Part shown: piece by piece, positions 1 through 46,265 of the stretch
How the letters are laid out: each line of letters starts with the position of its first letter
How positions within the stretch are numbered: the first letter of the stretch is position 1
DNA from: Pelagibacteraceae bacterium AG-349-O05
Lineage (GTDB): Bacteria; Pseudomonadota; Alphaproteobacteria; Pelagibacterales; Pelagibacteraceae
Assembly (NCBI GenBank): GCA_003281005.1
Contig: QCDE01000009.1
Location: 1-46,265, forward strand
DNA length: 46,265 nt
Reading direction: 5' to 3'
Notes under the pieces: generated by a model
Databases searched by the model: none
The model's input: the letters and a program-made list of their open reading frames with translations, nothing else
Told to the model about the DNA's origin: nothing
Translations under genes and position numbers: made by a program

Positions 1-1
1 T

Positions 2-397
2 TTCAAAAAAAAATTTGATTATATTGCTTTTTTTCAACCAACCTCTCCTATAAGAAAAAAATCAGATATATTAAAATGTATAAAAATTATTAAAAAAGAA
101 AAACCAGATGCTTTATGGACTATTTCAAAAATAGATACAAAATTTAATCCAGTCAAACAATTAGTAATTAAAAAAAAACGACTAAAATATTACTCAAGTG
201 AAGGACATAAATTTAAATCTAGACAACTACTTAATAACACATACATTAGAAATGGTATTGCATATTTTTACTCTAGAAAAACTATTTTAAAATATAAAAA
301 AATATTGCCAAAAAATAGCAGATATTATCTTATTAAACACAAATATGTTAATATTGATACTTATGATGAACTTAATTTAGCAAGAAAAATCTTTTAA
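2..397 (+). CDS. Acylneuraminate cytidylyltransferase (CMP-sugar synthetase), C-terminal part
   Basis: This frame is open from the left edge of the window to a TAA at 395-397, so the N-terminal nucleotide-binding part is missing. The visible 131 residues start with FFQPTSPIR, matching the LQPTSPLR segment of NeuA/PseF/LegF-type enzymes, followed by a later NGIAYFYSR segment and a C-terminal DTYDEL that resembles the family's closing D-T-x-x-D. Family members charge a nonulosonic acid or related keto-sugar with CTP before its transfer to a surface glycan. The stop overlaps the next start by one base (TAATG), so the two genes are probably translated together. Which sugar is activated cannot be read from this fragment. 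The family call is fairly safe. Confidence 0.75.
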   Translation, partial: FKKKFDYIAFFQPTSPIRKKSDILKCIKIIKKEKPDALWTISKIDTKFNPVKQLVIKKKRLKYYSSEGHKFKSRQLLNNTYIRNGIAYFYSRKTILKYKKILPKNSRYYLIKHKYVNIDTYDELNLARKIF

Positions 398-1362
398 TGA
401 AGATACTTTTAACAGGATGTGCTGGTTTTATAGGTTATCACTTAACCTCTAAATTAATTAATGAAAACCATAAAGTAATTGGGCTAGATTCCATGAATAA
501 ATATTACGATATAAATCTTAAAAAATATAGATTAGGAAATCTAAAGAATAATAAGAGTTTTATTTTTATAAAAGATGCGCTTAAAGATAAAAATAAAATT
601 GTAAAGTTAATTAAAAAATATAAAATAGAAAAAGTAGTTCATTTAGCTGCACAGCCTGGGGTGCGTTATTCTCTAGTAAACCCAAGATCATACATAGATA
701 ATAATTTGTTATGTTTCTTTAATATTATGGAAGCTTGCAAAATATGTAGAATAAAACATTTCATTTATGCAAGCTCTAGTAGTGTTTATGGTCTTAATAA
801 AAGTCAAAAATTTAATGAAAATGAAAAAACTGAAGAACCAGCACAATTATATGCGGCTACAAAAAAATCTAACGAGGTAATGGCAGAAGCATATTCTAAT
901 TTATTTAAATTAAAATTTACTGGTTTAAGATTTTTTTCGGTATATGGACCAGCTGGAAGACCAGATATGGCAATTTACCTTTTTACAAAAAAAATTTTTG
1001 AAAATAAAAAAATCAAGGTTTTCAATTATGGAAACCATGCAAGAGACTTTACATATATTGATGATGTGGTTAATGCGGTTTATAAAATAATAACTAGAAA
1101 TTTAAAAAAGAAAAAACTCCATCAAATTTATAATATAGCAAGTGGAAAATCTGAAAAATTGTCTAAACTAATAAATATTATTGAGAAGAACCTTGAAAAA
1201 AAAGCTAAGAAGATATTTCTACCAATCCAAAAAGGTGACATAATTAAGACATCTGCGGATATTAAAAAACTAAGAAAAGACTATAAGTATAAGTCTACAG
1301 TAAGTATTGAAGTTGGTTTAACAAAGTTTATTGACTGGTTTTTAAAATATATCAAAAGTTAA
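397..1362 (+). CDS. NAD-dependent sugar epimerase, UDP-glucuronate 4-epimerase type
   Basis: A 321-residue extended short-chain dehydrogenase. The Rossmann motif TGCAGFIG lies at residues 6-13, the catalytic serines are in YASSSSVYG (about 124-132), and the catalytic pair Y152/K156 is in YAATK. The segment AAQPGVRYS near residue 84 and RPDMA after the VYGPAG segment are typical of UDP-glucuronate 4-epimerases (CapI/LspL type) rather than of plain GalE. The inferred reaction is UDP-glucuronate to UDP-galacturonate, in the cytoplasm, for capsule or lipopolysaccharide sugar supply. Length is normal for the family. Its start overlaps the stop of the CMP-sugar synthetase, and a flippase-like ABC transporter follows after 13 bases. 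Substrate specificity is inferred from motifs only. Confidence 0.8.
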   Translation: MKILLTGCAGFIGYHLTSKLINENHKVIGLDSMNKYYDINLKKYRLGNLKNNKSFIFIKDALKDKNKIVKLIKKYKIEKVVHLAAQPGVRYSLVNPRSYIDNNLLCFFNIMEACKICRIKHFIYASSSSVYGLNKSQKFNENEKTEEPAQLYAATKKSNEVMAEAYSNLFKLKFTGLRFFSVYGPAGRPDMAIYLFTKKIFENKKIKVFNYGNHARDFTYIDDVVNAVYKIITRNLKKKKLHQIYNIASGKSEKLSKLINIIEKNLEKKAKKIFLPIQKGDIIKTSADIKKLRKDYKYKSTVSIEVGLTKFIDWFLKYIKS

Positions 1363-1375
1363 AATTTAATAAAAA

Positions 1376-3121
1376 ATGAATACTTTGAGAAAAATAGCAT
1401 CAGTTTTAACTGCTAGTCAGAAAATAAGAATTTTAATTCTTTTTTTGATGACAATCATTCTAACTTTTCTTGAAATACTTAGTATTGGCTCAGTGCCGAT
1501 TTTAGTTAGTACAGTAATTGCTGGAAATGCAGAATTTATTGGTTCAAATATATTAAATCAATTAATTTCTGGTACAGACTTTAAAATTGTATGTTTGTTT
1601 GTAGTTATAATTTTCATTTTAAAAAATTTATTTGTTATGTTTTATAATTACTTTAATTATAACCTAAACTATAGAATTAACATCAATCTCTCTAAAAAAA
1701 TTTTTAAAGAATATTTATATTCTAATTATTTAACTTTAAGCAAAATAAAAACATCTGACATGATAAGAAATTTAACCACGGAAGTTGGTGGATTTGTTTC
1801 TTGTATAAATAATTTTATTGCAGTATTTAGGGATGCCTTTTTACTATTATCAATATTAATTCTGATTATAGCTATCTTAGATTTTAAATTTTTTCTAATA
1901 TTTTCAGTTTTTTTAATAATAACTTTACTATTTTACCTTCTTATAAAAAACTTTCTTAAAAAAATAGGAGAACAAACAGTACTTCTCAGATCTAAATATA
2001 TAGAAACAGTCACAGATAGTTTTCAACTTATAAAAGAAATTATAATTAATGCGAAAAGAAATTTCTTTATTAACAAATATTATAAAAATTTAGAATTAAC
2101 TGAAAAAAATAATTTAAAATCATTTTTCATATTTGCAAGTGGGAAGTCAGTTTTTGAGATTATTGCTGTTGTAATGATGATATCAATTATTTTATTTTTA
2201 TATAATAAAGAATATGAAATCACTTTTATTATTTCTTATCTTTCTTTAATTGGTATTTCAGTAATTAGATCAATGCCACTTTTTAATTCAATATTAACTA
2301 GTTTAAATAAGCTTGAGTATAAAAAACCTTCCATTAACGTAATTATTAATTTAATTGAATTTACAAAAAATAATAAAGAACAATTTTTAGTGGTTGAAGA
2401 TCTTAAGAAAAACGACAAAGAAAAAATAACATTTAATAAAAAAATAAAAATAAATAATTTAACATTCAAATATAACGAAAATGTAATTTTAGACTCCTTA
2501 AGTTTAGAGATAAATAAAGGTGAAAAGATTGCCTTGGTTGGGCCATCTGGATCTGGAAAGACAACATTGACAAATATTTTATCAGGTTTGATAAAATTAA
2601 AGAATAAAGAATTGTTAGTAGACGATGTTGCAATCACTGAAAATAATTATGAAAATTATAGAGAACTTATCTCGCTAATGCCTCAAGAGAGTTATTTGAT
2701 GAATGAAACTATTGAAAATAATATTTTCTTTGGAAGCGATCAAAACTCTAAAGAGACTAATATGACAAAAATTCAAGAATTATTAAATACTGTAAATGCT
2801 ATAAAATTTATTAATAATCTCACAAAGAAAGAGAAGGAGATTATTAAAGAGGGTGGAACGAACATATCTGGTGGTGAAAAACAAAGAATATTGTTTGCTA
2901 GATCATTATATAAAAAATTTGAGCTTTTAATTTTGGATGAACCCACAAGTTCTCTTGATAAAGAAAATTCTTTTGAAATTGTAAATAATATATTTAAAAA
3001 ATATCAAACTAAAACTATACTAATGGTCACTCACAAAATTGATGATAAAATAAAATTTGATAGAATATTATTGATTGAGAATGGAAAAATTAAGGAATAT
3101 ATAAAAAAAATAGACAATTGA
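1376..3121 (+). CDS. ABC transporter with fused membrane and ATPase domains, glycolipid flippase-like
   Basis: 581 residues. The first roughly 320 hold about six hydrophobic helices (for example around 18-50, 72-92, 150-195 and 255-300). The rest is an ABC ATPase with Walker A GPSGSGKTT at residues 389-397, a Q-loop in LMPQES, signature ISGGEKQR near 496, and Walker B LLILDEPTSSLD near 520. This half-transporter plan is that of MsbA/PglK exporters, which flip lipid-linked sugars or lipids across the inner membrane as homodimers. Its place between sugar-nucleotide genes and a glycan-associated gene favours a lipid-linked oligosaccharide as cargo, but this is inference. The stop codon overlaps the following TTG start (ATTGA), implying translational coupling. 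Confidence 0.82.
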   Translation: MNTLRKIASVLTASQKIRILILFLMTIILTFLEILSIGSVPILVSTVIAGNAEFIGSNILNQLISGTDFKIVCLFVVIIFILKNLFVMFYNYFNYNLNYRININLSKKIFKEYLYSNYLTLSKIKTSDMIRNLTTEVGGFVSCINNFIAVFRDAFLLLSILILIIAILDFKFFLIFSVFLIITLLFYLLIKNFLKKIGEQTVLLRSKYIETVTDSFQLIKEIIINAKRNFFINKYYKNLELTEKNNLKSFFIFASGKSVFEIIAVVMMISIILFLYNKEYEITFIISYLSLIGISVIRSMPLFNSILTSLNKLEYKKPSINVIINLIEFTKNNKEQFLVVEDLKKNDKEKITFNKKIKINNLTFKYNENVILDSLSLEINKGEKIALVGPSGSGKTTLTNILSGLIKLKNKELLVDDVAITENNYENYRELISLMPQESYLMNETIENNIFFGSDQNSKETNMTKIQELLNTVNAIKFINNLTKKEKEIIKEGGTNISGGEKQRILFARSLYKKFELLILDEPTSSLDKENSFEIVNNIFKKYQTKTILMVTHKIDDKIKFDRILLIENGKIKEYIKKIDN

Positions 3122-4509
3122 AAAATATACGTAATATTACTGTCGTCATTTCCAGACAAGACTGCTACAGAAATTTTTATAAAACTGATGCTTTCAAGGA
3201 TTTAGATGAAAATTTTAATGTTTCATATGTCCTAAGCAACAATCTACCAAAGGAAAAATTAAATAGAAAAGTTTGTTATTATCAAAAAATCGAAAATAAA
3301 TCTGTCATTAAGAGATTTGGTTACAGAACTTTTTTATTAATGTATAGAGCCAAAAATAAAAGTAGAACATTTCAATTTCGTGTTGAGAGAATGTTGTTTC
3401 CCTTAAAGTTTAATATTAAACATATACAAAATTTACAAAAATTAAAAAATATTGAAAAAATAAGAAAAGTTATGTTCTTTTTTTTAAAGGTATTTTTTAA
3501 CAAATTAAAATATGCAAAAGTTAAATTGCTTTCATACGAAACTATTTTTCAAATATTTTCAAAAAAAATTTATTCTGTAGAAAAAAAAAATAAATCTCTT
3601 GAAGACTGTTTTTTAAAAACTAAACCAGATCTAATAATACTCCCCTTTGGAAGCCAAGAACTAGAGATGCCTCAAATAGTAAATTTTTGTAGAAACAATA
3701 AAATAAAGTCCTATTTTATCACAGATAATTGGGATAATCTTTCTAGCAAATCAATTATTGAGGATAAACCTGATTTCGTTGGTGTTTGGGGTAAGCAAGC
3801 GAAAAAACATGCATCAGAAATTCAAAATTTTACTGAAAATCAGATTATTACTTTAGGATCACCTAGATTTGATATAATTTATGAAAGAAGAGATAAAATC
3901 AACCAACGACATCATAAATTTGATTATGTTTTATTTTTGGGTCATCTATTTGATTGGAATGAAGAAGCTGTAATTGAAATTTTAGATAATGAGATTTCTT
4001 CAAAAAAAGAATTTTATAATAATGCAAAAATTATTTATAGACCACATCCTCAAAGAATATCTAGAGCAAGGACAATAAATCTTTCAAATGTTATAATTGA
4101 TGATGATGTAAAAGAACAAGGAACATACTGGCCATCCCTGAACAATTATTTTAATAATATTCAAAATTCTATGTTTGTTATGGGCTCATTGACTACTGGT
4201 TTATTAGAATCAACTGCTTTTTACAAAAGATATATGCTTTTATGTTACAACGATGAATATGATTTTTTCTCACAAGGAAGTTTATTAAACAAGTATACTC
4301 ATGTCCAAGATCTAAAGAAAATTGATACAATAGAATTCTGTGATCAAAAAAATGATATAACAACAAAATTTAGAAATTTGTTTAAAGAAAAAAAAAATGG
4401 TGTTGAATTTAAAACATCTAATGAAATAAGCTACTTTATTACAGGTAATAAAAATAACACATTTAGTAAAAATCTTTCCAAAAGCATTTATAATATTGAT
4501 CTTGTTTAA
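3118..4509 (+). CDS. GT-B-like surface carbohydrate biosynthesis protein, function unknown
   Basis: 463 residues, not recognised as a named enzyme. The C-terminal half has RPHPQR near residue 310 and GSLTTGLLESTAFYKR near 360. This pattern resembles the nucleotide-sugar-binding half of GT-B proteins related to CDP-glycerol glycerophosphotransferases and capsule enzymes, with a basic HP motif and an S-T-x-x-x-E loop before a strand. The N-terminal half is Lys-rich, with no signal peptide or membrane helix. The chosen start is TTG at 3118, because it overlaps the upstream stop by four bases and the first in-frame ATG lies about 70 codons further in. Context is the end of a glycan island; the next gene, ppdK, converges on it with one base between. 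A glycosyl or glycerophosphate transferase role is plausible but unproven. Confidence 0.55.
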   Translation: MKNIRNITVVISRQDCYRNFYKTDAFKDLDENFNVSYVLSNNLPKEKLNRKVCYYQKIENKSVIKRFGYRTFLLMYRAKNKSRTFQFRVERMLFPLKFNIKHIQNLQKLKNIEKIRKVMFFFLKVFFNKLKYAKVKLLSYETIFQIFSKKIYSVEKKNKSLEDCFLKTKPDLIILPFGSQELEMPQIVNFCRNNKIKSYFITDNWDNLSSKSIIEDKPDFVGVWGKQAKKHASEIQNFTENQIITLGSPRFDIIYERRDKINQRHHKFDYVLFLGHLFDWNEEAVIEILDNEISSKKEFYNNAKIIYRPHPQRISRARTINLSNVIIDDDVKEQGTYWPSLNNYFNNIQNSMFVMGSLTTGLLESTAFYKRYMLLCYNDEYDFFSQGSLLNKYTHVQDLKKIDTIEFCDQKNDITTKFRNLFKEKKNGVEFKTSNEISYFITGNKNNTFSKNLSKSIYNIDLV

Positions 4510-4510
4510 A

Positions 4511-7171
4511 TTAAGGAATTTTTTTTATTTCTGCTTGAGCTGCTGCTAATCTTGCAACTGGAACTCTGTAAGGTGAACAAGAAATATAATTTAAACCTAT
4601 TTTAGCACAAAATTCTATACTATGTGGATCACCTCCATGCTCTCCACAAATTCCTAGTTTCAACTTCTTGTTTTCTTTTCGTCCTTTTTGTACTGCAATT
4701 TCAACTAAATCTGATACACCTTCATCAATTGAAACAAATGGGTCGACAGAGAATATTTTATTTTCTAAATAGTCATTTAAAAATTTTCCACTATCATCTC
4801 TACTTATTCCAAAAGTTGTTTGCGTTAAATCATTAGTTCCAAAGCTAAAAAATTCAGCATGCTTCGCAATATCTTTTGCTTTAATTGCAGCTCTAGGCAA
4901 TTCAATCATAGTACCTACCAAAAAATTAATTTTTAATTTATGCTCACTTTGAACTTCACGTGCTGTTCTAATCACTAAATCTTTCATTATTTTTATCTCT
5001 GTCTCAGTGGACACTAAAGGAATCATTATCTCAGGTAATGCAGACTTTATTTTATTTTTTTTAAGTTCTGCTAAAGCCTCAAATATAGCTCTACATTGCA
5101 TCTCATATATTTCTGGGTAAGATATACCTAGGCGACATCCTCTATGACCCAGCATTGGATTTTGCTCGTGAAGTTCCTCAATTCTTGACTCAACTTCTTT
5201 TACTGGAAGGCCAACAACATTTGCAACTTCATTAATTTCCTTATTTGTATGTGGTAAAAATTCGTGTAATGGAGGGTCTAATAGCCTCACAGTGACTGGT
5301 AAACCATTCATTATTTTAAAAATATCTACAAAATCTTTTTTCTGATGTGGTAAAAGTTTTTTTAATGCTACTGCTCTGTCTTCTTTTGTTTTTGACAAAA
5401 TCATCTCTCTCACAGATAAAATTCTTTCTTCATCAAAAAACATATGCTCTGTTCTACAAAGTCCAATTCCCTCTGCACCAAATTCTTTAGCTGTTTTAGT
5501 GTCTTTTGGTGTCTCCGAGTTTGTACGAACACTTAATTTTCTAAAACTATCTGCCCATTTCATAAGTTTTGAAAAATCCCCAGATATTTCTGGTTTAATT
5601 GTTGATACATTACCCTCAATAATTCTACCTGTAGATCCATCTATTGTAATTATATCTCCCTCATTAATTTCCCTGGAAGCAGTTTTAAAAGATTTATTTT
5701 TATAATTAATGTCTATTTCACTAGAACCAGACACACATGGTCTTCCCATCCCTCTTGCTACAACAGCAGCATGACTTGTCATACCACCTCGCGCAGTCAA
5801 AATTCCTTTTGCAGCATGCATTCCTTGTATATCCTCTGGAGATGTTTCAATTCTAACTAAAATAGTGTCTTGCATCATAGAGTTTAGTCTTTCGGCTTCC
5901 TCGGAAGTAAAAACAACTTTGCCACTTGCCGCTCCTGGTGATGCGGGCAATCCATTCGCTATAACATTAATTGAACTTTTTTCATCTAATGTTGGGTGCA
6001 AAAGTGCGTCTAAAGAATTTGGGTCAATTCTCAATACCGCCTCTTTTTTCGAAATTAATTTTTCATTTACCATATCAACAGCAATTTTAACTGAAGATTT
6101 AGCAGTTCTTTTTCCAGATCTTGTTTGAAGCATCCACAGTTTATTATTTTCAACTGTAAACTCCACATCTTGCATGTCTTTATAATGGTTCTCTAATTTT
6201 TTTAAATTCTTTTGAAGTTCTTTAAAAACTTTTGGCATAGTTTCTTCCATAGATAATTCTTTTACTTTAGCATCTTGTCTGGCTTTTTTAGTAATGTATT
6301 GAGGTGTCCTTGTACCAGCTACAACGTCTTCACCTTGCGCATTAATTAAATACTCACCATATATATAATTTAATCCGTCAGATGGATTTCTTGTAAACAC
6401 AACTCCTGTTGCACAATTCTCACCCATATTTCCAAACACCATTGATTGAACATTTACAGCAGTTCCCCATTCAGCTGGAATTCGATTTAATTTTCTGTAA
6501 ATTTTTGCTCTATTACTTTCCCAAGATAAAAATACAGCATTTATTGCGCCAAATAATTGTTCATAAACATCTTGAGGAAAATCTATTTTTGCCTTTTCTT
6601 TTACTATTCTTTTAAAGTCATCTATTATTCCATCCCAGTCATTTTCATCTAAATCAGTGTCTAACAAAACGCCTTTTGTAAGTTTATAATTTTCAATCAA
6701 TTCCTCAAAATGATATGCTTCAATACCCATAACTACACTTCCATACATTTGTATGAATCTTCTATAACTATCTTTTGCAAATCTCCCATTTGAGGTTTTA
6801 ATTGCTAAGGCTTTAACTGTTTTGTCATTTAGTCCCAAATTTAGAATGGTATCCATCATTCCAGGCATAGAAACTCTTGCACCTGATCTTACTGATAATA
6901 ACAATGGATTTTTTAAATCTCCAAATTTTTTTGAAACATGTTTTTCAACTATTATTAATTCTTTTTTAATTTGAGAAATTAAATTTTTATTTAATTTTTT
7001 TTTATTTTTATAAAAAATTTCACAGACTTTTGTTGAGATTGTAAATCCTGGTGGAACTGGAAGCCCCATTCTACCCATTTCCGAAAGGTTTGCTCCTTTG
7101 CCCCCTAAAAAATTTTTAGGATTTTTAATTTTTTTACTATCCTTCGAATTAAAATTTAAAATAAGTTTCAT
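4511..7171 (-). CDS. ppdK: Pyruvate, phosphate dikinase
   Basis: An 886-residue cytoplasmic enzyme interconverting pyruvate + ATP + Pi and phosphoenolpyruvate + AMP + PPi. The N-terminal ATP-grasp domain has GGKGANLSEM near residue 23 and VSMPGMMDT near 100. The swivelling domain has GGMTSHAAVVARGMGRP with catalytic His467. The C-terminal PEP-binding barrel has GLCRTEHMF, GHRGCRLG and GICGEHGGDP, which carries the conserved Cys. Length is as expected. Its start overlaps the glyS stop by one base, so it is the last gene of a probable S49 peptidase-glyQ-glyS-ppdK operon, a common alphaproteobacterial arrangement. It would allow gluconeogenic PEP formation from pyruvate. Confidence 0.97.
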   Translation of the reverse strand: MKLILNFNSKDSKKIKNPKNFLGGKGANLSEMGRMGLPVPPGFTISTKVCEIFYKNKKKLNKNLISQIKKELIIVEKHVSKKFGDLKNPLLLSVRSGARVSMPGMMDTILNLGLNDKTVKALAIKTSNGRFAKDSYRRFIQMYGSVVMGIEAYHFEELIENYKLTKGVLLDTDLDENDWDGIIDDFKRIVKEKAKIDFPQDVYEQLFGAINAVFLSWESNRAKIYRKLNRIPAEWGTAVNVQSMVFGNMGENCATGVVFTRNPSDGLNYIYGEYLINAQGEDVVAGTRTPQYITKKARQDAKVKELSMEETMPKVFKELQKNLKKLENHYKDMQDVEFTVENNKLWMLQTRSGKRTAKSSVKIAVDMVNEKLISKKEAVLRIDPNSLDALLHPTLDEKSSINVIANGLPASPGAASGKVVFTSEEAERLNSMMQDTILVRIETSPEDIQGMHAAKGILTARGGMTSHAAVVARGMGRPCVSGSSEIDINYKNKSFKTASREINEGDIITIDGSTGRIIEGNVSTIKPEISGDFSKLMKWADSFRKLSVRTNSETPKDTKTAKEFGAEGIGLCRTEHMFFDEERILSVREMILSKTKEDRAVALKKLLPHQKKDFVDIFKIMNGLPVTVRLLDPPLHEFLPHTNKEINEVANVVGLPVKEVESRIEELHEQNPMLGHRGCRLGISYPEIYEMQCRAIFEALAELKKNKIKSALPEIMIPLVSTETEIKIMKDLVIRTAREVQSEHKLKINFLVGTMIELPRAAIKAKDIAKHAEFFSFGTNDLTQTTFGISRDDSGKFLNDYLENKIFSVDPFVSIDEGVSDLVEIAVQKGRKENKKLKLGICGEHGGDPHSIEFCAKIGLNYISCSPYRVPVARLAAAQAEIKKIP

Positions 7172-9237
7172 TAACGGGAGTCAATTAAAGAAAAATTAAC
7201 ATAATTGTTAAACGTTTTACACATCATTTGAATTAGTTCTAGTCTATTTTTTTTTATAATTGGATCATTCTCGTTAACAATTACATTATCAAAAAAGTCA
7301 AAAACTTCTCTTTTCACGCTAGCTAAATTGTTCAATGACTGAACATAATTTTCATCTTTATTTATAGATGAAAAATATTTCTTTAATTCATTAATTTTTT
7401 TAAATAAATTCTTTTCTAATTCAGATTTAAAAATACCAGGGTCAGTTGTATTTGATAATTCTATTTTTTCATTTTTTAATTCACTGTCTAAAATATTTGA
7501 TGCTCTTTTATAGCTTGAAATAATATCTAAGCCATTAGGTTTAGTAATTATTTTGTTTAAATGTTTTGCTTTATTAAAAATAATAACTGATTGATTTAAA
7601 TTAAAGGAACTAGTTGATGCTTGTATAATATCATGTCTTATATTTTCTTCCTTCATGTGATATTTTAATCTATCCATTAAAAAATCTGATAATTCACTTT
7701 GTAAAGATTGGTTATTAATTTCAAAACCTTGATCTAAGTACAGGCTTGAAGAATAATTAATAAGATCTTTTATTTTAAAATCTTTTTTATTTTCAACTAT
7801 TATTCTTATTACTCCTAATGCTAATCTTCTTAAAGCATATGGATCTTTAGAGCTTGTTGGCTTTTGATTTAAACCAAAAAAACCAACTAAAGTATCTATC
7901 TTATCAGCCAAAGAAAGGGCTATGCTAAATGGTTTTTTTGGAACTCTTGAGCCTAAACCTGTAGGTAAATATTGCTCACTTATGGCCAAAGCCAAATCCT
8001 TATCAAAACCTTGTGCGTTAGCAAAATAACCTCCCATCACACCTTGGAGTTCTGGAAATTCACCCACCAGTTCTGATAATAAATCAACTTTACAAATTGA
8101 TGCTGATAATTCAACTTTTTCTTTACTGATTAAAAGTTCATCAGATATCATTCCACCCAATTTTCTCATTCTTTGGGCTTTATCGAAATAGCTTCCCAAT
8201 CCTTTAAAATAATTCATTGATTTTAAATCACTAATTTTTTTGACCATATTTTGAGATTTATCTTTTTTCCAAAAAAATTCTGCATCACTTAATCTTGCTT
8301 CAACTACTCTTTCATTTCCTAATTTAATTAATCCCTTCTTATCTTTTTTGTTTGCAACAACTAAAAACTCATTAGTGATATTTTCTTTATTATCAAATAT
8401 AGGGAAATATTTTTGATGGTATTGCATGGTAATAATTAGTATTTCTTTTGGAATATTCAAAAATTTCTTATCAAATTCACAAAGAAGAATATTTGGTTGA
8501 TCTGTTAAATCTACAACCTCATTAAGTAATCTAGGATTATCTTGAATCTTAATATTTTTATTTTTTAATATATTGTTGAATTTTTTTTCTATTAACTTTT
8601 TTCTTTCGTTGTGATCAACAATAATATCAATTTTTTTAAAAAAACTTTTATATTTTTTAAATTCTAAGAATGACTTTTTATTTTCTTCAAATTCTTTATC
8701 AATAAAAGTTGAGTTAGAAGATGTTAGGTGATGAAAATTAAAATTTAATTTTTTTTTATCAAATACAGCTAGAATTGATTTTAACGGTCTCCCCCAATTT
8801 AGTTCAAAAGTTCCCCAATACATTGATTTTTTCCATTGAATTTTACTTAACAATATAGGGATAAATTCCTCTAGCAATTCATGTGTGTGGAATTTTTTTG
8901 ATTTTGTCTTGAAAAAATAAAATTCTCCTTTGTCAGTTTTCTTTTGGTAGAGATCCTTTTTTACGATTTTATTTGACCTAACAAAACCCTCTAGTGCTAC
9001 CTCTGGTGACTTGATATTTGGACCTTTAATCTCCTCAGATTTTAGTACAACCTTTTTTTGAACACCTTCAAACAATACCACCAGTCTGTTAGGTGTTGAG
9101 TATGATGAGCTTTTTTTAAATAAAATTGATTTTTCTAAAAAAAAATCACTAAAACTCTTAAGTAAGTCTGCTCTTAAATTTTGTTGAAGATTAGAGGGTA
9201 TTTCTTCACTAAATAATTCTAAAAAAAACTCTGACAT
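7171..9237 (-). CDS. glyS: Glycine-tRNA ligase, beta subunit
   Basis: 688 residues, the usual length for the beta chain of the alpha2beta2 bacterial glycyl-tRNA synthetase, which attaches glycine to tRNA-Gly. The start [14 protein letters not shown] matches the family opening LLxEIGTEELP. Other landmarks are QYHQKYFP near residue 270, EFPELQGVMGGYFA near 390, and DPYALRRLALGVIRI near 470, with a helical tRNA-anticodon-binding C terminus. It abuts glyQ with a one-base overlap and is followed by ppdK with another, so it is tightly coupled at both ends. The sequence is unusually Lys-rich, but no essential segment appears missing. Confidence 0.95.
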   Translation of the reverse strand: MSEFFLELFSEEIPSNLQQNLRADLLKSFSDFFLEKSILFKKSSSYSTPNRLVVLFEGVQKKVVLKSEEIKGPNIKSPEVALEGFVRSNKIVKKDLYQKKTDKGEFYFFKTKSKKFHTHELLEEFIPILLSKIQWKKSMYWGTFELNWGRPLKSILAVFDKKKLNFNFHHLTSSNSTFIDKEFEENKKSFLEFKKYKSFFKKIDIIVDHNERKKLIEKKFNNILKNKNIKIQDNPRLLNEVVDLTDQPNILLCEFDKKFLNIPKEILIITMQYHQKYFPIFDNKENITNEFLVVANKKDKKGLIKLGNERVVEARLSDAEFFWKKDKSQNMVKKISDLKSMNYFKGLGSYFDKAQRMRKLGGMISDELLISKEKVELSASICKVDLLSELVGEFPELQGVMGGYFANAQGFDKDLALAISEQYLPTGLGSRVPKKPFSIALSLADKIDTLVGFFGLNQKPTSSKDPYALRRLALGVIRIIVENKKDFKIKDLINYSSSLYLDQGFEINNQSLQSELSDFLMDRLKYHMKEENIRHDIIQASTSSFNLNQSVIIFNKAKHLNKIITKPNGLDIISSYKRASNILDSELKNEKIELSNTTDPGIFKSELEKNLFKKINELKKYFSSINKDENYVQSLNNLASVKREVFDFFDNVIVNENDPIIKKNRLELIQMMCKTFNNYVNFSLIDSR

Positions 9238-10142
9238 TATTTTTGACTATCTAACCAAACGCCTGCTGCAGATTTTGTAATATCTCTTATTCTAGCAATA
9301 TACCCTGCTCTTTGTGCAACACTGATTGCACCTCTTGCATCTAAAATATTAAAGACATGACTGGCTTTTAAACATTGATCATATGCTGGTAAAGAAATTT
9401 TTTTTTCTACCAAATCTTTTGCCTCAGACTCATGCATTTCGAACATTTTCAAAAGTATTTCTACATTCGCGTGTTCAAAATTGTATGCTGAAAATTCTTT
9501 TTCGGCTTGATGAAATACTTCCTGATATTTTACACCTTCATCATTCCACAACAAATCATAAACGTTTTTTTCTTTTTGAGTGAACATACAAATTCTTTCT
9601 AAACCATAAGTGATTTCAACTGATACAGGTTTACAATCAAATCCAGCCATTTGTTGAAAATAGGTGAATTGAGTAATTTCCATTCCATCACACCATACTT
9701 CCCATCCCAATCCTGCAGCGCCTAATGTTGGACTTTCCCAATCATCTTCAACAAACCTTATATCATGATCATTATGATCTATTCCTATAGTAGATAAACT
9801 ATTTAAATAAAGTTTTTTTATATTTTCAGGGGAAGGTTTAATTAAAACTTGAAATTGATAATAGTGTTGCAACCTGTTTGGATTATCTCCATATCTTCCA
9901 TCTGTAGGTCTTCTTGATGGTTGTACGTAAGCTGCTTTCCATGGTTTATTTCCAAGTGATCTTAGGGTTGTAGCTGGATGAAAAGTTCCTGCACCAACCT
10001 CCATATCATAAGGCTGAAGAATAATGCACCCTTTTTTACTCCAAAATTTCTGAAGATTTAAAATTGTATCTTGGAATGTTTGAATTTTTTTTTTTTCTTT
10101 TTTTGCTTTAGAAACCATATCTTTGCCAAATTGATCTTTCAT
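9237..10142 (-). CDS. glyQ: Glycine-tRNA ligase, alpha subunit
   Basis: 301 residues. This is the catalytic chain, making glycyl-adenylate and transferring glycine to tRNA with GlyS. Diagnostic segments are [48 protein letters not shown] and [17 protein letters not shown], all nearly identical to the GlyQ family. The ATG at 10142 overlaps the 3' end of the S49 peptidase gene by 35 bases. A second in-frame ATG at 10118 (residue 9) would cut the overlap to 11, and neither has a clear Shine-Dalgarno, so the true N terminus is uncertain. It is followed by glyS with a one-base overlap. Confidence 0.96.
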
Positions 10143-10914
10143 CTAAAATACTTGCCATTTGATCTACTTGATTGCTGGATGAAGAAAGTTTTTGACTTAA
10201 CCATCCTTTTGATTTTTCAAATTTTTTAATAATTACATCTTCGCCAAATTTATCTTTTAATATTTCATGTGCGTCACCTATTCCGTCAATCAATCCTAAA
10301 TTTTTTGCTTTACTGCCTGACCAAAACTCACCTGAAAAAAGTTCTACATCAGATTTGTTTAATTTTGATCCTCTACTTTTTTCAACAACATCTATAAAGT
10401 CTTTATGAAGATCCAATTGAATATTTTTTAATCTTTCGATATCATCTTTTTTTTCTTCTAAAAATGGATCAAGTGTGCTTTTGTTTTTGCCAGCAGTATG
10501 AACTCTTCTTTCAACCCCAATTTTTTTTATCAACTCAGTAAATCCAAAAGAAGAATATATCACTCCTATAGATCCAATTATTGAACTTGAATTTGCATAA
10601 ATTTCGTCCCCAGCACAAGAAATCAGATAACCTCCGGAGGCTGCTACATCTTCAGCGAATACGACAACTTTTTTTTTGTGTTTTTTTGCTTGTTGTCTAA
10701 TAAAACTGTAGATTAAATGAGATTGAACTGGTGATCCTCCTGGAGAATTGATTGATATAGCAACACATGCCGCTTTTTTCAGAGAAAAAGCCTTTTTAAT
10801 TAGTTCTTCTTGACCTGCAAAATCAATTCCTTGTTTAAATTTTCCTGCGTTACCAATAATCCCACGTAATTTTAAGTGAGCAACGATTTTTTTCTTTTTA
10901 AAAAAAGAGAACAT
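10108..10914 (-). CDS. S49 family serine peptidase (SppA/SohB-like)
   Basis: 268 residues. The fold markers are INSPGGSP near residue 55, [13 protein letters not shown] with the likely nucleophile Ser93, SIIGSIGVI near 111, and AGKNKS with the likely general-base Lys145. These match the short S49 peptidases of the signal-peptide-peptidase/SohB group, which use a Ser-Lys dyad to degrade residual signal peptides or membrane fragments. There is no strong N-terminal membrane helix (the opening is MFSFFKKKK), so it may be cytoplasmic or peripherally attached. It heads the glyQ-glyS-ppdK run and faces the polyprenyl synthase gene across a 114-base divergent gap. The exact substrate is unknown. Confidence 0.88.
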
Positions 10915-11028
10915 AGGTAAGTCTTATAGAATTATTTATTGAATATAAAGACTACTTATAATTGAAGAAACTGGTGCGTCAATTGATAAGTAATATATAT
11001 AAACAAATTATACTAATTTAAAAATGTT
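10915..11028. promoter_or_regulatory. Divergent intergenic region between the S49 peptidase and polyprenyl synthase genes
   Basis: This 114-base, strongly A+T-rich gap separates two genes read away from each other, so it must hold promoters for both. On the plus strand TTGATA at 10983-10988 and TATACT at 11009-11014 resemble -35 and -10 boxes, but the 20-base spacing is longer than ideal. No clear minus-strand box, riboswitch fold or terminator was found. Confidence 0.35.
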
Positions 11029-12042
11029 ATGGGAACAGTTGTACAGCTTAAAAATCAGATAAATGATTCATATTTTCAGCTTAAAGACTCTGTTGAAGAA
11101 AAACTGGTTTTAACCGAAGAGAAAATAAAGTCAAAATTATCTAGTGACGTACAGTTGGTTCAAAAAATGACAGATTATCACATAGAAACTGGCGGAAAAA
11201 GACTAAGAGCTTTACTAACATTGGGTAGTGCAAAATTATGCGGTTACTCTAAAGGCTCTAGAGATATAAATTTAGCTGCGTGTGTTGAGTTAATTCACAG
11301 CGCAACGTTGATGCATGATGATGTAATTGATGAAGGCACTGTAAGAAGAGGGAAAGAAACTTTAAACAAAGTTTGGGATAATCATTCATCAGTTTTAATA
11401 GGAGATTACCTATTGAGCAGATGTTTTGAAATGATGGTAGAAGACGGAAACCTAGAAGTTTTAAAGTTATTATCGTCCACTTCATCTAAAATTGCTCAAG
11501 GAGAAGTTCTACAACTTCAACACAAAGGTGAAGTTGATATGCTGGAAGAAACATACTTAAAAATAATCTCAGCTAAAACTGCTGAGTTATTTGCAGCAGC
11601 AACTAAAGTTGGTGCAATTTTATCTAATGCAGAAAATAAAGAAAAAGATGCTTTAGAATTTTATGGAAGAAACTTGGGATTAACTTTTCAAATAGCAGAC
11701 GACACACTAGACTATAATGCTGAGCTCAAACTATTTGGTAAAAAAATTGGTCAAGATTTTTTTGAAGGAAAAATTACCTTACCAATAATTTTACTTTTTC
11801 AAAAATCAGGAAATGATGAAAAGAAAATTTTGTCAAATATGTTTAAAAAAGATTTTAGAACAAAAGATGACTTTAATGAAATTATTGGTCTTATAAATAA
11901 GTATAAAATAATTCAGGAATGCTATCACAAAGCACAGCACTATATAAATTTAGCTTCAAATTCTCTAAGTGTATTTAAAGACTCTGAAGAAAAAAATATT
12001 CTTAAAAGATTAACATCATTTAGTTTATCAAGAAATTTTTAG
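11029..12042 (+). CDS. ispB: Long-chain trans-polyprenyl diphosphate synthase (octaprenyl type)
   Basis: 337 residues. The first Asp-rich motif is LMHDDVIDEG (DDxxD) near residue 95 and the second is IADDTLDY near 225. GGKRLRALL near 55 and the KTAELFAAAT segment also match. The residues before the first Asp-rich motif (AT-LMHDDVID) and the overall length resemble IspB-like enzymes that condense many isopentenyl units to make the ubiquinone side chain. Exact chain length cannot be read here. It stands alone on the plus strand and its stop overlaps the converging pdxH stop by four bases. It differs clearly from the short-chain enzyme at 15701-16573, so the window has both. Confidence 0.88.
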   Translation: MGTVVQLKNQINDSYFQLKDSVEEKLVLTEEKIKSKLSSDVQLVQKMTDYHIETGGKRLRALLTLGSAKLCGYSKGSRDINLAACVELIHSATLMHDDVIDEGTVRRGKETLNKVWDNHSSVLIGDYLLSRCFEMMVEDGNLEVLKLLSSTSSKIAQGEVLQLQHKGEVDMLEETYLKIISAKTAELFAAATKVGAILSNAENKEKDALEFYGRNLGLTFQIADDTLDYNAELKLFGKKIGQDFFEGKITLPIILLFQKSGNDEKKILSNMFKKDFRTKDDFNEIIGLINKYKIIQECYHKAQHYINLASNSLSVFKDSEEKNILKRLTSFSLSRNF

Positions 12043-12665
12043 GGACTTAATAAAGATTTTATCCACTTTCCAGATTTATCTTTATCATATTTTAATCTCT
12101 CGTGGATTCTGTTCTCACCATCAAGCCAAAATTCAATACTCTCTGGAGATAAAATCCATCCAGACCAGTGACTTGGTCTTGGTACATCTGATTTGTTGCT
12201 ATATTTTTTTTTGTAATCTTGTATAGATTTTAACAATTGTTCTCGCGAATTTAGTTCTTCACTTTGCTTAGAAGCCCATGCTCCTATTCGACTTTCATAC
12301 GCTCTAGATGAATAATATTCATCTGCAACCTGATCAGGAACTAAAGAAACCTTTCCATTAATTCTTATTTGTCTTAAGAGACTTTTCCAATGGAAACACA
12401 TCGCAGCATACGGGCTTTCTTTTAATTCATTTCCCTTTTGACTGTTTAAATTTGTATAAAATACAAATCCATCTTTGTTGAAATCTTTAAGTAAAACCAT
12501 TCTAACTGAAGGAATGTTTTTTTGATTTGATGTGGCCAAAGCAACAGCGTTTGGATCATTTGGCTCAGTTTTCTTTGCTTCCTCCATCCATTCATGAAAT
12601 AAATGAATTGGATCATCTATATCAAGAAAGCAACTATTAAGACCTAAAGAGTTTTTTTGATTCAT
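12039..12665 (-). CDS. pdxH: Pyridoxamine 5'-phosphate oxidase
   Basis: 208 residues, typical of the family, which oxidises pyridoxine or pyridoxamine 5'-phosphate to pyridoxal phosphate using FMN. Supporting segments are DPNAVALATSNQKNIPSVRMVLLKDF read in pieces (ALAT and VRMVLLK near 42-60), FYTNLNSQKGNEL for FMN phosphate binding, ASKQSEELNSR, and the C-terminal PSHWSGW and ENRIHERLKY motifs. The gene converges with the polyprenyl synthase, sharing four bases at the stops, and diverges from aroC with a 33-base gap. Nothing appears missing. Confidence 0.95.
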   Translation of the reverse strand: MNQKNSLGLNSCFLDIDDPIHLFHEWMEEAKKTEPNDPNAVALATSNQKNIPSVRMVLLKDFNKDGFVFYTNLNSQKGNELKESPYAAMCFHWKSLLRQIRINGKVSLVPDQVADEYYSSRAYESRIGAWASKQSEELNSREQLLKSIQDYKKKYSNKSDVPRPSHWSGWILSPESIEFWLDGENRIHERLKYDKDKSGKWIKSLLSP

Positions 12666-12685
12666 AATTTAAACAAAATAATCTA

Positions 12686-12691
12686 TATAAT
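12686..12691 (+). promoter_or_regulatory. Candidate -10 box for aroC
   Basis: A perfect TATAAT ends only seven bases before the aroC ATG at 12699, so a start site at the usual distance would fall at or next to the start codon. No well-spaced -35 box is visible. This would give a leaderless or nearly leaderless transcript. Confidence 0.4.
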
Positions 12692-12698
12692 ATAAATA

Positions 12699-13781
12699 AT
12701 GTCATTTAATACTTTTGGAAAGCTATTTCGTTTCACAACTTGGGGAGAGTCTCATGGACCTGCAATTGGTTGTATTGTTGATGGTTGTCCTCCAAACATA
12801 AATCTCAAAGAGCAAGATATTCAAATAGAATTAGACAAAAGAAAACCAGGACAATCTAAATTTACAACTCAGAGAAAAGAGGATGATAAAGTTCAAATAT
12901 TGTCAGGAATATTTGAGGGTAAAACAACAGGAACACCTATTTCACTCATAATCTACAACAAAGATATGAGATCTAAAGATTATAGTAATATTAAAGATAA
13001 GTTCAGGCCAGGTCATGCAGATTTTACTTATTTTAAAAAATATGGAATTAGAGACTATAGAGGTGGTGGCAGATCTTCTGCTAGAGAAACTGCAGCACGA
13101 GTTGCCGCTGGTGCAATAGCGAAAGTTGTACTTCAAAAAAAATTAGGTAAAAAATTTAAAGTAATTGGTGCAGTAACTCAGCTAGGAATTCTTGGATGTG
13201 ATACAAATCAATGGAACGATAAAGTAATTTCAAAAAATCCATTTTTTTGTCCAGATAAATCAATGATTAAATTATGGGAAAAATATTTGCTTGGTGTAAG
13301 AAAATCAGGCTCCTCATGTGGAGCAGTGATTGAAATAAGAGCAAGAGGTATTCCAGTTGGTTTAGGTGCTCCAATTTATTCAAAATTGGATACTGACATA
13401 GCTTCAGGTCTAATGAGTATTAATGCAGTTAAAGGTGTAAATATTGGTGCAGGAATGAACTCAGCACAATTAAGTGGGGAACAAAATTCAGATGAAATTT
13501 CTTTAAAAGGAAATAAATTAAAATTCAATTCAAATAAAGCAGGTGGAATTCTTGGTGGAATTTCTACGGGCCAAGAAATTATTGCATCTTTTGCTGTCAA
13601 ACCAACATCGTCAATTTTAACTAGTAGAAAAACTATAAATAAATTTGGGAAAAATACTTCAATATCTGTTAAAGGTAGACATGATCCTTGTGTAGGAATT
13701 AGAGCTGTACCAATTGGTGAAGCTATGATGAACTGTGTTTTACTTGACCACTACTTAATGAATAAAGCCCAATGTAGTTAG
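12699..13781 (+). CDS. aroC: Chorismate synthase
   Basis: 360 residues. It converts 5-enolpyruvylshikimate 3-phosphate to chorismate using reduced FMN, the last common step to aromatic amino acids and folate precursors. The family signatures are all present: [17 protein letters not shown] at residues 9-25, [19 protein letters not shown] near 127, and [18 protein letters not shown] near 328. It diverges from pdxH with a 33-base gap and converges with dxs six bases after its stop. The likely promoter sits so close to the ATG that translation may begin without a leader. Confidence 0.97.
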
Positions 13782-13787
13782 CCTAAA

Positions 13788-15704
13788 TTAATTTTTCACA
13801 ACTCTTATTGTCTCCTTTTGAAACAAAATATCAGCAATTTTCTTAGAAATTTGAGAACTGTTTAATCCAGCTTTATCATACATTTTTTTTGGATCATCTT
13901 GTTCAATAAATTGATCTGGTAAAGTCATTGATCTAAATTTTAAACCTTTATCAAATACTCCTTTTTCAGCTAATAAATTTTTAACATGAGAACCGAAACC
14001 ACCTATTGATCCCTCTTCAACAGTTATCATAAGCTCATGTTCCTTAGCAGATTTTAATATAAGCTCTTTGTCTAAAGGCTTGGCAAATCTGGCGTCTATC
14101 AAAGTTGTTGAAACTCCTTTTACTTTTAATTCCTCTACAGCTAACTTGCATTCCTCAAGTCGAGTACCGAGGTTTAAAATACAAACTTGTGTCCCTTGTT
14201 GAATGACTCTCCCTTTACCAATTTCAATTTTTTCTTCTATTGATGGGAGATCAACACCTACTCCAGTTCCTCTTGGATATCTAATTGCAGAAGGTCTGTC
14301 ATTTACATCTACTGAAGTATTAATCATTTTAACTAGTTCAGCTTCATCACTTGCTGCCATTACTACAAAATTAGGTAAAGTTGATAAGTAAGTTATATCA
14401 AATGAACCAGCATGTGTTGATCCATCAGCACCAACTAATCCTGCTCTATCTATCGCAAATCTAACTGGTAAACTTTGGATGGCAACATCGTGGACAACTT
14501 GATCATATGCTCTCTGTAAAAATGTAGAATAAATTGCTGCATATGGTTTGTATCCCTCGGTTGCTAGACCAGCTGCAAAAGTTACAGCATGTTGTTCTGC
14601 TATTCCTACATCAAACATTCTATTTGGAAACTCCTTTCCAAAAATATCCATACCAGTCCCTCCTGGCATCGCTGCTGTTATTCCTACTATTTTGCTATCT
14701 TTTTTGGCATGTTTAACTAACGTGTTTGCAAATACTTTTGTATAAGCTGGAAGGTTTGATTTGCTCTTTACTTGTTCGCCAGTCTCAACATTAAATTTTG
14801 ACACTCCATGATAATGATCATTTGCTTTTTCTGCATAAGAATAGCCTTTTCCTTTTTGAGTTTTGATATGAATCATTATAGGACCCTCATGTCTTGACTC
14901 TTTTGCGTTTTTAAAAATTGGAACTAGGCTTGATAAATCATGACCATCTATAGGACCTGCATAATAAAAACCAAGTGAACTAAACAATGTACCTCCAGTA
15001 ACTGCTGAACGGAAAAAATCTTCTGCTTTTCCTGCTTTAGCACTAAATCTTTTTGAAAATGCAGATGTAATTAACTTTAAGGTTTCTCTAAGACTAAAAT
15101 ATATTTTACCAGTAAATAATTTTGCCAAGTAGGTTCTCATTGCTCCAACTGGTTTTGCAATTGACATGTCATTATCATTTAAAATAACTATTATTTTTGT
15201 TTTAGATGCCCCAGCATTATTCATGGCTTCATAAGCCATACCTGCACTAATTGCTCCATCGCCTATGACAGCTATTACATTGGAAGACTTGTTTTCTAAT
15301 TTATTTGCCTCTGCAATTCCTAATGCAGATGAAATAGATGTTGAACTATGGGCTGCTCCAAATGGGTCATACTCACTCTCAGATCTTTTTGTAAAACCTG
15401 ATAAACCATCACCCTGTCGTAAAGTTCTAATTTTATCTTTTCTTCCAGTTAAAATTTTATGTGGGTAAGATTGATGACCAACATCCCATATTAATTTATC
15501 ATTTGGTGTATCAAAAACATAATGAAGTGCAACTGTTAATTCAACCACTCCCAATCCAGCACCAAGGTGACCTCCTGTTTCTGAAACAGCACTTATCATT
15601 TCCTCCCTCACCTCATCTGCTACTTTTTGTAAATTATCTTCAGAAACTTTTCTTAAATCAGATGGAAAGTTTATATTATTTAAAAATTGATAATTTTTTT
15701 TCAT
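13788..15704 (-). CDS. dxs: 1-deoxy-D-xylulose-5-phosphate synthase
   Basis: 638 residues. This thiamine-diphosphate enzyme condenses pyruvate and glyceraldehyde 3-phosphate, the entry step of the methylerythritol phosphate pathway. Evidence includes [17 protein letters not shown] near 73, the ThDP/Mg motif [18 protein letters not shown] near 151, the DGHD of the substrate site, and the [15 protein letters not shown] activation-loop segment near 370 with the catalytic Glu. Its start overlaps the ispA stop by four bases (ATGA), giving an xseB-ispA-dxs run that is common in proteobacteria. Dxs and IspA are therefore probably co-expressed for isoprenoid supply. Confidence 0.97.
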
Positions 15705-16573
15705 TTTTTTCTATTCAATATATAACCTAACGTTTCATTTATTTTTTCAGATTTTGAACCATATTTTCTTAAATTCTTATTAATATCTTTTATTATATTA
15801 TCACAATACTTAAGTGAGTCATCATAGCCTATTAAATTTATAAGTGTTGCCTTGCCTTTTTTTTGATCTTTTCCCGTTTTTTTTCCAGCTTCCTTAGAAT
15901 TACTTTTCAAATCAATTAAATCATCAGCTATTTGGAATAATAGACCAATTTTTGATCCAATATTTTCAAAAAATTTAATTTCTTGAATTGTTTTTTTCTT
16001 AATTATTGCTGGAGCTGCACAACAAAAACTAAATAACATTCCAGTTTTTTTTATTTCCATTTCTAATATTTTATTTCTTGATATTTTCTTTCTTTCATAA
16101 CTTAAATCTAAATATTGCCCACCGGCTATTCCCAAATGTCCTGAACATTCTGATAATTTTTTGATTAGGTTGATTTTTATCTTTTCATTTAGTTTCAATT
16201 TAGGGCTTGATAAAATTTCAAAAGATAAAGTCAGTAATGAATTTCCAGCTAGAACTGCTGTAGATTCACCAAATTTAATGTGAGCTGAAGGTTTTCCTCT
16301 TCTTATATCATCATCATCCATGCAGGGTAGATCGTCATGAATAAGTGAATAAGCATGAATACATTCAACTGCTGATCCAACTATTATCAATGTTTTATAA
16401 TCTATTGAAAATAATGACCCTAAGTCGATTAAGATTTTAGATCTTATTTTTTTTCCACCTGGAAACAAACCATACTTCATGGGTGACATTAGCTGAGAAT
16501 ATTTCTGCGAATTTATATATTCTTTAAGAAATATATTTGTATCTTTGGCTATTTTATTAAGTTGTTTTTTCAT
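15701..16573 (-). CDS. ispA: Short-chain prenyl transferase, farnesyl diphosphate synthase type
   Basis: 290 residues. The first Asp-rich motif [13 protein letters not shown] near residue 80 has the DDxxxxD arrangement of bacterial type II farnesyl diphosphate synthases. The second is QIADDLIDL near 215, and [10 protein letters not shown] lies near 40. It joins dimethylallyl and isopentenyl diphosphates to C10-C15 products in the cytoplasm. It overlaps xseB by 17 bases upstream and dxs by four downstream. A geranylgeranyl product cannot be excluded from sequence alone. Confidence 0.92.
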
Positions 16574-16805
16574 TTTTTTTAGCTATCTCTTTAATCTTTT
16601 TACTTGTCTCTTCCCCAATGGATTTAAAATTTTTGTGAAATTTCTTTTCAATAATATTATTTAATTTTAGGAGTTCTTGATAACTGTCAATTGAATTGTT
16701 TAAATCTTTTTCCTTCTCTAGGGAATCTATAATCTTATTTGCTTTTTCTGTAAGCTCCTCAACTGAATACTGATCATAATCAGGTGGTAATATTTTATCT
16801 TTCAT
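16557..16805 (-). CDS. xseB: Exodeoxyribonuclease VII small subunit
   Basis: 82 residues, the usual size. The N-terminal helix YSVEELTEKANKIIDSLE followed by a second helix around SIDSYQELLKLN matches the XseB helical-hairpin pattern, in which several small subunits decorate one XseA to degrade single-stranded DNA. XseA is not in this window. The position directly upstream of ispA and dxs is the conserved proteobacterial order. The Lys-rich tail after residue 65 is not diagnostic. Only 17 bases separate its ATG from the divergent Sua5/YrdC start. Confidence 0.85.
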   Translation of the reverse strand: MKDKILPPDYDQYSVEELTEKANKIIDSLEKEKDLNNSIDSYQELLKLNNIIEKKFHKNFKSIGEETSKKIKEIAKKNEKTT

Positions 16806-16810
16806 ATAAT
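16805..16810 (+). promoter_or_regulatory. Candidate -10 box for the threonylcarbamoyl-AMP synthase gene
   Basis: TATAAT here begins on the last base of the divergent xseB start codon and ends 12 bases before the plus-strand ATG at 16823. A transcript from it would have a leader of only about five bases. No convincing -35 box was seen. Confidence 0.35.
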
Positions 16811-16822
16811 AATTATTAATAC

Positions 16823-17755
16823 ATGAAATCTATTCAATCAAATATCAAAAAAGCAAAAAAATATTTAGATAATAATCATTGTGTTGCGGTACCAACAGAA
16901 ACTGTTTATGGATTAGCTGCAAACGCTTACTCGAATAGTGCAGTTAAGAAAATATTTAGTCTAAAAAAAAGACCACTAAACAATCCTCTTATTGTCCATT
17001 ATTACGATATTCAAAGACTTAAAAAGGACTGTGATATAAATAAGAATTTAGTAAAACTTTATAAAAAATTTTCTCCAGGTCCGATAACTTATGTTTTGAA
17101 ATTAAAAAATAAATCAAAAATATCAAAATTTGTCACTAATAATAAAAAAAGTATTGCCGTACGTTTTCCTAAACATAAAATATTTAGAAATTTATTAAAA
17201 AATTTAAATTATCCAGTAGCTGCGCCTAGTGCAAATATATCCTCAAGATTAAGTTCAGTTAAACCATCTGATGTGGAAGAGGAATTTGGTTCAAAAATAA
17301 AATATATTTTAAATGGAGGAAAGAGTAAAATTGGAGTTGAGTCTACAATATTAAATCTTTTGGAAAAGCCCTCACTTTTAAGATATGGAGGCTTAGATAC
17401 TAAAAAAATTGAAAATGTTTTAAAAAAAAAATTATTAATTAATATAAATTCAAAAAAAAAATTAGCACCTGGTTTATTTCCTTTACATTACTCACCAGGG
17501 ATACCTTTAAGAGTTAATGTTAAAAAACCAAAAAAAGACGAGGCTTATTTATTAATAAAAAAAAGAAAATTAAAATTAAAAAATTATTATTATTTATCCA
17601 AAGTAAAAAATATAAAGGAGGCTGCAAAGAATTTATATTCAACTTTAAGAAAAATTAAAAACGATGGTTTTAAAAAAATTGCAGTTGAAACGATACCAAA
17701 CAAAGGTCTTGGCAAAACAATTAACGATAGATTAAACAGAGCCTCTAAATATTAA
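16823..17755 (+). CDS. L-threonylcarbamoyladenylate synthase (Sua5/YrdC)
   Basis: 310 residues, the two-domain Sua5 form. The N-terminal YrdC domain (about 1-200) has VPTETVYGLAANA near 22, KKRPLNNPLIVHY near 47, SIAVRFPKH near 112 and APSANISSRLSSVKPSDV near 134. The C-terminal Sua5 domain begins with LAPGLFPLHYSPGIPL near 214. It makes threonylcarbamoyl-AMP from threonine, bicarbonate and ATP for the t6A base at position 37 of ANN-decoding tRNAs. Its stop overlaps the next ABC ATPase start by one base (TAATG), so the exporter genes are probably in the same transcript. Confidence 0.92.
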   Translation: MKSIQSNIKKAKKYLDNNHCVAVPTETVYGLAANAYSNSAVKKIFSLKKRPLNNPLIVHYYDIQRLKKDCDINKNLVKLYKKFSPGPITYVLKLKNKSKISKFVTNNKKSIAVRFPKHKIFRNLLKNLNYPVAAPSANISSRLSSVKPSDVEEEFGSKIKYILNGGKSKIGVESTILNLLEKPSLLRYGGLDTKKIENVLKKKLLININSKKKLAPGLFPLHYSPGIPLRVNVKKPKKDEAYLLIKKRKLKLKNYYYLSKVKNIKEAAKNLYSTLRKIKNDGFKKIAVETIPNKGLGKTINDRLNRASKY

Positions 17756-18477
17756 TGACAAATTCTATTGAAGTAATCAATCTATCAAAAAAATATAAAG
17801 ATAAAGAAGCAGTGGCTAATGTAAATTTTAAAATTAATGAAAATGAAATGGTTGGTTTATTGGGACCTAATGGATGCGGAAAAACTACAACTATTGGAAT
17901 GATTTTAGGGTTATTAAAACCAAGTAGTGGTGAGGTTTTAATAAATGGAGAGAATATTGAAAAAAATAAAATCTCGCTTCTTCATAAAATGAATTTTATT
18001 TCACCATATATTGAATTACCTAAAAAACTCAAAGTTAAACAAAATTTAATTGTTTATGGAAAATTATATAATATTCAAAATTTAAATGACCGAATAGATT
18101 ACCTTGCAAATAAACTTAGATTAAAAGACCTTTTAAACAAAATTACTGGAGAACTTTCTTCTGGACAAAAAAATAGGGTAAGTCTTGCTAAAGCTTTAAT
18201 AAATGATCCAAAGGTACTTTTGTTGGACGAACCTACTGCTTCATTAGATCCTGAAACTGGTGATTTTGTAAGATCGTTTTTAGAAGATTACAAGAAGGAA
18301 AAAAAAATATCAGTTTTGCTTGCCTCACATAATATGAAAGAAGTAAAAAGATTATGTAGTTCTGTTTTAATGATGAAAGATGGTTTAATAGTGGATAGAG
18401 GAACTCCTGAAGAATTAATAACGAAATATGGAAGAAAAAATTTAGAGGAAGTATTTTTAGAAATTGTGAGACAATAA
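17755..18477 (+). CDS. ABC transporter ATP-binding protein (ABC-2 exporter)
   Basis: 240 residues, a stand-alone ATPase. Walker A GPNGCGKTT is near residue 36, the signature is the variant LSSGQKNRV near 136, Walker B is VLLLDEPTASLD near 154, and the switch His is in LLASHNMKEV. There is no C-terminal sugar-binding extension of the Wzt kind, so it is more like the drug or lipid exporter ATPases paired with ABC-2 permeases. The paired permease starts two bases after its stop. The cargo is unknown. Coupling to the tRNA-modification gene upstream is probably a matter of compaction rather than function. Confidence 0.9.
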   Translation: MTNSIEVINLSKKYKDKEAVANVNFKINENEMVGLLGPNGCGKTTTIGMILGLLKPSSGEVLINGENIEKNKISLLHKMNFISPYIELPKKLKVKQNLIVYGKLYNIQNLNDRIDYLANKLRLKDLLNKITGELSSGQKNRVSLAKALINDPKVLLLDEPTASLDPETGDFVRSFLEDYKKEKKISVLLASHNMKEVKRLCSSVLMMKDGLIVDRGTPEELITKYGRKNLEEVFLEIVRQ

Positions 18478-18479
18478 AA

Positions 18480-19271
18480 ATGAATATAATTAGAATTTAC
18501 GGTCTTTTTTTAAGACACTTTTATTTAATAACTAGATCATTTCCAAGAATATTAGATTTAATTTATTGGCCTTCAATTCAAATTACTCTTTGGGGATTTA
18601 TTTCAAATTTTTTTGCAGCTCATAGCTCATACTACAGTGGTGCAGTGGGAGTTATTCTTTCATGTGCAATTCTATATGATTTTTTATTTAGAACCAGCAT
18701 TGGCTTTAATATGTTATTTTTGGAGGAAATTTGGAGCAGAAATTTTACAAACCTATTTATTGCACCGATGAAAATTAGTGAGATAATTGTCTCTCTAGTT
18801 TTTACTGCTTTAATAAGAGCATTAATTGGTTTGATCCCAGCTATACTATTAACTTCTCCATTGTTTGGCATATCTTTGCTAAAACTTGGTCTTCCTTTGG
18901 CATTTCTTTTCTTGAGTCTATATTTATTTGGAATTACGCTTGGTCTGTTTGTTTCAGCAGGATTGTTAAGATTTGGGCCATCTTTTGAGAATATTGCATG
19001 GTCAACCATGTTTTTATTAGCACCTTTTGGCTGTATTTACTATCCTGTTGAAACATTACCAGAAATCTTCCAATCAATCGCTTTTGCACTGCCATTAGTA
19101 TATATTTTTGAGGAGACTAGAAATATTTTGGTTAATGGGATGGTAAATTATGAAAACATCATAAATGCAATCTATCTAAATGGATTTTATTTAATTTTAT
19201 CAATATTTGTATTTTATTATTCTTTCGATAAAGCTAGAGACAAAGGAACATTAATAAATATTGGTGAATAA
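18480..19271 (+). CDS. ABC-2 type transporter permease
   Basis: 263 residues with about six predicted membrane helices (around 20-42, 52-72, 100-130, 138-162, 170-190 and 232-252). A conserved-looking loop SRNFTNLFIAPMKISEIIVS lies near 85 and PVETLPEIFQSIAFALPLVY near 186. The PxxxLPxxxxxxAxxxPL pattern is characteristic of the ABC-2 membrane family (NodJ/YadH-like). It forms the channel for the ATPase encoded just upstream. Substrate could be a lipid, a polysaccharide or a small molecule; nothing in the sequence decides. It converges with the GT2 gene after eight bases, and marks the edge of the accessory island that follows. Confidence 0.87.
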   Translation: MNIIRIYGLFLRHFYLITRSFPRILDLIYWPSIQITLWGFISNFFAAHSSYYSGAVGVILSCAILYDFLFRTSIGFNMLFLEEIWSRNFTNLFIAPMKISEIIVSLVFTALIRALIGLIPAILLTSPLFGISLLKLGLPLAFLFLSLYLFGITLGLFVSAGLLRFGPSFENIAWSTMFLLAPFGCIYYPVETLPEIFQSIAFALPLVYIFEETRNILVNGMVNYENIINAIYLNGFYLILSIFVFYYSFDKARDKGTLINIGE

Positions 19272-19279
19272 CGAGTTTT

Positions 19280-19999
19280 TTAATAAAAATATTTATATTT
19301 ATATATTGTTATCAAAGCAATTATAGCATCTTTAAATCTAATTTTTTTTCCATCTTTTATTTCTCTACCATTATAACTAATTGGAACTTCAGTTATTGAG
19401 CAAGATAATTTTGAAAGTTTAGTAGTAACTTCTGGGCAAAAAGAGAAATCTTTTTCTTTAATTTTTAACTTAAAAAAAATATCTTTTCTAAAAACTTTAT
19501 AACATGTATGAACATCAGTTAGAGATTGCTTATTAATATAATTTGATATTTTTGTTAAAGTATAATTTCCAAATATCCTAAAGCTTTTTGAAAAATGAAT
19601 AAAATGAGACGAAAAAGGTATTTTTTTTCTTCCCAATACTCTTGAACCATATACTACTTTGATATTTTTATTCTTGAACGGTTCTAGAAGTTTATAATAA
19701 TCTTTGGGATTATATTCTAAATCAGCATCTTGTATGAGTACTATATTTCCTTTAATGAATTTTAAGGAACTTTTAATTGCAGCTCCTTTACCCTTGTTTT
19801 TCTTATGAAAAATTACCTTGTCTACTCTTTTAAGTAATTTCTTCTTAATTAACTCCTTAGAACCATCGGAGGAGTTATCATCAACTAAAATAATTTGTTT
19901 TTTTATATTTTTTAATCTTTTTATTTGATTTATAACTTTTAAGATCGTTTTTTTTTCGTTAAAACAAGGTACTATTATGGATAAATAAATTTTATTCAC
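19280..19999 (-). CDS. Family 2 glycosyltransferase, polyprenyl-phosphate sugar synthase-like
   Basis: 239 residues with a GT-A fold opening SIIVPCFNE, then VDDNSSDGS near 38, KNKGKGAAIKSSL near 67, the metal-binding DAD of IQDADLEY near 92, and PISYNGREIKDGKKI near 211. This set matches dolichol-phosphate-mannose synthase-like enzymes, which put a sugar from a nucleotide donor on polyprenyl phosphate. There is no C-terminal membrane helix pair, only a short hydrophobic tail. It diverges by 36 bases from a GT-C-like membrane protein, which would be a natural user of such a lipid-linked sugar. The sugar is unknown. Confidence 0.82.
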   Translation of the reverse strand: MNKIYLSIIVPCFNEKKTILKVINQIKRLKNIKKQIILVDDNSSDGSKELIKKKLLKRVDKVIFHKKNKGKGAAIKSSLKFIKGNIVLIQDADLEYNPKDYYKLLEPFKNKNIKVVYGSRVLGRKKIPFSSHFIHFSKSFRIFGNYTLTKISNYINKQSLTDVHTCYKVFRKDIFFKLKIKEKDFSFCPEVTTKLSKLSCSITEVPISYNGREIKDGKKIRFKDAIIALITIYKYKYFY

Positions 20000-20035
20000 A
20001 AAATAATTTAATAGATACTGATTTTAAATAATTTA

Positions 20036-21703
20036 ATGCTTATTCAGTTATTACACTCTATTATAACTTTAACGTTAATTTTTACAACTATTTATTGTTG
20101 CGGCTTAGGAATACTTAAAAAAATTAATTTAAAAAACGATCAGGATATTTTTTTAAAAATTTTAGTTGGTTATACCTTTGTAGGAACAATTGCTGTATTG
20201 GTTCATTTTTTTTTTAAAATTCATAACATATTTTCATTTTTATTAATTTGTTTGAGTGTAATTTTTTTTTTAATTTTTTATTTGAAAGAGGTAAAGAAAG
20301 AATTTTTTATTTTTATTTCATTATTGATATTAATTAGTCCATTTCTCTTTGCATATTCGGACCACCCAATTGACTCCAATATGTATCATCACCCATACGT
20401 ATCTTATTTAAAAGCAGAAAAAATTATATTTGCCATAGCAAATATACAATTTAGATTTGGGCATATTTCTTTTTTACAGTTTGTTCAAGCAGCTTTTATG
20501 AATGATTTTTTTCATAAAATTGCTTTAAGCTCTATTAACATAATTTTTTATTTATCTTTTATTTTCTTTGTATCAAAAAAAATTTTTATTCAAAAAAAAT
20601 TAACCTATAATTTTTTAACTACTATTTTAATATCAGGTTTTATTTTAATAAAATTTGCAAGATATAGAGAATTTGGTAATGATTTAATTCCACTACTTAT
20701 TTGTTCATATTTTTTAATTATAATACTAGATGAAATTAATAAAAAAACTAAACTTTCAAAGAATTCTATTAACCTATTCTTAATTTTTTTTGCATTGATG
20801 TTTGTTCATAAAATTTCTTATGTATTCGCAAGTTTAATTTTTCTTGTATTGTTCAAATATAAAAATTTAGAATTTTTAAGAGATGTAAAAATATCAAATA
20901 TTTTTGTTAGTTTTTTGATATTAATACCTTGGATCGTTAAAAATTATTTTGAAACTAGCTGTATAGTCTATCCAATAGAGATAACTTGTTTCTCTAATCC
21001 ATACTATAGTTTAACAGGTTTAGCAGATCCTTCTTCGGCATCTTGGTTGACTGAAATCTGGGCAAAAGGTTTTATAGACAATCCAGAATGGCGTAACCTA
21101 AATTTATCTGAATATGCAAAAGGATTTAATTGGGTTCCAACTTGGATAAATGGTCATTTCATAAAAATTTTAGAAATAATATCACCATTAATTTTTTTAA
21201 TTTTTTTAATATCCATTTATTTAGTTAAAAACAGAAAACATTTTCTTTTGAAAAAAAATGAAAGTGAGAATAAAAAATATTATTCAATTTTATTAATTTT
21301 AATTTTTATTGGATTAAGTATCTGGTTTTATAAAGCACCAATTTTTAGATACGGCTCATTTTATATTATATCGTTTATTATCATTGGTTATATGCTTTTA
21401 TTAATGCAATTTTCAAAAATAAATAATTCAAACAAAATAAATTATTTCAAAGGAATTTTTTTTATTTGTCTGTTATTTTTTGTATCAAAAAATATGTTAA
21501 GAATTAATAAATCTTCAACAGAATTTTTTCCTAAAACTATAAATCAAGATTTAAAAATACAAAATATTAATGGTTTAAACTTGTCTAGATCTACAAATCC
21601 ATCTTCTTCACTTTGTTTTTATACTTACTACATTTGTTCACATGAATTACCAAAAAATTTAAAAGTAAATAAAATAAATAATTACTTCATCATTTCAAAA
21701 TAA
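20036..21703 (+). CDS. Multi-spanning membrane protein, GT-C-like glycosyltransferase candidate
   Basis: 555 residues with roughly 11-13 hydrophobic segments. Between the early helices is a loop with SDHPIDSNMYHHPYVSYLK (residues 108-126), in the position where GT-C enzymes carry catalytic acidic residues, followed by RFGHISFLQ. A C-terminal loop holds two cysteines near 531 and 538 (SLCFYTYYICSHE). The layout resembles large, poorly characterised membrane proteins found in bacterial polysaccharide clusters. GT-C enzymes transfer sugars from polyprenyl phosphates on the periplasmic side. The divergent neighbour is a GT2 of the type making those donors. It is very A+T-rich, consistent with an accessory gene. 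Function is inferred. Confidence 0.6.
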   Translation: MLIQLLHSIITLTLIFTTIYCCGLGILKKINLKNDQDIFLKILVGYTFVGTIAVLVHFFFKIHNIFSFLLICLSVIFFLIFYLKEVKKEFFIFISLLILISPFLFAYSDHPIDSNMYHHPYVSYLKAEKIIFAIANIQFRFGHISFLQFVQAAFMNDFFHKIALSSINIIFYLSFIFFVSKKIFIQKKLTYNFLTTILISGFILIKFARYREFGNDLIPLLICSYFLIIILDEINKKTKLSKNSINLFLIFFALMFVHKISYVFASLIFLVLFKYKNLEFLRDVKISNIFVSFLILIPWIVKNYFETSCIVYPIEITCFSNPYYSLTGLADPSSASWLTEIWAKGFIDNPEWRNLNLSEYAKGFNWVPTWINGHFIKILEIISPLIFLIFLISIYLVKNRKHFLLKKNESENKKYYSILLILIFIGLSIWFYKAPIFRYGSFYIISFIIIGYMLLLMQFSKINNSNKINYFKGIFFICLLFFVSKNMLRINKSSTEFFPKTINQDLKIQNINGLNLSRSTNPSSSLCFYTYYICSHELPKNLKVNKINNYFIISK

Positions 21704-21726
21704 TTACATTCAGATTATAAAATTTT

Positions 21727-22911
21727 TTATTTTTTAAATATTTCGTAAAACTTTTCCCAAGTAGATAATTTAGAATGTTTAGATGACTGAATATAATTTT
21801 TGATATAATTATTATAATGTTTATCAATTACCTGAAAATCTTTTTTCAATATAGAAAACTTAGCAGTTTCAATATCATAACTTCTTTTTTTTAATGTTGA
21901 AGATAATCCGGCAATGTATTTTTTATTATATTCTTTCATTTTATTATGGTGACAAAAAATGATTGGTCTTTTCCACAAGATAGCTAATTGTATAGCTGAG
22001 CTATTATGTGAAATTACTAATTTTGATTTTTTTATAAATTTAGCTGTTTGACCATCAATAATCTTAAATTTTTTTTCTTTAAAAATTTTTTTTAACTTAT
22101 TTTTATATAAATTATTACTTCTAGGATGAATTGCTATAAATATCTTGTAATTAAATTTTTTATTTAAATCATTAAAAAATCTTTTCAAATCTGAAAAATA
22201 CTTTTTTTCAATCGGATCTTTATTATAGTTTTTATTAAAAAATAATTCAGGATGATCAAAAATTATAGCATCAATAAATAAAGCATAATTTGAATAAATT
22301 AAATTCTTTTTCTTTTTATTTTCTTGTAAAAAAAGATCATAATCAAAGCAATGTGAATAAACAATTTTAGTCTTAGGTGAATAACTTAATTTTTCTTTTA
22401 AGCCAGAAATAAATGAATAATTTGGTATTGGATAAAAAAATTTAGTTAATATATTGGAAATATAATTAAATATTAAACTTATAACACCAGTAATTAAATT
22501 AGATTTATTAAATAAAATATCAATTAATTTTTCTTTTTTTGACATATGTATTTCTTCAGGTAAAAGACAAGATGTAACATTAATCTTTCTCGCTCCTCTT
22601 AAAACTAAATATTTTTGAATTAAGCCAAATACAAATGATTTATATGTTGTGCAATCTACAAAATAAATTTTTTTTAAATTTTTAATTAATTTAAGAGTTT
22701 GATAATATGAGTTAACTTCTAGGAAATTTTTATTATTAATATAAATTTGGGATTTCTTTCCATATACTTTGTTTATATTTTTATTAAACAGCCCAGATAT
22801 ATTCCAAATTTCAACTTGAAAGTTTTTTTTTAATGAATAGTAACCAAATCTTTGTAAATTACGTTTGTCTATTGGCTGACTTAAGAAAATTATTATTTTC
22901 TTTTTTTGCAC
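21727..22911 (-). CDS. GT-B-like surface carbohydrate biosynthesis protein, function unknown
   Basis: 394 residues, extremely Lys/Asn/Ile-rich. Visible markers are FIDAIIFDHPELFF near 216, AIHPRSNN near 262, and SHNSSAIQLAILWKRPIIFCHH near 300 (the last read as two overlapping parts). The HPR-type basic motif and S-x-x-x-x-x-A-x-x-x-K-P-I-I-F loop are those of capsule/CDP-glycerol-transferase-like GT-B proteins. A hydrophobic stretch around 140-160 may be peripheral membrane contact. It lies 14 bases after the radical SAM stop on the same strand, so the three minus-strand genes here may be one operon. The donor and acceptor are unknown, and it is not an obvious paralogue of the gene at 3118-4509. 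Confidence 0.55.
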   Translation of the reverse strand: MQKKKIIIFLSQPIDKRNLQRFGYYSLKKNFQVEIWNISGLFNKNINKVYGKKSQIYINNKNFLEVNSYYQTLKLIKNLKKIYFVDCTTYKSFVFGLIQKYLVLRGARKINVTSCLLPEEIHMSKKEKLIDILFNKSNLITGVISLIFNYISNILTKFFYPIPNYSFISGLKEKLSYSPKTKIVYSHCFDYDLFLQENKKKKNLIYSNYALFIDAIIFDHPELFFNKNYNKDPIEKKYFSDLKRFFNDLNKKFNYKIFIAIHPRSNNLYKNKLKKIFKEKKFKIIDGQTAKFIKKSKLVISHNSSAIQLAILWKRPIIFCHHNKMKEYNKKYIAGLSSTLKKRSYDIETAKFSILKKDFQVIDKHYNNYIKNYIQSSKHSKLSTWEKFYEIFKK

Positions 22912-22925
22912 CCTTAAATTCCAGA

Positions 22926-23825
22926 TTATCTGGCTTTTATTTTTGTCTCGGGACTAAGGAGACGATGTTTACTACTGTCTTCAGAGCTATGTGAAATAAA
23001 ATCTCTGTACCTTGAAGGTGTCCAAGAAAATGAATTTTTTATAATGTCTTCATTTGTAAATTTTGTATTTAAAATTTTATAATTCCCCTTTTGAACTTTT
23101 AAAGATCTTTCCTTTAAAATTTCATAGTTTGATTTAGAGATTGTATCTTTAGTTGGCCCTGTTCTTCCACCGAAGCCATCACTTTCATGGGGCAAAGGTA
23201 TTGGTGCACTGCATTTTCTACAACTAGTGGCCATTTGGTTTTTAAATGCATCTAAACTTTGTTTCCACCAACCCTTTTCTATTGGCACTCCACCTGGACC
23301 ATCCAAAAGATAATCTAGTGAAGCTGCTACTTCACAAAAAAAACCACCCTTAGGAGTGATTGATGCTGACCATTGTTCTTGAACCCAACAATTATTAATT
23401 AATTCATCAGCTAATTCTTTATCTTCGACAACATCATCGATTGCAACAAGTAATGGCTGATGCTTACCTGGTGCGGTGTGATCATTATATGTTATATAAT
23501 CTTCATCAAAATGTTCATAAATTAAATCTTTATTTTCTTCCCATTTAAATCCAGCTGTCCAAATATGACGTTTCCTTCGTTCAGTTTTTTTTGCAAATAT
23601 TTCTATTATTTCTTTTATTTGAGGATGCATGAATGGCTCTCCGCCCATTAAGCCTACTCTTCCAGGAAAACCTTCTAAACTGTCAATTGCACGCTCCACT
23701 GTTTCGAGATCCATAAAAAAAGGTTTTTTGTGGTGACCTACATGACGTGTACAGTTAGCACACCTCAAATGACAAGCATTTGTGACCTCAACATGTATTG
23801 TATGCATTTCAGCTAAATCTCTCAT
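22926..23825 (-). CDS. Radical SAM protein with an auxiliary cysteine cluster
   Basis: 299 residues. The CxxxCxxC cluster motif is C18-C22-C25 within TNACHLRCANC, and GGEP (the SAM-binding motif) is at 61-64, followed by a partial TIM barrel. C146, C164, C202 and C205, the last two as CRKC, could bind a second iron-sulfur cluster in a SPASM/twitch-like arrangement. The final 80 residues are polar and without recognised motif. It overlaps the upstream pentapeptide-repeat gene by four bases (ATGA), implying coupled translation. Two 60-base lines sampled in this gene are near 37% G+C, against about 20% in lines sampled from flanking genes, which suggests a different origin. The substrate is unknown; a sugar, lipid or peptide modification are all possible. 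Confidence 0.78.
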   Translation of the reverse strand: MRDLAEMHTIHVEVTNACHLRCANCTRHVGHHKKPFFMDLETVERAIDSLEGFPGRVGLMGGEPFMHPQIKEIIEIFAKKTERRKRHIWTAGFKWEENKDLIYEHFDEDYITYNDHTAPGKHQPLLVAIDDVVEDKELADELINNCWVQEQWSASITPKGGFFCEVAASLDYLLDGPGGVPIEKGWWKQSLDAFKNQMATSCRKCSAPIPLPHESDGFGGRTGPTKDTISKSNYEILKERSLKVQKGNYKILNTKFTNEDIIKNSFSWTPSRYRDFISHSSEDSSKHRLLSPETKIKAR

Positions 23826-24415
23826 GAACCTACTTTATTATTTTTTACAAACATGCACAACTGTTTATTTGTTTCATGAATTACAGTATTTTTTTTTTCA
23901 CAGTCTAAAAATTTAGATAATGTAAGATTAGAATCTTTAAACTCTACCTCTGATAAATTGGCATTCAAACACATAAACATAAACATTTTACATTTACTAA
24001 AAGTAATTTTGTTCAATTTACTGTTTTCGAAAATTGACCTACTCATTTCAGATTTTAAAATTTCAAGATTTTCTATAAGAGACTCTTTAAAATGAGTACC
24101 TCTAAATTTAACGCTATTAATATAGCATTCTTTAAAATGTGAATTTATAAACTTAGAAGAACTGTAAAATGTCCCTTCAAAAGTACAATTTTTAAAGATC
24201 ACATCTTTAAATCCTGATGCTTCCCAATGTGTTTTATAAAAATTACAATTTTCAAATTCTGTTTCAAAAACTTTAGCCTCTTTAAAATAGGCAAATGTAA
24301 AATCACAATTTATAAATTTACATTTTGATATAAAAGAGAAATTTTTAACAGCTTCTTTAAAATTTTCATCTGTATAAATTTTACCCTCAAATATATGTTT
24401 TGATTTTTTTTCCAT
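23822..24415 (-). CDS. Pentapeptide-repeat protein
   Basis: 197 residues, no signal peptide. From residue 34 to about 172 a bulky hydrophobic residue recurs every fifth position (F34, F39, F44, V49, F54, F59, W64, F69, F74 and so on), giving some seven 20-residue coils of a right-handed quadrilateral beta helix. Cysteines C37, C57, C77 and C97 fall exactly 20 residues apart, so they stack on one face, at the inward i-2 position. Cysteine at this position is also common in Qnr-type proteins, but length and loops do not establish that identity. It is the first gene of a probable three-gene unit with the radical SAM and GT-B-like genes, about 155 bases from a tRNA-Arg. Function is unknown. Confidence 0.82.
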   Translation of the reverse strand: MEKKSKHIFEGKIYTDENFKEAVKNFSFISKCKFINCDFTFAYFKEAKVFETEFENCNFYKTHWEASGFKDVIFKNCTFEGTFYSSSKFINSHFKECYINSVKFRGTHFKESLIENLEILKSEMSRSIFENSKLNKITFSKCKMFMFMCLNANLSEVEFKDSNLTLSKFLDCEKKNTVIHETNKQLCMFVKNNKVGS

Positions 24416-24570
24416 TATAATGTGATTATTCTTTATTTTTGCAATTATTAAAAAACTTGTATTTTGTGAACATAATTATTTGTTTAAATTACACTTTAAA
24501 TAACAAACTCAAAGTTGAAATTTTTTATCCATTATCTCAATTTATAAAAAAAAGCAAACTATTAAATAAG

Positions 24571-24647
24571 TGGTGCACGACCAAGGAGTTGAACCCTGAA
24601 CCTCTCGATCCGAAGTCGAGCGCTCTATCCAATTGAGCTAGTCGTGC
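24571..24647 (-). tRNA. tRNA-Arg (anticodon TCG)
   Basis: A full 77-base cloverleaf read on the minus strand. The acceptor arms GCACGAC and GTCGTGC pair perfectly. The D arm is GCTC/GAGC. The anticodon stem CTCGA/TCGAG carries loop CTTCGGA, so the anticodon is TCG. The T arm is CAGGG/CCTTG with a TTCAACT loop. Discriminator A and an encoded CCA end the gene at 24571. It reads CGN arginine codons, mainly CGA and CGG. The gene stands between the accessory island and the conserved rluD-rpoH pair; no attachment-site duplication was noticed. Confidence 0.96.
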
Positions 24648-24827
24648 TATTACGCTTAACTAATTTTATATAAGATTTTATAAGATTTTTCATAAAATAT
24701 CTTTGATATAAACGTATAATTCTTGAGATAAGTTATCATTTTAGGTAATTTATTTTAGGTTTTTTTAACCGATGACTGACTTTTTATAAATTTCAGCTAA
24801 ACAAACATATAACTACTAATATTTTTT
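24648..24827. other. Intergenic region between tRNA-Arg and the pseudouridine synthase gene
   Basis: These 180 bases must contain divergent promoters for the tRNA and the RluD-type gene. They are A+T-rich, with a short tandem echo of the string TATAAGATTT near 24670-24690 and a TATAAA-like box on the minus strand just before the tRNA. No open frame, structured RNA or inverted repeat of note was seen. Confidence 0.4.
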
Positions 24828-25808
24828 ATGAATAAAAACCTTAATTTTATAGTCAAAGAAAATGAGAAAGATTTAAGAGTTGATGTTTTAATTAATAAAA
24901 GAGAGAAATTAATTAGTAGAACTAGAATTAAAAATTTAATTTTAAAAGATAAGTTAAAATTAAATAATGAAATTATCAAGAACCCTTCAAAAAAAGTTTG
25001 TGTAGGTGATGAATTAAAACTTCAAATTCCGGAACCTAAAAAAGCATCTTTAAAACCATATAATTTAAAACTAGAAATAATTTATGAAGATAATGATTTA
25101 TTAATAATTAATAAACCTGCTGGAATAATCATGCATCCAGGGGCTGGAAATTATGATAAAACAATTGTTAATGCATTGATGCATTATGATAAGGATTCTT
25201 TATCAAATATAGGTGACGAGTTAAGACCTGGTATTGTTCATAGAATTGATAAAAACACATCTGGTTTAGTTGTAATTGCAAAAAATAATGAAACTCATGA
25301 AAATTTATCAAAACAATTTAGTGATCATACAATTATAAGAGAGTACCAACTTTTAATATGGGGAAAATTAAGACCCTCTTCAGGAAGGATTGAGACATTT
25401 ATAACTCGTAGTTCAAAAAATAGACAACTTATGGAAGTTAGTAGTTCTAAAGGTAAGAAAGCAATAACAAATTATAAAACACTTGAAATTTTTGAAAATC
25501 AAAATACACCAACTTTAAGTTTAGTTGAATGTAAATTAGAAACAGGAAGAACACATCAGATAAGAGTTCATATGAACTTTAAAGGTAATAGTCTAGTTGG
25601 AGATGATAAATATAAAAAAAAATATAAAAAATTAAAAAATATTAATTTAGATATCCAAAGTGCAATTACTAAATTAAATAGACAATTCCTGCATGCAAAA
25701 ACCTTAGGATTTATACATCCACGCACTAAGAAAGAGATAATTTTTTCCTCACTTTTGCCACAAGATCTAAATATTATTCTAAAAATGCTTAGAAACACTG
25801 AAGAATAA
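24828..25808 (+). CDS. rluD: 23S rRNA pseudouridine synthase, RluA/RluD family
   Basis: 326 residues. An N-terminal S4-like RNA-binding part (about 12-70, with SRTRIKNLILKDKLKLN) precedes the catalytic domain. Family motifs are LLIINKPAGIIMHPG near 92, RPGIVHRIDKNTSGLVVIAK near 133 with the catalytic Asp in HRIDKNTSG, and ETGRTHQIRVHM near 237. RluD isomerises uridines in helix 69 of 23S rRNA, but RluA and RluC share these motifs. The location directly before rpoH is the conserved alphaproteobacterial position of RluD, which favours that name. Length is as expected. Confidence 0.88.
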   Translation: MNKNLNFIVKENEKDLRVDVLINKREKLISRTRIKNLILKDKLKLNNEIIKNPSKKVCVGDELKLQIPEPKKASLKPYNLKLEIIYEDNDLLIINKPAGIIMHPGAGNYDKTIVNALMHYDKDSLSNIGDELRPGIVHRIDKNTSGLVVIAKNNETHENLSKQFSDHTIIREYQLLIWGKLRPSSGRIETFITRSSKNRQLMEVSSSKGKKAITNYKTLEIFENQNTPTLSLVECKLETGRTHQIRVHMNFKGNSLVGDDKYKKKYKKLKNINLDIQSAITKLNRQFLHAKTLGFIHPRTKKEIIFSSLLPQDLNIILKMLRNTEE

Positions 25809-25824
25809 ATTATTGAAAATTAGG

Positions 25825-25830
25825 TATAAT
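25825..25830 (+). promoter_or_regulatory. Candidate -10 box for rpoH
   Basis: TATAAT, preceded by AGG, lies 19 bases before the rpoH ATG in the 41-base gap after the rluD stop. No -35 box at standard spacing was found. It would give rpoH its own transcript with a leader of about 12 bases, in addition to read-through from rluD. Confidence 0.35.
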
Positions 25831-25849
25831 TAATTAAATAAACACATCT

Positions 25850-26743
25850 ATGAGCACAACAATAAGCAACAATCTGCCAACCCTTTCTAATGAAGGTGGG
25901 CTATCTGCATATTTAGATCAGATTAAAAAATTTCCGATGTTAGCTGCAGAAGAAGAATATATGCTAGCTAAAAATTGGAAAACGACTGGTAATATTAAAG
26001 CTGCAGAAAAACTAGTCACTAGTCATTTAAGACTAGTTGCAAAGATTGCTATGGGCTACAGAGGATATGGTTTGCCTATTAATGAAATGATTTCAGAGGG
26101 GAATGTGGGTCTTATGCAAGCTGTTAAGAAATTCGAACCAGAAAAAGGTTTTAGATTGGCAACTTATGCAATGTGGTGGATTAAGGCTTCTATTCAAGAA
26201 TATATTTTAAGATCTTGGAGTCTTGTCAAAATTGGAACTACTACTGCTCAAAAAAAATTATTTTTCAATTTAAAGAAAATTAAAAATCAAATTTCTCCAG
26301 AAACTGAAGGAGACTTAAGAGATGAACACGTTGATCATATTGCCAATAAGCTCGATGTAAGTAAAGAAGAAGTCGTTTCTATGAATAGAAGACTTTCTGG
26401 AAAGGAGTTCTCGCTAAATGCTCAAGTTGGGGAAGATGGTGATGAATGGCAAGACTGGTTGGTTGACAAGGAACTTGATCATGATTTAAAATTTGCTCAA
26501 CACGAGGAAATGGAGCAAAGAAAAGATTTATTAAAAGATTCTATTAAAGTTCTTAACGATAGAGAAAGAGAGATTCTATACTCAAGAAGACTAAATGATG
26601 ACCCAACTACACTAGAAGATTTAAGTAAAAAATATAAAATTAGTAGAGAAAGAGTTAGACAAATAGAAAATAAAGCATTTGAAAAACTCCAAAAGCATAT
26701 GCTTCTATTAGCTAAATCAAAAAATCTTTTACCCGCAAATTAA
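25850..26743 (+). CDS. rpoH: RNA polymerase heat-shock sigma factor (sigma-32)
   Basis: 297 residues. Region 1.2/2.1 has [20 protein letters not shown] near 18. Region 2 includes [39 protein letters not shown] in overlapping parts near 82-120. The RpoH box is QKKLFFNLK at 134-142, which separates this from sigma-70. Region 4 ends with the helix-turn-helix [20 protein letters not shown] near 265. It directs polymerase to heat-shock promoters. The gene follows rluD and converges with purA, sharing four bases at the overlapping stops. The short leader leaves little room for the RNA thermometer known from enterobacterial rpoH. Confidence 0.96.
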
Positions 26744-28032
26744 ACTTCAAAAGGGTTTTCAATTAAAATAGTATCGTCTCTTTCTGGACTGGTTGAGATA
26801 CTTGATACTTTTGCACCAATAAAATCTTCAACAGCAAAAATATATTTTTTTGCATTTTCAGGTAATGAGTTCATATTTTTGACTCCACTTGTAGAAACTT
26901 TCCAACCTGGAAAAGTTTCATAAATTGGCTTTATTTTTATCTGGTCTTCTACAGCAGCAGGTAGATAATCTAATCTTTTGCCATTAAGATCGTAAGCAAC
27001 ACACATTTTAATTTCATCTAATTCATCAAGTACATCTAATTTTGTTAAAGCTATACCATCAATCCCTGAAACTTTGATAGTTTGTCTCACTAAAACACCA
27101 TCAAACCATCCACATCTTCTCTTTCTACTTGTGACAGTTCCAAATTCCTTTCCGCGTGTTCCCAAAAGTTCACCGATATCATCTGTTAACTCAGTAGGGA
27201 AAGGTCCCTCTCCAACTCTTGTTGTGTAAGCTTTTGTAATCCCAAGAACATAATTTATCGAATTAGTGCCACAACCAGTTCCTGTTGCTGCGCTTGAAGC
27301 AACAGTATTAGATGAGGTTACAAAAGGATAAGTTCCATGATCTACATCAAGTAAAATTCCTTGGGCTCCTTCGAATAAAATTTTCTTTTTTTGTTTTTTA
27401 AATTCATCGATCTTTAGCCAAACTGGCTGAGAGAATTCTAATATTTTGGGTGCTATTTTAAGCAAATCAGATTTAAGCTGATCTTTTTCAAAAATTTTTT
27501 TTCCTAGGCCTTTTCTAATCGCATTATGATGAATTAATACAGCATCGAGTCTTTGATCTAAATTTTTTTCAGATCTTAGATCCATAACTCTTATAGATCT
27601 TCTTCCTACTTTATCCTCATATGCTGGTCCAATTCCACGTCTTGTAGTTCCTATTTTGCTTTTTCCTGCTGCATCCTCTCTAATCTCATCCATTTCTCTG
27701 TGAAAAGGCAAAATTAAATTTGCAGACTCTGAGATAATAAAATTATTTACATTTACTTCTACGCCTTTAGATTTTATTTCCTCTATTTCCTCTAATAAGG
27801 CCCATGGATCTACGACAACTCCATTGCCAATAATTGATATTTTACCTTTTCTAACTATACCAGATGGCAGTAGTCTCAATTTATATGTAACACCATCAAT
27901 CACTAAAGTATGGCCAGCATTGTGACCTCCTTGGAATCTTATTACTACGTCAGCCTGTTCAGATAACCAATCAACAATTTTTCCTTTACCTTCGTCACCC
28001 CATTGAGATCCAACAACGACTATATTTTTCAT
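26740..28032 (-). CDS. purA: Adenylosuccinate synthase
   Basis: 430 residues, the standard length. It joins IMP and aspartate using GTP, the first committed step to AMP. Motifs are [16 protein letters not shown] near 8, [11 protein letters not shown] near 34, [18 protein letters not shown] near 128, [23 protein letters not shown] in overlapping pieces near 220, and the GTP-specificity segment [12 protein letters not shown] near 330. It overlaps the thiD stop by one base, ending the long minus-strand run, and its stop overlaps the rpoH stop. Confidence 0.97.
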
Positions 28033-28844
28033 TATTTAAATTTTCTGTTTACTTTTAAAGAAGTGAGATGGTTAATTGGGCCATGACCTTTTCCATATTT
28101 AGGGTTTGATTTTATTGCAGAATTTACATACTTAATTCCGAGCTCACAAGATTTCTTTACTGTTTTTCCACATGATAAAAAAGTTGTAACTGAGCTAGAT
28201 AAAGTACAACCTGTACCATGAGTATTTTTTGTTTTGTGTCGCTCGCTTTTGAAGATCTTCAAATCTTTTGTGTTTATTAAAATATCTAATACATTTTTAT
28301 GTTTTAAATGACCACCTTTTATAAGTACGTTTTTAGCTCCTAAACCAATAAGTTTATTAGCAGCAAAAATCATATCCTCTTTTGTTATAATTTTTGTTTT
28401 AGTTAAAATTTCTGCCTCGGGGATATTCGGGGTAATAAGTGATACTTTTTTAATTAGTTTTAATTTTAAAAATTGAATAGCTTTAGTGTCTATCAGTTTA
28501 GCCCCTCCTTTAGCAACCATTACTGGGTCTAATACGATTTTTTTAACTTTAATTACATCCAAAGCTTTTAGTACCATTCTAATAACCTCTGAAGAATGCA
28601 GCATACCAATTTTTATTGCATCAGGTCTTATATCTTTACAACTATAAATAATTTGATTAAAAATTTCTTTTGGATTGATCCCAACAATTGATTTTACACC
28701 TGTGGTATTTTGTGATGTAACTGCTGTTATTGCTGTCATTGCATAAGAACCAAGAGCAGTAATAGTTTTTATATCAGCTTGAATACCTGCTCCTCCAGAT
28801 GAGTCAGATCCTGCAATAATTAAAATTTTAGAATTAGGTTTCAA
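28032..28844 (-). CDS. thiD: Hydroxymethylpyrimidine/phosphomethylpyrimidine kinase
   Basis: 270 residues of the ribokinase-like ThiD family. It begins [21 protein letters not shown], has QNTTGV near 46, DPVMVAKGG near 106, and [16 protein letters not shown] near 204 with the anion-hole GTGC. It phosphorylates the pyrimidine half of thiamine. SAR11-type cells are known to need an external pyrimidine precursor yet keep ThiD; whether that holds here cannot be told from this gene alone. No TPP riboswitch is visible upstream, where glmM ends one base away. It is sandwiched between glmM and purA. Confidence 0.93.
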
Positions 28845-28845
28845 T

Positions 28846-30177
28846 TTATTTAATTTTTTTCGAAATCATTTTCACACATTTATATAGAAGAGCTTTGTTT
28901 TCACTTTCCCCCATTACTCTTATTTTAGATTCTGTTCCAGATTTTCTTACTAAAATTCTTCCTTCACCTTTAATTAATTTATCTGCATTTTTTATTATTT
29001 TTTTTATCTCTGGTTTGTTAATAATATTTTTATCTTTTACCTCTATATTTTCTAAGTGCTGAGGTGTTTTCTTAAATTGTTCAAAAAATTCACTTGCCTT
29101 TTTTCCTTTTCTTAAAGCAAAAAGAGCTTCTAAAGCTACTAACAAACCATCTCCTGTAGTTGCAAATTTACCTAAAATAATATGTCCTGATTGTTCACCA
29201 CCTAAATTAAAATTATATTTTTTCATTTTTTCTTTAACATATCTATCTCCAACGTTTGCCCTTAAAAATTTTATTCCTATTGATTTAAAATATTTTTCTA
29301 AACCATAATTTGACATTAATGTTCCAACAACTCCTCCTTTTAACATTTTTTTATTTTTCCATCTTGTTGCTAAAGCGGCTATAATTTGATCTCCATCTAT
29401 TATATTACTTTTCTCATCACACATAATAATTCTGTCAGCATCTCCGTCTAAAGATATTCCGATATGAGCTTTATATTTTTTTACAGCAGACCTAATGTTT
29501 CTTGGAAAAGTTGATCCACATTTTTTATTAATGTTTAAACCATTTGGTTTAATACCTATTGCTATAACTTTAGCTCCTAATGATTTCAATAATTCTGGAC
29601 CTGCCTTATAACCAGCACCGTTTGCACAGTCTATTACTATTCTTAGTCCTCTTAAATTGAACTCTTTTGTGAAATTTTTTTTTAATATTTTAATATAATT
29701 TTTGGTGCCTGTTTCTAATCTTTGAACTCTTCCTAATTTTTCAGAATGCGAAAGGTTTTTTGAGATTTTCTTATCTATGAGACTCTCAATTTTTTTTTCT
29801 ATTTTATCTGATAATTTCATGCCATCAGGACCAAACAATTTTAAACCGTTGTCAAAATGTGGATTATGAGAGGCGGTAATCATTATACCCATATTAGCTT
29901 TCATCTCTTTTGTTAACATAGCCAGCCCATTGGTTGGTAAAGGTCCTAGGGTATAAACATGCATACCAGCTGAAGTCAAACCTGAGACAAGAGCTGGTTC
30001 AAGTGTATATCCAGACAATCTCGTATCTTTTGCAATTATTGCTGTTTGTTTTCTTTTTTTTTGAGATTTAAAGTATGTTCCACTAGCAAGTCCAAATTTA
30101 AAGAACATATCTCCATTTATATATTTACTATTAACTGCTCCTCTTATTCCATCTGTTCCAAAATATTTTTTTGCCAT
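28846..30177 (-). CDS. glmM: Phosphoglucosamine mutase
   Basis: 443 residues, standard for GlmM, which converts glucosamine 6-phosphate to glucosamine 1-phosphate for peptidoglycan and lipopolysaccharide precursors. It opens YFGTDGIRG. The active-site phosphoserine is in MITASHNPHFDNG near residue 100, the metal-binding loop is SLDGDADRIIM near 242, the sugar loop is GGEQSGHII near 325, and the phosphate loop is RKSGTESKIRVMGE near 415. Its start overlaps the folP stop by one base, as in many proteobacteria where ftsH-folP-glmM are contiguous. Confidence 0.96.
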   Translation of the reverse strand: MAKKYFGTDGIRGAVNSKYINGDMFFKFGLASGTYFKSQKKRKQTAIIAKDTRLSGYTLEPALVSGLTSAGMHVYTLGPLPTNGLAMLTKEMKANMGIMITASHNPHFDNGLKLFGPDGMKLSDKIEKKIESLIDKKISKNLSHSEKLGRVQRLETGTKNYIKILKKNFTKEFNLRGLRIVIDCANGAGYKAGPELLKSLGAKVIAIGIKPNGLNINKKCGSTFPRNIRSAVKKYKAHIGISLDGDADRIIMCDEKSNIIDGDQIIAALATRWKNKKMLKGGVVGTLMSNYGLEKYFKSIGIKFLRANVGDRYVKEKMKKYNFNLGGEQSGHIILGKFATTGDGLLVALEALFALRKGKKASEFFEQFKKTPQHLENIEVKDKNIINKPEIKKIIKNADKLIKGEGRILVRKSGTESKIRVMGESENKALLYKCVKMISKKIK

Positions 30178-31229
30178 TAATTTTTCATTATCTGATTAAA
30201 AACTTTAATACCTTGTATAACTTCATTAACATCATGAATTCTTAAAATCTGAATTCCTTGCATCATTAAATAAATTGAAGAAGCCATGGTTCCACCGATC
30301 CTTGTTTCACTATCATTTTTTTTTGATATATCTTTAATAAATCTTTTTCTTGAATTTCCTACTAGTATAGGAAAACCCAATGAATGAAAAATGGAAATAC
30401 CTCTTATAAGATTCATATTATGTTTCAAATTTTTTCCAAATCCAATTCCAGGATCTAAAATTATATTATTGTGTTTAATACCTTTAGACCTGATTAGCTT
30501 AATCTTATCCTCAAAATAATCATATATATCTAATAATTCATTTTTATATATTGGATTCTTTTGCATATTTTCTGGTGTCCCAATTGAATGCTGTATTACA
30601 AATGGAATTTTATACTTTTTTAAAACATTTATTGTTTTAGGATCGTGGCTTAATCCCGAAACATCATTAATAAGTTTAACTCCCATACTGATACCATTTT
30701 CCATAATTGCAGATTTTCTTGTGTCTAAAGATATTGGTATTTTTTTTACAATTAATTTTAATGTCTTATTAATTCTATACCATTCTCGATTTTCATTTAC
30801 TTCCTTCGATCCTGGTCTTGTAGACTCTCCACCAACATCTACTAACGAAGCACCAGTTTTATATAAATTAATAGCATGACTGACGCCTTTATTTTTTTTG
30901 TTAAATTTTCCTCCATCGGAAAAACTATCAGGAGTTAGATTTAAAACACCCAATATATTTGGAATTTTTTTAAAATTTAAATTTGAAAAATTTGATTTTT
31001 TTGACCTAATTTTTTTTAAATCTGAATTTATTTTTATTTTTATTTTTTTTGGTAAATTTTTAATTTTATTTATTGAAATTTTTCTAATAGTTTTTCTTGT
31101 AATTATCTCAACATGGTCAAAAGAAATTTCTTTAATCTGATGTAACGGAATTGATTTTTTTTTATCTACTAATATTTTTGATTGATTACCAAAGTAGAAA
31201 TTACACGCTCTTGTGTAATATCTTTGCAT
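30177..31229 (-). CDS. folP: Dihydropteroate synthase with an N-terminal extension
   Basis: 350 residues. The catalytic TIM barrel starts near residue 90 with ILGVLNLTPDSFSDGG, followed by VDVGGESTRPGS near 132, ISLDTRKSA near 165, LINDVSGL near 186, DPGIGFGKNLKHN near 259 and VGNSRKRFI near 289. It condenses p-aminobenzoate with dihydropterin pyrophosphate. The first 85 or so residues, Lys/Ile-rich and opening YYTRACNFYFG, lie before the barrel; comparable extensions occur in other alphaproteobacteria, but their role is unclear to me. It sits seven bases after ftsH and overlaps glmM. Confidence 0.94.
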   Translation of the reverse strand: MQRYYTRACNFYFGNQSKILVDKKKSIPLHQIKEISFDHVEIITRKTIRKISINKIKNLPKKIKIKINSDLKKIRSKKSNFSNLNFKKIPNILGVLNLTPDSFSDGGKFNKKNKGVSHAINLYKTGASLVDVGGESTRPGSKEVNENREWYRINKTLKLIVKKIPISLDTRKSAIMENGISMGVKLINDVSGLSHDPKTINVLKKYKIPFVIQHSIGTPENMQKNPIYKNELLDIYDYFEDKIKLIRSKGIKHNNIILDPGIGFGKNLKHNMNLIRGISIFHSLGFPILVGNSRKRFIKDISKKNDSETRIGGTMASSIYLMMQGIQILRIHDVNEVIQGIKVFNQIMKN

Positions 31230-31235
31230 TATTTG

Positions 31236-33143
31236 TTAATGAACAATTTTAGGTTTCAAACCAATAGCACCCAAAGCTGAGTCTTGATCATCTTTTGTTT
31301 CTGGATTATCTAAAGTTTTATCTTTTGGATATAAATTTTTATTTATTATATTCTCTATTTCTTCACCAGTTAATGTTTCGTAAGTTATTAAAGCTTTAGC
31401 AATTTTATGTAAGTCATCTATTTTTTCTGTTAAAATTTTCTTAGCTTGGTTATATCCTTCATCTACAAGCTTTCTTATTTCTTTATCAATTTTCTGAGCA
31501 ACCTCCTCTGATACTGATTGAGTTTGAGTAACTGATCTTCCCAAAAACACTTCCTCTTGGTTTTCACCATATTCAACTGGACCCATTTCTTCACTCATTC
31601 CATATTTTGTTACCATTGCTCTTGCTAGTTGTGTAGCCTGGTTAATATCTGACCCATTTCCTCCGCCTGCTCCTGTAGATATATTATCTTTTCCAAAAAT
31701 TAATTCTTCAGCCACTCTTCCTCCAAAACAAACAGCTAGTCTTGCTTTAAGATATTTTATTGAATAACCGTGTTTATCTCTTTCAGGTAAGTTCATTACC
31801 ATTCCAAGAGCTCTTCCTCTTGGTATTATAGTAGCTTTATGAATTGGATCATAACTTGGCATATTAAACGACACTAGAGCATGTCCACCTTCATGGTATG
31901 CAGTTAGTTTTTTCTCATCTTCTGTCATGACCATTGAACGTCTTTCAGCACCCATCATAACTTTATCTTTTGCTTCCTCAAATTCTAGTAATGTAACTAT
32001 CCTCTTATTTTTTCTCGCTGCTAACAAAGCTGCTTCATTAACTATATTTGCAAGATCAGCTCCTGAAAATCCTGGCGTGCCTCTTGCAATTGTTCTTAAA
32101 TTTACATCTGGTGCCATTTTTATTTTTTTTACATGAACTTTTAAAATTTTTTCTCTTCCTATAATATCTGGATTTGAAACTACTACCTGTCTATCAAACC
32201 TTCCTGGTCTTAATAAAGCTGGATCAAGAACATCTGGTCTGTTTGTTGCGGCAATAATAATAACACCCTCGTTTGTATCAAAACCATCCATTTCAACCAA
32301 TAACTGATTTAAAGTTTGTTCTCTTTCATCATTTCCACCACCTAAACCAGCTCCTCTGCTTCTTCCAACAGCATCTATCTCATCTATAAAAATAATACAT
32401 GGAGAATTTTTTTTACCTTGTTCAAACATGTCTCTTACTCTAGATGCTCCTACTCCAACGAACATCTCAACAAAATCAGAACCTGAAATAGTGAAAAACG
32501 GAACTCCTGCTTCACCCGCAATTGCCCTTGCTAATAAAGTTTTACCAGTCCCTGGGGGGCCAACAAGTAAAGCTCCTCTTGGAATTTTACCGCCCAACCT
32601 ACTAAATTTTTTTGGATCTTTTAGGAACTCTACCATTTCCTCTACTTCTTCTTTAGCTTCCTCTACACCAGCAACATCATTAAAAGTAACTTTTCCTTTT
32701 AATTCATTCATCATTTTAGCTTTTGATTTTCCAAATCCCATTGCTCCACCTTTGCCACCTTGCATTTGTCTCATAAAGAAAATCCATACTGCAATAAGTA
32801 ATAACATAGGAAACCATGATAAGAGTACGCCAAACAATGAAGGCATTTTTTCATCTAAAGGTGCTGCTGAAATACTCACACCTTTCTCTGATAATTTTTC
32901 TATAAGATTTGGATCATTTGGAGCATAGGTTGAAAAAGAATTTCCATTCGAATAAGTACCTTTAATGTTATTCCCCTGAATCTCAACTTTTAGAACTTCA
33001 CCGTCTTCAACCGAATTTAAAAAATCTGAAAATATTATTTGATTTCCACCTCTAACATTGGACTGTGGATTTTTAAACATGTTATAAAGACCTATAGTTA
33101 AAAAAACTATAATTCCCCACATTGCGAGATTTTTTAAATTCAT
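31236..33143 (-). CDS. ftsH: ATP-dependent zinc metalloprotease FtsH
   Basis: 635 residues. Two membrane helices (about 8-22 and 103-124) flank a periplasmic domain. The AAA module follows, with Walker A GPPGTGKT at 195-202, Walker B IIFIDEID near 250, the pore residue in [10 protein letters not shown], and the second region of homology near 300. The zinc protease motif HEGGH lies near residue 420. The hexamer degrades membrane proteins and regulatory substrates such as sigma-32 and LpxC in other bacteria; rpoH is also in this window. A 63-base gap from tilS gives room for its own promoter, but no clear box was identified. Confidence 0.97.
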
Positions 33144-33206
33144 ATGTTTAAAATAAGAATTATTATTGAATTAACAAGTGACAAAATATCAGTTATTTTA
33201 CCAACT

Positions 33207-34235
33207 TTAACGCTCTTTTGATACAATTACTGAATTATTTACCTTCTTGATTATACAGTTTCCTAAAGTGGTCTTGAATGAGTTATCATTTTTAATTTGA
33301 TAAAGTAATTTATCAATTTTTTTTCCTCTTACTGGATAGTATTTTTTACCAACACTTCTAAGCACTTCTGTGAAAGACCTAAAAACTACTTCCTCTGGCT
33401 GAAGAAAAAAATTTTTATTCAAAATAACAAACTCATTAATATTTGAAATTGTTGAATTTACTTTTAAATTTTTTTCTACAAAGTATTTAATTGACTCGTT
33501 AGCAAATCTTAAATTTTTAATCGTTAAATTAAATTTATCTTTATCCAGTCCCTCTAATTCCAAGTTCTTAATAAAATTTCTAATTTTTACTCTTTTAAAT
33601 TCTTCATTTTTATTTGAGAGATCTTTGATATAATTTTTAAAAACTTTTTTTGTAATATATTTTAAATTTTCTTTAGAAAATTTTAATAAAGGTCTAATTA
33701 AATTAATATTTTGTAGATTAGTTTTTTGATCAAACGATATCATGCCATTTAAACCACTGCCTCTTAAAATTCTAATAAAAAAATTCTCTATTAAATCATC
33801 CTTATGATGACCTAATAAAATATTATTTATTTTTAATTTTTTTGCCTTTTTGATCATAAGCTCATATCTTTTATCTCTAGCAACAGATTGAATGTTGCTT
33901 TTTGGTTTTTTACCGACCCAAGTTAAAATCTCGAGACTCGTATGCAATTTTTTAAGAAGTAATTTTACTGATTTTGCTTCATTTGTTGAATTATTTCTAA
34001 GTTTGTGATCAACATGAAAATATTTAACTTTTAAATTTTTTTTAATTGAATAAATTTTTGATAAAAAACATAAAGCAAGACTGTCTGGGCCACCTGAAAC
34101 TGCAACTATAAAATTCTCGTTTAATTTAAGATCTTTTTCAAATTTTTTATAAATTTGAAAAATTCGTTTATCTTTTAGTTGATTTAATAAAAACTTATGA
34201 GTCTTGTTTGATGCATTCAAATTTTTTGGACTCAT
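33207..34235 (-). CDS. tilS: tRNA(Ile)-lysidine synthase
   Basis: 342 residues. The PP-loop ATP-binding motif SGGPDS is at 47-52, with DHKLRNNSTNEAK near 88 and GHHKDDLIENFFIRILRGSGLNGM in pieces near 142. TilS converts C34 of the CAU-anticodon tRNA-Ile to lysidine so that it reads AUA, a frequent codon in A+T-rich genomes. The ATG at 34235 overlaps the cpoB 3' end by 41 bases. There is no ATG, GTG or TTG codon between it and the PP-loop that looks better, so this start is kept, though the 46 residues before the motif are longer than usual. No Shine-Dalgarno is visible. Confidence 0.9.
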   Translation of the reverse strand: MSPKNLNASNKTHKFLLNQLKDKRIFQIYKKFEKDLKLNENFIVAVSGGPDSLALCFLSKIYSIKKNLKVKYFHVDHKLRNNSTNEAKSVKLLLKKLHTSLEILTWVGKKPKSNIQSVARDKRYELMIKKAKKLKINNILLGHHKDDLIENFFIRILRGSGLNGMISFDQKTNLQNINLIRPLLKFSKENLKYITKKVFKNYIKDLSNKNEEFKRVKIRNFIKNLELEGLDKDKFNLTIKNLRFANESIKYFVEKNLKVNSTISNINEFVILNKNFFLQPEEVVFRSFTEVLRSVGKKYYPVRGKKIDKLLYQIKNDNSFKTTLGNCIIKKVNNSVIVSKER

Positions 34236-35202
34236 ATTTAGCTTTTTGTATTACCGACTGATTTGCATTAGGATATTGTAATTCTACACCATTTATCATT
34301 TTACATCCTTGGTCTTTTTCTCCAATTTGAACCATTGATACTCCAAGTTTTAATAGATTAATTGGAGCTTTTTTACCTTTAGGATATTTTTGATAACCCT
34401 CTAAATAAGCAGAAGCTGCATCCGTATATAATTGTCTAATTCTGAATGTTTCTGCGTACCAATATTGTGCACTACCCGCTAACTCATGATCAGGGTTAGA
34501 TAAAACAAATTCTCTAAAAGCTCTTTCAGCAGTACTATAGTCTCCAACTTTTAAAAAACTTGTTGCAAATTCATATTGCTCGCCTGGATTTAATTCTTGA
34601 GGAAGTATTGTTTCTTCAGATTGGAAAGTTTCTGTTACGATTGAAGCTGTTGTATCTACAGATTGTATCTGTTGTGAAGTTTCGTTTGTTTCTGTATCTT
34701 TGTATGAAATTGTTCCTAAATCTTGAGGCTGTGAACTCCCAGGCAAAATTTTTTGCTCATCAGTTTTTGGTTTTAAACTTAATTGATTTTCTACATTACC
34801 AATATTTCCAGAACTAATATTCGTTTCTATATCTTGAAATCTTATTTGATTGTCGGCTTGAATTTTTGAAACACGGGTGGATAATTTGTCCAATTTAAAA
34901 TTTATTTCTTCAAACTTATTAGTAAGTTCTCTAAACTGATCCTCAACTTCAGACAATTTTAGTAAATGTCTAGTTAAAACATCTTCTGAATTTTGATCTA
35001 AATCTGAAACTGAATTATCATTGGTGCTTGCTTGTAGTTCTATAGATCCAGAATATACTGCTCTCTCAAGAGTTTTAAGATCATTTTTTATTATTTCTAA
35101 TGTTTCATAAATATTATGGTTATCTGCAAAAGAAATATTAATAAAAATAAAATTTAAGATAAAAAATAATTTTAAAATTACTAATTTAAATATTAACATC
35201 AA
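34195..35202 (-). CDS. cpoB: Tol-Pal system cell-division coordinator CpoB (YbgF)
   Basis: 335 residues. A signal peptide of about 26 residues ends in ISFA before DNHN. A coiled coil follows near 80-125 (repeated hydrophobic heptads in LSEVEDQFRELTNKFEEINF and neighbours), then a Ser/Thr/Gln-rich linker, then C-terminal TPR repeats from about 210 (GEQYEFATSFLKVGDYSTAE and later NPDHELAGSAQYWYAE). This domain order is that of CpoB, a periplasmic partner of TolA that links outer-membrane constriction to peptidoglycan synthesis. ATG codons at 35202 and 35199 are both possible starts. The gene follows a terminator after pal, so it probably has its own promoter. Confidence 0.88.
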   Translation of the reverse strand: MMLIFKLVILKLFFILNFIFINISFADNHNIYETLEIIKNDLKTLERAVYSGSIELQASTNDNSVSDLDQNSEDVLTRHLLKLSEVEDQFRELTNKFEEINFKLDKLSTRVSKIQADNQIRFQDIETNISSGNIGNVENQLSLKPKTDEQKILPGSSQPQDLGTISYKDTETNETSQQIQSVDTTASIVTETFQSEETILPQELNPGEQYEFATSFLKVGDYSTAERAFREFVLSNPDHELAGSAQYWYAETFRIRQLYTDAASAYLEGYQKYPKGKKAPINLLKLGVSMVQIGEKDQGCKMINGVELQYPNANQSVIQKAKYESKKFECIKQDS

Positions 35203-35218
35203 TTTAATAAGATTTATG

Positions 35219-35224
35219 ATTATA
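35219..35224 (-). promoter_or_regulatory. Candidate -10 box for cpoB
   Basis: TATAAT on the minus strand, about 17 bases before the cpoB ATG and directly after the T-run of the pal terminator. No -35 box is visible, since that position falls inside the terminator stem. It would let cpoB-tilS be transcribed separately from tol-pal. Confidence 0.35.
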
Positions 35225-35232
35225 AAAATGGC

Positions 35233-35272
35233 AAAAAAAAGACCCTAAATCCAATAAAGGTTTTAGGGTCTT
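35233..35272 (-). terminator. Rho-independent terminator after pal
   Basis: On the minus strand AAGACCCTAAA pairs with TTTAGGGTCTT across a loop of about 12 bases and is followed directly by a run of eight or more T. The stem includes the three-base GGG/CCC core. There is no comparable T-run on the plus side, so it acts in one direction. It lies just after the pal stop at 35286 and is the clearest intrinsic terminator in the window. Confidence 0.9.
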
Positions 35273-35285
35273 AAATTTTAAATAA

Positions 35286-35777
35286 TTAATTTGCTTTAAC
35301 AGTTACTGATCTTCTATTTTTTGACCAAGCTAATGGGTTTGAACCAGAGTCAACTGGTCTCTCCTTACCATAACTTAACACAGTAATTCTGTCAGAAGAT
35401 ATTCCGTAAGTCATTAAATAGTCTTTGGCTGCATTTGCTCTTCTTTCACCAAGTGCCAAGTTATACTCTCTTGTTCCTCTTTCATCAGCATGACCTTCAA
35501 GAACTACATTTATATTTGGATTCTTTCTTAACCAAGCTGCTTGGGCTCTTAAAGTTTCTCTTGATGCAGTTGTTAAGATCGACTCATTTGTTGCAAAGAA
35601 AACTCTGTCCGGAACACCGTCAGCCAAATATTCAACAGTGTCTGTTCCTGTGTAAACATCACCTTGCATTTGACCTTGAATATCTGTTGCCACTTCTTTT
35701 TTAGTTGCACATGCAGATAGCACTAGGCAAGCTGTTAATACTAAAAGTGTGTTTTTTAAAATTTTGTTTAATCTCAT
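35286..35777 (-). CDS. pal: Peptidoglycan-associated lipoprotein
   Basis: 163 residues from the ATG at 35777. A longer frame runs back to 35840, but AAGGAG lies seven bases before 35777 and this start gives a proper lipoprotein signal peptide ending in LVLSAC, with the lipidated Cys at residue 20. The OmpA-type domain follows, with YFATNESIL-like opening (RVFFATNE), LEGHADERGTREYNLALGERRA near 95 containing the diaminopimelate-binding Asp and Arg, and a closing KNRRSVTV. Pal anchors the outer membrane to peptidoglycan and binds TolB. It follows tolB with a gap of just under 100 bases and is followed by a strong terminator. Confidence 0.95.
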   Translation of the reverse strand: MRLNKILKNTLLVLTACLVLSACATKKEVATDIQGQMQGDVYTGTDTVEYLADGVPDRVFFATNESILTTASRETLRAQAAWLRKNPNINVVLEGHADERGTREYNLALGERRANAAKDYLMTYGISSDRITVLSYGKERPVDSGSNPLAWSKNRRSVTVKAN

Positions 35778-35783
35778 TAAATT

Positions 35784-35789
35784 GCTCCT
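35784..35789 (-). promoter_or_regulatory. Ribosome binding site deciding the pal start
   Basis: AAGGAG on the minus strand lies about seven bases upstream of the ATG at 35777, close to ideal. This contrasts with most genes here, which have weak or no Shine-Dalgarno, and fits the high synthesis expected of an abundant lipoprotein. It rules against the longer frame starting at 35840. Confidence 0.8.
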
Positions 35790-35874
35790 TGCTGCTAATT
35801 TCAATTTCCTAACTTTTTCACAACTAAATAAAGGTTTCAAGTCTAAAAATCAAGAAATTTAAAAAATTAATCTC

Positions 35875-37215
35875 TTAATTGCTTAATAATGATGACCATG
35901 ATGGGTCAGATGCATCGGTTGGTGTCTTTATTTGACGTTCATTATAACCAGTCAAATCTATAGACCACAATTTTGCAGAAAAGCCTTCTCCTTTGGAGTT
36001 AGTTTTTGTCTCTCTGTAAAATATTAATACTCTTCCATTTGGAGACCAAGATGGAGCTTCTTGATAATAATTTTCTGTCAATAACCTTTCACCACTGCCA
36101 TCAGTTCTCATTACGCCTATATAAAATTTGCCTTTGTGTAATTTAGTAAATGCAATTAAATCTCCTCTAGGAGACCATACGGGTGTTCCGTATAAACCGT
36201 TACCAAAAGAAATTCTCTTTACATTGCTTCCATCATTTTTCATTACATAAATTTGCTGGTATCCACTTCTATCAGAATTAAATGTAATAAATTTTCCATC
36301 TGGAGAATAAGATGGAGAAGTATCAATTGATGGATGATTTGTAATTTTTTCAACTATTCTATTTTCTAAATCCATCGTGTAAATATCTGACTTTCCATCT
36401 TTAGCAAAACTCATAATTATTTTTTTACCATCAGGAGAAAATCGCGGCGCAAATGTCATCCCAGGAAAATCTCCAACCACTTGTTGCGTTCCAGTTTCAA
36501 TATCTAATAAATAAACTCTTGGCATATTTTTAAAATAAGACAAATAAGTTACCATTTGGCTTGCTGGGTTAAATCGGGGGGTCAACACTAATTCATTTCC
36601 TAATGTCAAAAATTTATTATTGGCTCCGTCTTGATCCATGATCGCTAATTTTTTTATTCTTTGTGTTTTTGGTCCCTCTTCTGAGACATAAATTATTCTT
36701 GTATCAAAATAACCTTTTTCTCCCGTCAACCTTTCATAAACTTTATCAGAAATAATATGACCTACTCTTCTCCAATTATTAGGTACTGTGGTGAATGCTA
36801 AAGCCATCATTTCTTTAGCTGCCAAAACGTCCCACAATCTAAACTCAACTCTTAGCTTATCATCAATATAATTTACTTTTCCAGTAATAAGTGCTTGAGC
36901 CTTAATTAAATTCCAATCTTCAAATCTTGGTTTTAAATTTGCAATATCAGGAGCTTGTAAAAAAGCCTTTTTGTCAAGAGGGTTAAATAATCCTGAAGTC
37001 CTCAAATTGTTCTCAACAATATTTGATATTTCAGAGCCAATGTTTTCTTTTTTAAGTATTTTTTCAAAATCTTTTCTAGACTTTTCATCAATTGATAAGG
37101 GGGAAACTGCTAATGGGAGCGGATTTAAATTTCCTCTAGTTATATCAACTTCTATTAAAGCATTTGCATTTATAGGTATTAATATAAATAATAAAATAAA
37201 AATTTTTTTTAACAT
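35875..37215 (-). CDS. tolB: Tol-Pal system beta-propeller protein TolB
   Basis: 446 residues. A signal peptide of about 19 residues ([10 protein letters not shown] start, ending NANA) directs it to the periplasm. An N-terminal alpha/beta domain to about residue 170 precedes a six-bladed propeller with repeated [41 protein letters not shown] and [13 protein letters not shown] units from about 210 to 430. TolB binds Pal and is displaced by TolA. It starts eight bases after tolA on the same strand. The final blade is short but the family usually ends this way. Confidence 0.96.
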
Positions 37216-37223
37216 TATATATA

Positions 37224-38087
37224 CTACCCCTCTAACATCTCTCTTGCATCAAAATTTAATTGTAATTCTTTCCATCTTTCATATCCAGTCGTAGGAACTC
37301 TTAATGGTTGGCATAACTTGACAGCTCTCAAAGCACTTTCTGCTAATACCTTATAAAATGCTTGGCCTGGTTTATTCATTCTTGCATGGTCCAAAATTTC
37401 TGTTTTCGATACTGTTCCATCAGGTTTTAATTTTAACTTTATTCTTACTAAGAGATTTTCATTATATGGTAATCCTAATGGAATACTCCAGCACCCAAAT
37501 ATTTGGGCCTTAAGAGCATCCTCTTCGCTAAGTGTAAGACCTGTATTATCTACATTTCTTTCTTGGTCTTGAGTAGTGTCATCATTTGTTTTCAAAACTT
37601 CTGCGCTCTCTTCTTTTGATTTATCAATTAAGGCAGCAATATTATTTGGATCAAACAAATCTTTTTTTTCAAATTCTGATACCTGTTTAACTTCATCATC
37701 TACTTTTTCGGGATTTTGTTTTTTTTCCTCTTTTGTCTCAACCTTTTTTAAAGTTTTATCTGGAAGTGGAATTGCTTCAGGTGTTTCATTCTCAATTTTT
37801 TTATTATTTTGATCAGGAGCTAGAACAGTTTTTGTTTTAGTTTTTTCTACTTTTTTTGGTGGAGCTTGTTCTGATACAAGTTTTTTTTCTTTTTCTTTAA
37901 CTTTTTCAATTATCTTTTTAGCTTTAGGTGCAAATGGAATATTAGTTTTTTCTGCTATTTGAATTAACTCAACTGATACAATTGGCGGAATATCGAGTGG
38001 TTTCTTTGCCAAAAAAGGTAAGCTCATAGCTGTAATGAAAATTAACAAAGCATGTAAAACAGAAGAAATAAATAAACTTCTATTCAC
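37224..38087 (-). CDS. tolA: TolA-like energy-transducing protein
   Basis: 287 residues. One N-terminal membrane helix (about 5-25, with [10 protein letters not shown] carrying the SxxxH motif of TolA/TonB proteins) is followed by a long Lys/Glu/Pro-rich linker to about residue 190. The C-terminal domain, near 198-285, has [20 protein letters not shown] and [14 protein letters not shown], matching the TolA/TonB C-terminal fold with its paired cysteines. TolQ-TolR drive it with the proton gradient so that it reaches TolB and Pal. It lies between tolR and tolB at 5-8 base gaps. The name follows from context and architecture; the linker is not conserved. Confidence 0.88.
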
Positions 38088-38092
38088 TTTAA

Positions 38093-38509
38093 TTACCTTT
38101 GTTTATACGGTTCTGAAATCAGTGCTACTTTAGTAAAACCAGATCCTGATAGTAATCCCATTATTTCTAAAACTCTTCCATAATTTATAGTTTTATCACC
38201 TCTAACATAAATTCTGGTGTCAGTTCTATTTTTTGAAACCGCTAAAACCTTTGCAATAATATTATCGTATTCAACTTTTGCTTCTTGAATAAAAATTTCA
38301 CCTTTTGCATTAATTGAAAGTGTTAAAGGTTCTGTCTCCTCTGGCAAAGAATCCGCTGAACTTTCTGGTAAATCAACTTGAACACCAACAGTTAACAATG
38401 GTGCTGTAACCATAAAAATTATTAACAATACAAGCATTACATCCACAAAAGGAGTAACATTTATTTCACTCATTGGTTCTTTAGAAGAACGATTTAATTT
38501 AAATGCCAT
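38093..38509 (-). CDS. tolR: Tol-Pal system protein TolR (ExbD family)
   Basis: 138 residues. The single membrane helix (about 22-40) follows SEINVTPFVDVMLVLLIIFMV, in which the conserved Asp of PFVDVMLVLL is the proton-relay residue. A periplasmic domain of about 95 residues follows with DKTINYGRVLEIMGLLSGSGFTKVAL in pieces, the usual ExbD ending. It works with TolQ as the stator of the Tol motor. It begins directly at the base after the tolQ stop codon, consistent with coupled expression. Confidence 0.95.
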   Translation of the reverse strand: MAFKLNRSSKEPMSEINVTPFVDVMLVLLIIFMVTAPLLTVGVQVDLPESSADSLPEETEPLTLSINAKGEIFIQEAKVEYDNIIAKVLAVSKNRTDTRIYVRGDKTINYGRVLEIMGLLSGSGFTKVALISEPYKQR

Positions 38510-39184
38510 TTAAATAATTGTTAAAAATCTTTTTGAAAAATTTTCTAATTTTTCTGAATATTTTTTGGAATCATTATTGAATTTATTATATGCCACTACT
38601 GCTGGTATTGCGGCCAAAAGACCAAGTGCAGTTGCAAATAAAGCTTCGGCTATTCCCGGTGCAACTATCGCAAGACTTGTGTTTCTTGAGATAGCTATAG
38701 ATTGAAAAGAATTCATAATTCCCCAAACAGTGCCAAACAATCCAATAAATGGTGCTGTTGAACCTACTGTTGCCAAAAAAGTAAAACCTTTTTCAATTTT
38801 TGTCATTTGTTTTTCAATACCAGCTTCTAGAGATGCACTCATTCTCTCGCTAATGTTAGTTCTTGTTTTTTTTTTAAGTAATCCTTCCATCGCATCTTGG
38901 AATACTAGTGACATAGGATCCTCAAGTTTACTAGGCAAACTATTATAAAAAGTTTCAGCAGATTTAGAATTCCAGAATTTTTCTTCAAATTCTTCTGAAG
39001 ATTTAGTTATTTTTTTAAATAAACGAAACTTTTCAATTATTACAGCCCAAGAATATATTGAGCACAATATTAATATAATCATTACAGACTTAACAATTAT
39101 GTCCGCTCTAAAAAATAAACTAAATAATGAAAAATCAGTATTTGTTCCTAATTCAACTGCTTTTGCTGCTATATCTGCTTCCAT
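38510..39184 (-). CDS. tolQ: Tol-Pal system protein TolQ (ExbB family)
   Basis: 224 residues with three membrane helices (about 27-47, 132-155 and 170-195). The segment GSTAPFIGLFGTVWGIMNSF near 140 and the GIAEALFATALGLLAAIPAVVAYN run near 178 (read in two parts) are the MotA/TolQ/ExbB signature. TolQ forms the proton channel with TolR. Its start lies seven bases after a 24-base imperfect inverted repeat. In most alphaproteobacteria ybgC directly precedes tolQ; here a phage-type ruvC does, with a 54-base gap. Confidence 0.95.
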   Translation of the reverse strand: MEADIAAKAVELGTNTDFSLFSLFFRADIIVKSVMIILILCSIYSWAVIIEKFRLFKKITKSSEEFEEKFWNSKSAETFYNSLPSKLEDPMSLVFQDAMEGLLKKKTRTNISERMSASLEAGIEKQMTKIEKGFTFLATVGSTAPFIGLFGTVWGIMNSFQSIAISRNTSLAIVAPGIAEALFATALGLLAAIPAVVAYNKFNNDSKKYSEKLENFSKRFLTII

Positions 39185-39190
39185 GCTTAC

Positions 39191-39214
39191 TCATCACACG
39201 TAAATGTGTCATGA
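39191..39214. promoter_or_regulatory. Imperfect inverted repeat directly before tolQ
   Basis: TCATCACAC and GTGTCATGA are complementary at eight of nine positions around a six-base spacer. On the minus strand the element ends six bases before the tolQ ATG at 39184, where a ribosome binding site would sit. There is no T-run, so it is not a terminator. It could be a translational hairpin, an operator, or the remnant of a deletion. Confidence 0.5.
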
Positions 39215-39238
39215 TTTTGTCTATTAACTTTAAATTGA

Positions 39239-39733
39239 TTATTCTTCTTTTTGATAAGTTTCGTAGAAAAAACTAGATATTAGAATAGCATCAGCCTTGT
39301 TATTATCTTTCTTTTTTGACAATTGTGATGAAAAATATGGAAAAATTTCAATAGCTCTTGTTCTGCTCGCATCTTTTTCTGAATTAATAAGGTTAAAGTA
39401 TTTTTTCCACTTAGCAGGCCTAACATAATAAACAGGTAAATGCATAGCGCTGCATATCCCTTTTAAAATACCAAAAGATTGACCAAAATTAAACATACTT
39501 GTAACTCCTTGACCTGGCATTGCAGAAACTTGTTCGATTACAACCTTTATATTTTTTTTATCAAATTTTTTTATCCTTTCGCTAATTTCATTAAAAATTT
39601 GAGCACCATTCACTTGTCGCTTATTCTTCTTACCATCTGTCATAGTGGGCATTTCAATTACGTCTTTTATTATACCATCCTGAAAAAAACAGATTGAACC
39701 TGAGATGCCTGGATCAATTCCAATAATCATCAT
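39239..39733 (-). CDS. RuvC-like Holliday-junction resolvase, phage-type
   Basis: 164 residues of RNase H fold. IIGIDPGISGS holds D7, VVIEQVSAMPGQG holds E67, and the C-terminal KKDNNKADAILIS supplies the Asp pair (D143/D148). These are the acidic residues of RuvC. But the sequence EQVSAMPGQGVTSMFNFGQSFG and the later PAKWKKYF match short phage-type resolvases rather than the classical bacterial RuvC, which reads EEVFxxxNxxSAxxLGQARG there. The position between yebC and tolQ is that of ordinary ruvC, while ruvA and ruvB, usually next, are absent. It overlaps yebC by one base. Resolvase activity is inferred from the active site. Confidence 0.8.
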   Translation of the reverse strand: MMIIGIDPGISGSICFFQDGIIKDVIEMPTMTDGKKNKRQVNGAQIFNEISERIKKFDKKNIKVVIEQVSAMPGQGVTSMFNFGQSFGILKGICSAMHLPVYYVRPAKWKKYFNLINSEKDASRTRAIEIFPYFSSQLSKKKDNNKADAILISSFFYETYQKEE

Positions 39734-40458
39734 TAAATACCACCTAAATTAACGTTTGAATAAACGTTCTGAACATCGTCATCTTCCTCAAGAGTTTCTA
39801 AAAAATCTACTACACTATCTTTATTATCTTTATTTACTTCAATACTATTTAACGGGACCCATTCAATTTCTGTAGAAATAAAATTCACAATAATTTTCTC
39901 AAGATTTTTTTTTACATTATAAATTTCGCTCATTTGACACTGGACCTCGTGATAATCATCATACGTTAAACATTCATCAGCTCCTGACTCAATCGCTAAA
40001 TCTAAAATTTTTTCATCAGATATCTCTTTTTTATCAATTTTGATTATACCCAATTGTTGAAAATTGTGAGATGCTGAACCTTGAGTTCCTAAGCTCCCTC
40101 CACTTTTTTGAAAAATAGTTCTAATATTTGACGCGGTTCTATTTTTGTTATCTGTCAAAGTTTCAACTATAACAGCAATCTTTTCTGGTCCAAACCCCTC
40201 GTATCTTAAATTTTCAAAATTTGCTCCTGCAGCTGCAGAAGATTTATCTATTGCTCTTTCAATATTATCTTTTGGCATATTTGCAGATCTAGCAGCCTGT
40301 ACTGCAGATCTTAGTCTAGGGTTCATTGCTGGATCCTTGTCACCAAGTTTTGCCGCAACAGTAATCTCTTTAGATAATTTTGAAAATATCTTTGATCTTT
40401 GCTTATCAGCCTTACCTTTTTTATGTTTTATTCCTGCCCAATGAGAATGTCCTGCCAT
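39733..40458 (-). CDS. YebC/PmpR family regulatory protein
   Basis: 241 residues, standard for the YebC family. It begins MAGHSHWAGIKHKKGKADKQR, then NPRLRSAVQAARSANMPKDNIERAI in pieces near 46, RYEGFGPEKIAVIVETLTDNKNRT near 84, and GGSLGTQGSASHNF near 120. Members bind DNA and affect transcription, or act in translation relieving ribosome stalling at proline runs, depending on subtype. It is followed by the ruvC-like gene with one-base overlap, in the order yebC-ruvC typical of alphaproteobacteria, and lies five bases after the YmdB-like gene. Confidence 0.93.
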   Translation of the reverse strand: MAGHSHWAGIKHKKGKADKQRSKIFSKLSKEITVAAKLGDKDPAMNPRLRSAVQAARSANMPKDNIERAIDKSSAAAGANFENLRYEGFGPEKIAVIVETLTDNKNRTASNIRTIFQKSGGSLGTQGSASHNFQQLGIIKIDKKEISDEKILDLAIESGADECLTYDDYHEVQCQMSEIYNVKKNLEKIIVNFISTEIEWVPLNSIEVNKDNKDSVVDFLETLEEDDDVQNVYSNVNLGGI

Positions 40459-40463
40459 GATCT

Positions 40464-41267
40464 TTAAATATTTTTTAGTTGATCTCCGTATACATAGCTT
40501 TTGATGTCTATTGCTAAACCTGTTTTTATATCACAATCTACTATAACACCACACAAAGTAGCATCTCCAGTAGCGGGAAAGTGTTTCACTGAATTCTTTT
40601 TTAAAAATCTATTCAAGGAATTTTCTTTATTCATTCCAATCACTGAATCATAATCCCCACACATACCTGCATCGGTTTGATATCCAGTACCATTATTAAG
40701 TATTCTGGCATCATTTGTTGGAATATGAGTATGGGTTCCAACCACGAGAGTTGCCTTACCATCAAATAGATGTCCAATAGCATTTTTTTCGCTAGTAATT
40801 TCACCATGGAAATCAACTATAAGTAAATCAAAATCCTTTTTCATTTCATTTTCTTTTAAAAATTTTTGAGAAGCTTCAAAAACATCTTCACACTTTTTCA
40901 TAAAAACGTTGCCCATCAAATTAAGAACTCCAATTTTTATATCATTCTTTGTTTTATAAATCTGAAAACCTTTTCCTGGTGCAGGTTCAAATAAATTTTT
41001 AGGTCTTAATAATCTTTCTTCTTTATCAATAAATTCCATAATTTCTTTTTGATCCCAAACATGATTGCCGGTGGTGATAACATCAACTCCACAATTAAAA
41101 AAATCCTTACAAATTTCTTTAGTTAGACCCACACCTTGAGCTGCTGCATTTTCACCGTTTACTATAACAAAATCAATTTTGTTTTTATCAACTTCATTTA
41201 ATAAATTACTTGTTAATTTAGAACATCCTGAAATTCCAACAACATCTCCTAAAAACAAAATTCTCAT
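40464..41267 (-). CDS. YmdB-like metallophosphoesterase
   Basis: 267 residues. It starts ILFLGDVVGISG with the metal-binding Asp, then NGENAAAQGVGL near 38, TTGNHVWDQKEI near 66 with the catalytic His, DFHGEITSEKNAIG near 149, and GTHTHIPTNDARIL near 177. These are the signature blocks of the family that includes YmdB, which hydrolyses 2',3'-cyclic mononucleotides and in some reports cyclic AMP. It lies between the 5-FTHF cyclo-ligase (four-base overlap) and yebC. In vivo substrate is unknown. The family call is secure. Confidence 0.9.
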   Translation of the reverse strand: MRILFLGDVVGISGCSKLTSNLLNEVDKNKIDFVIVNGENAAAQGVGLTKEICKDFFNCGVDVITTGNHVWDQKEIMEFIDKEERLLRPKNLFEPAPGKGFQIYKTKNDIKIGVLNLMGNVFMKKCEDVFEASQKFLKENEMKKDFDLLIVDFHGEITSEKNAIGHLFDGKATLVVGTHTHIPTNDARILNNGTGYQTDAGMCGDYDSVIGMNKENSLNRFLKKNSVKHFPATGDATLCGVIVDCDIKTGLAIDIKSYVYGDQLKNI

Positions 41268-41809
41268 TGTATAATTTTTTTCTCGGTTATTATTAAATCA
41301 AGTTTCTTATCATACTTGTTGATAGGTATTTTTTTTATCTCCTGGTATGAAAATCCTAATCCAATTTTAAATATTTTTTTAATTTTAGATACTTTTTCTA
41401 AATAACGATCATAAAATCCTCCACCATAGCCTAATCTATTCAAATCATCATCATAAGCTACTAAAGGAACAAATATTATATCTGGGTAAATTTTCTTTCC
41501 TAAAGTTGGCTCAGCAATTCCATACTTATTAATTTTTAAAGGATCTTTATTTGTCCATTCAAAAAAATCCATTTGATTATTTTCTCTAATTATTGGTAAG
41601 GAAATATTAGCCTTTTTGTCTCTTAAAATAGAAAGCATATCCAAGTCATCAACCTCATGATTACAAGGGTAATACCCTCCTACATTTTTGAAATTAATTT
41701 TATTTTTTTTTAAAAATCGATAAATTTTATCAGGATTGAGACTAAATTTTTTATTGGAATTTTTTTTTCTAAGATTTAAAATTTTACTTCTTAGCTTAGA
41801 TTTACTCAC
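41264..41809 (-). CDS. 5-formyltetrahydrofolate cyclo-ligase
   Basis: 181 residues. The ATP- and substrate-binding motif LGYGGGFYDRYL is near residue 128, with VPLVAYDDDLNR just before it and GGYYPCNHEVD near 42. The enzyme converts 5-formyl-THF to 5,10-methenyl-THF, salvaging folate. In many proteobacteria the order zapA-fau is conserved, often with the 6S RNA gene between them. Here only four bases separate it from zapA, so 6S RNA is not at this site. It overlaps the YmdB-like gene by four bases. Confidence 0.9.
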   Translation of the reverse strand: MSKSKLRSKILNLRKKNSNKKFSLNPDKIYRFLKKNKINFKNVGGYYPCNHEVDDLDMLSILRDKKANISLPIIRENNQMDFFEWTNKDPLKINKYGIAEPTLGKKIYPDIIFVPLVAYDDDLNRLGYGGGFYDRYLEKVSKIKKIFKIGLGFSYQEIKKIPINKYDKKLDLIITEKKIIQ

Positions 41810-41813
41810 AGAC

Positions 41814-42260
41814 CTACTTTGAAATGTTTTCTAATTTTGCTTTTTTTACAAAATTTGATATTTGATCAGCAGCTTCATCAATTAAATTTTCGTATTTTTT
41901 TTGATTATCGTCAATTTCTTGTTTTAAATTTTCATGATCAAGATTTAGTTTTTCAATTTCAGATTCTTTTGTGTCCCTATAATCGTAAATTAGAGATTTT
42001 AGTTCTTTAAATTTTTTTGATAGATCATTTAATTCTTCTTTTTTTTGATCTACTTTTTTCTTGGTTTCGTAATATTCATCCATTATTTTTACAGCTGTAA
42101 TTAATAATAATTTATTTTCACCTAGATTTCCCAAATCATTTTTTAAATTATTAAACTTTTTGTTAATCTGAATTAATAATTCTTCTAAGTGCTCTTCTTG
42201 TCCATCTTCACAAGCGAGCAAAAATTCTTTATTGTTAAATTTTATACTTACATTTGCCAT
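41814..42260 (-). CDS. zapA: Cell division protein ZapA with long coiled-coil tail
   Basis: 148 residues. The N-terminal ZapA domain (about 1-65) has NVSIKFNNKEFLLACEDGQEEHLEEL, read in parts, and NKLLLITAVKIMDEYYETKK, in which the globular head passes to the helix. The rest to residue 145 is a heptad-patterned coiled coil. ZapA cross-links FtsZ filaments at the division ring. Its start overlaps the upstream coiled-coil gene by 13 bases. At 148 residues it is longer than the E. coli form (109), owing to the extended tail, which is not rare in alphaproteobacteria. Confidence 0.88.
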   Translation of the reverse strand: MANVSIKFNNKEFLLACEDGQEEHLEELLIQINKKFNNLKNDLGNLGENKLLLITAVKIMDEYYETKKKVDQKKEELNDLSKKFKELKSLIYDYRDTKESEIEKLNLDHENLKQEIDDNQKKYENLIDEAADQISNFVKKAKLENISK

Positions 42261-42571
42261 TTATCTATTTCATCCAATAGTGTGTCAGTTTCTTGATTAA
42301 GTTCGTCAATTTTTTCAGAAAATTCAATTTGTTTTCTTTCTTCCAACTTTTCTTTGTTTTTTAAATCCTCAAGTTTTTTTGATAGATTTTCATGTTCCTC
42401 GAGTAACGTTTTATATTTTTCTTCAATCTGTGTTTTTTCAATTTCTAATTGATTTTGTTTTGTGCTTAAATTTTCGATATTTTTTTGTAATTCAGGATTT
42501 GTTAGATCTAAATTTTTTAATTCTTCTAATGCAATATTTAATTTTTTTTCTTTTTCGTTTATAGAATTCAT
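42248..42571 (-). CDS. Small coiled-coil protein upstream of zapA
   Basis: 107 residues, almost entirely charged coiled coil (Glu/Lys/Leu heptads from about 5 to 100), with no signal peptide or membrane segment. Alphaproteobacteria often carry a short coiled-coil gene of the DUF4164 type between tkt and zapA. The position here, divergent from tkt and overlapping zapA by 13 bases, fits it. The composition is too simple for a firm family call. A role beside ZapA at the division ring, comparable to ZapB in enterobacteria, is a reasonable guess. Confidence 0.7.
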   Translation of the reverse strand: MNSINEKEKKLNIALEELKNLDLTNPELQKNIENLSTKQNQLEIEKTQIEEKYKTLLEEHENLSKKLEDLKNKEKLEERKQIEFSEKIDELNQETDTLLDEIDKWQM

Positions 42572-42615
42572 ATATATATGTTTATATTATTAAATAGATT
42601 CTTCTTAGTCTAGTC

Positions 42616-42619
42616 AGGA
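42616..42619 (+). promoter_or_regulatory. Ribosome binding site supporting a TTG start of tkt
   Basis: AGGA stands five bases before the TTG at 42625, and the protein from this codon (SKLHNDLAN) matches the usual transketolase beginning. This supports TTG as the real start of a central metabolic gene. Confidence 0.65.
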
Positions 42620-42624
42620 TAATT

Positions 42625-44595
42625 TTGAGCAAACTACACAATGATTTAGCTAATTGCATCAGATTTTTATCAATTGATGCTGTTCAAAAAGCAAATTCAG
42701 GTCACCCAGGAATGCCCATGGGTATGGCGGATGTTGCAACAGTGTTATTCAAAAATTTTTTAAAATTTAATCCAAAGAATCCAGATTGGTTAAATAGAGA
42801 TAGATTTGTTTTATCTGCTGGTCATGGTTCCATGCTTTTATATTCTTTGCTTTACCTAACTGGATATAAAAGCATATCAATTAATAATATTAAAAAATTT
42901 AGGCAGCTTAATTCTATTTGTGCTGGACATCCTGAATATTATCCGAAAACAGGTATTGAAACTACAACAGGTCCACTTGGACAAGGTATATCTAATGCAG
43001 TTGGTTTTGCAATAGCTGAAGAAATTTTAAAAAATAAAATAGGTAAAGATTTAATAAATCACAAAACTTATGTTTTAGCTGGAGATGGATGCTTAATGGA
43101 AGGAATAAGTCATGAAGCAATGAGTTTAGCAGGACATTTAAAACTTAAAAATTTAGTTATGCTATTTGATAACAATTCAATTTCCATTGATGGTCCAACA
43201 AATCTCGCAGTTTCAGATAATTTTAAAAAAAGATTTGAGGGATATGGTTGGGATTATATTTCTATCAATGGTCATAATGAAAAAGAAATTTTTAAAGCAT
43301 TAAAAAAAGTTCAAAAAGCTAAAAAACCTACTGTGATTTCTTGTAAAACAAAGATTGGATATGGTTCACCGAATAAATCAGGAAAAGCATCGTCCCATGG
43401 AAGTCCATTGGGCGTAGATGAAATCAAGCTTGTAAGAAAAGCCTTAAATTGGAAAACTAAACCTTTTAATATCCCAAATCAAATTTTAAATGAATGGAGA
43501 AAAATTGGCCAAAGAGGTGAAATTTTAGAAAAAAAATGGAACAAAGCATTAAAAAGAAAAAAAATAAAATTTAATCAAATTTTAAAAAATAACTTCACTA
43601 CGGTGCTCAAGAAAGAAAAAGAGAATGCAATAAAAGAGCCAAAAAGTTTAGCTACTAGAAAATGTTCAGAAATGACATTGAATGCATTAACAAAACAAAA
43701 AAATAATTTAATTGGTGGCTCTGCTGATTTAGCGGGATCAAATAATACAAAAACTAAAAACCATAAAATAATTAAACCTGGGGATTTTACTGGTGACTAC
43801 ATTCACTACGGAGTGAGAGAACACGCAATGAGTGGGGTTATGAATGGTATTGCACTTCACAGTAATCTAATTCCTTATGGAGGTACTTTTTTAATATTTT
43901 CTGATTATTGCAAACCTTCGATCAGATTGTCAGCCTTAATGAAAAAAAGAGTCATTTATGTAATGACTCACGACTCTATCGGGCTTGGAGAAGATGGCCC
44001 TACCCATCAACCTATAGAACAGCTTTCGGGCTTACGGGCTATACCTAACCTAAATGTATTCAGACCTGCTGATAGAATTGAAACTATCGAGTGTTGGGAA
44101 CATGCATTAAAAAGCTCAAAAACACCAAGCGTGCTATCTTTAACAAGACAAAATTTAAATCCAGTGAGAAAAACATACCCAAATAAAAACTTATGCTCAT
44201 TAGGTGCTTATGAAGTTTTAAGAACAAATAAAAAAATTAATCTAACAATATTAGCAAGTGGATCTGAAGTTAATCTAGCGTTAGAAGTTAGCCATAAATT
44301 GGCCAAAGATAAAATATACTCCAAAGTGATATCAATGCCTTGTATGGATCTTTTCGAATTACAATCAAAAACTTATAAAAATAAGATATTAAAAGAAACA
44401 AAATTTAAAATATCGATTGAGGCTGGATCAAGTGATTGTTGGAAAAAATATATAGGTGATAACGGTATTGCTTTTGGAATTGATGAATTCGGCAAAAGTG
44501 CACCCTATAAAGATATTTATAAATATTTTGGACTAGAAAGTACAAACATTAAAAATATTACTAAAAAATTAGTAAAAAAATACAATGACAATTAA
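42625..44595 (+). CDS. tkt: Transketolase
   Basis: 656 residues, the standard length. The start is TTG at 42625, backed by an AGGA box. Family motifs are ANSGHPGMPMGMADV near 23, FVLSAGHGSMLLYSLLYL near 61, TGPLGQGISNAVGFAIAEE near 112, the ThDP motif GDGCLMEGISHEAMSLAGHL near 151, and the YGVREHAMSGVMNGIA and THDSIGLGEDGPTHQP blocks near 400-460. It moves two-carbon units between sugars in the non-oxidative pentose phosphate pathway. It overlaps gap by 11 bases and runs on into pgk, so tkt-gap-pgk form one transcription unit as in many alphaproteobacteria. Confidence 0.97.
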   Translation: MSKLHNDLANCIRFLSIDAVQKANSGHPGMPMGMADVATVLFKNFLKFNPKNPDWLNRDRFVLSAGHGSMLLYSLLYLTGYKSISINNIKKFRQLNSICAGHPEYYPKTGIETTTGPLGQGISNAVGFAIAEEILKNKIGKDLINHKTYVLAGDGCLMEGISHEAMSLAGHLKLKNLVMLFDNNSISIDGPTNLAVSDNFKKRFEGYGWDYISINGHNEKEIFKALKKVQKAKKPTVISCKTKIGYGSPNKSGKASSHGSPLGVDEIKLVRKALNWKTKPFNIPNQILNEWRKIGQRGEILEKKWNKALKRKKIKFNQILKNNFTTVLKKEKENAIKEPKSLATRKCSEMTLNALTKQKNNLIGGSADLAGSNNTKTKNHKIIKPGDFTGDYIHYGVREHAMSGVMNGIALHSNLIPYGGTFLIFSDYCKPSIRLSALMKKRVIYVMTHDSIGLGEDGPTHQPIEQLSGLRAIPNLNVFRPADRIETIECWEHALKSSKTPSVLSLTRQNLNPVRKTYPNKNLCSLGAYEVLRTNKKINLTILASGSEVNLALEVSHKLAKDKIYSKVISMPCMDLFELQSKTYKNKILKETKFKISIEAGSSDCWKKYIGDNGIAFGIDEFGKSAPYKDIYKYFGLESTNIKNITKKLVKKYNDN

Positions 44596-45592
44596 AATTG
44601 GAATTAACGGGATGGGACGAATTGGTCGTATGGTTGTTAGATCAATTGTCGAAAGTAAAGATAAAAATTTAAAAATTAATCATATAAATAATAGATCAAA
44701 TTCAGAAGCTACATCTAAATTACTCAAATACGACTCTATTCATGGAAAATTAAATGCTGATTTAGATTTTGAACCAAATCATTTAATAATTAATAAAAAT
44801 AAAATTACATTTTCTCAAGAAGCAAAAATTGAGGACATAAATTGGAAAAAATATGATGTTGATTATGTTTTTGAATGTACTGGAAAATTTAATTCAAAAG
44901 AAAAACTTCTAGCTCATATAAAAAATGGTGCAAAAAAAGTAATCGTTTCTGCTCCATGTAAAAATGCTGATAAAACAATAGTATTCGGTGTTAATGAAAA
45001 TATAATTACTAAAGAAGATAAAATAATATCTGCAGCCTCATGCACTACTAATTGCTTAGCAGCAGTAATCAGTGTTCTTGATGAAAATTTTGTAATTGAA
45101 AAAGGTTTTATGACTACAATTCATGCATTTACTAGCGATCAGAGAATTTTAGATAACTCTCATAAAGATCCAAGAAGAGCAAGATCTGCAAGTCTATCAA
45201 TAGTCCCTACTTCAACAGGAGCTTCAAAAGCTATAGGAGAAATAATACCAAACTTCAAAGGGAAATTAGAAGGTGTTGCGATGAGAGTACCTACTCCTAA
45301 TGTTTCTCTTGTTGAATTAGTTTTTTGTACAAAAAAAGATATTAATTTAAAAAAAATTAATGATGCCTTTGAGAAAGCTTCAAAAAATAAATTGAAAAAT
45401 ATATTAGAAGTTACTTATGAAAAATTAGTATCTATAGATTTTAATCATCATCCTGCTTCTGCAATAGTAGATGCTTCTTTAACAAATGTAGTTGGAAGTA
45501 ATATGGGAAAAATATCAGCCTGGTATGATAATGAATGGGGCTTTTCTAATAGAATGTGTGATATCGCTGAAACTTTGCATAAAATCTCTTAA
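44585..45592 (+). CDS. gap: Glyceraldehyde-3-phosphate dehydrogenase
   Basis: 335 residues. The Rossmann motif INGMGRIGR is at 7-15, the catalytic Cys is C153 in SCTTNC, the catalytic His is in TIHAFT near 180, and the phosphate loop is PTSTGASKAIGE near 213. It interconverts glyceraldehyde 3-phosphate and 1,3-bisphosphoglycerate. In NAD-specific enzymes an Asp near position 34 (AIND in E. coli) binds the adenine ribose; by same-length alignment up to KYDS this residue is Asn here (HINN, N36). That change may relax or shift the cofactor preference towards NADP. It overlaps tkt by 11 bases and pgk by one. Confidence 0.95.
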   Translation: MTIKIGINGMGRIGRMVVRSIVESKDKNLKINHINNRSNSEATSKLLKYDSIHGKLNADLDFEPNHLIINKNKITFSQEAKIEDINWKKYDVDYVFECTGKFNSKEKLLAHIKNGAKKVIVSAPCKNADKTIVFGVNENIITKEDKIISAASCTTNCLAAVISVLDENFVIEKGFMTTIHAFTSDQRILDNSHKDPRRARSASLSIVPTSTGASKAIGEIIPNFKGKLEGVAMRVPTPNVSLVELVFCTKKDINLKKINDAFEKASKNKLKNILEVTYEKLVSIDFNHHPASAIVDASLTNVVGSNMGKISAWYDNEWGFSNRMCDIAETLHKIS

Positions 45593-46265
45593 TGAGAAGT
45601 ATTATAAACGAAAAAAATCTAAACAATAAAAAAATATTATTAAGACTCGATTTGAATGTCCCTTTGGAAAAAGACAAAATAGCAGACACAACAAGAATCG
45701 ATAAAATTCTTCCTACATTAAATTTTTTAATTAAAGAAAAAGCTAAAATTATAATTTTATCTCATGTTGGAAGACCAAAAGGTAAAGTTGTTAAAGAGCT
45801 CTCCCTAAAACCAATTTGTCAAGAATTGCAAAATAAATTAGGAAAAAAAGTAAAACTTATTAGCGAAAATATTAAAGAAATAAAAAATAAAAATTTCTTC
45901 AGTGACTATAATGAAGATATTTTTATTTTAGAAAATATTAGATTTTATTTTGAAGAAGAGCAAAATGACAATAAGTTTGCTGAAATACTATCAAATCTTG
46001 GAGATATATATGTTAATGACGCTTTCTCTTGTTCGCATAGGACTCATGCCTCAATTTATGAAATTCCAAAATTCTTACCCTCATTTTCTGGATTGCAACT
46101 AGACTTGGAAGTTAATGCGCTTAATAAATTAACTTCTGAAATTACAAGACCAATTACTTGTATTATTGGAGGGTCTAAAATTTCAACTAAGATTAATGTT
46201 ATTAAAAATTTAATTCCTAAATTTGATAATATTATAATTGTTGGAGGTATGGCTAATAATTTTAT
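45592..46265 (+). CDS. pgk: Phosphoglycerate kinase, N-terminal part
   Basis: The first 224 residues are visible; the gene runs off the right edge. RLDLNVPL near 23 and TRIDKILPTL near 38 carry substrate-binding residues, with LSHVGRPKG near 60, LENIRFYFEEEQNDN near 118 and NDAFSCSHRTHAS near 148. Most of the N-terminal substrate domain and the start of the nucleotide domain (IIGGSKISTK near 188) are present. It interconverts 1,3-bisphosphoglycerate + ADP and 3-phosphoglycerate + ATP. The usual family ending of the third motif, D-A-F-G-x-x-H, reads DAFSCSH here, a mild variant. The ATG overlaps the gap stop by one base. Confidence 0.95.
   Translation, partial: MRSIINEKNLNNKKILLRLDLNVPLEKDKIADTTRIDKILPTLNFLIKEKAKIIILSHVGRPKGKVVKELSLKPICQELQNKLGKKVKLISENIKEIKNKNFFSDYNEDIFILENIRFYFEEEQNDNKFAEILSNLGDIYVNDAFSCSHRTHASIYEIPKFLPSFSGLQLDLEVNALNKLTSEITRPITCIIGGSKISTKINVIKNLIPKFDNIIIVGGMANNF

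Follow-up and report, generated by a model that had tools for sequence, protein, structure and literature searches.

A pentapeptide-repeat gene overlapping a radical SAM gene at a tRNA-Arg gene of a SAR11 bacterium: recurrence, predicted fold and possible function

The gene pair and its island

The window, i.e. the whole stretch of DNA analyzed, comprises 46,265 nucleotides of contig QCDE01000009.1 from Pelagibacteraceae bacterium AG-349-O05. It carries a pentapeptide-repeat (PPR) gene followed by a radical SAM (rSAM) gene (Table 1). Both reading frames were found where the initial annotation had placed them, together with the four-base overlap it had described: on the minus strand, the PPR stop and the rSAM start share ATGA at 23822-23825. 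The rSAM start is supported by a Met in the start column of 112 of the 113 aligned rows. Since the genes overlap, the PPR protein is probably encoded on the same message as rSAM. The enzyme class is a known one. Descriptions of the rSAM family, of its glycan and phage-structural settings or of its pairing with a PPR partner were not found in the open-licence literature searched (most subscription journals lie outside it), and the initial annotation likewise knew of no described system that combines the two genes.

Table 1. Gene pair, tRNA and neighboring features, in window coordinates
Feature	Coordinates	Strand	Basis
Island	19272..24570		absent from 11/11 comparable relatives
Family 2 glycosyltransferase (GT2), same island	19280..19999	-	PF00535, 2.5e-30
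LIC_10190-family membrane protein, same island	20036..21703	+	120.8 bits, cut-off 100
Glycosyltransferase-like gene (GT-B guessed from motifs)	21727..22911	-	ORF call
Radical SAM gene (rSAM), twitch-type, 299 aa	22926..23825	-	ORF call, Pfam, alignment, predicted fold
Pentapeptide-repeat gene (PPR), 197 aa, about 7 coils, pI 8.75	23822..24415	-	ORF call, Pfam
tRNA-Arg(TCG), island edge	24571..24647	-

The tRNA-Arg(TCG) gene noted beside the pair was confirmed; it lies upstream of the PPR gene, from which 155 bases separate it. At the other end, the next gene does start 14 bases past the rSAM stop (at 22911), as had been claimed; its label as a GT-B-like glycosyltransferase gained no confirmation in profile searches. 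The encoded protein had no Pfam match over the cut-off, no NCBIfam match and no convincing PDB profile match, the PDB search yielding weak AcrIIC3 matches only, which were taken as chance. Relatives of this gene were present in 7 of 249 other genomes of the genus. At four of its eight loci (L228, L229, L230 and L233) a gene read from its sequence as cytidylyltransferase-, amidotransferase- or aminotransferase-like was adjacent.

An ABC permease gene, tRNA-Arg(TCG) and an rluD-like gene (names from sequence reading) were adjacent in all 11 relatives having both genes, with about 105-125 bases between the permease and rluD-like genes. The window has 5.3 kb (19272-24570) between the permease gene and the tRNA, and the distance from the tRNA to the rluD-like gene is 180 bases versus about 20 in the relatives. 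The window tRNA-Arg(TCG) is a diverged allele with 84% identity over 57 bases to that of relative G012, and its only other match in its own genome was a tRNA-Thr. It differs from the tRNA of the relatives as if it had been swapped together with the island. A search of the rest of the window for the tRNA 3' end, tolerating three mismatches at most, found no repeat, and no integrase was recognized among the island ORFs. In genome G007 a different cassette occupies the same tRNA-Arg (L226:2963-6188), with an epimerase, a membrane protein and a glycosyltransferase by sequence reading, which suggests that glycan genes are inserted preferentially at this site.

The GC content of rSAM is 0.351 versus 0.19-0.23 in the other island genes. 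A recent transfer of rSAM was considered from this value and dropped, because its GC3 (0.207) is like that of core genes (0.219 for the rpoH-like gene and 0.205 for the permease gene). Elsewhere in the genome, contig C32 encodes a NeuC above cut-off as well as NeuB-like and PseF-like proteins below theirs.

Cysteines and predicted fold of the radical SAM enzyme

The rSAM protein matched Pfam Radical_SAM (E 2.4e-9). In an alignment of 113 of 147 ORFs (the 34 left out were short or >88% identical), the extra cysteines pointed out in the initial annotation, C146, C164, C202 and C205, were invariant (113/113 rows), and they are predicted from the sequence to bind an auxiliary cluster. The three cysteines of the CX3CX2C radical SAM motif (C18, C22 and C25) were also present in 113/113 rows, with a first spacing of 4 in 112 of them. 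The spacing between C146 and C164 was 18 in 101/113 rows, and that between C202 and C205 was 3 in 113/113. Further positions invariant across the 113 rows were G62, N114, H122, F163, E165, W186 and W187; H116 and W152 were nearly so. Among the best 25 NCBIfam models listed for the window protein, none came near its cut-off, so the family seems to be without an NCBIfam model of its own.

An AlphaFold2 model computed from the 113-row alignment had a mean pLDDT of 92.3 and showed a radical SAM core plus twitch fold. It ranked closest to SpeY (PDB 7wzv, 7wzx, 7x0b; Foldseek E 3.4e-10; VIA Z 16.8 over 240 residues, 3.3 A) and next to BtrN (PDB 4m7t; Foldseek E 3.2e-5; Z 11.3 over 188 residues, 3.8 A), followed by a sactipeptide enzyme (Z 9.6) and other radical SAM folds lower down. 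SpeY, a twitch radical SAM dehydrogenase, is a single chain of similar length, and the predicted fold match to it extends over nearly the whole chain; however, identity is 15%, and the window rSAM family sits in glycan and phage clusters. BtrN, the twitch dehydrogenase of butirosin, was the top match of the family profile against PDB sequences (1.2e-5). Its positions 232 and 235 aligned with C202xxC205, in the low-scoring second segment of that match. Identity to BtrN is 18% over 188 residues, and N114, H122, E165, W186 and W187, as well as the nearly invariant H116 and W152, are specific to the rSAM family. According to the available part of PMC9012708, the auxiliary cluster of BtrN is ligated by four cysteines, as is predicted for rSAM, and is the proposed electron acceptor in a two-electron oxidation. 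SPASM-domain maturases share the radical SAM core but have a seven-cysteine C-terminal motif and two auxiliary clusters (PMC6231123, as far as its accessible text goes), whereas the window family has four invariant cysteines past the core.

A second reaction that a sugar-modifying member of this superfamily might catalyze is radical epimerization, in which a sugar carbon would be inverted instead of dehydrogenated. In its favor are the glycan context (see below) and the superfamily shared with NeoN, a radical SAM epimerase of an aminoglycoside, which uses Cys249 as donor (PMC10991966, available section). Beyond the seven cysteines, the 113 rows contained no further invariant one that might serve as hydrogen donor; the next commonest cysteine column reached 58/113. 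We prefer dehydrogenation, given that the closest fold matches are to dehydrogenases and that a conserved donor cysteine is lacking, and regard an epimerase as quite unlikely.

An antiviral, viperin-like enzyme was suggested by a weak PADLOC pVip match (E 3.2e-7). That match is confined to residues 10-80, the NCBIfam viperin score was 23 against a cut-off of 180, and the best viperin fold reached Z 8.0 versus 16.8 for SpeY, so this assignment is disfavored as highly improbable. A role in defense was dropped, the pVip matches being weak and the only ones.

The pentapeptide-repeat protein and recurrence of the pair

The PPR protein matched Pfam Pentapeptide_4 (E 1.7e-18). Its residues 26-170 form 29 consecutive pentapeptides, or about 7.25 coils of 20 residues, which bears out the seven-coil helix initially proposed; the fourth place is hydrophobic in 28 of the 29 pentapeptides and Cys in the remaining one. 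Qnr and MfpA, which are acidic DNA mimics, and other pentapeptide-repeat proteins share the repeats with it. The window protein, in contrast, lies far under the NCBIfam cut-offs (Qnr, 32.6 bits against 240) and is basic, as are the corresponding proteins of the related loci L034, L035 and L036 (pI 8.7-9.0). Basic pI and low Qnr scores disfavor a role as DNA mimic. We know of no beta-helix partner of this kind for other radical SAM enzymes.

Recurrence of the pairing was examined at 137 related rSAM loci, of which 57 were chromosomal, from a scan of genome contigs that rests on two peptide patterns, and 80 were the best of 159 viral loci. At least 700 bases upstream of rSAM were available at 126 of the 137, and the PPR search also covered every ORF of 60 aa or more. 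A PPR gene lies directly upstream of rSAM on the same strand in the window and in its three closest bacterial rSAM relatives, with an 8-base overlap in L034, a 39-base gap in L036 and a 47-base gap in L035, and at no other of the 137 loci. A search with only the window PPR protein as query matched the three paired PPR proteins with E values of 7e-19, 1e-11 and 4e-6. ORFs with a crude pentapeptide score at L031, L127 and L155 were dropped; they are antisense to rSAM and had no PPR profile match. On a quick rSAM tree the four paired loci require one change (support 66) and stand next to 15 phage rSAMs. The contig of L035 (9.4 kb, 26% GC) is placed in a Verrucomicrobia bin, but only tentatively, so all four pairs may be from SAR11.

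The comparison was also made from the side of the PPR genes. PPR matches occurred in 44 of 101 SAR11-genus genomes, and among 30 SAR11 PPR loci examined an rSAM of this family was present at the window's own only; none was found within about 1.5 kb of the other 29. The enzyme itself is rare in SAR11 (2/399 genomes of the genus and 1/397 of the order, in partly overlapping samples). The proposal to list the neighbors of homologues thus gave a mixed answer: the pair does recur outside the window, but at 3 of the 137 rSAM loci (best 80 of 159 viral loci included), and among the 30 SAR11 PPR loci it is confined to the window's own. The pairing is real but limited to one marine subclade, for which chance is unlikely. 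It may have formed once: four loci in one subclade with one change on the tree could represent a single historical event kept by linkage.

These same counts can be read as hitchhiking, in which PPR and rSAM would be unrelated cargo of glycan islands, joined once by chance. Such an origin would fit the single change on the tree, the small number of paired loci (3 of 137, with the best 80 of 159 viral loci, plus the window) and the 29 SAR11 PPR loci without a neighboring rSAM. It does not readily account for the overlap or close spacing that is kept across four loci despite differing flanks; the flanks differ among all four pairs, apart from a GT2 gene immediately next to PPR and rSAM in L034, L035 and L036, and no GT2 directly adjoins the window pair. 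PPR genes are, moreover, few in SAR11, where fewer than half of the genomes had any match. When the pair-associated PPR proteins were compared with each other in both directions, 11 of the 12 scores exceeded the best of the 29 other SAR11 PPR proteins (two of the 11 by <1 bit; the exception is L034 versus L035). We consider hitchhiking possible but on the unlikely side.

Of the roles first suggested for the PPR protein, that of a substrate of rSAM is not supported, because 134 of the 137 loci (best 80 of 159 viral loci included) show no PPR gene. Its confinement to the marine subclade also indicates that the enzyme family at large does not need it. For its role, as for any contact with the enzyme, we infer that it is most likely a non-catalytic scaffold or docking partner of the rSAM system.

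In L034, tRNA-Arg(TCG) lies 22 bases past the GT2 gene of the module; no tRNA was found near the module in L035 and L036. At another related locus (L088) a tRNA-Ser follows rSAM after 34 bases.

Genomic neighborhoods of the enzyme and proposed function

Neighbors within 5 kb of rSAM were counted by greedy longest-ORF gene picking and single-linkage clustering, with cluster names assigned from representatives and checked on few members; in GC-rich loci antisense ORFs can mask true neighbors in these counts. Among the 57 chromosomal loci, GT2 genes were present at 35, epimerase-like genes at 18, cytidylyltransferase-like genes at 8, HisF-like genes at 6 and N-acetyl sugar amidotransferase-like genes at 5, and 41 had at least one of the five sugar-gene clusters. 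A WbuX amidotransferase scored above cut-off near rSAM in L034 and in the phage locus L120. In the window's genome, which is 87% complete, WbuX had no match at E 1e-10, so that an amidotransferase setting like that of L034 was not recovered. Carriers of rSAM include Beijerinckia mobilis, Methylosinus sp. Sm6 and Sporofaciens musculi.

The neighborhoods and the predicted fold support the glycan role that had been offered as one option for the pair. With moderate confidence, we read PPR and rSAM as a co-inherited unit in a surface-glycan island, in which rSAM is a sugar-oxidizing twitch enzyme and the PPR protein its non-catalytic partner. The C18/C22/C25 cluster would generate a 5'-deoxyadenosyl radical, which would remove hydrogen from a hydroxyl-bearing carbon of the sugar. 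The second electron would pass to the putative C146/C164/C202/C205 cluster, leaving a keto-sugar as product. The substrate would be a sugar of the surface glycan, either nucleotide-activated, lipid-linked or already attached, and would be handled by the neighboring glycosyltransferase. The beta-helical PPR protein may hold rSAM, its substrate or the transferase.

Portal, scaffold-like or head genes were present within 5 kb at 43 of the best 80 of 159 viral loci. On the viral contigs L092-L117, from uncultured podovirus-like phages, rSAM lies between scaffold-like and major head genes (e.g. L106:6978-10423). In L106 the rSAM neighbors matched terminase, head-tail adaptor, major head and tail families, and the scaffold-like gene itself matched a PHROG of unknown function. 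Among 50,697 records of cultured phages no match was obtained to the rSAM proteins of the window, L092 or L122. A variable region with radical SAM gene cassettes is described for pelagimyophages in the available part of PMC7029224.

The viral settings bear on a further explanation, in which the target of rSAM would be the PPR protein or some other peptide or protein, for phages conceivably one of the head. The overlap of the two genes in the window would suit such a reaction, as would the scaffold-like gene near rSAM at 23 of the best 80 of 159 viral loci (22 of them within 150 bases), all 23 lacking the counted glycosyltransferase classes, and a head-protein gene within 5 kb at 17 of the same best 80 of 159. 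The fold leaves the substrate unfixed, since the chemistry of twitch enzymes varies and SkfB, itself a twitch enzyme, has a peptide as substrate (PMC6231123, in its accessible text). A PPR gene is missing, however, from 134 of the 137 related loci (the best 80 of 159 viral loci among them). The first barrel strand of the model begins at residue 9, with no separate peptide-binding domain ahead of the core, and the two top folds are those of dehydrogenases, of which BtrN acts on a small molecule (PMC9012708, available part). A peptide or protein substrate is improbable on this evidence, and oxidation of a sugar remains our preferred reading.

A glycosyltransferase (GT)-like gene was found at 34 of the best 80 of 159 viral loci: at L143 (6892-7998) and 33 others it stands beside rSAM, often together with head genes. 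This gene gave no Pfam match (L170 tried), no PHROG match (L143 tried) and nothing in a PDB profile search. In a model built with 32 of the 34 sequences aligned, the top fold matches were the PBCV-1 capsid glycosyltransferase (Z 13.1, 179 residues), a xyloglucan xylosyltransferase (Z 12.6) and an alpha-1,3-galactosyltransferase (Z 12.3). A GT-A fold is therefore predicted; the matches are tied and so point to the fold and not to capsid specificity. Amidotransferase-like genes were present at four and cytidylyltransferase-like genes at five of the best 80 of 159 viral loci. On the phage contigs L120, L121 and L134 such nonulosonic-acid-type genes lie near rSAM and GT2, and L120 carries a NeuB-like gene as well.

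Antibiotic pathways are the known setting of twitch radical SAM dehydrogenases, and SpeY belongs to one of them. BtrN is another example (PMC9012708, in the part available). If the proposal is correct, radical chemistry would serve to produce unusual sugars at the cell surface and perhaps on the virion, with possible effects on phage-host recognition, and twitch radical SAM enzymes would have a novel type of accessory in the PPR protein. A broader version, in which rSAM is a widespread family of sugar oxidases acting on bacterial-surface glycans and on the virions of uncultured tailed phages, where its gene lies with scaffold, head and GT-A genes, and with the PPR protein an obligate scaffold subunit in marine SAR11, appears doubtful at present.

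At 32 of the 57 chromosomal loci, rSAM ends in a C-terminal tail that is 100 aa or longer. Six long-tailed rSAMs were compared with Pfam; a GT2 domain was found in L031 and a Glyco_transf_7C domain in L152, both viral, and none in the other four, so the tails are not proven transferases. L152 (1484-4462), which bears the Glyco_transf_7C domain, and L166 (6490-9417) encode fusions of rSAM with long tails that reach nearly 1000 aa.
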